Assembly: GCA_031265765.1 (NCBI GenBank)
Contig: JAISCE010000035.1
Coordinates: 1-56,038, forward strand
Length of the DNA: 56,038 nucleotides
Source of the DNA: Azoarcus sp.
GTDB taxonomy: Bacteria; Pseudomonadota; Gammaproteobacteria; Burkholderiales; Rhodocyclaceae
Direction of reading: 5' to 3'
A program made the translations under genes and the position numbers. Each line of letters opens with the position of its first letter. Within the stretch, counting starts at the first letter, position 1. Below the pieces are notes generated by a model. It worked only from the letters and a program-made list of their open reading frames with translations. It did no database searches and was not told the origin of the DNA. Positions 1 through 56,038 of the stretch are shown here, piece by piece.

Positions 1-1
1 G

Positions 2-285
2 AATACCAAAATTCATCTGGTTGCCGCGGATGACCGAACAGTTGTAGCGTTCTCGCTGTCGCCCGGACAGGCCCATGATGCGCCAGAGGGGCGTCAGTTG
101 CTCAAACGGATTGGGCCGGTGAAGGGTCCTGATGGATCGCGCCTACGAAGGAAATGAAACCCGGCAACTGGCGATCGATCTGGGTTATTCCCCCGTCGTC
201 CCGCCCAAATACAACCGGATCGACGCTTGGGAATATAATCGTGTCCTGTACCGCCGTCGTAACGAAGTCGAGCGACTATTCCGTA
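2..285 (+). pseudogene. IS5-family transposase fragment, frameshifted and truncated
   Basis: The C-terminal half of an IS5-family DDE transposase survives in two frames. From base 2 one frame reads NTKIHLVAADD... and SPGQAHDAPEG. From about 129 a second frame reads MDRAYEGNETRQLA, VVPPKYNRID and ends at [10 protein letters not shown], which holds the third catalytic acidic residue region of this family. A frameshift around 115-135 separates the two. After NEVERLF the family similarity stops abruptly at about base 283 and is replaced by an unrelated transposase on the other strand. The element is therefore dead, and its left part lies outside the window. The similarity is recognised by eye from family motifs. 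Confidence 0.8.
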
Positions 286-471
286 CCGTACTGCTCCAGC
301 AGAAATCCCTGGATTTCCCGCACCGTCATGCCACGGGCGTACAGGGCGACGATTTTGTCGTCAAAGCCGGTGAAGCGGTAACCTACCCCGCCCCGCCGCA
401 AGTACGGCACAACCCGAACGGACGGCTCGGGAAAAACCGTGACCTTTTCGAGATGGCAACAGGAATCGAGT
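286..471 (-). pseudogene. IS256 (Mutator)-family transposase N-terminal fragment
   Basis: Read on the minus strand from about 471 down to 286, the translation contains [19 protein letters not shown] and then [15 protein letters not shown]. This is the conserved 'GFD-KI-ALYARGM-REIQ---E-YG' block of IS256-family transposases, found near residues 80-130 of a roughly 400-residue protein. Nothing of the catalytic core remains. The fragment ends exactly where the IS5-like fragment begins (about 283-288), so one element was inserted into or recombined with the other and both decayed. No terminal inverted repeats could be assigned. Confidence 0.75.
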
Positions 472-517
472 GAACCTGTCCCCCCGCAACGGATGCCAAG
501 AAGCAGGGGGCAAGCGG
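472..517. repeat. dispersed repeat, copy A (about 46 bp)
   Basis: This segment aligns with 20010-20056 in the same orientation with about 39 matching bases and one gap. Both copies share the core GCCAAGAAGCAGG preceded by TGTCCCCCC. Copy A lies next to the transposase scar and copy B in the scar after dgt. It is probably the end of a mobile element or a small dispersed repeat; the family is not identified. Confidence 0.65.
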
Positions 518-549
518 TAAAAGCCGGAAGGTCGTACCGGTCGTTGTGC

Positions 550-1872
550 TCAGTTGGTTTCCAGCAGGGCGTTGATGGCGCGTACTTCGTCTTCGCCCAA
601 CGTGCCGACGGCGGCTTTCAAGCGCAACTGGGCAAGCATGGTGTCGTAGCGGGCGCGTGAAAGCTGTTGCAAGGTGTCGGCAAGCTGGCTTTGCGCATTG
701 AGCACGTCGATGTTGATCCGCACGCCGACTTTGTAGCCCAGACGGTTGGCTTCGAGCGCCGAGGCTGACGATACTTGCGCCGCTTCCAGCGCGCGTACCT
801 GGGCCATGCCGCTGGTGACGCCGAGATAGGCTTCGCGCGCCGCCAGCGCAGCGGCTCGGCGGGCTTCTTCAAGGTCGGCGTCGGCCTTGATCTTGAGTGC
901 CGCCGCTTCGCGCGTGCGCGACGAAACGGCGCCTCCCTGGTAGAGCGGCATGTCGAGTTGCAGGCCCACGATGCGGCTATCGTTATGCTCGGCCGTCATC
1001 GACGGATTGTTGCTGCGGCGGATGCTTGCCACCAGATCGAGGGTGGGCAGGTGTCCGGCGCGTTCGCGTCCGAGGGCGCGTACCGCGATTTCGCGCATCA
1101 AGGTTTGCCCCTGTACGCCGAGGTCGTTTTTTTCGGCGGCATCTACCCAGATGGAGATGTCGGTGGGTTCGGGGGGAGAGAGCGTCACCCCGGGTTTGAG
1201 ACCTGCCAAGTGTTCGGGGGTGTGGCCAATGATGCGGGTGAGGGCTTCGTATGCTACGTCGAGTGTATTGCGGGCGGAAATCTCCTGGGCCGAAGCCAGG
1301 TCGAAACGTGATTGTGCTTCATGTACGTCGGTGACTGTCACCGTACCCACCTGGAAGCTGGCGCGCGCCAGTTCGAGTTGTTCGCCCGCCGCGGTGCGCA
1401 ACTGCGTAATGGCGCTGAGCGCGTCCCGGGCATTGAGCACGTTGAAATAGGCTTCCGCCGTGCGCAGGATCAGCGCCTGTGTTTCCTGGGTGAAAATGCT
1501 GCCGGCCAGTTCCGTTTGCAGCGCGTTTTCCTGGTATCGACGCCAGTTCTGGGGTCGGAAAAGCGGGGCGGTGAGTTGCAGAGCGTAATTGCTGCTGCTG
1601 TAGCGTTTTTCGGTCTTGTTGCCTTGCAGATCTTCGACTTCGTCGTCGTTTCGGTTCGCGCCCGCGCTCGCCGCGACTGTCGGTAACAGACCGCTGCGGC
1701 CCTGGACGACTTTTTCCCGATCGGCCTCGTACTGCGCGCGCGCGGCGGCGTAGCGGGCGTCGTTGGCGAGAGCATCGCGATAAACCTGGAACAAATCGGC
1801 GGCGCTCGCCATGCCCGTCGTCAGTATGAAAGCGGCGGCCAGCGCGGTGTACGCGGGAAAGTGTGAACTCAT
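550..1872 (-). CDS. tolC: TolC-family outer membrane channel protein
   Basis: A 440-residue protein with a signal peptide at about 1-24 (ending in ASA) and two repeated outer-membrane efflux domains. Typical TolC features are the N-terminal [16 protein letters not shown], the mid-protein [10 protein letters not shown] and the C-terminal [22 protein letters not shown]. The protein forms the trimeric outer-membrane duct used by type I secretion systems and RND or ABC efflux pumps. It starts 15 bases after the isoaspartyl methyltransferase-like gene on the same strand, a pairing common upstream of tolC in Proteobacteria, so the two are probably co-transcribed. It is intact although a transposon scar lies just past its 3' end. 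Which pump it serves cannot be told from the sequence. Confidence 0.92.
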
Positions 1873-1887
1873 GGGGACGGTCTCTCG

Positions 1888-2541
1888 TCAGAGAAGAAAT
1901 TCATTTGTGCAGGGCGCGTGGCGCAACATCGGCACTTGTGTTTCAAACAGATCGCGGCGCTGAACCTGTTTTTCGTTTTCTCGCACGATCAGACGTGCTT
2001 TCATGGCCGGCGCCTCGCCAACGAAAGCGAACAGCCGTCCACCGGGTTTGAGTTGCGCCAATAATGCGCCGGGCAGCTCGGGCAGGCAGCCGGAAACCAC
2101 GATTACATCGTATGGCGCTTGCGTGAACCAGCCTTGCGCGCCGTCGCCTTCTTCCACGATGACATTGGCTATGCCGTTGCGGGCGAAATTGCCGCGCGCC
2201 AATTGAGCCAGTTCCGGTTCGATCTCGACTGTATATACTTTTCTCGAACGTGAGGCCAGCAATGCGGCAAAGTAGCCGCTGCCTGTGCCGATTTCCAGTG
2301 TCGATCTGACACGTTTCATTCCGAGTGCTTGCAGGATGCGCCCTTCGATGGCTGGCTTGAGCATCGTTTGTCCGCAAGGCAATGGGACTTCGATGTCGGC
2401 AAAGGCCAGTGTGCGAACAGGGGGCGGGACGTAGTTCTCACGCCGCGCCGCTGTCAGCAGATGGCGCACTTCCGGGGTCGGCACGTCCCATGGCCGGATC
2501 TGCTGTTCGACCATATTGAACCGCGCACGTTCGAAATCCAC
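1888..2541 (-). CDS. Protein-L-isoaspartate O-methyltransferase family protein
   Basis: A 217-residue class I SAM-dependent methyltransferase of the PCMT family. It shows the N-terminal FNMVEQQIRPWDV segment, the SAM-binding loop LEIGTGSGYFAAL and the later LKPGGRLFAFVG strand. True Pcm repairs isoaspartyl residues in damaged proteins. The tolC-linked relatives lack a proven repair role, so substrate specificity is uncertain. The start is GTG at 2541, preceded at 6 bases by GGGAG. It lies 15 bases before tolC and 147 bases after lapD, all on the minus strand, so it probably heads a two-gene unit with tolC. Confidence 0.88.
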   Translation of the reverse strand: MDFERARFNMVEQQIRPWDVPTPEVRHLLTAARRENYVPPPVRTLAFADIEVPLPCGQTMLKPAIEGRILQALGMKRVRSTLEIGTGSGYFAALLASRSRKVYTVEIEPELAQLARGNFARNGIANVIVEEGDGAQGWFTQAPYDVIVVSGCLPELPGALLAQLKPGGRLFAFVGEAPAMKARLIVRENEKQVQRRDLFETQVPMLRHAPCTNEFLL

Positions 2542-2688
2542 TGCCGACTCCCACGCAAAAAAGCCGCCACGCTGGCAGGCATTGGTATATCAACGAATAT
2601 GATCCGGAAGATCCTTGCATGCGTGCATACTCTACTGTGCGCGTGGCGTGACGTGCGACTAATTTGTTTTGACCGAATTCCGGGACGC

Positions 2689-4581
2689 TCAGTTCACTGC
2701 CGGCCCGGCAAGGCCATCGAAGCCGAGATCGGCGAGAATCGTCCGCTGTTCGGGGCGGTCGATGCCTTCCGCGATGGCGATGAGACCGAGGGTATGGGCG
2801 AGCATGACGAGACTGCGAACGAAGGTTTGATTGCCTTTATTGTCGTCGATGTCGCGCAAAAGCGACGTGTCGACCTTGAGGTAGTCGAGGCCGAGATCGT
2901 GCAGGTCGCCCAGGGCGGAAAAGCGCGGGCCGGCGTGCTTGATGCCGAGTTTGCAGTCGAAAGGCTTGACCGTCAGGCAGAAGGCGTGGAAAGCATCGGG
3001 ATCGCGCGCCGCGCTTTCTTCGGGGATTTCCATCCACAGGCGTTGAACCAGATTGGGCGCGTTGCGTAGCAGGGCGATCAGTCCGGTGACGAAACGTCCG
3101 TCCTGGAGAGCTTGTGCCGAGATGGTGACTGCCACTGGCGCTTCGCTGTTTCGGAGACGTTCGAGCGCGCTGGCGGCCACGGCCTGGTCCAGTTGCCCGA
3201 TCAGTCCGAGCCGGGCGGCCCATGGCAGGAAATCGCCGGATTTGATGATGCCGCCGGTCGTGCCCAGATCGATCGGCGCTTCGTTGTGGATCAGCTCGCC
3301 GGCGATGGTGCGTACCGGACACGTTCCGAGACGAAGCCCGTTTTGGGCCAGTGTTTCCGTCAGTATCTCGCGCCATTGTTCCTGGGTGTGAGCGGGCCGG
3401 GCGGCATCGTCGCGTTCCTCGATCTTCAGGGCGCGGTCGCTTTCCAGTTCGGCTTCGGCCAGGGCCGTGTCGAGACGGGCCAGAATGGCGGCCACGGTGT
3501 CGGCGCGGGAGTACGGTACGGCGGCCATGGGCACGGCAAGGATGGCGCCGTCCGCATGATTGTCGACGGCGGCATGGACGCGCCCGGCGACGGATGCCGC
3601 CCATGGCGCGAGTTCGGCGGCAGGGGCGAGCAGAACGAAGTCGCTGCCGTTGAGGCGGCCGCCGATCTGGCCGGCGTCGCTTCCGAGCGCCTCGGCCAGC
3701 GAGCGCAGTAGTTTGTCGGTGTCGGCCCGGCCAAGATCGCGGTTGAGTTCGTTGAGGTTGCGCACACGCAAAATGAGTAGCGCGCCTTGCCCGGAAGTGT
3801 CCGGGTCGGACTGCCGGGCGGAGAAAGCATTGAGGAACTGGCGTCGTTCGAGCAGTCCCGTGACGGCGTCTTCCTGAACCTGGCGGCGTAGGTTTTCGAG
3901 CCGTTGCGCTTCATCGGCGAGCATTTGCCGGACGCGCTCGGAGAGTGCATTCATGGCTCGCACGACGACCTTGAGTTCGGCGGTTCGGGGTTCCTGCGTG
4001 GTGATGAAGCGACGTTCGCCGATTGCCTGGGCATGGCTGACGAGCGTGCGCAAGGGCGCGGTGATCCGGCCCAGCAAGAAACTGCCCAGGATGCCGGCAA
4101 GACCGGCTGTGATGCAGAACCATGACAATAATTGACGGGTGTTGTTCCAGAGCGCCGCGTATACGTAGCCGGTGTGGCTTTCCACGGTGAGGGTACCGAA
4201 CTGACGCCAGCCATCCTGTACGTGGGCGACGCCCGGATGTTCCGCGATCGATGCCAGTTTCACGAACCAGTTGGGTACGCCCTCGACGCGGGGGTCGGCA
4301 TGGAAATCGACGATCACCTCGCCCTCGGGGTCGGTGAGGCGGATCGAGCGGTAATAACCCGTATCGAACTGCGAGGCGAGTTGTAATTCGATGGTGACGG
4401 GATCTTTGTCGCGTTGCGACGATAAGGACAATGCCAGGGCTGTTGCATTGTCGGAATTTTTGATGTTGAGCTGCTGTTCGAGATATTGGTGTGCGGTCAG
4501 CGTGCTTACGACCAGGCTGCCGCCGAGGGCAAGCAGCGTGACTGCCACGATGGCGATCCAGAGTTGCTTAATCAGAGACAT
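2689..4581 (-). CDS. lapD: LapD-like inside-out c-di-GMP receptor (degenerate GGDEF-EAL)
   Basis: A 630-residue inner-membrane signalling protein. It has a TM helix at about 7-28, a periplasmic LapD/MoxY N-terminal domain at 30-150, a second TM at 152-172, a HAMP-like segment, a GGDEF domain at about 232-390 and an EAL domain at about 395-630. The catalytic signature is NGSDF (311-315) instead of GGDEF, and the EAL domain lacks the EAL tripeptide (it reads NEAPIDL), so it should bind c-di-GMP without making or cleaving it. In the Pseudomonas model, c-di-GMP-bound LapD sequesters the periplasmic protease LapG and keeps adhesins on the surface. The neighbouring lapG, 60 bases upstream on the same strand, supports this role. 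A GGAAGG ribosome-binding site precedes the ATG. Confidence 0.9.
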   Translation of the reverse strand: MSLIKQLWIAIVAVTLLALGGSLVVSTLTAHQYLEQQLNIKNSDNATALALSLSSQRDKDPVTIELQLASQFDTGYYRSIRLTDPEGEVIVDFHADPRVEGVPNWFVKLASIAEHPGVAHVQDGWRQFGTLTVESHTGYVYAALWNNTRQLLSWFCITAGLAGILGSFLLGRITAPLRTLVSHAQAIGERRFITTQEPRTAELKVVVRAMNALSERVRQMLADEAQRLENLRRQVQEDAVTGLLERRQFLNAFSARQSDPDTSGQGALLILRVRNLNELNRDLGRADTDKLLRSLAEALGSDAGQIGGRLNGSDFVLLAPAAELAPWAASVAGRVHAAVDNHADGAILAVPMAAVPYSRADTVAAILARLDTALAEAELESDRALKIEERDDAARPAHTQEQWREILTETLAQNGLRLGTCPVRTIAGELIHNEAPIDLGTTGGIIKSGDFLPWAARLGLIGQLDQAVAASALERLRNSEAPVAVTISAQALQDGRFVTGLIALLRNAPNLVQRLWMEIPEESAARDPDAFHAFCLTVKPFDCKLGIKHAGPRFSALGDLHDLGLDYLKVDTSLLRDIDDNKGNQTFVRSLVMLAHTLGLIAIAEGIDRPEQRTILADLGFDGLAGPAVN

Positions 4582-4641
4582 GGCCGAGCCTTCCGGAAAA
4601 TGCTGAAAGCGAACAGGATGAGGGACGGAATGAGCGGTTTT

Positions 4642-5607
4642 TCATCGTCTGCGCACTTTCCGTAACGAGAGTCGGGATTTCATCACTTTGGATTTTGCCA
4701 TTTTCGATGCTGGCCGTGATTTGATCGCTTTCTGGGCAAGGCGGGATGAGGCTGCTTTGCGCGCCAGCGAGCGGTATTTGCTCTTGCCCGCTTTTTGCGA
4801 GGCAAATGAAGGCCGGTGTTTCGCTTGCTTCCACGACAGGACCGACTGGGCGCTGAGCGATGCCAGGGATGGGTCCCATCCCTCCTGGCGCATGCGCTGG
4901 AGCACGTCGCGCCAGCGCGACAGCCGCGCCGTGGGGCTGGAGGAAGATGTTCTTTCCCCCTCCATCCAGAGTCCTTCGTGGTTGAAGCTGAACACGGGGA
5001 AAAGGTCGGGACGCCGTTTTGCCGGATGGATCTGGCGGATCAAATTATCCAGCACCAGCGGTTCGGCTGTCGGCGTCTCGTAGTAACTCAACACCATATG
5101 GGCCTGAAGCGCCTGGCTGCCCGAGCCGTTCAGGCGCGCGCGCGCATAGACGAGGCGCAACTTCTGTACGGGGATGTCCAGCAGACGCAAGGTGACGTAC
5201 TTGGCAATGGCGAAGTCCTCGCAATCGCCGGCCTGCTTGCCGAAAAGCTCCAGCGGCGTAGCCCAGTAGTCAACCTGTCCCCAGATGACGATGTCGCTTT
5301 CGTAGAAGACGCGCCGGTTGATGAAATCGTTGGTGCGTTCGAGTTTCGCGCGGTCGGGCAGTGTGCGGGAGCTTTCGATCATGCTGCGCCACGCCCTGAT
5401 CGTGTCGGCGGCAACTTTGCCATATTGTGTTTCGGCCAGTTGCTCCATGCGGGCGAAGTCGGTGCGCGCCTGGGCCCATCCCGTCATGCAGACACAAACA
5501 ATGGCAATAAACCGTCTTCCCCACGCCGCCCATGAAGAAGGCGGAAGGCGCGGGACATGAGCGGGTACATACCAAGCCCGCTCCGGAATGACGGCCGGTA
5601 CGGACAT
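4642..5607 (-). CDS. lapG: LapG-like periplasmic cysteine protease (transglutaminase-like, C93)
   Basis: A 321-residue bacterial transglutaminase-like cysteine protease. The catalytic triad is visible as Cys129 in GDCEDFA, His170 in AHMVLSYY and Asp187 in LVLDNLI. LapG cleaves the N-terminal retention module of LapA-type adhesins unless held by LapD. A hydrophobic stretch at about 31-46 should be a signal peptide or anchor. The chosen ATG at 5607 has no good ribosome-binding site, so the N terminus is unsure; the next in-frame ATG (5487) would remove the signal. The last 80 or so residues form an unusual Lys/Arg/Ser/Ala-rich basic tail beyond the protease fold. It is first in a lapG-lapD unit. 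Confidence 0.88.
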   Translation of the reverse strand: MSVPAVIPERAWYVPAHVPRLPPSSWAAWGRRFIAIVCVCMTGWAQARTDFARMEQLAETQYGKVAADTIRAWRSMIESSRTLPDRAKLERTNDFINRRVFYESDIVIWGQVDYWATPLELFGKQAGDCEDFAIAKYVTLRLLDIPVQKLRLVYARARLNGSGSQALQAHMVLSYYETPTAEPLVLDNLIRQIHPAKRRPDLFPVFSFNHEGLWMEGERTSSSSPTARLSRWRDVLQRMRQEGWDPSLASLSAQSVLSWKQAKHRPSFASQKAGKSKYRSLARKAASSRLAQKAIKSRPASKMAKSKVMKSRLSLRKVRRR

Positions 5608-5971
5608 TTTTCGGGAGGATGGCGGTAAATTGGCACCATGATGTTCTCCCGCCGGAGAACGGGGCGGGCATGAAATATTTCACGGTATAGACGAAAAATA
5701 TATTGCACGGACACGTTTGTGCGGTCACGCTTATAACGTATGCTGACAGGGTTCGTGCGAGCAGCCTGCGCCGTTGAGCGGGTTCGCGGGGCGTTCCGGG
5801 AATAGATACGGAAAAAGGACGGTCGATGAAGATCAGTGTTGTTTTTAGGCCAGTCCGGTCGTCGGGTCGACTAGTTGTAGACTCATGAAACCCCATAATA
5901 TAAACTGTGGTTCAAGTCAGGGCTGTGAACAACGCCCGCTGAGTGCTTTCAACTCTTGGAGATTAGCCACC
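5608..5971. promoter_or_regulatory. divergent intergenic region between lapG and the LapE-like gene, with two palindromes
   Basis: This 364-base stretch holds no gene. It contains a perfect inverted repeat GTTCTCC-CGCC-GGAGAAC at 5643-5660 and, just beyond it, a perfect 12-base palindrome TGAAATATTTCA at 5671-5682. Both lie 36-75 bases upstream of the lapG start, where an operator would be expected. An AT-rich stretch (about 5690-5705) follows. The candidate promoter for the rightward gene is listed separately. Which protein binds the palindromes is unknown. Confidence 0.5.
5875..5904 (+). promoter_or_regulatory. candidate sigma-70 promoter for the LapE-like gene
   Basis: TTGTAG at 5875-5880 and TATAAA at 5899-5904 are separated by 18 bases. 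Transcription would begin near 5911, downstream of an in-frame ATG at 5885. This argues that translation begins at 5972 rather than at that earlier ATG. Confidence 0.45.
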
Positions 5972-7435
5972 ATGAGCAAGATCAAGACGCTGGTTTGTCT
6001 GGCGGTAGCTTCTACCCTACAGGTCGTGCCGGGGATTTCGGGTGCACAGGCGCCTGCTGAGCCTTCGAGAGGAGGCGCTCTGCTGGATGCCGTGCGCAAA
6101 GCTGTTGTCAGCAACCCCGATGTGCAGGCGGCTTGGCATGGATACCAGGCCGCGACCGCCGAGCAAAAGACTGTCGGCTATATGCCGTCGGTCGACCTGA
6201 ATGCCTCGGCGGGACACCGGTGGCGCAAGGATCCCCACGTAAAGAAAGACGACTGGAATTACTCCAATGCCGCGCTGGAGCTCAACCAGATGATTTACGA
6301 TGGCTTCAAGACGAGCAGTGAAATCAGCCGCTTGGGCTATCGACGGCTCGTGCGCTATTACGAATTGCTGGATGCCTCGGAAAACGTCGGTCTCGAAGTC
6401 ACGCGCGCCTATGGCGACGTCGAACGCCAGCGTGAGCTGGTCGAGCATGCCAAGGCGAACTACGCTGCCCACAAGCAGATTTACGATCAGATCAATAATC
6501 GCACCACGGCTGGCGTGAGCCGTCGCGTGGATCTCGATCAGGCTGCCGGGCGTCTGGCCTTGGCCGAATCCAATCTCCTGACCGAAGTGTCCAATCTGCA
6601 CGATGTCAGCGCGCGCTACCAGCGCCTTGTCGGTGAACTGCCGGTCGATCAATTGCCGCCGTTGGCGGACAGTTTCGCGGGCGTGCCGTTGCCTGAAAAC
6701 GTCGTCGCGGCATTGCGGACGGCTTATGTGAGCAACCCCTCTTTCAATGCCGCGATTGAAGATGTGCGCGCGAACCTGTCCAAGCGCGACGTGGCCCGTT
6801 CCAACTACCATCCCAAGCTCGATCTGCGTGCGAGCACAGGGGTCAATCGCAATATCGACAACGATGACAACGGACTCAAGGGGGTCCGGCGTGAGAGCCT
6901 CGTCGAAGTGTTGTTTTCCTTCAACATCTTCCGCGGTGGTACCGATAATGCCCGTGTTCGCCAGGCAGGCGAGGAAGTGAATCAGGCCAAGGATCTGCGT
7001 GAGAAAGCCTGCCGCGATCTGCGCCAGACCTTGACCATCGCCTATCAGGATACTCGCAGCCTGGTCGAGAAGCTGGGCTACCTCGATCTGCATCAGTCGT
7101 CGACCGCCAAGGCGCGCGAAGCCTATCGTCGCCAGTTCGACATTGGCCAGCGCACCCTGCTCGACCTGCTCGACAGCGAAAATGAATATTTCAACGCACG
7201 TCGCGCCTATACCAATGCGCGCTTCGACTTGCTGGTCGCGCAAGCTCGTACCCTGGCGGGAACCGGGCAGCTCCTGCATACCCTTGGCGTCGTCCGCGAA
7301 GACCTGCCGACGGCGAGGGATGCGGGCCAGGATCGTGAAACGGTCGATCCGGCGGAAATGTGTCCGGCTGATGCACCCGCTCCGCTTGAAGTCAACAAGA
7401 GCACTTTGCTTACCACCGAGGCATCGTATAGATAA
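5972..7435 (+). CDS. TolC-family type I secretion outer membrane protein, LapE/AggA type
   Basis: A 487-residue outer-membrane channel of the TolC superfamily. It has a signal peptide (about 1-27, ending SGAQA), an N-terminal LLDAVRKAVVSNPDVQAAWHG segment typical of the LapE/AggA branch, RRVDLDQAAGRLALAESNL in the middle and RTLLDLLDSENEYFNARRAY near the C terminus. In Pseudomonas the homologue exports the LapA adhesin. Its position, divergent from lapG-lapD, fits that role. Start 5972 is chosen because GGAG lies 10 bases upstream and a likely promoter lies downstream of the alternative ATG at 5885. The LapB/LapC partners and an adhesin gene are not in the window. It is followed by a strong terminator. 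Confidence 0.88.
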   Translation: MSKIKTLVCLAVASTLQVVPGISGAQAPAEPSRGGALLDAVRKAVVSNPDVQAAWHGYQAATAEQKTVGYMPSVDLNASAGHRWRKDPHVKKDDWNYSNAALELNQMIYDGFKTSSEISRLGYRRLVRYYELLDASENVGLEVTRAYGDVERQRELVEHAKANYAAHKQIYDQINNRTTAGVSRRVDLDQAAGRLALAESNLLTEVSNLHDVSARYQRLVGELPVDQLPPLADSFAGVPLPENVVAALRTAYVSNPSFNAAIEDVRANLSKRDVARSNYHPKLDLRASTGVNRNIDNDDNGLKGVRRESLVEVLFSFNIFRGGTDNARVRQAGEEVNQAKDLREKACRDLRQTLTIAYQDTRSLVEKLGYLDLHQSSTAKAREAYRRQFDIGQRTLLDLLDSENEYFNARRAYTNARFDLLVAQARTLAGTGQLLHTLGVVREDLPTARDAGQDRETVDPAEMCPADAPAPLEVNKSTLLTTEASYR

Positions 7436-7469
7436 GGTATCGAATTTCGCGCATCGCGCGGCTTCATGT

Positions 7470-7503
7470 AAAAATGGCGCAACTTTTCGGTTGCGCCATT
7501 TTT
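7470..7503 (+). terminator. rho-independent terminator after the LapE-like gene
   Basis: AAAATGGCGCAAC (7471-7483) pairs perfectly with GTTGCGCCATTTT (7490-7502) around a six-base TTTTCG loop, and the arm ends in a run of T. The flanking A and T runs allow it to act in both directions. Confidence 0.9.
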
Positions 7504-7671
7504 GCGTTCGGTTCCCATCGTTCATGCGGTTTTGAAGGACATATAAACGCTACCATGGGGGAGCCTGCGCTCCTGTCGCTCGATAGTGTGGTGTGGTTTC
7601 GTGTGTGCGGCGGGTGTCCGGTGCAAGGTTTGCCGCAAATGATTGTTCGTACTCAAGCGTCGGTTTTAGCG

Positions 7672-8169
7672 ATGAAGATCCGTATTTTTGCCGTGCTCGC
7701 CGTCGTCGCGCTCGCCGTGGCGGGTTTCTTTATTCATGGCGCCAAGCCGCTGGCGCCCGAGGTCGGTTTCATTACCCTGAAGGGCGAGCGCATCAATACT
7801 GCCGCGTTGCGTGGCAAGGTGGTGCTGGTCAACTTTTGGGCCACATCTTGTGCGACCTGCATCGCGGAAATGCCGAGACTGGTCGAGACCCACGATAAAT
7901 TCGCCGCTCGCGGTCTGGAAACCGTTGCCGTGGCGATGAGTTACGATCCTGAAGCGCAAGTGCGCGCTTATGTGGACAGGAGCGCATTGCCGTTCAAGGT
8001 CGCGCTCGATTCCGGGGAGGCGGTGGCGCGCGGTTTCGGGGGGGTGCGCCTGACGCCGACGACCTTCCTCATCGACCGTCAGGGGCGGATCGTGCATAAG
8101 TATCTGGGCGAGCCGGATTTTCCGGTTCTGCACGCTTTGCTGGAAAAGCTGCTGGCAGAGGCCGCCTGA
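7672..8169 (+). CDS. TlpA-like membrane-anchored thiol-disulfide oxidoreductase
   Basis: A 165-residue thioredoxin-fold protein with an N-terminal hydrophobic segment at about 4-22 (anchor or uncleaved signal) and a redox motif WATSCATC (Cys60, Cys63). The cis-proline loop is TPTTFLID at about 135. TlpA/ResA-type proteins reduce disulfides in the periplasm, for instance in cytochrome c maturation or copper delivery. No partner gene is adjacent, so the substrate is unknown. The ATG at 7672 is chosen because it places the signal anchor at the very N terminus; an in-frame ATG at 7639 would add 11 residues. It converges with the DUF3298 gene 40 bases away. Confidence 0.85.
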   Translation: MKIRIFAVLAVVALAVAGFFIHGAKPLAPEVGFITLKGERINTAALRGKVVLVNFWATSCATCIAEMPRLVETHDKFAARGLETVAVAMSYDPEAQVRAYVDRSALPFKVALDSGEAVARGFGGVRLTPTTFLIDRQGRIVHKYLGEPDFPVLHALLEKLLAEAA

Positions 8170-8209
8170 GTCTGGAAGGTGGCGGGGTTTGCCATGCCCC
8201 GCTGTGGAA

Positions 8210-9118
8210 TTACGGAATATGGGCCAGGATGCCGGGCTGGACGATGCCTTGCAAATCGTGTTTGGCGATGAAGATTTCCGGTGTGCCGAGTGGGCGTGGG
8301 CCGATTTCGTACATGGCGTAGCCGAAAATCAGTCCGCCGTCCTTGGCGATGCGCCAGTTTTTCCCCAGATGGAAAGCGAATGTAGACGCAGTGAGATGTT
8401 CTTCGATGGCTGCGTCCGTCATGTCGCCTTGCGCTTTCAGGTAGGCGCGAAATGCGTTGCGCTGGAGCGTTTCGAGCGTTTTTTCTTGGCCGGGCAGGAT
8501 GAGATCGCCGAATGTCAGTATCTTGTGTTTGTCGGTGTCGATTACGATGAAGCTGCCCGATGGGCCGGGGGGGTGCGCTTCGCCTTCGCGCGACAAGGCA
8601 TGGGTCAGGCAGAGTTGCAAGAGTGGGCCGAAGTGTTCCGGCAGGGGGCTGTTTGCCTTTTGTGAGCGGTTGTTTTCGTCGCAACCTGCCAGCGATGCAG
8701 AAAAGTCGATCAGGGCCGGTTCTCGCTCGCCGGAGGTCTGGCCGCCGCTCTTGCGAACCAGGTCTTTCAGCAGGTCCAGGTAACGGGTTTCCACGGCTTC
8801 GCCAGGAGTGAGGGGCCGCAGCCGTTTTTCGTCCAGCACTTCGGAGAACATCGGCAGGATGATGGACTGGGCAATCAAATGGTCGAGCCAGGGCATTTCC
8901 GGAGTTTGTATATACAATAGTTTGGCTTTGGAGCAGGTGTAGAGCGGCTCCACAGCGTTGGCGCGATCTTCCGGGCACAAGCCGGCATGCAGTGTCTTGA
9001 ACGCCAACGCCATCTGGACCGTGCCGGTATCCGCGCGGGCCGTTCCGGACAAGGCGGCCAAGGCTGCGAGCGCGGCCAGGCCCGTATGGCGCAATAGGGC
9101 AGGGAAAAGTCGGTTCAT
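8210..9118 (-). CDS. Secreted DUF3298 (RsiV-like C-terminal domain) protein
   Basis: A 302-residue exported protein with a signal peptide at about 1-30 (ALSGTARA). The C-terminal part, from about 190, contains LTFGDLILPG and, near the end, GLIFGYAMYEIGPRPLGTPE, which resemble the DUF3298/RsiV domain. This domain occurs in proteins that bind lysozyme or peptidoglycan-related ligands, in anti-sigma factors and in deacetylase fusions. The function here is not known. GGAGAG lies about 11 bases upstream of the ATG at 9118; an in-frame ATG at 9142 is possible. It follows the PBP1A gene by 30 bases on the same strand, so it is probably co-transcribed and may act in the periplasm on or near peptidoglycan. 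Confidence 0.7.
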   Translation of the reverse strand: MNRLFPALLRHTGLAALAALAALSGTARADTGTVQMALAFKTLHAGLCPEDRANAVEPLYTCSKAKLLYIQTPEMPWLDHLIAQSIILPMFSEVLDEKRLRPLTPGEAVETRYLDLLKDLVRKSGGQTSGEREPALIDFSASLAGCDENNRSQKANSPLPEHFGPLLQLCLTHALSREGEAHPPGPSGSFIVIDTDKHKILTFGDLILPGQEKTLETLQRNAFRAYLKAQGDMTDAAIEEHLTASTFAFHLGKNWRIAKDGGLIFGYAMYEIGPRPLGTPEIFIAKHDLQGIVQPGILAHIP

Positions 9119-9148
9119 GATTATTTCATCTCTCCGGTTCATGCGATG

Positions 9149-11521
9149 TCATTGTCCAAACAGCCGTTCTTCGACCGGCGCAGGCCGCTGTTGCGGCGGG
9201 CGGGCGGGCGGGGTGCGCCGTTCGCCGCCAGGCAGGCCGAACAGGGAACTGAACCAGTCGGAGTCTTCTTCTTCGGGCGGTTCTTCCACGACGGGCGGCT
9301 TGTTTTCGGCGTAATAGACATCTTCGCGGTTGCTGTTTCCGGCTTTGGCGCTGCTGATGCCTGTCGGGCGGGGAAGCGATGTTTCCGGGGCGTTGGCGAG
9401 GGCTGTGCGCATGTAGTTGATCCATATCGGCAGGGCTGCGGTGCCGCCGGTTTCGCCCCGGCCAAGGTTGCGCGGGTTGGGATAGCCGATCCATGAAACG
9501 GCGACGATCTGCGGATTGTAGCCGCAGAACCAGGCGTCGACGTAGTCGTTGGTCGTACCGGTCTTGCCCGCGAGGTCGTTGCGGTTGAGACTGCGGGCGC
9601 GCGCGGCGGTGCCGCGGCGCACAACGTCTTGGAGCATCGAGGTCATGATCCAGGCGTTGCGCGCGTCGATGACCTGTTTCGCGTTTGCGCCGGCGATTTG
9701 CGGCGCGGCGCGAGCGATCGGCTTGTTGCTGCTGTCGAGGATTTCTTTGATGACGTATGGGTTGACGCGGAAGCCGCCATTGGCGAATACGGCGTAGGCG
9801 GTCGCCATTTCCCATGGCGTGACCGTGCCTGCGCCAAGCGCCATGGTCAGATAGGGAGGATGGTGGGCGGCGCTGAAACCGAAGCGGCTGATATAGCTCT
9901 GGGCGTAGCGCGGCGTGATGCTTTCGAGCAGCCGGATGGCCGGGATGTTCTTGGAGTGCGCCAGGGCGTCGCGCAGGGTGATGATGCCGCTGAACTTTCC
10001 GTCGTAATTGTGCGGCGTCCATTCGTGCCCGGTGATGCCGCCCGCCGGGTAATACAAGGGTTCGTCCGCGATCAGCGAGCCCGGAGCGTAGCCGCGTTCG
10101 AGGCTGGCGGAGTAGATGAAGGGCTTGAAGCTGGAGCCTGGTTGGCGTTCTGCCTGGGTGACGTTGTTGAATTGCTTGCGGTTGTAGTCGAACCCGCCCA
10201 CCAGGGCGCGCACGGTGCCGGTGTGGGCGTCTATCGACAGCAGGGCGGCCTCGACGTCCGGGAGTTGGGTGAGTTCCCAGCCTTTGGCCGTGTTGCGGAT
10301 TCGCACCAGCGCGCCCCGGCGTATCCGGCGCGCCTGCGGGGCTTTGTTGTTCAGCATGGGGGTGGCGAAGCGCAGGCCGTCGCCCGCGATCTGGATGTGT
10401 TGGCCATTGCGGTAGACCGTGACTTCTTTCGGCGTGGCCATGAGCACGACAGCCGCGAACAGGTCTCCGTAGTCGCGCGCCTGGGCGATTTCTTCGTCGA
10501 GCATTTCTTCGTCCAGGGTATCGGGCGGCAGGGAGAGGAATTTCTCCGGGCTGCGGTAGCCGTGGCGGCGGTCGTAATCCATGACGCCCTGGCGAAGGGC
10601 GGCATAAGCGGCTTCCTGTTCGGCGCGGGTGATAGTGGTGATGATTTTGTAACCGGCTTGGTAGGCTTGTTCGCCGAATTGCTCGATGGCGATCTGGCGC
10701 GCGATCTCGGCGACATATTCGGCATGCACCGGACTGACGATGCGGGGATCGAGGGCGGCGCTGCCGGAAGCCGTCCGCAGGGGGGCGCTTGCGGCTTGCC
10801 GGTATTGGGCTTCGGTGATGAAGCCCGATTCGAGCATGCGGCGCAATACGTAGCGTTGCCGCTGCTGTGCGCGCAAGGGGTTTGCGATGGGATTGATCCT
10901 GGTGGGGGCCTGGGGCAGCCCGGCGAGCAGGGCGGATTCGGCCAGGGTGAGGTCGGCGAGCGGTTTACCGAAGTAGATCTGGGCGGCGGCGGAGAATCCG
11001 TAGGCGCGCTGGCCGAGGAAAATCTGGTTGACGTAGAGTTCGAATATCTGGTCTTTGCCAAGGTTGTTTTCGATTTTGAGCGCGAGCAGGATTTCGTACA
11101 GCTTGCGGCTGTAAGACCTTTCCCGCGTCAGGAAGAAGTTGCGCGCCACCTGCATGGTGATCGTCGAGGCGCCTTGTCCGCGCGAGCCGGAGCGCAGGTT
11201 GTTGATGAATGCGCGCGCGAGGCCCAATGGATCGATGCCTTTGTGACGATAGAAATTTTCGTCTTCCGCGGCGAGCAGGGCTTGCTTGAGCTGGAGGGGG
11301 ACGTTTTGTATCTTGACCACCGTCCGCCGTTCTTCGCCGAATTCGCTGATCAGGTAGCCGTCGGCGGTGTAGACGCGCAGGGGTACGCGAGGCCGGTATT
11401 CGGTCAGGGCTTCAAGGGAGGGCAGCTTGGGCCAGGCCAGCATGGAGATTGCAGCCAGCGTGGCCGCGGCGATCACTGCCAGCGCCAATAATGCGGCGAA
11501 CGGGTAAAGAAACCAGCGCAT
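9149..11521 (-). CDS. mrcA: Penicillin-binding protein 1A (bifunctional transglycosylase/transpeptidase)
   Basis: A 790-residue class A PBP. It has an N-terminal TM helix at about 7-28, and a glycosyltransferase family 51 domain with the catalytic AAEDENF (Glu86) and the QGASTITMQVARN block. An OB-like insertion follows, then a transpeptidase domain with the SSFK motif (Ser463, Lys466), SKN (523-525) and KTGTT (653-657). It polymerises and crosslinks peptidoglycan. Its length is close to the proteobacterial norm. The C terminus is proline/arginine rich. Divergence from pilMNOPQ is a widespread arrangement in Beta- and Gammaproteobacteria, and the PBP1A-DUF3298 pair is likely one transcript. 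Confidence 0.96.
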   Translation of the reverse strand: MRWFLYPFAALLALAVIAAATLAAISMLAWPKLPSLEALTEYRPRVPLRVYTADGYLISEFGEERRTVVKIQNVPLQLKQALLAAEDENFYRHKGIDPLGLARAFINNLRSGSRGQGASTITMQVARNFFLTRERSYSRKLYEILLALKIENNLGKDQIFELYVNQIFLGQRAYGFSAAAQIYFGKPLADLTLAESALLAGLPQAPTRINPIANPLRAQQRQRYVLRRMLESGFITEAQYRQAASAPLRTASGSAALDPRIVSPVHAEYVAEIARQIAIEQFGEQAYQAGYKIITTITRAEQEAAYAALRQGVMDYDRRHGYRSPEKFLSLPPDTLDEEMLDEEIAQARDYGDLFAAVVLMATPKEVTVYRNGQHIQIAGDGLRFATPMLNNKAPQARRIRRGALVRIRNTAKGWELTQLPDVEAALLSIDAHTGTVRALVGGFDYNRKQFNNVTQAERQPGSSFKPFIYSASLERGYAPGSLIADEPLYYPAGGITGHEWTPHNYDGKFSGIITLRDALAHSKNIPAIRLLESITPRYAQSYISRFGFSAAHHPPYLTMALGAGTVTPWEMATAYAVFANGGFRVNPYVIKEILDSSNKPIARAAPQIAGANAKQVIDARNAWIMTSMLQDVVRRGTAARARSLNRNDLAGKTGTTNDYVDAWFCGYNPQIVAVSWIGYPNPRNLGRGETGGTAALPIWINYMRTALANAPETSLPRPTGISSAKAGNSNREDVYYAENKPPVVEEPPEEEDSDWFSSLFGLPGGERRTPPARPPQQRPAPVEERLFGQ

Positions 11522-11941
11522 CGTGTATCTGTGTGAAATGGTATAGAACGCATTATATCCGGAGGATAGGACTTTCCCCTGTAGTGGTAAGGGATGATGT
11601 GGCGGTTGCGGAAATGCTTTGTTTTGTGCGCCGGCGTGAAGTCGGCGCTTGCCGCGCGGCGGTCTGGATGCGCGGCAAGGCCGCCGCTTCGCGGCAGACG
11701 TTGGCGCCGCACTTCAGGGTTGCCGCAATGGTTCCGGGGAGATGGATCGTGAAGGCGTCAGATCGTGAATTCGTATCCATTTTCGACCGAGAAGAATGTC
11801 ACTTCAAGTAAGTTTTACAGGAAATACTCGCTTGTGGCGCGTTGAAAGCCGGGCTTACACTGATTGCGCATATTGTCAAAAAGTGGTTCGGGATGTATTC
11901 GGCATGCTTGCCTGAATGTGAAGAAATAAAAGGGTTGTTTC
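11522..11941. promoter_or_regulatory. divergent region between PBP1A and pilM, with a large hairpin
   Basis: These 420 bases contain no convincing gene. A strong inverted repeat is present: CTTGCCGCGC at 11648-11657 and GCGCGGCAAG at 11670-11679 with a 12-base loop. It has no T-run, so it is not a classical terminator. A possible pilM promoter is TTGTCA (11873-11878), 17 bases, TATTCG (11896-11901), which is weak. The region must hold promoters for both divergent operons. Confidence 0.4.
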
Positions 11942-13015
11942 GTGATTGATGCTTCTTTCTTTCGTGTGAAGCCACGCCAGCTCGTGGGACTCGATATCTC
12001 GTCCTCGTCGGTCAAGCTTCTGGAACTGGCGATGGGCGAGCGGAACAGCTTGCGCGCGGAGCGTTACGTGATCGAGACGCTTCCGCGCGGGGCCGTGATG
12101 GACGGCAACATCGCCAATTTCGATGCCGTGGCCGGAAGCGTGCGGCACGCGCTGCGGCGATTCGGTTCCGGGGTCAAGAACGTCGCCATCGCCTTGCCTG
12201 CATCCGCGGTCTTCACCAAGAGGATCATCCTGTCCGCGGGTTTGCGCGAGATGGACATGGAGGCGCAGGTCGAAGCCGAGACCGCCCAATATATCCCGTT
12301 CGCGCTCGATGAGGTCAATCTCGATTTCCAGATCGTCGGCCCGGCGGGTACGCCCGGCGAGGTCGAGGTATTGGTGGCGGCCTCGCGCAAGGAAAAGGTC
12401 GAGGATCGGGTTGGCGTGGTGGAAGCCTGTGGCCTCAAGGTGGGGGTGGTCGATGTCGAATCCCTGGCGCTCGAAGCCGCTTTCGATCTGGCCATGCAGC
12501 AATTGCCCGGCGCGGGCGCCGGCAAATTGATAGCGTTGGTCGACATCGGCGCGGCGGTGATGGATTTCACGGTTTTTCGCAATGGGCAAAAAGTTTATTC
12601 GCGCGAACAGGCTTTTGGCGGCAATCATCTTACCCAGGATATTGCCCGCCAATATGGCATGAGCCTGGATGAAGCCGAGGCGGCCAAGCGGGCGAATGGT
12701 TTGCCCGAAGATTATGCTGCGGATTTATTGCAGCCGTTCATGGACAGTCTGGCGCTCGAAGTGTCGCGCGCCTTGCAGTTCTTTTTCACTTCCACGCAGT
12801 ACAACGAAGTCGATGTCCTCATGCTTGCCGGGGGCGGGGCGGTCGTCCCCGGATTGACGGAAATCGTCAGCGGACGCACCCAGGTACAGACGCTTCTGGC
12901 CAATCCTTTCATGGGCATGAGTCCGCCACAGAAGCAGGGCGCAAGAAAGTTGATGGCCGATGCGCCGTCCTTGATGGTGGCGTGCGGCCTGGCTCTGCGG
13001 AGATTCGACGCATGA
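11942..13015 (+). CDS. pilM: Type IV pilus inner-membrane platform protein PilM
   Basis: A 357-residue actin-like ATPase-fold protein with LVGLDISSSSVKLLEL at the N terminus, GKLIALVDIGAAVMDFTVF mid-protein and VLMLAGGGAVVPGL near the C terminus, all nucleotide-binding strand motifs of the PilM/FtsA superfamily. PilM sits on the cytoplasmic face and binds the N-terminal tail of PilN in the pilus alignment complex. The start is GTG at 11942 with AAAAGGG about 8 bases upstream. It is the first gene of pilMNOPQ, and its stop overlaps the pilN start (ATGA). Confidence 0.96.
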   Translation: MIDASFFRVKPRQLVGLDISSSSVKLLELAMGERNSLRAERYVIETLPRGAVMDGNIANFDAVAGSVRHALRRFGSGVKNVAIALPASAVFTKRIILSAGLREMDMEAQVEAETAQYIPFALDEVNLDFQIVGPAGTPGEVEVLVAASRKEKVEDRVGVVEACGLKVGVVDVESLALEAAFDLAMQQLPGAGAGKLIALVDIGAAVMDFTVFRNGQKVYSREQAFGGNHLTQDIARQYGMSLDEAEAAKRANGLPEDYAADLLQPFMDSLALEVSRALQFFFTSTQYNEVDVLMLAGGGAVVPGLTEIVSGRTQVQTLLANPFMGMSPPQKQGARKLMADAPSLMVACGLALRRFDA

Positions 13016-13608
13016 TCCGGATCAATCTCCTTCCGCACCGCGAAGAAAAGCGCAACGAGCGGCGCAAGCAGTTCTATACGGTCTCCGCGATGATGCTCAT
13101 GTTGGGGGCCGTCGTCTGGCTGTTGGTGCATATGATCAATGCCCGGCACATCGACAGCCAGGATGCGCGCAACCGGTATATCGAAAGCGAAATCGGCAGG
13201 CTCGATGATGTGATCGTCGAGATCAAGGATTTGCGGGGCCAGATCGACAGGTTGCTCGCCCGCAAGCAGGTCATCGAAACCTTGGAAAGCAACCGGGCCG
13301 AGACCGTGCATCTTTTCAACGAATTGAGTGCGCGCCTGCCGATGGGCGTCTATTTGAGCGAGGTGACGCAGTCGGACAACAGGATCGCGTTGAAAGGCTA
13401 TGCGCAGTCCAATACGCTCGTGTCGCAGTTGATGGTCAGTCTCAACGAATCGCCGCTATTCATAGGAAATGCAGAATTCGTCAACAGCGAGGCGGAAACG
13501 CTCAATAGCCGGCGCGTGTTCAGGTTCGAGGTTAACGCTTATATCAAGCATGTCGGCGCACCGGCGGACGAAGCGGCGGCAGATGCCGCGGCAGAGCAAA
13601 AAGGATAG
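13012..13608 (+). CDS. pilN: Type IV pilus assembly protein PilN
   Basis: A 198-residue bitopic inner-membrane protein. The N-terminal INLLPHREE at residues 3-11 is the conserved cytoplasmic motif that docks into PilM. A single TM helix follows at about 24-44, then a coiled-coil and ferredoxin-like periplasmic domain that dimerises with PilO. Start 13012 is fixed by the conserved N terminus and the ATGA overlap with pilM. The gene is translationally coupled in the operon. Confidence 0.95.
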   Translation: MIRINLLPHREEKRNERRKQFYTVSAMMLMLGAVVWLLVHMINARHIDSQDARNRYIESEIGRLDDVIVEIKDLRGQIDRLLARKQVIETLESNRAETVHLFNELSARLPMGVYLSEVTQSDNRIALKGYAQSNTLVSQLMVSLNESPLFIGNAEFVNSEAETLNSRRVFRFEVNAYIKHVGAPADEAAADAAAEQKG

Positions 13609-13612
13609 CGGT

Positions 13613-14269
13613 ATGGGCTTCGATTTCCAGCGGTTACAGGACGATTTCCAGGGCTTGAATTTCAATGATCCTGGCGGTTGGCCGCCTGCGCCCAGGATCG
13701 CCGCTTTCGTGCTGGTGTTGGTTGGCGTGCTCGTGGCCGGGTGGCTGACCGACTGGTCGGCGCAATGGAGCACATTGGAACAAAGCCGGGAAAAAGAGCA
13801 GCAATTGCGCGAGGGCTGGGTCAGCAAGAAGCGTCAGGCCGTCAATATCGACGAATACCGTCGGCAACTCACCGAGATCAATCGCCAGTTGGAAACCCTT
13901 GTCAGGCAATTGCCCGGCAAGGCCGAGATGGAATCCTTGCTGTCGGACATCAATCAGGCCGGGCTCGGGCGTGGCCTGGAATTCGTTTTTTTCCGGCCGG
14001 CCAAGGACGAGATCAGGGAGTTTTATGCGGCGGTGCCGGTGCAGATCAGCGTGACCGGCAGCTATCACGGCCTTGGCGAATTCGCCAGCGATGTCGCCCG
14101 GATGCAGCGCATCGTGACTATAAAAAACATGGTGCTCACGACCGCAACGCCCGCCCAGGGCAAAAAAACCGGCGCGAGCGACGGGCGCTTGCGGCTGGAT
14201 GCGACGGCGGAAACCTACCGCTATCTCGAACAGGATGAACTGGCGAAGCAGCAGGGAGCGAAAAAATGA
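13613..14269 (+). CDS. pilO: Type IV pilus assembly protein PilO
   Basis: A 218-residue bitopic membrane protein with a short cytoplasmic N terminus, a TM helix at about 25-45, a coiled coil at about 50-95 and a C-terminal periplasmic ferredoxin-like domain. LPGKAEMESLLSDINQAG is the conserved PilO segment. It forms the PilN-PilO heterodimer that links PilM to PilP and PilQ. The ATG at 13613 lies 4 bases after the pilN stop, and its stop overlaps the pilP start. Confidence 0.95.
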   Translation: MGFDFQRLQDDFQGLNFNDPGGWPPAPRIAAFVLVLVGVLVAGWLTDWSAQWSTLEQSREKEQQLREGWVSKKRQAVNIDEYRRQLTEINRQLETLVRQLPGKAEMESLLSDINQAGLGRGLEFVFFRPAKDEIREFYAAVPVQISVTGSYHGLGEFASDVARMQRIVTIKNMVLTTATPAQGKKTGASDGRLRLDATAETYRYLEQDELAKQQGAKK

Positions 14270-14796
14270 AAGGCGCGCTTGCCGTTTCGATGGTATGTGC
14301 CGCCTTGCTGGCAGGCTGCGCGAACGATCAAGGGGACATCCAGCAGTGGATGGAAGAACAGGCCGTCGAAATGCACGGGGCGGTCAAGCCTTTACCGGAA
14401 GTCAAGATTTTTCCGATAGTCGACTATGTGTCCGCGGAGACGCCGGAGCCGTTCGATGTGGCCAGGATGGAACCGGCGAAACCGGCAAAGCGGCATATCG
14501 ACGATCCGCGTCTCAATCCCGACCGGCAGCGCGAGCCGCTGGAAGCTTTCCCGCTGGAGTCCCTGACGATGGTCGGGATTCTGGCGCAAAACAAAGAAAC
14601 TCATGCGCTCATCCAGGCGGGCGATGCGTTATACCAAGTGCGAGCAGGCAATTTCATGGGGCAGCATTACGGGAGAATCGTTGCGATTACCGAAGATAAG
14701 GTGGAGCTTCAGGAATTGATCGAAGACCTCAAGGAAGGTTGGATCGAGCGGATCAGGACATTGCAGCTGCAAGAGCGGCAGGAGGCAGGAAAATGA
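14266..14796 (+). CDS. pilP: Type IV pilus lipoprotein PilP
   Basis: A 176-residue lipoprotein. The lipobox LLAGC places the lipidated cysteine at residue 18. An unstructured linker binds PilN/PilO, and a C-terminal beta domain (from about 80: LESLTMVGIL, then ALIQAGDALYQVRAGNFMG and YGRIVAI) contacts the secretin PilQ. The start overlaps the pilO stop as ATGA, and the stop overlaps the pilQ start in the same way. Confidence 0.95.
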   Translation: MKGALAVSMVCAALLAGCANDQGDIQQWMEEQAVEMHGAVKPLPEVKIFPIVDYVSAETPEPFDVARMEPAKPAKRHIDDPRLNPDRQREPLEAFPLESLTMVGILAQNKETHALIQAGDALYQVRAGNFMGQHYGRIVAITEDKVELQELIEDLKEGWIERIRTLQLQERQEAGK

Positions 14797-17060
14797 ATAA
14801 GCGAATCGGCGCGTTGCTGTTGTCGGCGGCAGCGGCTGCTATGTTCGTGCCGGGAATACCGGCATGGGCGCAGGCAAGCGATCCACCTCGGGCTGCGGTC
14901 GGTGCCTATCTCAATAGCATTCGGACGCTGGAAGTCGCCGAAGATGGCAGCACGGTTTATGTACGCCTGACTACGCAAACGCCCCTGGCGGCGATTCCCG
15001 CCAGTTTCACCGTGGCCAACCCGCCGCGCATCGCGCTCGATTTTCCCGCCACGGCCAACGGACTCGGGCGGGGTGTGCAAAGCATCGAGCGCGGCGATCT
15101 GCGCAGCGCCAACATCGTCCAGGTCGACGACCGCACCCGGCTGGTGCTCAATCTGGCGCGTTTGTTGTCTTACGATGTTCGCGTCGAAGGCAATGCCGTG
15201 ACTATCGCCCTTGCCTCGGGCGGCGCTCCGGCTGCGGCATCGCCTTCCGGCATGCCCGCTTTCAGCCAGGTCGATGCATCCGCTCCCGGCCATGCCGGTG
15301 CGGCTGCTGCGGGGAAAAGTATCAGCGACATCAACTTCCGCCGCGGCGCTGGCGGGGAGGGCAGGATCATCGTCCAGCTCTCCAGCGCGGACATCGGGAT
15401 CGATGTGCGCCAGCAGGGCGGCAAGCTGCTCGTGAGCTTCCCCGGGACGGTATTGCCGGACAATCTGCGCCGCCGCTCCGATGTGACCGACTTCGGCACG
15501 CCGGTAACGTATTTGCAGGCCGAGCAGCAAGGCGGCAATGTCCGCCTGACCGTGACGCCGACCGGATTGTGGGAACACAATGCCTATCAGAGCAGCGATC
15601 AGTTCATCCTCGAAGTCAAGCGCGTCGTCGAAGACCCCGACAGGCTCGTACAGCGGGGGGGCGGGCGCGTCAAGTACGCGGGCGACAAGCTCTCGCTCAA
15701 CTTCCAGAACGTCGATGTGCGCTCGGTGCTGCAAGTCATCGCCGACTTCACCGATTTCAACATCGTGACATCCGACTCGGTGCAGGGCAATCTTACCCTG
15801 CGGCTGAAAGACGTGCCCTGGGATCAGGCGCTCGACATCATCCTCCAGGCCAAGGGCCTGGACATGCGCAAGAACGGCAACGTGATCTGGATCGCTCCGG
15901 GCGAGGAACTCGCCGCGCGCGAAAAACTCATCAACGAAGCGCGCGCGCAGGTCGAAGAACTGGAACCGCTGCAAACCGAGAGCTTCCAGGTCAACTACCA
16001 CCGCGCCACCGAAATCACCAACTTCCTGCAAGCCAAGGGCCAGACCGTCCTCTCCAAGCGCGGCAGCGTCGTGGTCGACGATCGCAGCAACAAGGTCTTC
16101 GTGACCGATGTGGGTTCCCGCCTCGTCGACGTGCGCCGGGTGATTACCGAAATCGACGTTGCGCCGCGCCAAGTGTTGATCGAAGCGCGCATCGTCGAAG
16201 CCAGCAAGGACTTTGCCCGCGATCTCGGGGTGAAACTGGGTTACGGCGATGCGAAACTGAAAAACCTGGGCAATGGCGCGCAGATCGGGTTCGGTCATAC
16301 CAATTTTGCAAACACCGAGACCAATACGGAGATCGTGACGAACCCAATTACCGGCGATCCCGTCGGCAGCAAGGAAACCTCCACCATAACCGAAGCCAAG
16401 CCGGGGGATGTATACAACAGTATCGCTCACTTCTTACAGGGTACGGGAACGCAGGGCAGTGGCGCGCCGGTCTGGAGCGGGAGCAGTCTGACGAACCCGT
16501 TCGGATCGCTCGGCCTGACGCTCGTCAATAAAAACCTGACCCGCTTCCTGAACATCGAGTTGCAGGCGCAGGAAATGGACGGCAGGGCGCGCACCATCTC
16601 CAGCCCGCGCGTCTTGACCGCCAACAACGTCGAGGCGTCGATCGAACAGGGCAACGAGATTCCGTACCAGGAGGCTTCCAATTCCGGCGCGACCTCCACC
16701 TCGTTCAAGAAAGCGGTGCTCGCGCTCAAGGTCAAGCCGCAGATCACGCCGGATGGCCGTTTGCAACTCGCCATCCAGGTGAACAAGGACAGACCGCTGT
16801 ACAGCATCACGGGAGGCAAGGAGCCGCCGCTCGAAACCAAGAACGTCAAGAGCGACGTACTGATCGAAAACGGCGGCACGGTCGTGATCGGCGGCATCTA
16901 TTCCGACGACGAGAAAACCAGCGTGACCAAGGTGCCTCTCCTCGGCGACCTCCCGTTCCTCGGCCATCTCTTTCGGACGACCAACAAAACGAAGACCGAA
17001 ACGGAGCTGCTGATCTTCGTGACGCCGCGCATCGTCGATGAATCCCTGACCTTGCGCTGA
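14793..17060 (+). CDS. pilQ: Type IV pilus outer-membrane secretin PilQ
   Basis: A 755-residue secretin with a signal peptide (about 1-27, ending AWAQA) and two N-terminal AMIN domains (about 30-130 and 165-275), which bind peptidoglycan. An STN/N0 domain (LNFQNVDVRSVLQVIADF at about 305), an N1 domain and the C-terminal secretin domain (ARTISSPRVLTANNVEASI and the terminal LLIFVTPRIV) follow. It forms the outer-membrane gate for the pilus. Start 14793 is set by the signal peptide and the overlap with pilP. It closes the operon, as a strong terminator follows 28 bases later. Confidence 0.96.
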   Translation: MNKRIGALLLSAAAAAMFVPGIPAWAQASDPPRAAVGAYLNSIRTLEVAEDGSTVYVRLTTQTPLAAIPASFTVANPPRIALDFPATANGLGRGVQSIERGDLRSANIVQVDDRTRLVLNLARLLSYDVRVEGNAVTIALASGGAPAAASPSGMPAFSQVDASAPGHAGAAAAGKSISDINFRRGAGGEGRIIVQLSSADIGIDVRQQGGKLLVSFPGTVLPDNLRRRSDVTDFGTPVTYLQAEQQGGNVRLTVTPTGLWEHNAYQSSDQFILEVKRVVEDPDRLVQRGGGRVKYAGDKLSLNFQNVDVRSVLQVIADFTDFNIVTSDSVQGNLTLRLKDVPWDQALDIILQAKGLDMRKNGNVIWIAPGEELAAREKLINEARAQVEELEPLQTESFQVNYHRATEITNFLQAKGQTVLSKRGSVVVDDRSNKVFVTDVGSRLVDVRRVITEIDVAPRQVLIEARIVEASKDFARDLGVKLGYGDAKLKNLGNGAQIGFGHTNFANTETNTEIVTNPITGDPVGSKETSTITEAKPGDVYNSIAHFLQGTGTQGSGAPVWSGSSLTNPFGSLGLTLVNKNLTRFLNIELQAQEMDGRARTISSPRVLTANNVEASIEQGNEIPYQEASNSGATSTSFKKAVLALKVKPQITPDGRLQLAIQVNKDRPLYSITGGKEPPLETKNVKSDVLIENGGTVVIGGIYSDDEKTSVTKVPLLGDLPFLGHLFRTTNKTKTETELLIFVTPRIVDESLTLR

Positions 17061-17088
17061 AGTTCCACGTTCGCCTGTTATGATACGG

Positions 17089-17121
17089 GGCGGCGTCTCC
17101 GCATGGAGACGCCGCCTTTTT
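17089..17121 (+). terminator. rho-independent terminator after pilQ
   Basis: GGCGGCGTCTCC (17089-17100) pairs perfectly with GGAGACGCCGCC (17105-17116) around a GCAT loop and is followed by TTTTT. It ends only 24 bases before the aroK start codon. Confidence 0.93.
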
Positions 17122-17145
17122 CATTGAATTGCGGCAACGAAATCC

Positions 17146-17679
17146 GTGGGTTGTTTGATTTTGATAGGCATGATGGGCGCCGGTAAAACAACGGTGGGGC
17201 GCGAACTGGCGCGTCGCCGCGACGTGCGTTTCGCCGACTGCGACCACGAACTCATCGCGCGTACCGGCGTTTCGATTCCGATCATCTTCGATGTCGAAGG
17301 CGAGGCCGGCTTCCGTCGGCGCGAGGCGCGAATGCTGGACGAACTGACTGCCGAACCCGACATCGTCATCGCCACCGGCGGCGGCGTCGTACTCGATCCC
17401 GCCAACCGCGCCTTGCTGGCGCGGCGCGGCACCGTCATCTACCTCGACGTGCCGCCGCACGTCTTGTGGGAGCGCACCCGCTACGACCGCAATCGTCCGC
17501 TGCTCCAAGTAGCCGATCCGCGCGCATGCATCGACGAATTGCATCGCCAGCGCGACCCGCTGTACCGCGAAATCGCCGACATCATCATCGACGGCGAGCG
17601 CGGCGGCTCCATGACGATGGCGAACCAGATCGAAAAGGCGCTGGCCGGTTTCGGGAAGAATATCCTGTGCGTACCCTGA
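17146..17679 (+). CDS. aroK: Shikimate kinase
   Basis: A 177-residue P-loop kinase that phosphorylates shikimate at O3 in the aromatic amino acid pathway. The Walker A motif is GMMGAGKTT (8-16). The shikimate-binding region shows FADCDHEL, the Arg motif [12 protein letters not shown] and the GGGVV loop. The start is taken as GTG at 17146: an in-frame stop lies 21 bases upstream, and the next ATG (17170) would cut into the strand before the P-loop. There is almost no room for a leader after the pilQ terminator. It overlaps aroB by 13 bases. Confidence 0.94.
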
Positions 17680-18791
17680 ATGTCGAATTGGGCGAGCGCG
17701 GCTACCCGATCCACATCGGGCGCGGTTTGCTCGACCGTCCCGGCCTGATCTTGCCGAAACTGCGCGCGCGCAGGGTCGCGGTCGTGACAAATGAAATCGT
17801 GGGGCCGCTTTATCTCGAACGCCTGTGCGCGGGCCTGCGCCGGGAAAACATCGATGTCACCAGCATCGTCCTGCCCGACGGCGAAGCGCACAAGGACTGG
17901 CGGACGCTCAATCTCATATTCGACGCACTGCTGCGCGAACGCTGCGAACGCGCCACGACGCTTATTGCCCTGGGCGGCGGCGTAGTGGGCGACATGGGAG
18001 GCTTTGCGGCGGCAAGCTACCAGCGCGGGATCGACTTCATCCAGATACCGACCACTTTGCTCGCGCAAGTGGATTCCTCGGTGGGCGGCAAGACGGCAAT
18101 CAATCACCCGCTCGGCAAGAACATGATCGGCGCCTTCCATCAGCCCCGGCTCGTGCTGGCCGATACCGGCACGCTTTCGACTCTGCCCGCCAGGGAGCTT
18201 TCCGCCGGCCTGGCCGAAGTCATCAAATACGGGCTGATCCGCGACGCCGGTTTCTTTGCCTGGCTGGAGCGGGAGATCGACGCCCTGCGCGCCCTGGAGC
18301 CCGAGGCGCTGGACTGGGCGATAGAACGTTCCTGCCGCCACAAGGCCGAAATCGTGGCCGCCGACGAAACCGAAAGAGGCGAGCGCGCCCTGCTCAATCT
18401 GGGCCACACCTTCGGGCACGCAATCGAAACCGGGCAGGGCTACGGGCAATGGCTGCATGGCGAGGCCGTGGCGGCGGGCACGATGATGGCGGCGGAGCTT
18501 TCCCGCCGCCTCGGCTGGCTGGACGAGGAAGACGTGGCGCGCATCGGACGCCTGTTCGAGCGCGCCGGCCTGCCGGTCGCCGGCCCGGCCATGGGCGCGC
18601 CGCGCTATCTGGAACTGATGGCGCGCGACAAAAAAGTAGAAGCGGGCAAACTGCGCTTCGTGCTGTTGCGCGGCCTGGGGCGGGCAGTGATGACGAGCGA
18701 ACCCGCCATGGACGATGTCGCCGCCGCGATCGAGGCGAGGGAAGCATCGCAGGCGCGGAAAGCCATGTGCGCCGCCATGTCCGGGCCGTGA
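17667..18791 (+). CDS. aroB: 3-dehydroquinate synthase
   Basis: A 374-residue NAD-dependent enzyme that converts DAHP to 3-dehydroquinate. Visible are the NAD-binding [13 protein letters not shown], the lysine-containing segment [21 protein letters not shown] (about 130-150) and the metal-binding [11 protein letters not shown]. The start is GTG at 17667, inside the aroK end, preceded by GGGAAG; it yields the normal N terminus [17 protein letters not shown]. aroK-aroB is the usual order downstream of pilQ. Confidence 0.95.
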
Positions 18792-18852
18792 GCATTGGCG
18801 CGCGCCGCTTCGACAACCTCGACGATCGATGGAAACCTTCCGGGGAGATGCC

Positions 18853-19977
18853 ATGGAACCACTCGCCGCCTACGCCGTGACCGAAAGCGTCTCGCGGGGC
18901 CGCCGTCATGCCGAACCCGCGCCGCAGGGGCGGGGCGAATTCCAGCGCGACCGCGACCGCATCATTCACTCGACCGCCTTTCGCCGGCTCGAATACAAAA
19001 CGCAGGTTTTCATCAACCACGAAGGCGACCTCTTTCGCACCCGCCTGACCCACAGCCTGGAAGTGGCGCAACTGTCGCGCAGCATGGCGCGGGCGCTGCG
19101 GCTCAACGAAGACCTCGCCGAAGCGGTGGCGCTCGCGCACGACCTCGGGCACACGCCTTTCGGCCATGCCGGGCAGGACGTGCTCGATACCTGCATGAAG
19201 GCGCACGGCGGCTTCGAGCACAACCTGCAATCGCTGCGCATCGTCGACATTCTCGAAGAACGCTACGCCGGTTTCGACGGCCTCAACCTGATGTACGAGA
19301 CGCGGGAAGGCATCCTCAAGCACTGCTCGCCGGCGAATGCCCGCCTGCTCGGCGAACTTGGGCAACGCTTCCTCGAAAGCGCGCGGCCCTCGCTCGAAGC
19401 CCAGATCGTCAATCTCGCCGACGAAATCGCCTACAACAATCACGACGTCGACGACGGCCTGCGCTCGGAACTCCTCACGCTCGAACAACTCGATGCCGTC
19501 GACATCTTCGCCCAATGCCGCCGCGAAGCCGAGGCGCAATGGCCGGGGTTGGAAGGCCGCCGGCTGGTGCACGAAACCATCCGGCGCATGATCGACGCCA
19601 TGGCGCGCGATCTCGTCGCCAGCACACGCGCGAACATCGCCTCGGCGGGCGTCGAAACGCTCGACGACATACATCGCGCCCCGGTGCTGGCGGCCTATTC
19701 CGAAGATTTATCCCCGAAGTTGCGCGAACTGAAAACCTTTTTGTACGACCAACTCTATCGCCACGAGCGAGTGGCGAAAACCATCGACGAAGCGCGGCGC
19801 ATCGTCGCTGACCTTTTCGCGGCCTATATGGCGGATCCCGGCCTGTTGCCGTTGCGGCATCGGGCGCGCGCCGCCGCGGACAAACCGCGGACAGTTGCCG
19901 ACTATATCGCTGGAATGACCGACCGCTACGCGGTGAAAGAGCACCGGCAGCTTTGCGGCGGCGGTGAATTCCGTTGA
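18853..19977 (+). CDS. dgt: Deoxyguanosinetriphosphate triphosphohydrolase-like protein
   Basis: A 374-residue HD-domain dNTPase of the Dgt-like family. Metal ligands appear in RLTHSLEVAQ and LAHDLGHTPFGHAG (the HD pair), then HGGFEHNLQSLRI and ADEIAYNNHDVDD. These enzymes remove triphosphate from dNTPs. Members of this shorter subfamily are often annotated 'dGTPase-like' because the substrate differs. Start 18853 follows GGGGAG at a good distance; an in-frame ATG at 18829 is less well placed. The gene lies 61 bases after aroB, where dgt is commonly found. Confidence 0.9.
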   Translation: MEPLAAYAVTESVSRGRRHAEPAPQGRGEFQRDRDRIIHSTAFRRLEYKTQVFINHEGDLFRTRLTHSLEVAQLSRSMARALRLNEDLAEAVALAHDLGHTPFGHAGQDVLDTCMKAHGGFEHNLQSLRIVDILEERYAGFDGLNLMYETREGILKHCSPANARLLGELGQRFLESARPSLEAQIVNLADEIAYNNHDVDDGLRSELLTLEQLDAVDIFAQCRREAEAQWPGLEGRRLVHETIRRMIDAMARDLVASTRANIASAGVETLDDIHRAPVLAAYSEDLSPKLRELKTFLYDQLYRHERVAKTIDEARRIVADLFAAYMADPGLLPLRHRARAAADKPRTVADYIAGMTDRYAVKEHRQLCGGGEFR

Positions 19978-20394
19978 TGCGTCAGTGAGCGGCTGGCTGC
20001 GTCGAAACTGAACTTGTCCCCCCACGCCGGACGCCAAGAAGCAGGTGGCCAAGCGGGCTGTACTGGCGAGCTCGACCAAGTATTCAGGAACGCCTCCTGT
20101 TTCATCCTTGGGGTTTATTCCATTTTGTCTGTTCATCATGACAAATTCACTGGTGATATGCCGATACGGGAGGCACTCTCTGCGCAAGCGCGTAATGCGG
20201 CGGCGTGCTTACCTTCAGCCTTTGCTCAATGCGCAATAAGCCATCCTTGTGCCAACAGAAATACCCAAGCCGCAAGACTTCCAGTGGAAAAGCACGCCGA
20301 CGATGAAATCGAACATCTCGCGACTCGCCATGTAGACATTGTATGATTGCGTCGATTTTGATGACAATAATCAATTCTTTTCAAAGGGCCAATC
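19978..20394. other. non-coding scar between dgt and the DUF2339 gene
   Basis: These 417 bases show no convincing gene. The first part carries copy B of the 46-base dispersed repeat. On the minus strand near 20310-20350 a short reading reads YNVYMASRE, vaguely like the start of a GIY-YIG protein, then loses any similarity. The stretch is less GC-rich than its neighbours. It looks like decayed insertion material. AAAGGG at the end serves as the ribosome-binding site for the next gene. Confidence 0.5.
20010..20056. repeat. dispersed repeat, copy B (about 47 bp)
   Basis: The partner of 472-517 in the same orientation, with about 39 matching bases and one gap. It begins GAACTTGTCCCCCC and contains GCCAAGAAGCAGG. 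Confidence 0.65.
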
Positions 20395-23300
20395 ATGGGC
20401 TTGGCGATATTGGTATTCATCATATTCCAAGTGATTGTGTGGGCGCGCATTTCGACACTGCACGATGACAGCTTGCGCATGCGCAAGTCGCTACGGGCGC
20501 TGGAGGAAGAAATCGCGGCCCTGAAGGCTCGGGACGTCCCGCCGGTAGCGAGGCAACAGGAAGCCGATGTGTCCGCCGTGTGCGAAAGCGCCGCGCCGGT
20601 AGCGGCATACTCGTTGCCCGCAAAGCCGCCCGAACCGGTTCTTCCCGTGCATCCTCCTGTTGTGGAACCCGCGCCAAGCCCGGCGAAAGCGCCGCCTCCC
20701 GCTCCCGCCCGAGCCGCGGTTTCCTTGCCTTCCGCGCCGCGCGCCCGACCGGTTCCGCTGGAGCCTACCTTCCTGGATCGCGCCTTCGCGGCGGCGAAAA
20801 ACTGGCTGTTCGGCGGCAATACCGTACTGCGCGTCGGTGTGTTGCTGCTGTTCTTCGGCCTCGCATTCTTGCTCCGCTACGCTTCCGAGCGGGTCACGCT
20901 GCCGATCGAATTTCGTTATATCGGGGTGGGCGTCGCCGCGTCGGCATTGCTGGCCCTGGGTTGGCGGTTGCGCCTGAAAAACGCTGTTTACGGCTTGACC
21001 CTGCAAGGCGCGGGGATTTCCGTGCTCTATCTGGCGAGTTTTGCCGCCATGCGCCTGCATGGCTTGCTGCCGCCTCTGGCGGCATTCGGGCTGCTGGTGT
21101 TGTTTACCGCCGCCGCGACGGTATTGGCGGTGTTGCAGGATGCCGCCGCCCTGGCGTGCGCGGCGGCGCTTGGCGGATTCGCCACGCCTATCCTGGTTTC
21201 CACCGGCAGCGGCGATCATGTGGCGCTTTTCAGTTATTTCGCCCTGCTCAATACCGGCATCCTGCTCGTCGCCTGGTTCAAGGCTTGGCGGGTGTTGAAC
21301 CTGATTGGTTTCGTCGGCACTTTCGGCATCGGCTTCGCTTGGGGGACAAAGCATTACGTCCCCGGTCTGTTCGGCAGCACCGAGCCTTTCCTGGCGCTTT
21401 TCTTTTTCACCTATGTGTGCATCGGCCTCCTTTTCGCGCGCCGCAAACTGTTGGGAGCGAGCGATGCGCCGGAAGAAGAAGGACGGCATGCGATGCTGCG
21501 CTGGTCGGCGGCCAGGACGGATTATGTCGACGGCAGCATGATGTTCGGGCCGCCCCTGATCGGTTTCGGGTTGCAATGCGCGCTCGTGCGCGATTTTTAT
21601 CTCGGCGCGGCTTTTTCCGCCCTGGGACTCGGCCTGTTCTATCTCGTCATGGCGTATTGCCTGCGGGGGCGTAAGCGCATCGGGCTGTTGATGGAAATCT
21701 GCCTTGCGCTGGGGGTGATTTTCGCCACGCTGGCGACGCCGCTCGCCTTCGACGCATCCGGGGTGGTATCGGCGATCTGGGCGGTGGAGGGCGCTGGCAT
21801 TTACTGGCTGGGTCTCGCCCGGCGGCGCAGGCTGCCAAGGGCTTTCTCGCTCGCGCTGATCGCGGCGGCGGCATTGGTCTATCTACAAAGCATGGGCGCG
21901 GGCGGCGATACCCTGCTGGCGGGTTCGCCCATGGGGGCCGCACTGCTCGGCGGCGCGTTGCTGTTTTGCCATCGTGCCTTGCGGCGAACGCCCGGGGAGG
22001 CCCTCACCGATCCGGATCGGGCCAGCCTGCCGATGCTTGCCGCCAGCGGCCTGGTATTCCTGTATTTGATCGCGCCGCTGTGCTTCGGGTACGAGTACAC
22101 GGTCATTGCCTGGGCGCTGGCGGGGCTGGCGACGGTTCTGGCTGGGCTGCGGCTGGCGTCGCGCGCTTTCCTGGCTTGCGCTTTCGGTGTCCAGTTGCTT
22201 GGCGGGCTGTTGTTCCTGTGCAATCTGGGAGCGGGAGAGACGGACATCCTGGCTTCCGGCTGGACGGGATTGTTCCGCGCCTCGCTCATCGGCCTGATAT
22301 TGATCGCCAGCGCCATCGTCGTCCAGAACGACGCCATGGCGCGCCGGAATTCGGCCCTCGCGCGACGGCTGGGTTTCGTTTTGCTGACGGGCCTGCTCTT
22401 TATCAATATGGCGCTGCTGTTCGTGCTCGACTGGAGCGGTATCGGCATGGGTTGGGCGGTGAGCGGTCTGCTGCTGTCGTGGTTGGGCTTGTGGCAGGGA
22501 CAGCGCGTCGTGCTTTATTTCGGCGTCGCGCTCGAAGCCGTCGCCGGCGTCTCTTTCTTCTTTCATGCGGTTTCGGCGAGCCTCGCGTTCTCCGGCAGTT
22601 GGGCGCCTATCGTGCTGGCGCTTGCGGCGATTGCGGGCGCTTGGCGCATGCATCATGTCGCAGCCCGCTGGACGGGCGGGCAGTGCGGAAAATCTTCCGC
22701 GCTCGCTCCGGAACGGATCGGCGCGCTTTCCAATTTGCTGCTGGCATGGGGCATGGTATGGTGGGTATGGGCCGCCGTCGATCAGGTCCTCGCCTTCGCC
22801 GCCAGACTGGACGGCGGCTATTTCGCCAGCCTGCTCCACAATGGAAGCGCCTATGCGGTTCTGCTGGCGTTCTCCCTTTCCGCCGCTTTGTGGCAGGCGG
22901 TTGCGCGCCGTTCGCGCTGGCGGGCCCTGGCGCTGTTCGCCTGCGGTTTGCCGCTGCCCATGGCCCTGTGGCTGCTGGCGGAGTACGGGCCGGGGCCGTT
23001 CGCGCTGGGCGCGCCGGTGTGGGCGGTCTTTTTCATCGTGCATCTCCGGGTCTTGCGCCGTCTCGATGACTTGCTTTACGCCACGGCGCGAAGCGGTGCG
23101 CATGTCGCGGGCGCCTGGCTTTTCGTCGGGGTGGCGATGTTGGCGTTGCACGACGTTTTGGCGGGCGAAGGGGGCGGGCTGGAAAGCGCCTGGCCCTGGT
23201 TGGGTTGGGCGCTCGCGCCCAGTCTGTATTTGTGGCTGGCGAGCGGCGAACGCGGGCGATTCTGGCCTTTCGATGCTTTTTCGCGCGAATACCGCTTCCA

Positions 23301-23868
23301 GGCCGCGCTGCCGATGGCGCTGGCGATGCTGGCTTGGTTCTGGGTCGCCAATGCCTTGTCTTCGGGAAATGCTTTCCCCTTGCCCTATTTGCCGCTGCTC
23401 AATCCGCTCGAATTGGGGCTGTTGCTGGCGCTGCTGGCCTGCTGGCGCTGGAGCCGCCTGCGTCTGCCGGAGGCGATGGCGGGCGTCGCCGCGGTCGCGG
23501 GCGGCGTTTCCCTGCTGGCTTTCATTACCATGGCGGTTTGCCGCACCGCGCATGCCTGGGGCGGGATGGCATTCCGGGCCGATGTCATGATGGCGTCGAC
23601 GGTCGTGCAGGCGGGCTGGTCGCTGGTGTGGTCGCTGTTCGCGCTCGCATTGATGATCGGCGGCAGCCGCCAGGGATGGCGGCGCGTCTGGATGGCCGGT
23701 GCGCTGTTGATCGCTGTCGTGGTGGCGAAACTCTTTTTCGTCGAATTGGGCAATCACGGCAGCCTTCCGCGCATCGTTTCCTTCATCGGCGTGGGCGTGC
23801 TATTGCTGATCGTCGGCTATTTTTCGCCGTTGCCGCCGAAGGCGGCGGCAGAGGAGCGCGTGTCATGA
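20395..23868 (+). CDS. DUF2339 family polytopic membrane protein
   Basis: A 1157-residue inner-membrane protein. An N-terminal TM helix (1-18) is followed by a short coiled coil (about 20-45) and a proline/alanine-rich linker (about 65-125). FLDRAFAAAKNWLFGGNTVL then leads into the family core, with well over twenty predicted TM helices up to the C terminus. The NTVLRVGVLLLFFGLAFLLR segment is the DUF2339 hallmark. No biochemical function is established for the family. AAAGGG lies 6 bases before the ATG. It overlaps the DUF3999 gene (ATGA), a conserved pairing that suggests the two proteins act together in the envelope. Confidence 0.88.
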   Translation: MGLAILVFIIFQVIVWARISTLHDDSLRMRKSLRALEEEIAALKARDVPPVARQQEADVSAVCESAAPVAAYSLPAKPPEPVLPVHPPVVEPAPSPAKAPPPAPARAAVSLPSAPRARPVPLEPTFLDRAFAAAKNWLFGGNTVLRVGVLLLFFGLAFLLRYASERVTLPIEFRYIGVGVAASALLALGWRLRLKNAVYGLTLQGAGISVLYLASFAAMRLHGLLPPLAAFGLLVLFTAAATVLAVLQDAAALACAAALGGFATPILVSTGSGDHVALFSYFALLNTGILLVAWFKAWRVLNLIGFVGTFGIGFAWGTKHYVPGLFGSTEPFLALFFFTYVCIGLLFARRKLLGASDAPEEEGRHAMLRWSAARTDYVDGSMMFGPPLIGFGLQCALVRDFYLGAAFSALGLGLFYLVMAYCLRGRKRIGLLMEICLALGVIFATLATPLAFDASGVVSAIWAVEGAGIYWLGLARRRRLPRAFSLALIAAAALVYLQSMGAGGDTLLAGSPMGAALLGGALLFCHRALRRTPGEALTDPDRASLPMLAASGLVFLYLIAPLCFGYEYTVIAWALAGLATVLAGLRLASRAFLACAFGVQLLGGLLFLCNLGAGETDILASGWTGLFRASLIGLILIASAIVVQNDAMARRNSALARRLGFVLLTGLLFINMALLFVLDWSGIGMGWAVSGLLLSWLGLWQGQRVVLYFGVALEAVAGVSFFFHAVSASLAFSGSWAPIVLALAAIAGAWRMHHVAARWTGGQCGKSSALAPERIGALSNLLLAWGMVWWVWAAVDQVLAFAARLDGGYFASLLHNGSAYAVLLAFSLSAALWQAVARRSRWRALALFACGLPLPMALWLLAEYGPGPFALGAPVWAVFFIVHLRVLRRLDDLLYATARSGAHVAGAWLFVGVAMLALHDVLAGEGGGLESAWPWLGWALAPSLYLWLASGERGRFWPFDAFSREYRFQAALPMALAMLAWFWVANALSSGNAFPLPYLPLLNPLELGLLLALLACWRWSRLRLPEAMAGVAAVAGGVSLLAFITMAVCRTAHAWGGMAFRADVMMASTVVQAGWSLVWSLFALALMIGGSRQGWRRVWMAGALLIAVVVAKLFFVELGNHGSLPRIVSFIGVGVLLLIVGYFSPLPPKAAAEERVS

Positions 23869-25415
23869 AGTTCGCGGTCGCATTGTTTGCCGCTGGAATC
23901 AGCCTTGCCGCTCCGGCGGCGGAAAATATCGCCGATTATGCGTATAGAATGGTGATCGAGCCGGAAAAGGAGGCGACCTGGTATCGCGTCGAAATCCCGG
24001 CGTCCGTGCAATGGCAGGCGGCGCACGCCGATTTGCGCGATCTGCGCGTTTTCAACGCCAAGGGCGAATCGCTGCCTTTTGCATTGACGAGACGGGAAGC
24101 GCGCCATACCCCAAAGCGGCGCGAGGCGGAAGCGCGCCTGTTTCCGCTTTATGCCGATGAAGCCGTGGATGGCGCGCCATCCACGGACCTTGTGCATAGC
24201 AACGGCCTGCGGATCAGGCGCGATGGCAGTGGCGCCGTGGAAATCGAAGTCACGGACGCGCGGCATGCGAAACGTTCCGGCAAGGCCGCGCCTGGAATAC
24301 AAAAAGTTCTGCGCGGCTGGCTGCTCGATGCCAGCGCGCTCGATTTCGTGCCGGATCGCCTCTTTTTCGATTGGGCCGGCGAGCAGGAAGGGTTTTTCCG
24401 TTTCGCCATCGAAGGCAGCGACGACCTTGAACACTGGTACGACTGGGGTCATGGCCAGATCGTGCAGTTTCATTTCAATGGGCAGAGCATCGTGCAGCGC
24501 GAAATTCATTTGCCCCGGCGCAAAGTGCGCTATCTGAGGCTGCTCTGGCAGGACGCGGAACAGGCGGGCGGTGTGCGCGGCGCGCGTTTCGCGGGTATGG
24601 CGACCGATGTCGAATCCGCGCCCTTCGTGTGGTCGCCGCCCATCGCCGGTGAACCCGTTTCCGGACGCGAGGGCGAGTTCATCTGGACTTTTTCCCTGAG
24701 TCTGCCCCTGGCGCGGGTATCCATTCTGATTGATGAAGCCAATACCCTGGCGCCGGTCATTTTTTCCGGGCGCGACGAGCCGCAGTCCCCGCCGGCAACG
24801 GCACAGTCGAAGGGAAAACCGCTGGCGGCGGAAATCCTCCGGGGCGAGCGCCGCGCCAGCGATGTTTTCCGGAGCCGGTCGCATGAACGCGTCCGGGAGT
24901 CGGCGCGGGAAGAAAACGCTTGGCGAACGCTCGCCAGCGGCGTGGTCTATCGCCTGACCGCCAGCACTGGCGAGCAAGTGGAAGAAGATCTCGATCTGCC
25001 CGATGTGCCCGTCAGGCAATTGCGGCTGCAAATCGATCCCCGTGGCGGCGGCCTGGGCGCGAAAGCGCCGGTCATCAAACTTGCCCTGCACGCCCGCAGT
25101 CTCACTTTCCTCGCCCGCGGCGACGCGCCATATCAATTGGCCGTTGGCCGCGCCGGAGCACAGCCCGCGGATTTGCCGCTGGCCACCCTGATTCCAGTGG
25201 AGGCGACCGCTTCGGGCCGCCTGGGCCGCGCCCATGTCGTCGGATCGGTTTCCGCGCCGGTTGTACGCGAGAACGCCCCCCCCATTGTGGAAGATGACGG
25301 AAACGCCAAAATCGTGCTCTGGGCCGTCCTTTTCATGGGCGTGGCCTTGTTGGCCGGCATGGCGTTCAGCCTGTTGCGTTCGGCGAAAAAGGGGAAAAAT
25401 TCCGGCGAGCAGTGA
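23865..25415 (+). CDS. DUF3999 family exported membrane-anchored protein
   Basis: A 516-residue protein with a signal peptide (about 1-20), a long beta-rich periplasmic region and a single C-terminal TM helix (about 478-500) followed by a short basic cytoplasmic tail. The N-terminal DYAYRMVIEPEKEATWYRVE and the ASALDFVPDRLFFDWAG block fit the DUF3999 family. Function is unknown. Start 23865 overlaps the stop of the DUF2339 gene, so translation is coupled. The topology (large periplasmic domain, C-terminal anchor) fits a partner for the polytopic DUF2339 protein. Confidence 0.85.
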   Translation: MKFAVALFAAGISLAAPAAENIADYAYRMVIEPEKEATWYRVEIPASVQWQAAHADLRDLRVFNAKGESLPFALTRREARHTPKRREAEARLFPLYADEAVDGAPSTDLVHSNGLRIRRDGSGAVEIEVTDARHAKRSGKAAPGIQKVLRGWLLDASALDFVPDRLFFDWAGEQEGFFRFAIEGSDDLEHWYDWGHGQIVQFHFNGQSIVQREIHLPRRKVRYLRLLWQDAEQAGGVRGARFAGMATDVESAPFVWSPPIAGEPVSGREGEFIWTFSLSLPLARVSILIDEANTLAPVIFSGRDEPQSPPATAQSKGKPLAAEILRGERRASDVFRSRSHERVRESAREENAWRTLASGVVYRLTASTGEQVEEDLDLPDVPVRQLRLQIDPRGGGLGAKAPVIKLALHARSLTFLARGDAPYQLAVGRAGAQPADLPLATLIPVEATASGRLGRAHVVGSVSAPVVRENAPPIVEDDGNAKIVLWAVLFMGVALLAGMAFSLLRSAKKGKNSGEQ

Positions 25416-25487
25416 ATCCGGTCAGTCCGCTGGTTTTCCGGCGGACTGAATCCGCGCTTCCCGAGGCCGGCGCGTTGCCCGCGCGTT

Positions 25488-25940
25488 TCAGCGCAGGCCG
25501 GAGATTTCCTTGTTCAGCGCCTCGATATTGCGCTCACGGCGCGCGACATCTTCCTTGAAGGGTTGCAGGCGATCGAGGACTTTCTGGTAATTCCGCTCGT
25601 TGCCGTTGCGGACGGCTTCCTGTCCGGCCAGCGCCTTGCGGGCTTCTTCGAGCGCGGTCTGTTCGTTGGCAAGTTCGTTTTCGAGCACCTGGCGGCGGGC
25701 GCTGTCGCGTTCTTTTTGTGTGTCGCTGCTGATTTTCGGGAAAGAAGCGGCGGAGGCTCGCATGGGAATGGTCGATACCGGCTGTTCGTTGGTGAGCGAT
25801 TTGCAGTTTTTGGATGGCGCGTTTTCGTTGGTGTAGGAGATTTTGCCGTTGGCATCGGTACATTTATAAACTTGGGCGGGCGCGGGAGACACGAAACCGG
25901 CCAGCAGGAAAAAAAGCGAAATGGCGCGCATGTGCATCAT
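25488..25940 (-). CDS. DUF4124 domain protein with C-terminal coiled coil
   Basis: A 150-residue exported protein with a signal peptide at about 1-22 (ending PAPA), the DUF4124 motif QVYKCTDANGKISYTNENAP (about 23-42, cysteine 27, paired with Cys46) and a long charged coiled coil at 70-145. DUF4124 proteins are common in the proteobacterial periplasm and have no assigned function. AAGGGA lies 7 bases before the ATG at 25940. The gene stands alone, converging with the DUF3999 gene. Confidence 0.8.
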   Translation of the reverse strand: MMHMRAISLFFLLAGFVSPAPAQVYKCTDANGKISYTNENAPSKNCKSLTNEQPVSTIPMRASAASFPKISSDTQKERDSARRQVLENELANEQTALEEARKALAGQEAVRNGNERNYQKVLDRLQPFKEDVARRERNIEALNKEISGLR

Positions 25941-26087
25941 GGTTGTATCCCTTCTGACGGCCAGTGGCGGAGCAAGTTTTGTACAGTAGCGGAAATTACA
26001 TCATAACGGGGCGAATAACATTCGTTGTAGTCCCTATCTCCTGTTATCTCGTGGATTGCGGCATAAGTCCGGCGTGGCGTCCCGCCG

Positions 26088-27029
26088 TCAAAGCTGGTAA
26101 TCCTCCCCGCCGCCGACCAGCGCCGCCTCCACCATCCTGCGCGCCAGGTGCGGCGCGAAGCCTTCGATGAAGGCATACACGTATCCGCGAAGCCAGGCGC
26201 GGCGGCGCAGGCCGATGCGGGTGGTGCTCGACTCGAACAGATGGGCGGCGTCGATCATGCCCAGTCCGCGATCCACAGCCGGATCGTAGGCCATGCGGGC
26301 GAGAATGCCGATGCCGAGATCCATCGCCACGTAGGTCTTGATGACGTCCGAGTCGATGGCGGTGAGCGCGATGCGGGGCTTGAGACCGCGCCCGAGAAAC
26401 GCCTTGTTGATCTGGCCGCGGCCCGTGAAGGCGTCGTCGTAGGTGATGACCGGATAGTGCGCGATCATCTCCAGCGTGAGCGGCTGTTCGCGCAGGATGG
26501 GATGGCGCGGCGTTGCCACGACACAGCGGTTCCACTGCCGGCACGGCAAAGTGACGAGTTCCTCGTAATCGGCGATGGATTCGGTGGCGATGGCCAGGTC
26601 GGCGCTGCCGTCGAGCACCATTTCGCAGACCTGTTTCGGGTTGCCCTGGTGGAGTTCGAGCCGCACCTGTGGGTAACGCCGCATGAAGTCGCGGATCACC
26701 GGCGGCAGGGCATAGCGCGCCTGCGTGTGGGTGGTGGCGATCGACAGCCGTCCGGCATCCTCGGCGGAAAACTCCGCGCCGACCTGTTGCAGATTGTCGA
26801 TTTCTCCGAGGATGCGGCGGGCGATGTCGAGCACCGCCCGCCCCGGCTCCGTCACCGCCGCCAGGCGCTTGCCGTGACGCACGAAAATTTCCACGCCCAA
26901 CTCGGATTCGAGCAGGCGAATCTGCTTCGAGACGCCGGGCTGCGAGGTGAAAAGCGCCTCGGCGGCATCCGAGACGTTCAGCCCATGGCGCGCGACTTCA
27001 TGGACATAGCGCAATTGTTGCAGGTTCAT
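26088..27029 (-). CDS. cysB: CysB-like LysR-family transcriptional regulator
   Basis: A 313-residue LysR-type regulator. The winged HTH is at about 1-60 (LRYVHEVARHGLNVSDAAEA, then TSQPGVSKQI) and an effector-binding domain follows, with TTHTQARYALPPVI, the CysB/Cbl signature around residue 100. CysB activates sulfur-assimilation genes when N- or O-acetylserine accumulates. It is divergent from cysI with a 132-base shared intergenic region whose first half is AT-rich, the likely operator. The ATG at 27029 has the ribosome-binding site GAGGTGAG close upstream. Confidence 0.93.
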   Translation of the reverse strand: MNLQQLRYVHEVARHGLNVSDAAEALFTSQPGVSKQIRLLESELGVEIFVRHGKRLAAVTEPGRAVLDIARRILGEIDNLQQVGAEFSAEDAGRLSIATTHTQARYALPPVIRDFMRRYPQVRLELHQGNPKQVCEMVLDGSADLAIATESIADYEELVTLPCRQWNRCVVATPRHPILREQPLTLEMIAHYPVITYDDAFTGRGQINKAFLGRGLKPRIALTAIDSDVIKTYVAMDLGIGILARMAYDPAVDRGLGMIDAAHLFESSTTRIGLRRRAWLRGYVYAFIEGFAPHLARRMVEAALVGGGEDYQL

Positions 27030-27161
27030 ATGCCTCACCTCTTAATAATCAAATCTTCTTAAAGACTAACCCAAATTTCGTTTCCATTCTTAACATCCTG
27101 CTTACGATGCACCGCAACCCGTCGGGGCTTGCGGCCCAGACTAACACGGAATGCCTTCATC

Positions 27162-28868
27162 ATGTACCGATACGATGCCTACGATCAAGCCCTCGTCGAT
27201 GCCCGTGTGGCCCAGTTCCGCGACCAGACGCGCCGCTATCTGGCGGGTGAATTGACGGAAGAAGAGTTTCGCCCCCTGCGCCTGCAAAACGGCCTCTATG
27301 TGCAGCGCCATGCGCCGATGCTGCGCATCGCCATTCCCTACGGGCTGCTGTCCAGTCCGCAATTGCGCGTGCTGGCTCGCATCGCCCGCCGGTACGACAA
27401 AAGCTACGGTCATTTTTCCACGCGCCAGAATCTGCAACTGAACTGGCCCAGGATCGCCGACGTGCCCGACATCCTGGCCGAACTGGCGAAGGCCGGCATG
27501 CATGCCATCCAGACTTCCGGCAGTTGCATCCGCAGTATTACAGCCGACCATCTGGCGGGCATCGCCGCGGACGAAGAAGTCGATCCGCGTCCGTTCGCCG
27601 AAATCCTGCGCCAGTGGAGCAGCCTGCATCCGGAGTTCTCCCAGTTGCCGCGCAAATTCAAGTTCGCCGTCAGTGGCGCGAGGCAGGATCGCGCCGCCTT
27701 GCGCGTCCATGACGTGGGCCTTGCATTCTACAAGGACGGCGATGGCGAAGTAAAAGTGCGGGTGCTGGCGGGCGGCGGGCTGGGGCGCACGCCGGCGCTG
27801 GCCGTAACGCTGCACGATGCGCTGCCGTGGCGGCAACTGCTGAATTATTGCGAGGCGATCCTGCGCGTCTACAACCGTTACGGGCGGCGCGACAATCTTT
27901 ACAAGGCGCGGATCAAAATCCTCGCGCAAAGTCTCGGCGCGCAAAAGCTGCGCGAGCAGGTCGATGCCGAATGGGCGCATCTCCGGGACGGCCCCTCGAC
28001 CCTGACCGAAGCGGAACTGGCGCGCATCGGCGCTTTTTTCGCCCCGCCGCCGTATGAAGCGGCGGGCGACGAATCCGCCGCGCTCGACCGCCTGCGCGCC
28101 TTGCAGGCCGAGGATGCCGAATTCGCCGCCTGGATGGCGCGCTGCGTCCATCCCCACAAACAACCCGGCTATCGCGCGGCGACGCTCTCGCTCAAGCGCA
28201 CGGGCCGCGCTCCGGGAGACGTGACTTCCAATGAAATGGACGCCATCGCCGATCTGGCCGAACGCTACAGTTTCGGTCTCATCCGCAGTACGCACACCCA
28301 GAACCTGATCCTGGGCGACGTGCGGCTGGACGCATTGCCCGATCTGTGGCGGGATGCCCGCGCCTCGGGCCTGGCAACGCCCAATACGGGTTTGCTGACC
28401 GATCTCATCTGCTGCCCCGGCGGCGATTTCTGCGGGCTGGCCAATGCCCGCTCGCTGCCGCTCGCGCAGGCGATGCAAGAGAGATTCGCCGACCGTGGCC
28501 GCCTGTTCGACCTTGGGGAAATCGAACTGAACATCTCCGGCTGTATCAACTCTTGCAGCCATCACCACCTCGGGCATATCGGCATTCTCGGCGTGGATAA
28601 GGACGGCGCGGAGTGGTATCAGGTTTCGCTCGGCGGCGCGCAGGGTGTCGATGCCAAGCTGGGAGAAATCATTGGACGAGCCGTTCCCGCCGAAGAAATA
28701 CCCGCCATCGTCGACAAAATCCTCGCCGTCTATCTCGACGCGCGCCAACTCGGGGAACGCTTCATCGATACCTTGCGCCGCATCGGGATCGAGCCTTTCA
28801 GGGGCCGGGTATATGGCATCAAGGAAAAGGACGGGAAAAAGGAAAGCCGGGAGCCGCAGCATGCTTGA
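27162..28868 (+). CDS. cysI: Sulfite reductase hemoprotein subunit (CysI-type)
   Basis: A 568-residue siroheme/[4Fe-4S] reductase that converts sulfite to sulfide. Two ferredoxin-like half domains and two heme domains are present. The cluster and siroheme ligands are visible as ICCPGGDFCGLA (Cys418, Cys424) and SGCINSCSHHH (Cys461, Cys465). SHFSTRQNLQLNW is reduced here to GHFSTRQNLQLNW, the usual siroheme-contacting segment. Start 27162 gives the family-typical N terminus MYRYDAYD. No flavoprotein CysJ is adjacent, as usual when CysI works with ferredoxin-type donors. The DUF934 gene overlaps its end. Confidence 0.93.
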   Translation: MYRYDAYDQALVDARVAQFRDQTRRYLAGELTEEEFRPLRLQNGLYVQRHAPMLRIAIPYGLLSSPQLRVLARIARRYDKSYGHFSTRQNLQLNWPRIADVPDILAELAKAGMHAIQTSGSCIRSITADHLAGIAADEEVDPRPFAEILRQWSSLHPEFSQLPRKFKFAVSGARQDRAALRVHDVGLAFYKDGDGEVKVRVLAGGGLGRTPALAVTLHDALPWRQLLNYCEAILRVYNRYGRRDNLYKARIKILAQSLGAQKLREQVDAEWAHLRDGPSTLTEAELARIGAFFAPPPYEAAGDESAALDRLRALQAEDAEFAAWMARCVHPHKQPGYRAATLSLKRTGRAPGDVTSNEMDAIADLAERYSFGLIRSTHTQNLILGDVRLDALPDLWRDARASGLATPNTGLLTDLICCPGGDFCGLANARSLPLAQAMQERFADRGRLFDLGEIELNISGCINSCSHHHLGHIGILGVDKDGAEWYQVSLGGAQGVDAKLGEIIGRAVPAEEIPAIVDKILAVYLDARQLGERFIDTLRRIGIEPFRGRVYGIKEKDGKKESREPQHA

Positions 28869-29493
28869 AGTCATCCGCGTCGAAGGGCGCATCGGGGAAG
28901 AAGACTGGACGATCGTCCCTTACCCGGCCAGCAACGCCCCCAGGCCCAGGGCCGCCGGCAAGGCGGGATTGGCGCGCAACACGGGAGAGGCCGCCGCTCC
29001 GCCGGAACTGCTCGCCGGGCTTGCCGTGCCCGCGGCGGGCAAGATCATCGTACCGCTGGCCCTGTGGCAAGCCCGCCGCGACGGATTGCAACAGCGGTTC
29101 GACGCAGGGGAAATCGCCGTCTGGCTGGACGCCTGCGAAGAAGTCGAGGTTTTGGCCGCCGCCGTCGATCTCGCCGCCGCGCCCTTGCTCGCGCTGGACT
29201 TTCCCAAGGCCACGGATGGCCGCGCCTATTCCAGCGCCGCCCTGTTGCGCGAACGCTTGCACTACCGTGGGCCGCTGTGGGCCATCGGCGACGTGCAGCG
29301 GGACTACTTCGCCTTCATGTTCCGTTGCGGCTTCGATACGCTCGTTCCCCGCGCCGGGCGTTACACTCGCGCGCAACTGGAAGAGGCCGCCGCCAACCTC
29401 GGACTGTTCGCGCACCCCTACCAGGGCGCGGTCGACGATCCTCTCCCGCTGTGGCGGCGGGTACGACGCCCGCAGCAAGAAGTACGCACATGA
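28861..29493 (+). CDS. DUF934 protein of the sulfite reduction operon
   Basis: A 210-residue protein whose C-terminal part (LLALDFPKATDGRAYSSAAL, then LRERLHYRGPLWAIGDV and RCGFDTL) is the DUF934 domain. This family nearly always sits between cysI and cysH in Beta- and Gammaproteobacteria and is thought to assist sulfite reduction, possibly in electron transfer or assembly, but this is not proven. The N-terminal 90 residues are less conserved. It overlaps cysI by 8 bases and cysH by 4 (ATGA), so the genes are translationally coupled. Confidence 0.88.
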   Translation: MLEVIRVEGRIGEEDWTIVPYPASNAPRPRAAGKAGLARNTGEAAAPPELLAGLAVPAAGKIIVPLALWQARRDGLQQRFDAGEIAVWLDACEEVEVLAAAVDLAAAPLLALDFPKATDGRAYSSAALLRERLHYRGPLWAIGDVQRDYFAFMFRCGFDTLVPRAGRYTRAQLEEAAANLGLFAHPYQGAVDDPLPLWRRVRRPQQEVRT

Positions 29494-30290
29494 ACCTGGA
29501 TACGATTCCGTCTTCGACCGTCCGCAACCCCGCCATCCATCCCGCGCTCACCGATGCCCTGCGCGCGGCGGTGGCGGCGAAAACCGCGGCGGCGCAGGAT
29601 TTTCTCGCCGGGGCCGCCGCCGAATTCGGCGAGGCGCTGACCTTTGCCAACAGCCTGGGCGCGGAAGACGTCGTGCTGACCGACATGCTTTCCAGTGCCC
29701 GCCTGCCCGTCGAAATCTTCCTGCTCGACACCGGACGGCTGCCTGCCGAAACCTACGCCCTGCTCGCCGAACTGGAAACACGCTACCACACCCGATTCAA
29801 GCTCCTTTTCCCCGAAGCCGCCGCAGTGGAAGCCTACGTGCGCGCGCACGGCATCAACGCCTTCTACGAATCGGCGGCACTGCGCCGCGCCTGTTGCCGG
29901 GTACGCAAGCTTGAACCCCTGCAACGGGCGCTGGCCGGGAAAAAAGCCTGGATCACCGGCCTGCGCGCCGCGCAATCCCCGACCCGCGACGGCCTGGCGC
30001 AGCGCGAAACCGATACCGCGCACGGCCTCGTCAAACTGAACCCGCTCGCCGACTGGTCGGAAACCGAGGTCTGGACCTATATCCGCCTCCACGACGTGCC
30101 CTGCAACGCCCTGCACGAACGCTTCTACCCCAGCATCGGCTGCGCCCCCTGCACGCGCGCGATCAGCCTGGGCGAAGACCTCCGCGCCGGGCGCTGGTGG
30201 TGGGAAGCGCCGGAGAGCAAGGAATGCGGATTGCATGACAAGAACCTGCGGAACAAGGCAGTGGCCGATGACGGCAGCCATGAAACATGA
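29490..30290 (+). CDS. cysH: Assimilatory APS reductase (thioredoxin-dependent, [4Fe-4S] type)
   Basis: A 266-residue adenine nucleotide alpha hydrolase-fold reductase. NSLGAEDVVL at about 55 and LDTGRLPAETY at about 80 form the nucleotide site. The paired cysteines ACCRVRK (135-136) plus CAPC (218, 221) are the ligands of the [4Fe-4S] cluster that marks enzymes acting on APS rather than PAPS. The catalytic cysteine is in KECGLH (246). It reduces adenylyl sulfate to sulfite. Having the cluster form agrees with the absence of an APS kinase (cysC) in this operon. Confidence 0.92.
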   Translation: MNLDTIPSSTVRNPAIHPALTDALRAAVAAKTAAAQDFLAGAAAEFGEALTFANSLGAEDVVLTDMLSSARLPVEIFLLDTGRLPAETYALLAELETRYHTRFKLLFPEAAAVEAYVRAHGINAFYESAALRRACCRVRKLEPLQRALAGKKAWITGLRAAQSPTRDGLAQRETDTAHGLVKLNPLADWSETEVWTYIRLHDVPCNALHERFYPSIGCAPCTRAISLGEDLRAGRWWWEAPESKECGLHDKNLRNKAVADDGSHET

Positions 30291-30425
30291 CGGCGATTCG
30301 TGTGGCAACATGTCTCGAATCGGTTTGATCTCCGCGGGCGTCGTGGTATTGAACGTGTTTTCGGCATCCATTCCACATTCATAGAGCCTCCCGCCTTCCC
30401 GCTCACGTCATCGACAGGAAACCGC

Positions 30426-30638
30426 ATGCCTTACGTCAACATCAAAGTCACCGGCGGCGCCGAAGCGCCCAGCGCCGCACAAAAGGCCGAACTCATCCGG
30501 GGCGTCACCGAGCTGCTGGCGCGCGTGCTGGACAAGAATCCCTCGACCACCGTTGTCGTCATCGACGAGGTGGCGACGGACAATTGGGGAATCGATGGCG
30601 AAAGCGTGACGGCGCGCCGAAACGGAAAGGAAACATGA
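30426..30638 (+). CDS. 4-oxalocrotonate tautomerase family protein
   Basis: A 70-residue tautomerase-superfamily subunit. After Met removal the catalytic Pro1 would be exposed (PYVNIKVTGG), and TVVVIDEVATDNWGIDGES matches the second strand and the glycine turn of the family. 4-OT enzymes tautomerise or isomerise small keto acids. The natural substrate here is unknown, and it is not in an aromatic degradation cluster. It sits between cysH and cysD and overlaps cysD by 4 bases, which makes it a genuine member of the sulfate operon. Confidence 0.88.
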   Translation: MPYVNIKVTGGAEAPSAAQKAELIRGVTELLARVLDKNPSTTVVVIDEVATDNWGIDGESVTARRNGKET

Positions 30639-31576
30639 ACACCATGACTATTCCTCTCGGGGCGCTCACCCATCTCGACTGGCTCGAAGCCGAAGCCATC
30701 CACATCATGCGCGAAGTCGCCGGGCAGTGCGCCAATCCCGTGCTGCTCTTTTCCGGCGGCAAGGACTCCATCTGCATGCTGCGCATCGCCGAAAAAGCCT
30801 TCCGGCCCGGACGCTTTCCCTTTCCGCTCATGCACATCGATACCGGCCACAACTACCGCGAAGTCACGGCGTTCCGCGACGAACGCGCCGCTGAACTGGG
30901 CGAGCGCCTGATCGTGCGCACGGTGGAGGATTCCATGCGGCGCGGCACGGTCGTCCTCAAGCGCCCGGACGAGCCGCGCAACCGCCATCAATCGGTCACG
31001 CTGCTGGAAGCCATCGAGGAATTCGGCTTCGACTGCTGCATCGGCGGCGCGCGGCGCGACGAAGAAAAGGCGCGCGCCAAGGAGCGCATCATGAGCTTCC
31101 GCGACGAATTCGGGCAATGGGACCCGAAAAACCAACGGCCCGAGTTGTGGAATCTTTATAACGCCCGCACGCACAAGGGCGAAAACATCCGCGCCTTCCC
31201 AATCTCCAACTGGACGGAATTCGATGTTTGGCAATACATCGCCCGCGAAAAACTGGCATTGCCGGGTATCTATTTCGCCCACACCCGCCCGGTGACGATC
31301 CGGCAGGGCGCGATCGTGCCGGTCAACGTCCCCGCCCCTAGCGGCGGCATCCTGAACGTTCCCGGCGAGGACGAACGGGTGATCGATCTGCGGGTGCGCT
31401 TCCGCACCGTCGGCGACATCACCTGCACCGCTCCGGTGGAATCGGACGCCGACACGGTGGAAAAAATTCTGCTGGAAACCGCGTCCACTACGATCACCGA
31501 ACGCGGCGCGACCCGCCTCGACGACCAGACTTCCGAAGCATCCATGGAACAACGCAAGAAAGAAGGCTATTTCTGA
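30635..31576 (+). CDS. cysD: Sulfate adenylyltransferase subunit 2
   Basis: A 313-residue ATP-pyrophosphatase-fold subunit. The PP-loop SGGKDS is at 40-45, with HIDTGHNYREV and RRDEEKARAKERI further on. With CysN it makes adenylyl sulfate (APS) from sulfate and ATP. The ATG at 30635 overlaps the tautomerase stop; a second ATG at 30644 is possible. The stop overlaps the cysN start by one base. Confidence 0.95.
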   Translation: MNTMTIPLGALTHLDWLEAEAIHIMREVAGQCANPVLLFSGGKDSICMLRIAEKAFRPGRFPFPLMHIDTGHNYREVTAFRDERAAELGERLIVRTVEDSMRRGTVVLKRPDEPRNRHQSVTLLEAIEEFGFDCCIGGARRDEEKARAKERIMSFRDEFGQWDPKNQRPELWNLYNARTHKGENIRAFPISNWTEFDVWQYIAREKLALPGIYFAHTRPVTIRQGAIVPVNVPAPSGGILNVPGEDERVIDLRVRFRTVGDITCTAPVESDADTVEKILLETASTTITERGATRLDDQTSEASMEQRKKEGYF

Positions 31577-32853
31577 TGTCTCCCACCCTCACCGCGCCCG
31601 AAGACCACGGCCTGCTGCGCTTTCTCACCTGCGGCAGCGTCGACGACGGCAAGAGCACCCTGATCGGACGGCTGCTCTACGACAGCAAGACCCTGCTTGC
31701 CGACACCCTCACCGCCATCGAAAAAACCTCGCAAAAGCGCGGCCTCGCCGGCGTCGACCTGTCGCTTCTCACCGACGGCCTGCAAGCCGAGCGCGAACAG
31801 GGCATCACCATCGACGTGGCCTACCGCTACTTCTCCACCGGCACGCGCAAATACATCATCGCCGACGCGCCCGGCCACGAGCAGTACACCCGCAACATGG
31901 TGACGGCGGCCTCCACCGCCAATCTCGCCGTCATCCTGGTGGATGCCCGGCGCGGCGTGCTCACCCAGACGCGGCGGCATTCGATCCTCGCCCACCTCGT
32001 CGGCATTCCGCATCTCGTCGTCGCCGTCAACAAGATGGATCTCGTCGGCCATTCGCGGGACGTTTTCCGGCAGATCGTGGATGACTATCTCGAATTCGCC
32101 GGCAAGCGCGGCATCGAGGACGTGCATTTCATCCCCATCTCCGCCCTGGACGGCGACATGGTGGTCGAGCGCGGCGAAAATCTCGGCTGGTACCGGGGGC
32201 CGACCCTGCTCGACATCCTGGAAGCCGCGCCGCTCGCGCATAGCGAACATGCCGAGCCATTGCGTTTTTCCGTGCAATACGTCTGCCGCCCGCGGGACGC
32301 CGCAAACCCCGCGTTGCACGACTACCGGGGCTTCATGGGACGGATCGAATCCGGCGCGGTCAAGGCGGGCGACGCCGTGACCGTGCTGCCTTCGGGCCTT
32401 TCGACCACGGTCGAGTCCGTGCAACTGGGCGGCGAGGACATCGGCGCGGCGCTTGCCGAGCAATCCGTCACCCTGTTGCTCGACGACGACATCGACATCT
32501 CGCGCGGCGACATGATCGTTGCCGCCGCCGCCGCGCCCCAGGCGTGCAAAGAGATCGACGCCATCATCTGCTGGCTCTCGGAATCCCCGCTCGACCGGGC
32601 GCGCACCTTCCTCATCCGCCACACCACGCGCGAAGTGAAAGCCCGGCTCACCGGCATCGCCCACAAGCTGGACGTCAACACGCTGGAACGGCTTCCCGCC
32701 GAAAAGCTCGTCATGAACGACATCGCCCGCGTGCGCTTCAAGCTCGGCCAGCCCGTCTTTGCCGACCCTTACGCCGGCAATCGCGCTACCGGGGCATTCA
32801 TCGTCATCGACGAGAGCAGCAACGATACGGTCGGAGCCGGGATGATCCAGTGA
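31576..32853 (+). CDS. cysN: Sulfate adenylyltransferase subunit 1 (GTPase)
   Basis: A 425-residue elongation-factor-like GTPase. G1 is GSVDDGKST (20-28), G3 DAPGHEQYTRNM and G4 NKMD, followed by EF-Tu-like beta-barrel domains. GTP hydrolysis drives APS formation by CysD. There is no C-terminal APS kinase domain, unlike CysNC fusions, which agrees with an APS-reducing CysH. It ends the operon; no terminator is evident after it. Confidence 0.95.
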   Translation: MSPTLTAPEDHGLLRFLTCGSVDDGKSTLIGRLLYDSKTLLADTLTAIEKTSQKRGLAGVDLSLLTDGLQAEREQGITIDVAYRYFSTGTRKYIIADAPGHEQYTRNMVTAASTANLAVILVDARRGVLTQTRRHSILAHLVGIPHLVVAVNKMDLVGHSRDVFRQIVDDYLEFAGKRGIEDVHFIPISALDGDMVVERGENLGWYRGPTLLDILEAAPLAHSEHAEPLRFSVQYVCRPRDAANPALHDYRGFMGRIESGAVKAGDAVTVLPSGLSTTVESVQLGGEDIGAALAEQSVTLLLDDDIDISRGDMIVAAAAAPQACKEIDAIICWLSESPLDRARTFLIRHTTREVKARLTGIAHKLDVNTLERLPAEKLVMNDIARVRFKLGQPVFADPYAGNRATGAFIVIDESSNDTVGAGMIQ

Positions 32854-32995
32854 CGGCGCGCGGCTATCGGGCGGCCATCGGCGAGGCCGCGTCTGGCGAG
32901 CCGCCGTCCCTTTTACCGCCTTGTCATTTGCCGTGATGCCGCGGGCGGGAAAAAGACAAAGCGCCGGATTGCGCTAGAATAATGTGTTTCCCTGA

Positions 32996-34177
32996 ATGGA
33001 ACCCAACATGAAACGACCGCGCAACAAGCGTCGCGGCGGCATTGGCCGCCATGCCGAAGAACTCCTGTGGCTGGCGGGCGGCCTGGCCGAGTCCTGCTGC
33101 CGGATCGAGGATATTTACTGGGAGGACCGGCTTGCCGTGGCCGTCGACGCGACGCTCGCCCACGATGACGAAGATACGCTCGATGCCGCGCTCAACCAGG
33201 CATTCAATCGCGGCAGCCCCGGTTATGACGAACTTGCCGATCTCATCGAGTCGCGCACCGAATCGCCCGCCGGACTCGACGACAAGCACGACATCATCTT
33301 CATCGCCGCGCCGGTGCTGGCATGGTCGCGTTTCCGCATTCCCGCCCGCGTCTTGCCCGCCGCCGCGCTGGCCAACCTGCGCGTACACCTGCGCGCCCAT
33401 GTGCTTGCCCAGGATACCCGTATTGCATTGGCCGATTTTATTTTCAGCCCCGATCAACTGCCGCAAGGCTATTGCGCCACAGCCGGATTCGCCAGGCTCC
33501 TGGGCCGCGCCGCGCTCGAAGACAAGGATTTGCACGTCGATACCGACGACATGTCGGAAACGGCGCAGTTTCTTTCCGATACCCGTTATCTGCTGGCCGC
33601 CGTCGCCGTGCCGCGCGGCGCGGCGGTTTTTCGGTGGCAGGAAGTCGATGGCAGCCGCGCCGAGGCGCTGGAGCAATGGCGCGGCCAAGGCGGCGGATGC
33701 CTTGCGCCGCTCTTGCCCGGATGCGCGCTCGAATTCGTGCTGCCCGAATCCTATTTCGCTGCCTGCCGCGCCGCCGACAAGACCAGCCGCTCTTACTCGG
33801 TGCGCGCTTCGGTCGCCTTTCTCGTTACCTCGCTCGATGTGCCGGTGGTCAAGCTGCGCGCGATCATTGCGCCATTCTGGGATGAGCAGATCGAAGAATA
33901 CCGGATAGGCTTCACCCTTTCCGACAATGGCGATGTCGTTCATGGCGTCGTCTGGCCGCTTTTGGGCGCGGAAGACGAAGCCGTCGACGTACCGGCGGAA
34001 ATCGAGGGCGTGCTGCGGGAGTGCGGCGTTGGCGTCATCAAGGCGCTCGAACACCGCTTTCCGCTCGAATACTGCGACGATTGCGGCGCGCCGCTCTATC
34101 CTTCGCCCGAAGGCGAAATCGTACACGCGGAGATGCCCGAGACCGAAGCCGGGCAAATCCCGCAACACCTGCACTGA
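32996..34177 (+). CDS. DUF2863 family protein
   Basis: A 393-residue soluble protein that I recognise as DUF2863, a family I know chiefly from Betaproteobacteria. The N terminus is basic (KRPRNKRRGG) and a C-terminal CDDCGAPLYP could bind a metal. No enzymatic motif or signal peptide is visible and no function is known. An alternative ATG lies at 33008 (MKRPRNKR). It is monocistronic and ends 30 bases before a strong terminator. Confidence 0.8.
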   Translation: MEPNMKRPRNKRRGGIGRHAEELLWLAGGLAESCCRIEDIYWEDRLAVAVDATLAHDDEDTLDAALNQAFNRGSPGYDELADLIESRTESPAGLDDKHDIIFIAAPVLAWSRFRIPARVLPAAALANLRVHLRAHVLAQDTRIALADFIFSPDQLPQGYCATAGFARLLGRAALEDKDLHVDTDDMSETAQFLSDTRYLLAAVAVPRGAAVFRWQEVDGSRAEALEQWRGQGGGCLAPLLPGCALEFVLPESYFAACRAADKTSRSYSVRASVAFLVTSLDVPVVKLRAIIAPFWDEQIEEYRIGFTLSDNGDVVHGVVWPLLGAEDEAVDVPAEIEGVLRECGVGVIKALEHRFPLEYCDDCGAPLYPSPEGEIVHAEMPETEAGQIPQHLH

Positions 34178-34206
34178 AGGTCGGAAGACGGCAACCCCGA
34201 AAAACA

Positions 34207-34230
34207 AAACCCCCGGAAAACCGGGGGTTT
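34207..34230. terminator. bidirectional rho-independent terminator
   Basis: AAACCCCCGG (34207-34216) pairs with CCGGGGGTTT (34221-34230) around AAAA. Read leftward, the stem is followed by TTTTGTTTT, so it is strongest for the PEP-CTERM gene, but it can serve the DUF2863 gene as well. A second hairpin (AAGGGGG/CCCCCTT, about 34243-34262) lies between it and the PEP-CTERM stop. Confidence 0.88.
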
Positions 34231-34279
34231 GTCGACAATCCGAAGGGGGTTTTCGCCCCCTTTCGTCGGTGATCTGTCT

Positions 34280-35026
34280 TTACGTCCGGCGGCGTCTCGC
34301 CATGGCGCCGATTAAGCCGAGACCCGCCAGCAACATGGCATAGGTTTCCGGCTCCGGGACAGAGGGGGTGATTGGCGGCGTTGGCGGAACAACAGGGCGG
34401 ATTCCCTGTACGTTGGACACAGTGAATATAGCGTCGTCCCAGTCGTCGGCGATGAACCTGCGCGTGTCCTCGAAGCCGATGAGCGCCACGTTCTCTGCGT
34501 GATAGTCGTAGAACACGTAGGAGTGGGCTGCGTTCTTATCGCCGCCAAAGCTTGAGGGAGTCTCGTTCAGCGAACCATTGCCCGTCGACCACAAGTAGAC
34601 ACCCCGTTCAGCCTTCTTGAGGGTTGTGTAGTTGACCGATATCGCAAAGAACACCTCGTCCGAGGTCGCGTTCAGTGTTTCGGAGAACGTCGTTCCCTTT
34701 TTGTAGCTCCTGAACTTGTCCTCATCGAAAAGCACCTGCCATTCGCCATCCAGGCCGTCGCGCCAGTAGTAGGTTTTGTCGTTGTGGAACAGGTCGTCGT
34801 CGGCAATGAACGTGAAGACGACGGGCTTGCTCGGGTCGGACACGAAAAGCGACCCGCCAAGCACGGCCTTATTTCCATTTTCGTCGATTGCGGTTTCCTT
34901 GAACTTGTCGCCTTTGTTCAGACGGAGCGGATCTTCCGGCTTGGGCGCTGCATGGGCCATGGACGTCGCCGCCAGGAAGACGCCCGCGCTGACTGCCAGG
35001 GCGATACGTTTGAATTTGGGCATCAT
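34280..35026 (-). CDS. PEP-CTERM sorted extracellular protein with DUF4114-like domain
   Basis: A 248-residue exported protein. It has a signal peptide at about 1-27 (ending MAHA) and a beta-rich body whose later part, about 180-210, reads VALIGFEDTRR...DWDDAIFTV, resembling DUF4114 with its acidic D-x-D-D loop. A PP-rich spacer precedes the sorting signal VPEPETYAMLLAGLGLIG, followed by a basic cluster RRRR. Exosortase A (XrtA) would cleave at the PEP motif and release or attach the protein in the exopolysaccharide matrix. AAGGAG lies 6 bases before the ATG at 35026. The upstream region shows a sigma-54 promoter, pointing to PrsK/PrsR control. The exosortase gene itself is not in the window. 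Confidence 0.88.
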   Translation of the reverse strand: MMPKFKRIALAVSAGVFLAATSMAHAAPKPEDPLRLNKGDKFKETAIDENGNKAVLGGSLFVSDPSKPVVFTFIADDDLFHNDKTYYWRDGLDGEWQVLFDEDKFRSYKKGTTFSETLNATSDEVFFAISVNYTTLKKAERGVYLWSTGNGSLNETPSSFGGDKNAAHSYVFYDYHAENVALIGFEDTRRFIADDWDDAIFTVSNVQGIRPVVPPTPPITPSVPEPETYAMLLAGLGLIGAMARRRRT

Positions 35027-35117
35027 GTTCAACTCCTTTTCGTTACCAATGACTTGCCGGATTACCTCGCCCGAGAGTTGAGGCATACATCCGGACAACT
35101 TTGCGTACCAGTCCGTA

Positions 35118-35131
35118 GCAATTTGCGTGCC
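35118..35131 (-). promoter_or_regulatory. sigma-54 (-24/-12) promoter of the PEP-CTERM gene
   Basis: Read on the minus strand, GGCAC (35131-35127), five bases, TTGC (35121-35118) match the -24/-12 consensus TGGCAC-N5-TTGC except at the first base (A). Transcription would start near 35106, giving a leader of about 80 bases. Confidence 0.75.
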
Positions 35132-35138
35132 TTGTTTT

Positions 35139-35151
35139 TAAGTAATTGAAA
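35139..35151 (-). promoter_or_regulatory. candidate IHF site
   Basis: Minus-strand TTTCAATTACTTA matches the IHF consensus WATCAANNNNTTR with one mismatch. It lies in an AT-rich tract between the sigma-54 promoter and the upstream inverted repeat, where DNA bending is usually needed for enhancer-binding proteins. Confidence 0.55.
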
Positions 35152-35181
35152 AAAAATGAAATAGTGTGTTTGTTGTTTAAA

Positions 35182-35202
35182 TGTGTAAATTTTATCGACA
35201 CA
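35182..35202. promoter_or_regulatory. candidate enhancer (PrsR/PEP-CTERM box-like) inverted repeat
   Basis: TGTGT (35182-35186) and ACACA (35198-35202) are inverted halves around an 11-base A/T-rich centre that contains ATCG. The site is centred about 60 bases upstream of the -24 element, a usual distance for an activator of sigma-54 RNA polymerase. I infer PrsR as the binder because its gene is in the window and the target is a PEP-CTERM gene. Confidence 0.5.
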
Positions 35203-35379
35203 GGTTTGTTCCGAAACGGCCATGCGGGCATGACAAGAAAACGCCAGCTATGACAGAAAATCGTTCTCCGGCCAGTTTTCGCGAGCGGGCCGGGAAAAGG
35301 CGGAGGTTTCCCGGCAATCTTCGCGTTGCGTCATGGCTGTGTAAAGTCCCGCGACAGTGATATGCGTGGAAAAGCGCGC

Positions 35380-36522
35380 TCAGCGCCGCGCGTCGGGTGT
35401 CGGCCTGCGTCCGACCGTGATCTTCAATTCGATTTCCTTGCGGGCGCGCAGGAGGCGAAACGCCACGGTTTGCCCAGGGGGGAGCGCCGCGATCGAATCG
35501 AGCAGCCTGCCGGGCGCCTGTATGTTTTCCCCGTCGATGGCCACCAGGACGTCGCCGGGCATGATGCCGCCCTGGCTGGCCGGGCTGCCGTTCAGGACGC
35601 TGTAGATCAATACGCCGCCGTTCGCCGGCAGGTCGAAGGAGGCGGCGGCTTCCGGGGTGATCTCGCGCATTTCGACGCCGATCCAGCCGCGCACCACTTC
35701 GCCGTGGGCGATGATTTGTTCGAGCACGCTGCGCGCGATCGAAACCGGGATGGCGAAGCCGATGCCGAGCGCGCTTTCGCCGGAACCCGTCGAATAAATC
35801 AGGGTGTTGATGCCGACCAGCCGTCCGGCGCTGTCGACGAGCGCGCCGCCCGAGTTGCCGCGGTTGATCGCGGCATCGGTCTGGATGTAGTTCTCGAAGG
35901 CGCTCATGCCGAGATGATGGCGGCCGAGCGCCGAGGCGATGCCCATCGTGACCGTCTGTCCGATGCCGAAGGGATTGCCGATCGCCAGTACCACGTCGCC
36001 CACGGCGAGGCTGTCGACCGGCGCGAAGCTGATTGCGGGCAGGACGGCGTCGGCGTCGAGCTTGAGTACGGCGAGATCGGTATCGGGGTCGCGGCCGACG
36101 AGGCGGACGTCGAATTTGCGCCCGTCGTTGAGGACGACTTCGATCTCATCCGCGCCGTCTATGACGTGGTTGTTGGTGAGGACGAAGCCCTGCGGACTGG
36201 CGATGACGCCCGAACCCAGGCCGTTGCGCTCCGGCGTGCCGAAAAAGCGGCGGAACAGCGGATCGTTCATCAACGGATGGTTGGGCACTTTGGCCGCTTG
36301 CCGGGTATAGATGTGCACCACCGCCGGCAGGGCTTGCCGCGCTGCTTCGGCATAGGTGCTGACGCCCGCGCCGGGCGCGGGCGCGGCGGCTTCGATGACG
36401 GTGACCGCCGGGGGCCTTGCGGCCGTGCAGCGCAGCCATTCGGGCTTGAGCGTGTTGACGACGAAAAGAGCGGCAACGCTGATCGTCACCGCTTGCGCGA
36501 AAATCAACCACAAGCGACGCAT
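35380..36522 (-). CDS. DegS-like membrane-anchored serine protease (HtrA family, one PDZ)
   Basis: A 380-residue S1C protease. It has a single TM helix at about 5-24 and a trypsin-like domain with triad His119 (TNNHV), Asp149 (DTDLAVLKL) and Ser224 (RGNSGGAL). One PDZ domain follows (about 280-370, GVLIYSVLNGSPASQGGIMP). One PDZ plus an N-terminal anchor is the DegS/AlgW layout, so it may start envelope-stress signalling by cleaving an RseA-type anti-sigma factor, though none is encoded here. Start 36522 is chosen because the conserved TM anchor follows directly. It is divergent from the NIF3 gene, 53 bases away, a pairing often seen in Proteobacteria. Confidence 0.9.
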   Translation of the reverse strand: MRRLWLIFAQAVTISVAALFVVNTLKPEWLRCTAARPPAVTVIEAAAPAPGAGVSTYAEAARQALPAVVHIYTRQAAKVPNHPLMNDPLFRRFFGTPERNGLGSGVIASPQGFVLTNNHVIDGADEIEVVLNDGRKFDVRLVGRDPDTDLAVLKLDADAVLPAISFAPVDSLAVGDVVLAIGNPFGIGQTVTMGIASALGRHHLGMSAFENYIQTDAAINRGNSGGALVDSAGRLVGINTLIYSTGSGESALGIGFAIPVSIARSVLEQIIAHGEVVRGWIGVEMREITPEAAASFDLPANGGVLIYSVLNGSPASQGGIMPGDVLVAIDGENIQAPGRLLDSIAALPPGQTVAFRLLRARKEIELKITVGRRPTPDARR

Positions 36523-36575
36523 AATGACGGCCTGAGAACGGGGAAAAGCCCCGGAAAACGTGGGAGAAAAGAAGC

Positions 36576-37337
36576 ATGCGGGGAAACATGCGGCTGGATG
36601 CATTGCACCGGCATCTCGACGGCTTGCTGGAAGTCGCGCGGTTGCGCGATTATTGCCCAAACGGGCTGCAAGTGGAAGGGCGTCCGGACGTGCGGCGGGT
36701 GCTTTGCGGCGTGACGGCGAGCCAGGCGCTGGTCGATGCCGCGGCGGCGGGCGGCTACGATGCATTGCTGGTGCATCACGGCTATTTCTGGCGCGGCGAG
36801 GACAGACGCATCACCGGCATCCGCCGCCGCCGGATCGGCAGCTTGCTCAAGCACGATATTTCCTTGCTTGTCTATCACCTGCCTCTCGATGCGCATCCCT
36901 TGCTCGGCAATAATGCCCAGCTTGCGCGGCTCATGGCCTGGGAGGGCGAAGGCCATTTCGGCGACCAGGATCTGGGCTGGATCGGCTCGCCGGGCGAGAC
37001 CGGGATCAGCGCGAGCGGCATTGCGGCGGAACTTGCCTCGAAACTGGGACGCGAGCCTTTGATAGTGGGCGACGGCGCGCGTACCGTGGCGCGCGTCGCC
37101 TGGTGTTCCGGGGGCGCGCAGGGGCTTTTCGAGCAAGCGATTGCCGCCGGGGCCGATGTTTATGTGTCGGGAGAAATCTCGGAGCCGACGACCCATCTGG
37201 CGCGGGAATCCGGCGTGCCCTATATTGCGGCGGGGCATCATGCCACCGAACGTTACGGCGTACAGGCCCTGGCGCGCTACCTGCGCGATGAACTGGGGCT
37301 GGAAGCCGATTTTCTCGATTTGCCCAATCCGGTCTGA
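36576..37337 (+). CDS. NIF3-like dinuclear metal centre protein
   Basis: A 253-residue member of the NIF3/YbgI family. Metal ligands are visible in VHHGYFW (His67, His68), in a later VSGEISE segment and in the C-terminal GHHATERYGVQAL. The family binds two metals and is annotated as GTP cyclohydrolase I type 2-like, but the physiological activity is unclear. The start is ATG 36576 with GGAG upstream; ATG 36588 is also possible. Confidence 0.9.
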   Translation: MRGNMRLDALHRHLDGLLEVARLRDYCPNGLQVEGRPDVRRVLCGVTASQALVDAAAAGGYDALLVHHGYFWRGEDRRITGIRRRRIGSLLKHDISLLVYHLPLDAHPLLGNNAQLARLMAWEGEGHFGDQDLGWIGSPGETGISASGIAAELASKLGREPLIVGDGARTVARVAWCSGGAQGLFEQAIAAGADVYVSGEISEPTTHLARESGVPYIAAGHHATERYGVQALARYLRDELGLEADFLDLPNPV

Positions 37338-37368
37338 ACCGTCCGTCCCCGCATCGGGCGGGGCAAGC

Positions 37369-37905
37369 TCACTGCGGCGGCAGCGCCCGCAGGATCAGCG
37401 TATCTCCGTCCTGCGTGAATGTCAGCCGCTTGAGGACGTTCATTCCGAGCAGGATGGTATCGTCGTGATCCATTCCGGGATTGAGACTGGCCTGGACTTG
37501 CCGGGCGACGAAGGGGCCGAGGCCCAGTTCGTCGATGACCGTCAAGCGCGCTTCGACGTAACCGTTGGCGGTGGATATCCGCACGGCCGGCCCGGCGGAC
37601 AGGCCGAGGCTGGCCCCCAGCCTTGCGGGGAGCGCCACTTGGGTCGCGCCGGTGTCGAGCATGAAAGTGACCGGCTGGCCGTTGATCGTGCCGGGCGCGA
37701 TGTAATGACCGGCGCGGTTGCGCTTCAGCGCCAATTCGGTCGCGCCGCCGGGGACGGTGGCGAGTTTGCGGTTGGGGTTGTCGCGCCGCGTCTCGATGCC
37801 TTCAAAGAACAGCCACAACAGGCCGAGCAGCGACAACGCCGCCAGCCATGCCATGCCGCGCCCCATGCGCCGGGCCGTGTTTTCGTCGTGTCCGGATGTA
37901 TTCAT
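37369..37905 (-). CDS. Membrane-anchored retropepsin-like aspartic protease (TIGR02281-like)
   Basis: A 178-residue protein with a TM helix at about 18-34 and a periplasmic single-lobe aspartic protease domain whose catalytic motif is FMLDTGATQVALP (Asp84). The flap-like and C-terminal LLGMNVLKRL strands are typical of clan AA bacterial retropepsins. Active enzymes would be homodimers. The target is unknown. It starts 12 bases after prfC on the same strand, so it is probably co-transcribed with topB-prfC. Confidence 0.85.
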   Translation of the reverse strand: MNTSGHDENTARRMGRGMAWLAALSLLGLLWLFFEGIETRRDNPNRKLATVPGGATELALKRNRAGHYIAPGTINGQPVTFMLDTGATQVALPARLGASLGLSAGPAVRISTANGYVEARLTVIDELGLGPFVARQVQASLNPGMDHDDTILLGMNVLKRLTFTQDGDTLILRALPPQ

Positions 37906-37917
37906 CGAAAACCGATA

Positions 37918-39510
37918 TCAGGCGAGCACCTGCCCGTGCTCGCGGGTGATGTGGAAAGCCACCTTCGGCCATTTCTCCATCGTCACTTCGAGGTTGTAGC
38001 GGCTGCTGGCAAGATAGACCAAGTTGCCGTCGACATCTTGCCCCAGGCGCAGGGTCTGTTCGCGCGCGAAGTTGCGGCGGGCGGCTTCGTCGGGAAAAGT
38101 GAGCCAGCGCGCGGTGTAGATGTCGGCGGCTTCAAACAGGGCGTCGACCCGGTATTCGTCCTTGAGGCGTTGGGCGACGACCTCGAACTGCAATGGCCCG
38201 ATCGCGCCAAGCAGCATTTGCCCGCCTTCGAGTTCAAAGACCTGTATCGCGCCTTCTTCGCCGAGTTCCCGCAAGCCTTTCTGCAATTGCTTGGATTTGA
38301 GCGGATCGCGCAATCTCGCGGCGCGGAAAAGCTCCGGCGAGAAATAGGGTATGCCTCTGAAGGCGAGCGTTTCGCCTTCGGTCAGGGTGTCGCCGATCTG
38401 CAACTGGCCATGGTTGTGGATGCCGATGATGTCTCCGGCGACGCCGTCTTCTTTCAGCACCCGTTCATTGGCCATGAAGGTGAGGGCGTTGGCGAGTTTC
38501 ATTTCGCGTCCGTCGCGCACATGCCGCACTTTCATTCCCGGACTGTAGCGGCCCGAGCAAATGCGAAAGAACGCGATGCGGTCGCGGTGGCGGGGATCCA
38601 TGTTGGCCTGGATCTTGAAGACGAAGCCGGTGAAGGCGGACTCGGCGGGCTGCACCGTGCGTGTTTCGGCGTCGTTCGTGGCCGCGATGCGCGCTTGCGG
38701 CGGCGGCGCCCAGTCGATCAGGGCTTGCAGGATTTCCTGCACGCCGAAATTGTTGATGCCGGAACCGAAAAATACCGGGCTTTGGCGACCGGCAAGGAAA
38801 TCGGCCAATGCGAACGGCGGCGAGGCGTCGTGCAGCAGGGCGACATCGTCGCGCACTTGACCGATTTCGGCGGGATAGCGGCGGTCGAGTTCGGCGTTGC
38901 CGAGGCCCGCGATCACATCGGTGTCGATGCGGTGTTCTTCCCCGGCGGCGAAAGCCAGCATGCGGTCGTCGAGCAGGTGATAGACGCCGCGAAAAGCCTT
39001 GCCCATGCCGATCGGCCAAGTGACGGGCGCGCAGGCGATCTTGAGCGCATCTTCGATTTCGGCCAGCAGGTCGAAGGGTTCGCGCACTTCGCGGTCGAGC
39101 TTGTTGATGAAGGTGATGATCGGCGTATCGCGCAGGCGGCAGACTTCGAGCAGCTTGACCGTTTGCGCTTCGACCCCCTTGGCGGCGTCGATCACCATCA
39201 CCGCGGCATCGACGGCGGTCAGCACGCGGTAAGTGTCCTCGGAAAAGTCCTCGTGCCCCGGCGTGTCGAGCAGGTTGATCGTATGGCCTCGATACTCGAA
39301 CTGCATCACCGAACTGGTCACGGAGATACCGCGCTGCTTTTCCACTTCCATCCAGTCGGAAGTCGCGTGCCGCGCCGATTTGCGCGCCTTGACCGTGCCC
39401 GCAAGCTGGATCGCGCCGCCGAAAAGCAACAGCTTTTCGGTGAGCGTGGTCTTGCCGGCGTCGGGGTGGGAGATGATGGCGAAAGTGCGGCGTTTTTCAA
39501 CGTCTTGCAC
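37918..39510 (-). CDS. prfC: Peptide chain release factor 3
   Basis: A translational GTPase that recycles RF1/RF2, about 530 residues. The N-terminal [20 protein letters not shown] holds G1, [14 protein letters not shown] is G3 and NKLDR is G4; RF3-specific C-terminal domains follow ([20 protein letters not shown]). No ATG is available outside topB. I place the start at GTG 39510, which gives the usual length; TTG 39537 would add 9 residues and lies 8 bases after the topB stop. Neither has a clear ribosome-binding site, so translation may be coupled to topB. Confidence 0.92.
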
Positions 39511-39544
39511 GAGTCCGGGCAGGGATGGGGTAATCAAGGTTTTT

Positions 39545-42085
39545 TCAGGCTTCTTTCTTTTTCGCCGAACGCTTCGCCGCCGGCTTTTCACTCGCGGTCT
39601 TGCCTTCCGCCGCGCCCGCTTTCGCTTTCGGCGCGCGCGGCTCGAACTCGAAGCCGACCTTGCCATCCGGGCCGCGCACGAGGAAGGCGGAGAATTTACG
39701 CTTCGTGCGGGCGGAAACGAAGCCGCGCAGCAAATCGGTCTTGCCTTCGGCAAGAAGCTTTTGCATTTGTTCGCGCTCGATCGGCTGTTGCAGGATGATC
39801 TTGCCCGAGCGGAAATCGCAGCTTCTTTCCGGGCCGGTCGCTTTTTCGCAGACGTAGGCCATGCCGTGCTCGAAGACGCCGGCCTGGCATTTCGGGCAGA
39901 CGCCGACGGTTTCCTGCCCGGAAAAATCGACCGCCTCGGCGGCTTCGCCTTCCCTGGGCTGGCCGAAATCGAAAGTGGGCTGTTTTTCGTCGTTGAGGAT
40001 GACTTCGGCGTTGAAAAGCCGTCCCATTCTGTTGCGAAAGCCCAGCAGCGGGCCGACGCGGCCTTCGCGCAGCAGGGTTTCGATCTCGCCGATCTCGAAC
40101 TGGCGGCCCGCGACGATTTTCCATGTGCTCCAGCCGCATTTCTGGCAGGCGAATTTTTTGTAATTTTCTTTCACCATGCCGCCGCATTTCGGACAGGGGA
40201 CGGCGAGGGTGGCGAAATCGCCCGGTACGGTGTCGGACTCGAAGCGCCGGGCGCGCTCGACCACATCGCGGGTCATGCCGGCGATTTCGTGCATGAACGC
40301 TTCGCGCGACAGTTCGCCGCGCTCCATGCGCGCGAGCTTGTATTCCCAACCGCCGGTGAGTTCGGGCGAAGCCAGCGCGTCGATGCCCAGCCCCCTTATC
40401 AGGGTGATGAGCGAGAACGCCTTGGCGCTGGGGATCAGTTCGCGTCCTTCGCGGTACAGGTATTGCTCGGCGATCAGCCCTTCGATGATCTGCGCCCGCG
40501 TGGCGGGGGTGCCCAGGCCGCGCCCGGCCATCGCCGCGCGCAATTCTTCATCGTCGACCATCTTGCCCGCGCCTTCCATCGCCGACAGTAGCGTGGCTTC
40601 GTTGAAGCGCGCCGGCGGCCGGGTTTGCAGGGCGCGGAGCAGGATTTCCTCGGTCTGTACCGTTTCATTGGCGGTCACGGGAGCCAGTTGCGCGTTTTCT
40701 CCGCTTTCTTCGCGCGCATTGGCGGCTTCCTTGCCGTAGACGGCGAGCCAGCCGGCGCTGACCAGTACCTTGCCTTCGGTCTTGAAGGCTTCGTCGACGA
40801 CGCGGGTAATCCGGGTGGTGACGCGGTATTCGGCGGCGGGATAGAACACGGCGAGAAAACGGCGCGTCACCAGGTCGTAAATCTTCTGCTCAGGCTCCGT
40901 CAGGCTTTTCGGCAGCGCGCCGGTGGGGATGATGGCGAAGTGGTCGGAAATCTTGGCGTTGTTGAAAATACGCTTGTTCGGCTTGACCCAGTCGCGGCGC
41001 GCGATTTCGGCGGCGAATGGCGCGTAGGCTTCCGGCAGGCCGCGCAGGATGTCTTTCACCGTGCCGGGGTAGTCTTCCGGCAGGGCGCGCGAGTCGGTTC
41101 GCGGGTAGGTCAGTACTTTGTGTCTTTCGTACAGGGCTTGCGCCAATTGCAGGGTGGCGCGCGCCGAAAAGCCGAAACGTCCGTTGGCTTCGCGTTGCAG
41201 GCTGGTGAGGTCGAACAGCGGCGGCGAGATCTGCGTCGCGGGTTTGGATTCTTCCGTGACCGTGCCCGGCTGGCCCGCGCATTTGCCGCGAATGGCTTCG
41301 GCGCGGGTTTTGTCCCACAGCCTTTGCGCGTTGGCATGCTCGTCGCCTTCGGGCTTCTTGAAATGTTCGTCGAACCAGTGTCCGTTGTATTCGCCCGCCG
41401 CACAGGCGAAACGGGCTTCCAGTTCCCAATAGTCGCGCGGCTTGAACTTGCGGATTTTTTCTTCGCGCTCGACCACGATCGCCAGTGTCGGCGTCTGTAC
41501 CCGGCCGACCGTGGTGAGGTGGAAACCGCCGGTTTTCGAGTTGAACGCGGTCATCGCCCGCGTGCCGTTGATGCCGATCAGCCAGTCGGATTCCGCGCGG
41601 CACTCGGCGGCGTTGCGCAGGCCATCGACTTCGCTGGCGGCGCGCAGGCGCGCGAAACCGTCGCGGATCGCGGTCGCGGTCATGGATTGCAGCCACAGTC
41701 GCTGCATGGGTTTGTTCGCGTCCGCGTGGCGCACGATGAAATTGAAGATCAACTCGCCTTCGCGTCCCGCGTCGCAGGCATTGATGAGACCGGCGATGTC
41801 CTTTCTCTTGATGAGGCGGGTGAGGAGCCGCAGCCGGTCGCTGGTCTTTTCGATCGGTTTCAGGGCGAAATGCGGCGGGATTACCGGCAGGTGGGCGAAC
41901 GTCCATTTGCCGCGCTTGACCTCGAATTCCTCGGGCGCCGCCAGTTCGAGAAGATGGCCCACGGCCGACGACAGCACATAACCGTCGGACTCGAAGTAAT
42001 CCTTCTCCTTGGTGAAACCGCCGAGCGCACGGGCGATGTCCTGCGCCACCGAAGGTTTTTCCGCGATGATCAGTTGTTTGCTCAT
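39545..42085 (-). CDS. topB: DNA topoisomerase III
   Basis: An 846-residue type IA topoisomerase. The Toprim domain is at 1-135 with Glu9 in IIAEKPS and the acidic DAGREGE (105-111). The active-site tyrosine is Tyr327 in LTYPRTDSR. The C terminus carries two zinc-ribbon-like modules ([11 protein letters not shown]...CQKCGWS and [12 protein letters not shown]...CEK) and an Ala/Lys-rich tail. It decatenates DNA during replication and recombination. It is first in a likely topB-prfC-retropepsin operon. Confidence 0.94.
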
Positions 42086-42363
42086 ACCGCCCAGGCCGAT
42101 GTCGGGTGACTGCCCGTCGAAGTGGTTGAAGCGGGCGATGATAAAGAGGCTCTGGACAGGCTTGCAAGTGGGTTGTGATAAAAAGCGGGCGCGATCGTGT
42201 CGGGCGGCACGATGATGGCATTATCTCGTCGTCGCGGGGCGGTAAACGATGCGGCGGAAAGCGGAAGTACGTCATCTGGATGCATTCATGGAACCGCGAC
42301 CGGCATGGCGGTGATGATAGACTCCCTCCTTTCTTTATCCACGGTTCGGCGGCGGGGATCGGC

Positions 42364-42699
42364 GTGCTCAAACTGATCTTGCTTTTTCTCCTCGTTTTCA
42401 TCCTCATCGGCCTCGGCGTGTTGGGGCTCATATTGCGCGGCTTGTTCGGCATCCTGTTCGGGCGGCGCGGCCAATCGGCCCAAGGCGGCGCGGGCGGCGG
42501 CGGGCGGTCTGGCGGGGGCTTCCGGTTCGGCCGCGGCCCGCCCCAGGCGCGAGCGCCCGAGCATGTACGGGCTTGCGACGTTTGCGGCGTCCATGTGCCC
42601 GAAAGCGAAGGCTTGCGCGCGGCGGACGGGTTTTTCTGCTGCGAGGAACACCGCCGCGTTCACGAAGAAAAAAACAAAGCCGAAGCGGTCGGGCGATGA
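42364..42699 (+). CDS. PP0621-like small membrane protein with C-terminal zinc-binding motif
   Basis: A 111-residue protein with an N-terminal hydrophobic helix (about 2-28, LKLILLFLLVFILIGLGVL), a Gly/Arg-rich linker and a C-terminal CDVCGVHVPESEG...FFCCEEH that should bind zinc. This matches the PP0621 family, of unknown function. The start is taken as GTG at 42364, directly before the hydrophobic segment; upstream in-frame ATGs lack support. It overlaps pilS by 4 bases, so it belongs to the pilSR transcription unit, a common location for this family. Confidence 0.8.
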   Translation: MLKLILLFLLVFILIGLGVLGLILRGLFGILFGRRGQSAQGGAGGGGRSGGGFRFGRGPPQARAPEHVRACDVCGVHVPESEGLRAADGFFCCEEHRRVHEEKNKAEAVGR

Positions 42700-44267
42700 A
42701 CGCCGTCCCGGCGGAAACGGACTACGATCCCGCGCGGCGCAGGGCCTTGCGCTATTTCAGCTTGTTCCGGCTCGTTGTCGCCGGGTTTTTCCTCACCCTT
42801 GGCTCGCGCTTCGGCCTCGGCTTTGAAGCGCCGAAGTTGTTCGGGGCCGTCGCGCTCGTCTACCTGCTGCTCATTCTCGTCCTGGGGGTGCCGGAAGCGG
42901 GACGCCGCATCGGCTTTGCCCGGCTGATGATGCTCCAGGGCTTCATCGACCTGGCGGTTCTCGTCATCGTCATGAAAACGAGCGGCGGCTACCAGAGCGG
43001 CATCCCCGTGCTGATGATGATCGTCCTTGCCGGTTCCGGTCTCCTGACCGAAGGGCGGATCGTCCTGCTCATGGCGGCGCTGGCCACGGTCGCCGTGCTG
43101 ATGGAGAACAGTTGGCGCGCGCTCGCGGGCGGCAGGCAGGAAGCGGGAGACGCCTTCCAGGTGGCGCTGACGTGCAGTTCTTTTTTCGGCATCGCCATCA
43201 TGGCGCGTCTGCTGGCCCTGCGCGCCCGGAGCAATGCCGCGCTCGCCGCCGAGCGGAGCGTGGAACTCGCGCAACAAGAGGCCATCAACGCCCATATCAT
43301 CCATGACATGCAGGATGGCGTCATCGTCCTGCGCGCCGACGGCATCGTGCGGCAGGTCAACCCTTCGGCCTGTACGCTGCTGGGCCAGGCCCGCATCGAA
43401 GGCCGCCCGCTTGCCGAAGTCGACGCCGCCCTGGCCGAACTCTGCCGCCATGCGGCCGCCAGCGAAGTCGGGCAGCTCATCACCCTGGGACGAACCCGCC
43501 GTCTGCTGCGCTGCCGGGTCGCGGGCGGCAGCAATGGCATCGAAGGCGACAAGCTCATTTACCTGACCGACCTGGAAGACATCCAGCGCCGCATGCAACA
43601 ACTCAAGCTCGTCTCGCTCGGACGCCTCACCGCCAGCATGGCGCACGAAATCCGCAACCCGCTGTCGGCGGTCACGCAGGCCGCCGAGCTTCTCTGCGAA
43701 GAAAAGCGCGGCGACATGCAAGTGAGGCTGGCGCATATCGTCAAAGACAACGCCCGGCGCATCGAGTACATGATCCGCGATGTGCTCGCCCTTGGACGGC
43801 GTGAAAGAGCGCATCCCGAAGCCTTGTCCCTGGCCGGTTTCGTCTCCGGGCTTTTCGATGAAGCCGGGTTGCATAGCGAAAATGAAAGAGCCATTTTCCA
43901 GGCCGACATCGACCCGGCGCTGACCCTGGGCATAGACCGCAGCCACCTGCATCGGATTCTCGGCAATCTGCTTGCCAATGCCCGCCGTTATTGCAGCGGC
44001 GAACCCGGCGCGGTCCGCGTCGACGCCGTCGATGCGGGCAACGGCCAGATCAGCGTCCATGTGAGCGACGATGGCCCCGGCCTGGACGAACAGGCCCGCG
44101 TCCACCTGTTCGAGCCGTTCTTCACCACGCATGCCAAAGGCACCGGTCTCGGGCTTTACATCGCGCGCGAACTGGCCGAAGCCAATGGATTCAGCCTCGA
44201 CCTGCTGGACGGCGACCCCGCCATCTCCGGCGCGCATTTCATCCTGACCGGACGCAGCCAGCCATGA
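42696..44267 (+). CDS. pilS: Type IV pilus sensor histidine kinase PilS
   Basis: A 523-residue kinase with about six N-terminal TM helices (about 20-175), a PAS-like domain (about 200-290) and a HisKA domain with His317 in SMAHEIRNPLSAV. The HATPase domain shows N box LLANARRY, G1 DDGPGLD and G2 GTGLGLYIARELAE. PilS senses pilin levels or surface contact and phosphorylates PilR to control pilA transcription. Start 42696 overlaps the preceding gene (ATGA), and the stop overlaps pilR in the same way. Confidence 0.93.
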   Translation: MNAVPAETDYDPARRRALRYFSLFRLVVAGFFLTLGSRFGLGFEAPKLFGAVALVYLLLILVLGVPEAGRRIGFARLMMLQGFIDLAVLVIVMKTSGGYQSGIPVLMMIVLAGSGLLTEGRIVLLMAALATVAVLMENSWRALAGGRQEAGDAFQVALTCSSFFGIAIMARLLALRARSNAALAAERSVELAQQEAINAHIIHDMQDGVIVLRADGIVRQVNPSACTLLGQARIEGRPLAEVDAALAELCRHAAASEVGQLITLGRTRRLLRCRVAGGSNGIEGDKLIYLTDLEDIQRRMQQLKLVSLGRLTASMAHEIRNPLSAVTQAAELLCEEKRGDMQVRLAHIVKDNARRIEYMIRDVLALGRRERAHPEALSLAGFVSGLFDEAGLHSENERAIFQADIDPALTLGIDRSHLHRILGNLLANARRYCSGEPGAVRVDAVDAGNGQISVHVSDDGPGLDEQARVHLFEPFFTTHAKGTGLGLYIARELAEANGFSLDLLDGDPAISGAHFILTGRSQP

Positions 44268-45661
44268 CCGCCATCCCCGAGCGCCGGAACCGCGCCATCG
44301 CCAAGGACATCCTCATCGTCGACGACGAAGCGGACATCCGCGAACTGCTGGCGCTTTCGTTGTTGCGCATGGGCCTCGGCGCGGACAGCGCCGGTTCGCT
44401 TGCCGAAGCGCGCGACTTCATCCGGCAGGCCAACTACCGCCTTTGCCTGACCGACATGCGCCTGCCCGACGGCGATGGGCTGGAACTCGTCGAATACATC
44501 CAGCGCCAGCGTCCCGGCCTGCCGGTCGCCGTCATCACCGCCTTCGGCAGCATCGAGACCGCGATCCGCGCACTCAAACTCGGCGCTTTCGATTTCGTCA
44601 CCAAACCCATCGAACTTGCGGCGCTGCGCGGACTGGTGCGCCACGCCCTCGAACTCCAGCCGCCGTCCGGCGCTTCATCCGCCGCGGCCGCTTCCGCCAG
44701 CGCGGGCGGACGCGGCGGCTTCATCGGAAGCGCCCCCGCCGTGGCGCAGCTGCGCGGACAAATCGAAAAACTCGCCCGCACCCAAGCGCCGGTCTTCATC
44801 CATGGCGAATCCGGCACCGGCAAGGAAGTCATCGCCCGCCTGATCCACAAGCTCGGCATGCGCGCCGCCGGCCCCTTCGTCCCCGTCAACTGTGGCGCGA
44901 TTCCGCACGAACTCATGGAAAGCGAACTGTTCGGCCATCGCAAGGGCAGTTTTTCCGGCGCGGCGGCGGACAAAAACGGTCTTTTCCAGGCCGCCGACGG
45001 CGGCACGCTGTTCCTCGACGAAGTCGCCGATCTTCCGCTTTCCATGCAGGCCGCGCTTCTGCGCGCCATCCAGGAACGCGCCGTCCGTCCGGTCGGCGCG
45101 CAGGCCGAAGAAGCGGTCGACGTGCGCATCCTCTCGGCTTCGCATCACGACCTCGGAAAGCTCGTGGCGGAAAACCGTTTCCGGCAGGATCTCTATTTCC
45201 GCATCAACGTCATCGCCTTGCGCGTGCCGCCGCTGCGCGAACGCCTGGAAGACATCCCCAGGCTTGCCGCGCATGTCCTTGCGCGCCTGGCCGAACGCGA
45301 TGGCGCTCCGCGGCGCGCTCTCTCGCCGGAGGCCCTGTCCGCCCTGCGGCAATACTCGTTTCCCGGCAATGTGCGTGAACTGGAAAACCTTCTCGAACGC
45401 GCTTGCGCGCTTTGCGAGAGCGAAGTCATCGGCGCGGGCGACCTCGGCCTGGACAGTTTGGCGAACAGCATGCGCCCCGTTGTCGCGCTGGAGGAAGATA
45501 ACGATACCGCCGCCGACGCCGGCGAAATCTTCGACAACGAGCGTGAGCGCATGCTGAAAGCCCTCGACGAAACCCACTGGAACCGTTCGGCGGCGGCGCG
45601 CAAGCTCGGGATGACGCTCAGGCAGTTGCGCTACAGACTGCAAAAGTGGGGCATGGATTGA
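44264..45661 (+). CDS. pilR: Sigma-54-dependent response regulator PilR
   Basis: A 465-residue NtrC-family activator. The receiver domain has phosphoacceptor Asp64 (LTDMRLPDG), the AAA+ domain has Walker A GESGTGKE (181-188) and Walker B TLFLDEVADLP, and the C-terminal Fis-type HTH contains NRSAAARKLGMTLRQLRYRL. The sigma-54 contact loop reads GSFSGA (228-233) instead of GAFTGA or the GSFTGA I recall for other PilR proteins, a Thr-to-Ser change at the key position. It activates pilA with RpoN. It closes the unit; a 264-base gap precedes the exopolysaccharide genes. Confidence 0.93.
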   Translation: MTAIPERRNRAIAKDILIVDDEADIRELLALSLLRMGLGADSAGSLAEARDFIRQANYRLCLTDMRLPDGDGLELVEYIQRQRPGLPVAVITAFGSIETAIRALKLGAFDFVTKPIELAALRGLVRHALELQPPSGASSAAAASASAGGRGGFIGSAPAVAQLRGQIEKLARTQAPVFIHGESGTGKEVIARLIHKLGMRAAGPFVPVNCGAIPHELMESELFGHRKGSFSGAAADKNGLFQAADGGTLFLDEVADLPLSMQAALLRAIQERAVRPVGAQAEEAVDVRILSASHHDLGKLVAENRFRQDLYFRINVIALRVPPLRERLEDIPRLAAHVLARLAERDGAPRRALSPEALSALRQYSFPGNVRELENLLERACALCESEVIGAGDLGLDSLANSMRPVVALEEDNDTAADAGEIFDNERERMLKALDETHWNRSAAARKLGMTLRQLRYRLQKWGMD

Positions 45662-45755
45662 TCGCTTGCGGGCGACGCCCGGCGTGGATTCGGGTCGTCC
45701 GGAATGAAAAAGCGGATCCGGCATTTGCCGCATCGGGAAAGTTTTTCATGTTCCG

Positions 45756-45781
45756 TATAAAAAACCCCGGCCAATACCGGG
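45756..45781 (-). terminator. weak leftward-facing terminator-like hairpin
   Basis: Read leftward, CCCGG-TATTGG-CCGGG is followed by G and six T. The stem is only 5 bp. No minus-strand gene lies upstream, so if it works it ends an unannotated leftward transcript or antisense RNA. Confidence 0.3.
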
Positions 45782-45816
45782 CGGTCGCATATCAGAAGAA
45801 TATACGCCGGAGAAAA

Positions 45817-45831
45817 TGATTGATACAATCA
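45817..45831. promoter_or_regulatory. inverted repeat TGATTG-ATA-CAATCA upstream of the exopolysaccharide genes
   Basis: Perfect 6-base half sites lie around a 3-base centre, about 95 bases before the glycosyltransferase start. The repeat overlaps a possible -35 element (TTGATA, 45820-45825) that has TATTGT (45844-45849) 18 bases downstream. It could be an operator on that promoter. The promoter match is modest. Confidence 0.4.
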
Positions 45832-45925
45832 ATAGCTAACCGTTATTGTAGTCAATGCAAGGTGAAGGCTGTTTGTTTATTCGTTCATGTGTTTGCCCGG
45901 ACGGCGCCGGGTCTTCGGAAATGTC

Positions 45926-47311
45926 ATGCTGAGAATATTTAGCCATTATTTCCCGCTGCATGTCGTGCGGCGGCTTTGTCTCGATTTATTCCTGTTCATG
46001 GTAATCGTCGTCGCCTCGGCTTTTTTCCTGCCTCGCTCCGGCGAAATGGAAGGGGAAGGATTGTTCCTGTCGGCGCTGGGCTACGCTATGACGATGGTGG
46101 TCGTCAGTTTTGCGTTCGGCCTGTACAGGCCGGTGGATGAGGACAGTCCGCGCATCGCGTTTGCGCGCCTCGTGCTGGCCGTGCTGTTTTGTTTGCCCGT
46201 GGCTTACGGCCTTATCCTGTTTCTGCCATGGGGCGGCTTTTCTTCATTGGCGATGCAGGCCCAGGTGCTTGCGTTCTCCCTGGCCGTACTGATTTTGCGG
46301 GTATCCATCAATCGCAGCCAGGCTTCGTCGCTTTTTGCTCCCCGCATATTGGTTATCGGCGCTGGCGAGGACGCGCTGGAAGTGCAGCGCATTTTGTTGC
46401 GCCCGGAACAGGGAAGGGTGGAAGTGCAGGGCTTTTTTTCTTCGGAAGGCGACGAGGAAAAGCTCGTCGATGCCGGAAAAATCATCTCCGCCGGCAGCCT
46501 CGTCAACGTGGTCAGGCAGTTGAAAATCGACGAAATCATCGTTGCCGTGCGTGAACGGCGCGGCAGCGCATTGCCTGTGCGCGAACTGCTCGATTGCAAG
46601 CTTCTCGGCCTGAAGATCTTCGATTTGTCTTCGTTCCACGAAAGGGTTCGCCGGCAGGTGCGGCTCGATTCCCTGCGCATGAGCTGGCTGATTTACGGCG
46701 ACGGTTTCCGGCAGTCCTTGCGGCAAGTGTTCGTCAAGCGCATGTTCGATCTGGCGGTGGGCGCTGTTTTGCTGATCCTGAGCTTGCCCTTGCAGATCGT
46801 GGCCGCGCTCCTGATCGTGTCCGAGGATCGCGGCCCGGTGTTTTACCGTCAGGAACGGGTCGGGCTGGGCGGCCAGGTCTTCAGGGTTCTCAAGTTTCGC
46901 AGCATGCGTCCCGATGCCGAAAAAAAAGGAGAGCCGCTTCTGACGGCTTCGGACGATGGCCGGATCACGCGGATCGGACGCATCATCCGCTGGCTGCGCA
47001 TCGATGAACTGCCGCAGTTGCTGAACGTGCTCGTGGGGGACATGAGCCTGGTCGGACCGCGCCCGGAGCGGCCCTATTTCGTCGATCGCCTGGCGCGCGA
47101 GATTCCGTTTTACGGCATACGCCATTGCGTCAAGCCGGGCATCACCGGTTGGGCGCAGGTGCGATACCGGCAGGAGGTCTCCCCGGCGGACGAAGCGACG
47201 CAAAAGTTGCAATACGACCTGTATTACGTCAAAAATCACACGCTGGTGCTCGATATGCTCGTCCTGCTCGAAACCGTCCATGTGGTGCTGATGGGCAAGG
47301 GCGCGCGGTGA
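45926..47311 (+). CDS. PEP-CTERM/XrtA-type exopolysaccharide priming sugar transferase (EpsB-like)
   Basis: A 461-residue polyprenyl-phosphate glycosyl-1-phosphate transferase. Four or so N-terminal TM helices (15-130), a Rossmann-like region (about 145-260, ILVIGAGEDALEV), a membrane re-entrant helix (about 275-300) and a catalytic bacterial sugar transferase domain are present; the last shows KRMFDLAVG, ERVGLGGQVFRVLKFRSM, RIDELPQLLNVLVGDMSLVGPRPE and the terminal YDLYYVKN. It starts exopolysaccharide repeat-unit assembly on undecaprenyl phosphate. Neighbouring prsK-prsR places it in the PEP-CTERM (TIGR03013-like) branch. Start 45926 (MLRIFSHYFP) is the family-typical N terminus; an in-frame ATG lies at 45887. 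Confidence 0.9.
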   Translation: MLRIFSHYFPLHVVRRLCLDLFLFMVIVVASAFFLPRSGEMEGEGLFLSALGYAMTMVVVSFAFGLYRPVDEDSPRIAFARLVLAVLFCLPVAYGLILFLPWGGFSSLAMQAQVLAFSLAVLILRVSINRSQASSLFAPRILVIGAGEDALEVQRILLRPEQGRVEVQGFFSSEGDEEKLVDAGKIISAGSLVNVVRQLKIDEIIVAVRERRGSALPVRELLDCKLLGLKIFDLSSFHERVRRQVRLDSLRMSWLIYGDGFRQSLRQVFVKRMFDLAVGAVLLILSLPLQIVAALLIVSEDRGPVFYRQERVGLGGQVFRVLKFRSMRPDAEKKGEPLLTASDDGRITRIGRIIRWLRIDELPQLLNVLVGDMSLVGPRPERPYFVDRLAREIPFYGIRHCVKPGITGWAQVRYRQEVSPADEATQKLQYDLYYVKNHTLVLDMLVLLETVHVVLMGKGAR

Positions 47312-47416
47312 GCGGACGGACGCGGCTGGCGCGCCGTCGATACAGAAGGGGCCATGCCCTGCCTGTATGCGATTCTCCCCCTGAAGGGGGAGGTTCCGAA
47401 CCGGAGTCGATTTTCG

Positions 47417-49525
47417 ATGAATGAATCCATGACGCTGATGGATCTCGCGGACTGGAGTTACGGCCTGACCGTGGCCGTCTTTGTCGGGTTTGCGCTTTAC
47501 TTGTATGCGGCATGGCGCGGCGCGCTGGTCGGGGGCCTCCTGCTGTTGACGGTGGTATTGTCCTGCGGCTGGGCGGCGTCGAGCCTGTGGTATGCCCATT
47601 CGCCTTCGCATGGGCGTTATCTCTGGATGTCCGGGCTGGATGTGTTGTGCGCCGCGGGCTGGCTCGGGTTTTTGCTGATTTTGCTGCGTCCCTTGCTGCG
47701 CGGAAACTGGAACCGTTTCCTCGCCACCTCGGTCGGGCTGCTCGGGGCGCAGGCGGCCGGGGTGATCGCTCTCGGTCTCGGCCTGGCGACGGATGCCAGG
47801 GCGCTCAAGATGAATCTCGGCGGGTCGATGGCGACTTCGATTCTGGGACTGGTGCTGGTCGAGCAGCTCTACCGCGGCATCGACCGGGATATGCGTCTGG
47901 CGCTGAAGCCGCTGTGCATAGGGCTGTGCGCCGCCTTTATATTCGACCTGTATTTTTTCGCCGATGCTTTCTTGTTCGGACGGCCCAATCCCGTCATCTG
48001 GGTCGTGCGCGGCCCCGCCCATGCGCTGATTCTCCCGTTGGTAGCGGTGTCGAGCGCGCGCAATCCCTCATGGTCGCTGCGCATATCCCTATCGCGCGAA
48101 GTGGTTTTCCATACCACGGCGCTGGGTATTTCCGGGTTCTATCTGCTTGCGGTGTCCGTCGTGGGCTACTACGTGCGCAACTTCGGCGGCGAGTGGGGAA
48201 AGGCTTTGCAGACGATGCTGCTGTTCGCGGCGCTGCTGCTGCTGGCGGTGTTCATGACATCGACATCGCAGCGCGCCAAACTGCGGGTATTCATCAGCAA
48301 GCATCTGTTTCGCTACCGTTACGATTACCGTACCGAATGGCTGCGGTTCACCAAGTCCCTGTCGGCGGCCAATGGGCAACTCGATCTGGGCCGCTCGGTC
48401 GTGACCGCGCTCGCCAACCTGGTGGAAAGCCCCGGCGGCGCGCTGTGGCTGCGAAGCGGCGCGGAGGCCGATGGCTGCTACACGGTCCATGCCCGGGTCA
48501 ATTATCCGGCGGTGGATGTGACGGAAACGGCCGACAGCCCCTTGCTGCGTTTCATGCGCGAGCGGGACTGGATCATCAATCTCGAAGAATATCGCCGCAG
48601 TTCGGCAGCCTATCCCAAGCTGGCGCTGCCGGATTGGCTGGCGGCGGTTTTTCCCGATGCCTGGCTGTTGATTCCGCTCATCGGGGACATGGGCGTGATC
48701 GGATTCGTCCTGCTTGCCGCGCCGCGGACGCGGTTCGAGATCAATTGGGAAGTCCTCGACCTGCTCAAGACCGCCCGGCACCAGGCGGCCAGCGATCTGG
48801 AGCGGATGCTGGCGGTCGAGGATTTGCTGGAAGCGCGAAAATTTGAATCCTTCACCCGCATGTCGGCTTTTGTCGTCCATGACCTCAAAAACCTCGTTGC
48901 CCAGTTGTCGCTGATGCTGCGCAATGCCGAACGTCACAAGGACAACCCCGAATTCCAGGCCGACATGCTCGAAACGGTGGCGCACGTCGAGGCGAGGATG
49001 CGCGGCCTGATGGCGCAATTGCAGGAAAAGCGTTCGATCGATTCGCCGCGCGCACTCGGCCTGGTGAAGACGCTGGAAAATATTTGTCATGCCAAGCGGG
49101 AGCAGCGCCCTCTCGTGGAACTCAGATTGTCGCAGTCGTGCGACGCGTTTGTGGTACAAGCACATCCTGAACGGCTTGAGCGCGTGATTGGACATGTCGT
49201 GCAAAATGCGCTCGAAGCCACGCCGGAGACGGGGAGCGTGGTCATCACGCTCGCCGCCTGCGACCAGGGGCGGGTACGCATCATGGTGGAAGACACCGGC
49301 TGCGGCATGTCGGAAACTTTCATCCGCGAGCGCCTTTCGCACCCGTTCGAGACAACCAAGGCGAGCGGCATGGGCATTGGCGTATACGAAACCCGCCGGT
49401 ACGTCCGCGAACTGGGGGGGGATGTGTCGTATGAGAGTGCGGAAGGCATTGGAACGAAGGTGAGCATCGAACTCCCTTTGCACGAACGGCTGGACGCGGT
49501 ACAGGAAGGAGAAAAGCTTGACTGA
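47417..49525 (+). CDS. prsK: PEP-CTERM system sensor histidine kinase PrsK
   Basis: A 702-residue membrane kinase with about nine N-terminal TM helices (15-290), a GAF-like domain (about 315-460), a phosphoacceptor His488 in AFVVHDLKNLVAQLS and a HATPase domain with VQNALEATPE, EDTGCGM and GMGIGVYETRRYV. The many-TM plus GAF layout and adjacency to prsR identify PrsK. It should phosphorylate PrsR to control PEP-CTERM genes. GGAG lies 10 bases before the ATG at 47417. Its stop overlaps the prsR TTG start by 8 bases. Confidence 0.9.
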   Translation: MNESMTLMDLADWSYGLTVAVFVGFALYLYAAWRGALVGGLLLLTVVLSCGWAASSLWYAHSPSHGRYLWMSGLDVLCAAGWLGFLLILLRPLLRGNWNRFLATSVGLLGAQAAGVIALGLGLATDARALKMNLGGSMATSILGLVLVEQLYRGIDRDMRLALKPLCIGLCAAFIFDLYFFADAFLFGRPNPVIWVVRGPAHALILPLVAVSSARNPSWSLRISLSREVVFHTTALGISGFYLLAVSVVGYYVRNFGGEWGKALQTMLLFAALLLLAVFMTSTSQRAKLRVFISKHLFRYRYDYRTEWLRFTKSLSAANGQLDLGRSVVTALANLVESPGGALWLRSGAEADGCYTVHARVNYPAVDVTETADSPLLRFMRERDWIINLEEYRRSSAAYPKLALPDWLAAVFPDAWLLIPLIGDMGVIGFVLLAAPRTRFEINWEVLDLLKTARHQAASDLERMLAVEDLLEARKFESFTRMSAFVVHDLKNLVAQLSLMLRNAERHKDNPEFQADMLETVAHVEARMRGLMAQLQEKRSIDSPRALGLVKTLENICHAKREQRPLVELRLSQSCDAFVVQAHPERLERVIGHVVQNALEATPETGSVVITLAACDQGRVRIMVEDTGCGMSETFIRERLSHPFETTKASGMGIGVYETRRYVRELGGDVSYESAEGIGTKVSIELPLHERLDAVQEGEKLD

Positions 49526-50879
49526 AAAACGGCGAACCTTGTTGATCGTCGAGGACGATCCGGCCTTGCAGAAACAAATGCGCTGGGCCTTCGACGGTTT
49601 CGAGACCCTGATGGCGGATGACCGCGAGAGCGCGATTGCACAGATGCGCCGCTTTGAACCGGCGGTGGTGACCATGGATCTGGGGTTGCCGCCCGCGCCC
49701 GACGATGTGAGCGAGGGCTTCGCGCTGCTTGGCGAAACGCTGGCGCTGGCGCCGGACACCAAAATCATCGTCCTGACCGGCCAGCACGACCGCGAAAATG
49801 CGGTACGCGCCGTCGGCATGGGCGCTTACGACTTCTTCAGCAAACCGTTCGAGCCGGAACTATTGACGCTGACCATCGAGCGCGCTTTCCGCCTCTACGA
49901 TCTGCAAGCCGAGAACAGAAAGTTGCAACAGGCCAAGGCGGGTTCGGTGGCGGGGCTGATTACGCGCGATGCCGGCATGTTGAAAATCTGCCGTACCGTC
50001 GAAAGGGTTGCTTCGGCTTCGGTGACCGTGGCGCTCCTCGGCGACAGCGGCACCGGCAAGGAAGTGCTGGCGCACGGACTGCATGTGCTGTCGCCGCGCG
50101 CCGAAGAAAGATTCGTCGCCATCAACTGCGCGGCGATTCCCGAAAGCCTGCTCGAAAGCGAACTTTTCGGCTACGAAAAAGGCGCTTTTACCGGCGCAGT
50201 CCGCCAGACGCCCGGCAAGATCGAAATCGCCCATAAAGGCACGTTGTTTCTCGATGAAATCGGCGATCTGCCCATGCCGCTCCAGGCCAAGCTCTTGAGG
50301 TTCCTGCAAGAGCGGGTGATCGAACGCCTCGGGGGCCGGCAGGAGATTCCGGTGGATGTTCGCGTCGTTTGCGCCACCCACCGCGACCTTCGCGCCCAGA
50401 TACAGGCGGGCCTGTTCCGCGAAGACCTGTACTATCGTTTGGCGGAAATCGTGGTGACGATCCCGCCCTTGCGCGAGCGCGATGGCGATGCCGTGCTGCT
50501 CGCGCATCACTTCGTGCAGCGTTTTGCACGGGAGAATGGGCGCAGTGCGCTCCAACTCGGCGAGGACGCCATCGCGGCCATCGAAACCCATGGCTGGCCG
50601 GGCAATGTGCGCGAACTGGAAAACTGCCTCAAGCGCGCCGTCATCATGGCCGATGGCAGCCGCATCACCGCCGACGATCTCGGTCTTGGCAGCGCGGGCG
50701 ACGAGGCGCTGGAGCATCTCAACCTGCGCCATGTGCGCGAACTTGCCGAACGCCAGGCCGTTGTGCGGGTATTGGCCCGAACCAACGGCAATATTGCGCG
50801 CGCGGCGGAAATTCTTGGCATCAGCCGTCCTTCGCTTTACGATCTCATGAGCCGGTTGGGACTGAAAAAAGAAGGCTGA
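49518..50879 (+). CDS. prsR: PEP-CTERM-box response regulator PrsR (sigma-54 activator)
   Basis: A 453-residue NtrC-family activator with receiver Asp54 (TMDLGLPPA), an AAA+ domain with Walker A GDSGTGKE (176-183), an intact GAFTGA loop (222-227) and GTLFLDEIGDLP, and a C-terminal Fis-type HTH (GNIARAAEILGISRPSLYDLMSRLG). The receiver loop is longer than usual after the Asp (PAPDDVSEGF), typical of PrsR. It works with RpoN on PEP-CTERM gene promoters. The start is TTG 49518 with AAGGAG upstream, coupled to prsK. A matching target promoter is present at 35118-35202. Confidence 0.92.
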   Translation: MTEKRRTLLIVEDDPALQKQMRWAFDGFETLMADDRESAIAQMRRFEPAVVTMDLGLPPAPDDVSEGFALLGETLALAPDTKIIVLTGQHDRENAVRAVGMGAYDFFSKPFEPELLTLTIERAFRLYDLQAENRKLQQAKAGSVAGLITRDAGMLKICRTVERVASASVTVALLGDSGTGKEVLAHGLHVLSPRAEERFVAINCAAIPESLLESELFGYEKGAFTGAVRQTPGKIEIAHKGTLFLDEIGDLPMPLQAKLLRFLQERVIERLGGRQEIPVDVRVVCATHRDLRAQIQAGLFREDLYYRLAEIVVTIPPLRERDGDAVLLAHHFVQRFARENGRSALQLGEDAIAAIETHGWPGNVRELENCLKRAVIMADGSRITADDLGLGSAGDEALEHLNLRHVRELAERQAVVRVLARTNGNIARAAEILGISRPSLYDLMSRLGLKKEG

Positions 50880-50963
50880 CGCGCCGCCCTTGCTTCAGGA
50901 TTCGCGCCGGGAAAAGCGCCCGGTGCGGCAATCTTCCATAAACAGAACAAGAGGGATATTTCC

Positions 50964-52265
<1,302 letters not shown>

Positions 52266-52324
52266 CGTTTCCGCGCGGGCACGCCGTCCGCGAAAACGAT
52301 GTACCGATAAGCGCGGAAGAAAAT

Positions 52325-52343
52325 AAAAACAATTCTCATTATT
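52325..52343. promoter_or_regulatory. candidate Fur box upstream of the S4 paralogue
   Basis: The 19-mer ending TCTCATTATT matches the Fur consensus at 12 of 19 positions, best in its right half (CATTAT). A possible promoter TTGATT (52342-52347), 17 bases, GAAAAT (52365-52370) overlaps its right edge. The start codon is 78 bases further on. Confidence 0.45.
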
Positions 52344-52421
52344 GATTTTAATGCGAAGATCGGCGAAAATCGTACGCATTGATCGTCCATTCCCGGTTTT
52401 TCAATCGTTCGAGGTTTTACC

Positions 52422-53045
52422 GTGTCCCGTTATACCGGCCCCCGTATCAAAGTCCTGCGCGCCCTGGGCGTCGACTTGCCCGGACTTTCCCGCAAATCCA
52501 TGTCCGTCCGCCCGCAGCCGCCGGGCCAGCATGGCGCTCGAAAAGCGGTTTCCGGCCGCCATTCCGAATACGGCATGCAATTGATGGAGAAGCAAAAGCT
52601 GCGCTTCAACTATGGGCTTTCCGAGCGCCAGTTGCGGCGCATCGTGCGAGCCGCGAAACAACAGCGGGCGCAGACGGGCGGCAAGATCGTGGAATTCCTG
52701 GAGCGCCGGCTGGACAATCTCGTCTTCCGGGCCGGTTTCGCGCCGACGATTCCGGCGGCGCGGCAACTGGTGAACCATGGACATATCCAGTTGAACGGCC
52801 GGCGGGTGACCGTGCCTTCCATCCGCGTGAAAGCGGGCGACGCCTTCGGCCCCACGGAAGCCGGCAAGAAGCTGGAGCCGGTTCGCGCCTCCCTGGAAGA
52901 TCCGGCCCTGCTTTGCCCGGAATGGATCAAGCTCGACGGTACGGCCTTGTCGGCGACGCTCACCCATATCCCGGACGGCCTGGATGCCGCGCCATTTCCG
53001 CTGGATTTGCAGCGTGTGGTGGAATATTATTCCAAACGGATTTAA
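52422..53045 (+). CDS. rpsD: 30S ribosomal protein S4, second (cysteine-poor) type
   Basis: A 207-residue S4 protein with RYTGPRIKVLRALG at the N terminus, PPGQHGARK, EKQKLRFNYGLSERQL and an S4 RNA-binding domain (about 95-155, LERRLDNLVFRAGF, then RQLVNHGHIQLNGR). It has none of the N-terminal zinc-ligand cysteines of C+ S4 proteins and resembles the plastid/cyanobacterial form. It lies outside any ribosomal operon, so it is probably a paralogue of a main rpsD elsewhere. S4 binds 16S rRNA early in 30S assembly. The start is GTG 52422. A Fur-like box upstream suggests expression under metal limitation. Confidence 0.85.
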   Translation: MSRYTGPRIKVLRALGVDLPGLSRKSMSVRPQPPGQHGARKAVSGRHSEYGMQLMEKQKLRFNYGLSERQLRRIVRAAKQQRAQTGGKIVEFLERRLDNLVFRAGFAPTIPAARQLVNHGHIQLNGRRVTVPSIRVKAGDAFGPTEAGKKLEPVRASLEDPALLCPEWIKLDGTALSATLTHIPDGLDAAPFPLDLQRVVEYYSKRI

Positions 53046-53056
53046 GGGAGGAAAAC

Positions 53057-53284
53057 ATGCCGCCGACCGCAAATCATCTCTGGGCGGGCGCCTTGAGCCA
53101 ATTGCTGATACTGGAAGAAACCGGCTGCCCGCATTCTGCGCGCCATGCCATTTGCCTTCTGGAGCGCCTTTCGGAATCCGACGGACTGGACGACGACGTG
53201 CGCCAGTTGTTTGAACGCGCCAGCCAACGGCTGGAACGCCGCCTGGAGACGGAACAGCAACGGATTCCCTGTTCTTGCGGCTGA
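53057..53284 (+). CDS. Small protein of unknown function, 75 residues
   Basis: Not recognised. The reading starts at ATG 53057 with GGGAGG 5 bases upstream, 11 bases after the S4 gene, so it is surely translated with it. It is acidic/basic helical in character (HAICLLERLSESDGLDDDV, ERASQRLERRLETEQQ) with Cys24 and Cys33 near His26 and His31 and a C-terminal CSCG. These could bind a metal. It has no signal peptide. The location between a Fur-like box and the TonB operon suggests a role under iron limitation, but this is inference. Confidence 0.7.
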   Translation: MPPTANHLWAGALSQLLILEETGCPHSARHAICLLERLSESDGLDDDVRQLFERASQRLERRLETEQQRIPCSCG

Positions 53285-53292
53285 TGACCTGA

Positions 53293-53328
53293 GGCCCCCG
53301 CCGGGACGCTCCGTCCCGGCGGGGCTTT
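53293..53328. terminator. strong terminator between the S4 unit and exbD
   Basis: CCCCGCCGGGACG (53296-53308) pairs perfectly with CGTCCCGGCGGGG (53312-53324) around a 3-base loop, followed by CTTT. It separates convergent transcripts. Confidence 0.8.
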
Positions 53329-53341
53329 GCTCCCGCTCGAA

Positions 53342-53782
53342 TCACTGCGTCGGCAGCGTCACGAACCCCAGTTTCGCCACGCCGGCCTTCTTGACCGTAC
53401 CCATGACCTCGGCAATGCGCTGGTAACGTGTGTCGCGGTCGGCGGAAAGCTGCACTTCCAGCCGCGAATCGGCGGCGGCGGCTGTTTGCAGACGGGTTTC
53501 CAGCGCCGCGAGAGCGATGTCCGGCTCGGTCTCCGCGGGCGCGATGGCCTCGTCGTTCCAGAAAAGCGCGCCGCGCGCATCCAGCGTCAAGCGCACGGTT
53601 TCCGGCTCGGTCTCCGCCGGTTGCGCCGAGGCTTGCGGCAGATCGACCTTGATAGCCTGCGTCATCAGCGGCGCGGTCACGAGAAAAATGATGAGGAGCA
53701 CCAGCATCACATCGACCAGCGGCGTGGTGTTGATATCGACCATCGGGCGCGAGACCCCGGAATCGAAACTGCCGAAAGCCAT
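53342..53782 (-). CDS. exbD: Biopolymer transport protein ExbD
   Basis: A 146-residue inner-membrane protein with a short cytoplasmic N terminus, one TM helix (about 22-42) beginning at the conserved VDVMLVLLIIFLVTAP with the proton-carrying Asp, and a periplasmic domain (VQLSADRDTRYQRIAEVM). It forms the proton channel with ExbB that energises TonB. The ATG at 53782 follows the exbB stop by 1 base. It is last in tonB-tonB-like-exbB-exbD. Confidence 0.93.
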   Translation of the reverse strand: MAFGSFDSGVSRPMVDINTTPLVDVMLVLLIIFLVTAPLMTQAIKVDLPQASAQPAETEPETVRLTLDARGALFWNDEAIAPAETEPDIALAALETRLQTAAAADSRLEVQLSADRDTRYQRIAEVMGTVKKAGVAKLGFVTLPTQ

Positions 53783-53783
53783 T

Positions 53784-54551
53784 TCAATTGGCTCCCGCGA
53801 CGGCGGCGAGGCGGGCTTCCGCATTCGCGCTCGCATTGGCCGGCGACAGGTGGCTGGCTCTGCCTTGCGGCGTCGGCAGCGGGTAGCCGGTGGAAAAATA
53901 GGCGTGCAGGTCGTGAGCGAAAGCTTCGAGATCGGCGGCGATGAGCCGCAGCGAGCGCGTAAAAGCGTTGTAGGCAAGCACGGCGGGAATGGCGACGAAA
54001 AGACCCGCCGCGGTCATGATGAGCGCCTCGCCGACCGGGCCGGCAACCTGGTCGAGACTGCTTTGGCCGGTCGCGCCGATGCGCGCCAGCGCATGATAAA
54101 TACCCCATACCGTGCCGAACAGCCCGACGAAAGGCGCGGTCGAACCGACGGAAGCAAGCAGGGTGAGGCCGCTTTCCAGCTTTGCGGTCGAACGCGCGAT
54201 GCTGTTGCGCAAGGCGCGCGTCACCAGCTCGCTTGCCGACAAATGGGCGTCGAGATGGGCCTGTTCGTGGCGGTGGGATTCGAGATGGCGGATCGCGCTT
54301 TGCCCCTGGCGCGCCATGTTGTGGAGCGGCGCGACCGCGGCGAGCTTTTCCAGCCCGGTTTCGATTGTGGCGGAATCCCAGAACTGCTCCAGCATCCGGG
54401 GTGTTTTGCGGCGCAAGCGCCAGACCAGCCATGTCTTGCCGAGGATGATGGTCCAGCTTGCGAGCGACATGACGAGAAGCGCGATGGCAACCGTGCGGGC
54501 GATCGTGTCGCTCTGCATCCAGACGGCGGCGATGTCGAGACCGGTATTCAT
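53784..54551 (-). CDS. exbB: Biopolymer transport protein ExbB
   Basis: A 255-residue MotA/TolQ/ExbB-family protein with three TM helices (about 20-40, 130-155 and 175-198). The conserved GLFGTVWGIYHAL and PVGEALIMTAAGLFVAIPAVLAYN core is present. It forms the pentameric proton channel of the TonB complex. Start 54551 (MNTGLDI) overlaps the stop of the small TonB-C gene (ATGA). The region covering its start codon is duplicated upstream. Confidence 0.93.
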   Translation of the reverse strand: MNTGLDIAAVWMQSDTIARTVAIALLVMSLASWTIILGKTWLVWRLRRKTPRMLEQFWDSATIETGLEKLAAVAPLHNMARQGQSAIRHLESHRHEQAHLDAHLSASELVTRALRNSIARSTAKLESGLTLLASVGSTAPFVGLFGTVWGIYHALARIGATGQSSLDQVAGPVGEALIMTAAGLFVAIPAVLAYNAFTRSLRLIAADLEAFAHDLHAYFSTGYPLPTPQGRASHLSPANASANAEARLAAVAGAN

Positions 54552-54988
54552 GATTTGAGACTCCATGTAAAAGGAATGACCACCCAGGCTGGCACGGGTT
54601 TGCTGCCCATGCGGGCAGGCTCGAAGCGCCATTTCATGGCGGCGGTGCGCGCGGCCTCATCCAGCCGGGCATTGCCGGAACTTTTCTTGATTTCGACCTT
54701 CTCGGCGCTCCCATTGGGTAGGACATAGGCACGCAGCATTACCGTGTATTTCTTGTCCAGGCAATGGGGCGTTTTCGGGTCGGGGGGATGCGGGTTGCGC
54801 AGGCAGTCGGCATTGGGGCGGGCAAACGTAAATATACCGGAAGCCGATGCGGCGGCATGGCTTTGCGCCGTCGGGCCATTGCTGCAAGCGGCGGAAACCG
54901 CCGCTATGGCAAGGAGCGTGATGGCGGTGTAGAAGGGCCGTGCTGCGCTGCACTCATAGGGCGACGGCGCCGGGGGGCGGGCGCTCAT
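54548..54988 (-). CDS. TonB C-terminal domain protein arisen by tandem duplication
   Basis: A 146-residue protein. Its N-terminal half (about 1-70) contains a hydrophobic helix ending VSAAC, a weak lipoprotein-like site, and no proline-rich linker. The C-terminal 76 or so residues are a TonB-C domain (LRAYVLPNGSAEKVEIKKSS, then MKWRFEPARMGSKPVP) almost identical to the end of the adjacent tonB at both protein and DNA level. It lacks the long periplasm-spanning linker, so it could hardly energise receptors as normal TonB does; it may regulate or titrate, or be a non-functional by-product. Overlaps of four bases at both ends suggest it is still translated. Confidence 0.82.
   Translation of the reverse strand: MSARPPAPSPYECSAARPFYTAITLLAIAAVSAACSNGPTAQSHAAASASGIFTFARPNADCLRNPHPPDPKTPHCLDKKYTVMLRAYVLPNGSAEKVEIKKSSGNARLDEAARTAAMKWRFEPARMGSKPVPAWVVIPFTWSLKS
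54549..54745. repeat. direct repeat, unit 1 (about 197 bp, tonB 3' end)
   Basis: It repeats 54986-55182 at a distance of 437 bases with roughly 85-90% matching bases by eye; the first 85 bases differ at only one or two positions. Each unit runs from the start codon of the downstream gene back through the TonB-C coding sequence. Confidence 0.9.
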
Positions 54989-55743
54989 GATTTGAGACTC
55001 CATGTAAAAGGAATGACCACCCAGCTTGGCACGGGTTTGCTGCCCATGCGGGCAGGCTCGAAGCGCCATTTCATGATGGCGGTGCGCGCGGCCTCATCCA
55101 GCCGGGCGCTGCCGGAGCTTTTCCTGATTTCGACCTTCCCGGCGCTTCCGTCGGGCAATACATAGGCGCGCAGCGTCACCGTGCCTTGTTCGCCCAGGCG
55201 TCGGGACATTGGCGGATAAGGGGGGCGCGGGTTGTGCAGATAGTCGGCATCGTACCGGGCGGCGGTAACCGTGCCGGAAGCCTGTGCGGCGGCATTGCCG
55301 TGAGTGGCGGAAACCGCCGCCACGGCTTGCGACGCGGCTGGCGCGGGTTCCGGGGCCGGGCCGGATTCGGCTGGCCCGGCGGGTTCGGGAACAGGCGTCG
55401 GCTCTGGTATTTGGGATGTTTGCGCCGGCACGGGGCGGGGCTTGCGGGTAACGCGCTTGGGCCGCTCCGGCTTGGCGGGGCGGGGTTTGGGCGGCGTCGC
55501 CTGGGGCGGCGGAGGCGCGACCGCCTGCGCCTGCGCGGGCGCAGGGTCGAGCAGGCTGACCATGAGCGGCGCGGCGGACGGCGGCGTAACCTGGGCCGCG
55601 CCGCGCGGCATGGCAAAAAGCAGGACGCCATGCAGCAGCAGCGTCAGCCCGAGCCATAAAGCATTTTGGGCCGTGGAGCCGGGGAAGTTGGGCATCAATC
55701 GGTTGGGGGCGTGTTCTGGGGAAGCGCGCAGCAAGTCGTTCAT
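54985..55743 (-). CDS. tonB: Energy transducer TonB
   Basis: A 252-residue TonB. It has a cytoplasmic N terminus, a TM helix at about 27-45 (LWLGLTLLLHGVLLFA), a proline-rich periplasmic linker with PPPPQATPPKPRPAKPERP and alternating Glu-Pro repeats (about 70-145), and a TonB-C domain (about 170-252, NPRPPYPPMSRRLGEQGTV). It couples proton motive force to outer-membrane receptors for iron complexes. The ATG at 55743 lies only about 20 bases after the predicted transcription start without a clear ribosome-binding site, so ATG 55695 (MPNFPGS) is a serious alternative. A Fur box overlaps its promoter. Confidence 0.9.
   Translation of the reverse strand: MNDLLRASPEHAPNRLMPNFPGSTAQNALWLGLTLLLHGVLLFAMPRGAAQVTPPSAAPLMVSLLDPAPAQAQAVAPPPPQATPPKPRPAKPERPKRVTRKPRPVPAQTSQIPEPTPVPEPAGPAESGPAPEPAPAASQAVAAVSATHGNAAAQASGTVTAARYDADYLHNPRPPYPPMSRRLGEQGTVTLRAYVLPDGSAGKVEIRKSSGSARLDEAARTAIMKWRFEPARMGSKPVPSWVVIPFTWSLKS
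54986..55182. repeat. direct repeat, unit 2 (about 197 bp, tonB 3' end)
   Basis: The partner of 54549-54745. It covers the tonB 3' end and the start codon of the small TonB-C gene. Confidence 0.9.
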
Positions 55744-55752
55744 ATTAATAAC

Positions 55753-55771
55753 GACGATGCTAATTATTATC
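55753..55771 (-). promoter_or_regulatory. Fur box over the tonB promoter
   Basis: Read on the minus strand, the 19-mer beginning GATAATAATTAGCAT matches the Fur consensus at 14 of 19 positions. It overlaps the -10 element of the tonB promoter, so Fur-Fe2+ would block RNA polymerase. Confidence 0.7.
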
Positions 55772-55794
55772 ATTAAATGGAGCGGTCTTGTCAA
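55766..55794 (-). promoter_or_regulatory. sigma-70 promoter of the tonB operon
   Basis: TTGACA (minus strand, 55794-55789), 17 bases, GATAAT (55771-55766): a consensus -35 and a -10 with one mismatch at ideal spacing. The start of transcription is predicted near 55760. Confidence 0.75.
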
Positions 55795-56038
55795 TCCTTT
55801 CCGCTGCGGGTGTAGCCAGCCTGACGATTTCCCCAATCGACAGATTCATCGCATCCACACCTCACCCAAGAAATATTGCACGGCAAAGCGCCAGAACCGA
55901 TTCGCCACACTGACCTGCTCCGCAAGAACTACAAGAAATATTTCACACTTGAAGGAATAGGGGGGTTAGAATGCCGGTCAGTTTTTCCCGCGCATTCGTT
56001 TATTGGCGGAGCGTATAAACAAAGGATAGGTGCTCTAT
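55795..56038. other. right-end region without a complete gene
   Basis: No gene is supported here. The last bases read AAAGGATAGGTGCTCTAT, so a rightward gene may start at the window edge (AT followed by an unseen G) with AAGGA as ribosome-binding site. Placed divergently from a Fur-regulated tonB, it could be an iron-uptake gene, but nothing of its product is visible. Confidence 0.35.

Follow-up and report, generated by a model that had tools for sequence, protein, structure and literature searches.

A predicted sigma-54 promoter of the PrsK/PrsR regulon upstream of a PEP-CTERM gene in Azoarcus sp., and the phased geometry of its counterparts in related genomes

Sigma-54 promoters of the NtrC/NifA type consist of upstream activator sites, an IHF-induced bend and a -24/-12 element, and are served by an AAA+ activator with a GAFTGA motif that reaches the promoter by IHF-assisted looping. 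For PEP-CTERM genes, Haft et al. predicted in 2006 a site composed of one motif (motif 1) and a sigma-54 motif (motif 2), which was assigned to PrsR/PrsK (PMC1569441). This site was found at 99 of 167 PEP-CTERM genes, and a few sites preceded other genes (PMC1569441). A promoter of this kind of gene has been characterized in Aquincola tertiaricarbonis: pepA has a mapped start site, a -24/-12 element, RpoN1-dependent expression and a predicted enhancer upstream, and in the passages concerned PrsK-PrsR is called 'probably' involved (PMC9850573). In addition, DAP-chip of DVUA0057, a predicted PEP-CTERM regulator, enriched its five predicted PEP-CTERM targets, and the same report states that a validated binding motif was not obtained for this regulator (PMC3333781); we take DVUA0057 to be the PrsR counterpart. 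No report on IHF sites or helical phasing of PEP-CTERM box promoters was found in the open-licence literature searched.

In this study, we analyzed a PEP-CTERM gene and its upstream DNA in a stretch of 56,038 nucleotides from Azoarcus sp. (contig JAISCE010000035.1), which as a whole is referred to as the window. The PEP-CTERM gene, its neighborhood and the regulatory genes encoded in the window are as follows.

34207..34230, minus strand: terminator-like hairpin with a T tail, just 3' of the PEP-CTERM gene (two such sites in the stretch, 2.0 expected)
34280..35026, minus strand: PEP-CTERM protein gene, ATG at 35026 or 35023 after AGGAG; C-terminal VPEPETYAMLLAGLGLIGAMARRRRT, N-terminus signal-peptide-like by eye
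36765-35380, minus strand: HtrA/DegP-like protease gene, family match below the curated cut-off
42573-45661, plus strand: sensor kinase and NtrC-type regulator pair, PilS/PilR-like by eye (regulator gene, 44276-45661)
45887..47311, plus strand: EpsB_2 / XrtA-PEP-CTERM system glycosyltransferase (TIGR03013, 455.6 bits, cut-off 393.35)
47354..49525, plus strand: PrsK sensor kinase (TIGR02916, 792.9 bits, cut-off 300)
49539..50879, plus strand: PrsR (TIGR02915, 736 bits, cut-off 502.6); provisional start codon, with the reading frame open further upstream

The gene at 35026-34280 had been described in a first-pass annotation as a PEP-CTERM/DUF4114 gene. Its PEP-CTERM tail is clear (PF07589, 38.9 bits, E 7.5e-10, above the Pfam cut-off), whereas the DUF4114 match remained below the Pfam threshold (17.5 bits against a cut-off of 27, E 0.0085). 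The hairpin downstream would fit a single-gene unit, if weakly, and a gap of 353 bp lies between the HtrA/DegP-like gene and the PEP-CTERM gene. The annotation had also recognized PrsK and PrsR in the same window and an intact GAFTGA in PrsR. Both proteins indeed score far above their cut-offs, and the PrsR match extends over the full length of the model, with a receiver, an AAA+ domain containing GAFTGA and a C-terminal HTH-like part; the motifs GDSGTGKE, GTLFLDE, GAFTGA and MDLGLP (Walker A/B, receiver) could be seen by eye in its translation. The pair at 42573-45661 did not score above the cut-off of any listed NCBIfam model. In the regulator of this pair, GSFSGA replaces GAFTGA.

The following elements are present in the gap in the order of the minus strand, and are followed by AGGAG and ATG.

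35340..35356, minus strand: second, distal box TGTCGCGGGACTTTACA, an exact 17-mer 156 bp upstream of the proximal box and just past the stop of the HtrA-like gene
35184..35200, minus strand: proximal PrsR-type box TGTCGATAAAATTTACA, core of an inverted repeat at 35182-35202; 69 bp from box start to GG
35139..35151, minus strand: IHF-like site TTTCAATTACTTA, one mismatch to the IHF consensus WATCAANNNNTTR; its centre lies some 55 bp from the start of the box, and it ends 7 bases before GG
35117..35133, minus strand: sigma-54 -24/-12 element AAGGCACGCAAATTGCT, GG at 35131-35130 and GC at 35119-35118; 11 of 13 consensus positions

GGCAC-N5-TTGC and an IHF-like site with one mismatch had both been noted upstream of the gene, and they are present at 35131-35118 (GGCACGCAAATTGC) and 35151-35139, respectively. 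The former is the sole exact match in the window; however, about one match per window is expected by chance and the -24/-12 element alone therefore proves nothing. It has the GG-N10-GC arrangement, and rpoN gave one match in the genome. If the C of -12 is 35118, the predicted transcription start is close to 35106, which would give a leader of about 80 nt. Between 34150 and 35420 no sigma-70-like promoter was found, 0.5 being expected by chance. The stretch GGTACGCAAAGTTGT directly 3' of the -24/-12 element resembles such an element without GC at -12, and was not counted.

The third element in the first-pass annotation, a TGTGT...ACACA repeat about 60 bases above -24, was located correctly (its centre is 61 bp above GG), but its conserved part is not the outer arms. 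TGTGT-N11-ACACA at 35202-35182 is a single match in the window against 0.02 expected, and the conserved core is the inner 17-mer TGTCG-N6-YTTACA at 35200-35184. Positions flanking this 17-mer show a mild preference only, namely 52% G on the 5' side and 49% C on the 3' side in 119 family boxes. The second copy at 35356-35340 had been overlooked. These two boxes, both exact, are the only window matches to the 17-mer at up to one mismatch, a number that was also reached by 15 of 100 shuffles.

Compared with sigma-54 promoters of the NtrC/NifA type, the locus has the same set of parts, i.e., putative activator sites, an IHF-like site, -24/-12 and a GAFTGA activator, whereas the activator box, the PrsR subfamily and the preferred distance from box to IHF site are specific to the present set. 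Because Haft et al. describe such a site together with a sigma-54 motif and PrsR/PrsK, the window locus is a member of the site class that they predicted (PMC1569441). When the text of their report, as distinct from its logo, is used for comparison, both sites have a 17-nt motif ending in TTTACA (PMC1569441). The published spacer is 32-92 nt and here 50 nt separate the box from the -24/-12 element if the motif ends are drawn alike; the PEP-CTERM start codon lies 90 nt further on, the published mean being 71 (range 23-221) (PMC1569441). In both cases the motif may be repeated, and PrsK/PrsR occur in the genome near an exopolysaccharide gene (PMC1569441). In contrast, neither an IHF site nor a palindrome appears in the text of that report, whose relevant passages give spacing only as a mean and a spread, whereas the geometry of box, IHF site and -24 is measured here (PMC1569441). 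The pepA promoter also resembles the window locus in having a PEP-CTERM gene, -24/-12 and a predicted enhancer upstream, the difference being that RpoN dependence was measured in A. tertiaricarbonis whereas the window promoter is known from sequence (PMC9850573). The same source bears on a further statement of the first-pass annotation, that PrsR and RpoN control PEP-CTERM genes in floc-forming bacteria: RpoN1 dependence of one such gene is documented, whereas PrsR control does not appear in the relevant passages (PMC9850573).

The 17-mer was found by orienting the 14 PEP-CTERM matches of the genome and comparing their upstream DNA. TGTCG-N6-YTTACA has 13 matches in the 2.58-Mb genome, against one for the reversed pattern, and 10 of these 13 boxes sit in gaps upstream of PEP-CTERM genes (some gaps being overlapped by unconvincing mechanical ORFs). 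Six of the 10 boxes are directly followed by -24/-12, with 68, 68, 68, 69, 69 and 103 bp to GG, and the other four are extra copies further up. Two further PEP-CTERM genes, L016 and L021, have a box with final G for A (one mismatch) and -24/-12 at 82 bp in each. Thus, with exact and one-mismatch boxes, the unit of box and -24/-12 is present at 8 of 14 PEP-CTERM genes with a distance of 68-103 bp between box start and GG (69 bp for the window gene). A convincing box was not detected at the remaining six genes even with a weight matrix; one of them is a 39-aa frame and one has its upstream DNA cut by a contig end. The first-pass annotation had proposed a genome scan of this kind as a way to refute the link to PEP-CTERM genes, and the scan found the motif enriched in front of them.

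Of the three boxes elsewhere in the genome, one precedes a BrnA-antitoxin-like gene and two (L031 and L033) have neither a -24/-12 match nor a PEP-CTERM gene. The former (L032, C56:19441 region) consists of a box, an IHF-like site and -24/-12 before a 75-aa BrnA-antitoxin-like ORF (PF14384, E 3.3e-10); the first G of its GG is A, and the unit is otherwise intact with an offset of 69. Another BrnA-like ORF (L019:121-303 on C49, E 1.9e-17) immediately precedes the region with three boxes that belongs to a different PEP-CTERM gene. At C49:34902-35226 (L028-L030), three boxes spaced by about 150-158 bp, with the central box in inverted orientation, lie in front of a single PEP-CTERM gene. The L031 box (C50:10710 region) lies beside a short ORF that by eye resembles a remnant of the C-terminal part of a class A beta-lactamase (KTGTG), with a glycine-rich lipoprotein-like gene on the opposite strand. 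The L033 box (C62:27886 region) is found between the 3' ends of permease-like and Hcp-like genes (by eye) and is either a chance match or an orphan site.

Occurrence of the box was then compared with that of PrsR across 121 family genomes; PrsR exceeds the cut-off in 57 of them (PrsR+) and not in the other 64 (PrsR-). PrsR+ genomes contain 465 boxes (2.08/Mb) and PrsR- genomes 57 (0.27/Mb), the latter density being close to that of the reversed-pattern control (0.26/Mb). Box density is thus about eight-fold higher with PrsR (Mann-Whitney p about 3e-18 without a correction for kinship). Together with the motif enrichment in the host genome, this tracking of PrsR by boxes across the 121 genomes supports the original proposal that the PEP-CTERM gene is a likely PrsR target. 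There are exceptions: G036 has 15 boxes and G074 four, although neither has a PrsR match above the cut-off; conversely, no more than one exact box was found in each of four PrsR+ genomes. The best PrsR match in G036, a draft of about 210 contigs, reaches 386 bits; either an assembly gap or another regulator that uses the box may account for this. Among 124 PEP-CTERM-like ORFs in 80 betaproteobacterial loci (some ORFs being pattern artefacts and some lacking upstream DNA) an exact box was present at only 9, and the consensus for this reason looks clade-limited.

Promoter geometry was assessed for all 144 boxes among the matches listed for PrsR+ genomes other than the host (18 genomes, three batches). 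A -24/-12 element (at least 10 of 13 positions) was present 35-130 bp downstream of 93 of these 144 boxes, compared to 3/143 upstream, 4/144 on the opposite strand and 3/144 far downstream; 51 of the 144 had no such match. The rate was 85/119 in the first two batches and 8/25 in the third, which comprises 25 boxes, mostly passed over at first and many G+C-rich inside. Because passed-over boxes have -24/-12 less often, the rate of the first two batches is biased upward. Using 93/144 rather than 85/119 did not alter our assessment, since the controls remain at 3-4 matches and the phase did not change.

Distances from box to GG in the first batch fall mainly in the classes 68-71, 79-83, 90-93, 102-108 and 114-116 bp, with a best period of 11.3 bp (R 0.774, n=42); none of 5000 null sets reached this R. 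The held-out second batch, with the period preset to 11.35, gave R 0.824 (n=43; 0/20000 jittered sets as high), and the third batch gave R 0.825 (n=8). For all listed promoters R is 0.801 (n=93), and the best period is 11.25. The period itself is loosely fixed, with held-out R of 0.80-0.83 over 11.0 to 11.6 and 0.777 at 10.5 (0.703 at 10.5 for all 93). With the duplicate L200 removed from the first two batches, mean phases are similar in 10 genera (0.9-2.0), and R is 0.822 (n=51) when the most heavily sampled genus is left out. Distances in the host genome lie within about 1.5 bp of the family phase. These data suggest that the three parts are held at fixed angles around the helix, probably for folding the DNA into a compact complex.

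In the first set of 48 promoters (6 from the host, 42 from the family), 26 carry an IHF-like site with up to one mismatch between box and -24. As A/T content is uneven, permuted and reversed consensuses were used as controls beside a mononucleotide shuffle: 300 permuted consensuses gave a mean of 5.1 and a maximum of 18, and the reversed consensus was found in 2/48. The held-out second batch yielded 22/43 (permuted mean 5.6, maximum 18). Among all listed family promoters, 48 of 93 have a site and 45 do not. For the spacing classes 68-71 and 79-83, the first two sets together provide 38 IHF-like sites (counted per site, host genome included), 28 of which have their centre 54-56 bp away from the start of the box; in longer spacing classes the centres are near 54, 65 and 77, with few elsewhere. 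In five host promoters the site ends 6-7 bases before GG. The window promoter, with its one-mismatch site between box and -24, is among these five; the genome has five matches to the HU/IHF family, IHF and HU taken together.

Several other explanations were considered for these observations. One is that the inverted repeat, the IHF-like site and the -24/-12 element are chance matches in an A/T-rich spacer; in its favor, a -24/-12 pattern alone is expected about once per window and a one-mismatch box about 0.8 times. However, this reading can practically be dismissed, given that the elements recur together with fixed spacing in front of several PEP-CTERM genes, and given the excess of -24/-12 at listed boxes over the 3-4 in controls, the replicated phasing and the concentration of boxes in PrsR+ genomes. 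Alternatively, the box could be real and bound by another enhancer-binding protein, e.g., the NtrC-family regulator at 44276-45661 or any of three more in the genome. Four additional NtrC-type regulators score below the cut-off of TIGR02915 (283-351 bits), one of them in the window, and boxes occur in G036, where no PrsR match exceeds the cut-off. Homologs of the neighboring regulator (E <= 1e-110) are present in 107 of the 121 family genomes and its presence therefore does not explain the box distribution; 54 of the 64 PrsR- genomes have it and yet show boxes at background level only, and G030, G091, G093 and G114, which are PrsR+ and lack it, still hold 3-11 boxes each. On this comparison, which covered the neighboring regulator, binding by a regulator other than PrsR appears improbable.

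A third possibility concerns IHF only: PrsR and sigma-54 would act, and the IHF-like element would only reflect intrinsic bending of an A/T-rich spacer, IHF being dispensable. The presence of a site in only about half of the promoters, and HU/IHF matches that may belong to either protein, fit this view, but same-letter permuted consensuses stayed below the observed counts, the reversed consensus was nearly absent and the centres of the sites cluster at 54-56 bp after the start of the box. We regard a dispensable IHF as unlikely, if a more serious contender than the two preceding explanations. The element upstream of the PEP-CTERM gene is very probably an RpoN (sigma-54) promoter belonging to the PrsK/PrsR regulon, and participation of IHF is likely, with somewhat less assurance. 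We infer that PrsR contacts the inverted repeat directly.

In the mechanism that we propose for this promoter, phosphorylated PrsR would bind the 17-bp imperfect palindrome TGTCG-N6-YTTACA, of which the locus has two copies, while RNA polymerase with RpoN would occupy -24/-12, 69 bp downstream of the box. IHF would bend the A/T-rich spacer such that the AAA+ ring of PrsR could reach the closed complex and melt it. Because the arm is short, the box, the IHF site and the promoter would have to share a fixed helix face, and spacing would therefore vary in steps of about 11.3 bp. The predicted outcome is activator-dependent production of the exported PEP-CTERM protein, presumably alongside exopolysaccharide synthesis.

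With respect to the family as a whole, it appears reasonably likely that PrsR promoters obey a rigid three-element rule, in which GG is about 69, 81, 92, 103.5 or 115 bp from the box start and the IHF centre is at 54-56 bp or farther by one or two helical turns. PrsR would then act in a fixed-geometry, IHF-bent complex and not as a flexible distant enhancer, and its regulon would be wider than PEP-CTERM genes, including two undescribed groups of proteins with Tat-signal-like N-termini. Phasing of about 11.3 bp, enrichment of IHF-like sites and their centring, mostly at 54-56 bp, in the commoner classes add to the prediction of Haft et al. and did not turn up in the literature searched. That prediction gains support from the box counts over 121 genomes, and a sharp 17-bp consensus is now available for this clade. 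The added geometry makes PrsR control directly testable by spacing mutants. In addition, regulon prediction becomes feasible, including exported proteins without a PEP-CTERM tail that possibly act in the same extracellular matrix.

Predicted targets beyond PEP-CTERM genes were seen in the first two batches. There, 81 promoters had a downstream ORF that could be used, and a simple pattern detected a PEP-CTERM tail for 53 of them (further tails may be encoded outside the sequence examined). Eight non-PEP promoters are followed by a protein with a Tat-signal-like N-terminus (RRRLL-type, RRRLLxGA), seven of them recognized by pattern and L156 by eye. Scans of L140, L161 and L174 against Pfam, and of L140, L156, L161 and L174 against NCBIfam, gave no match. 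BLAST splits the eight proteins into two groups, one comprising L156, L174, L216 and L230 (with L161 as a weaker member) and the other L140, L211 and L237.
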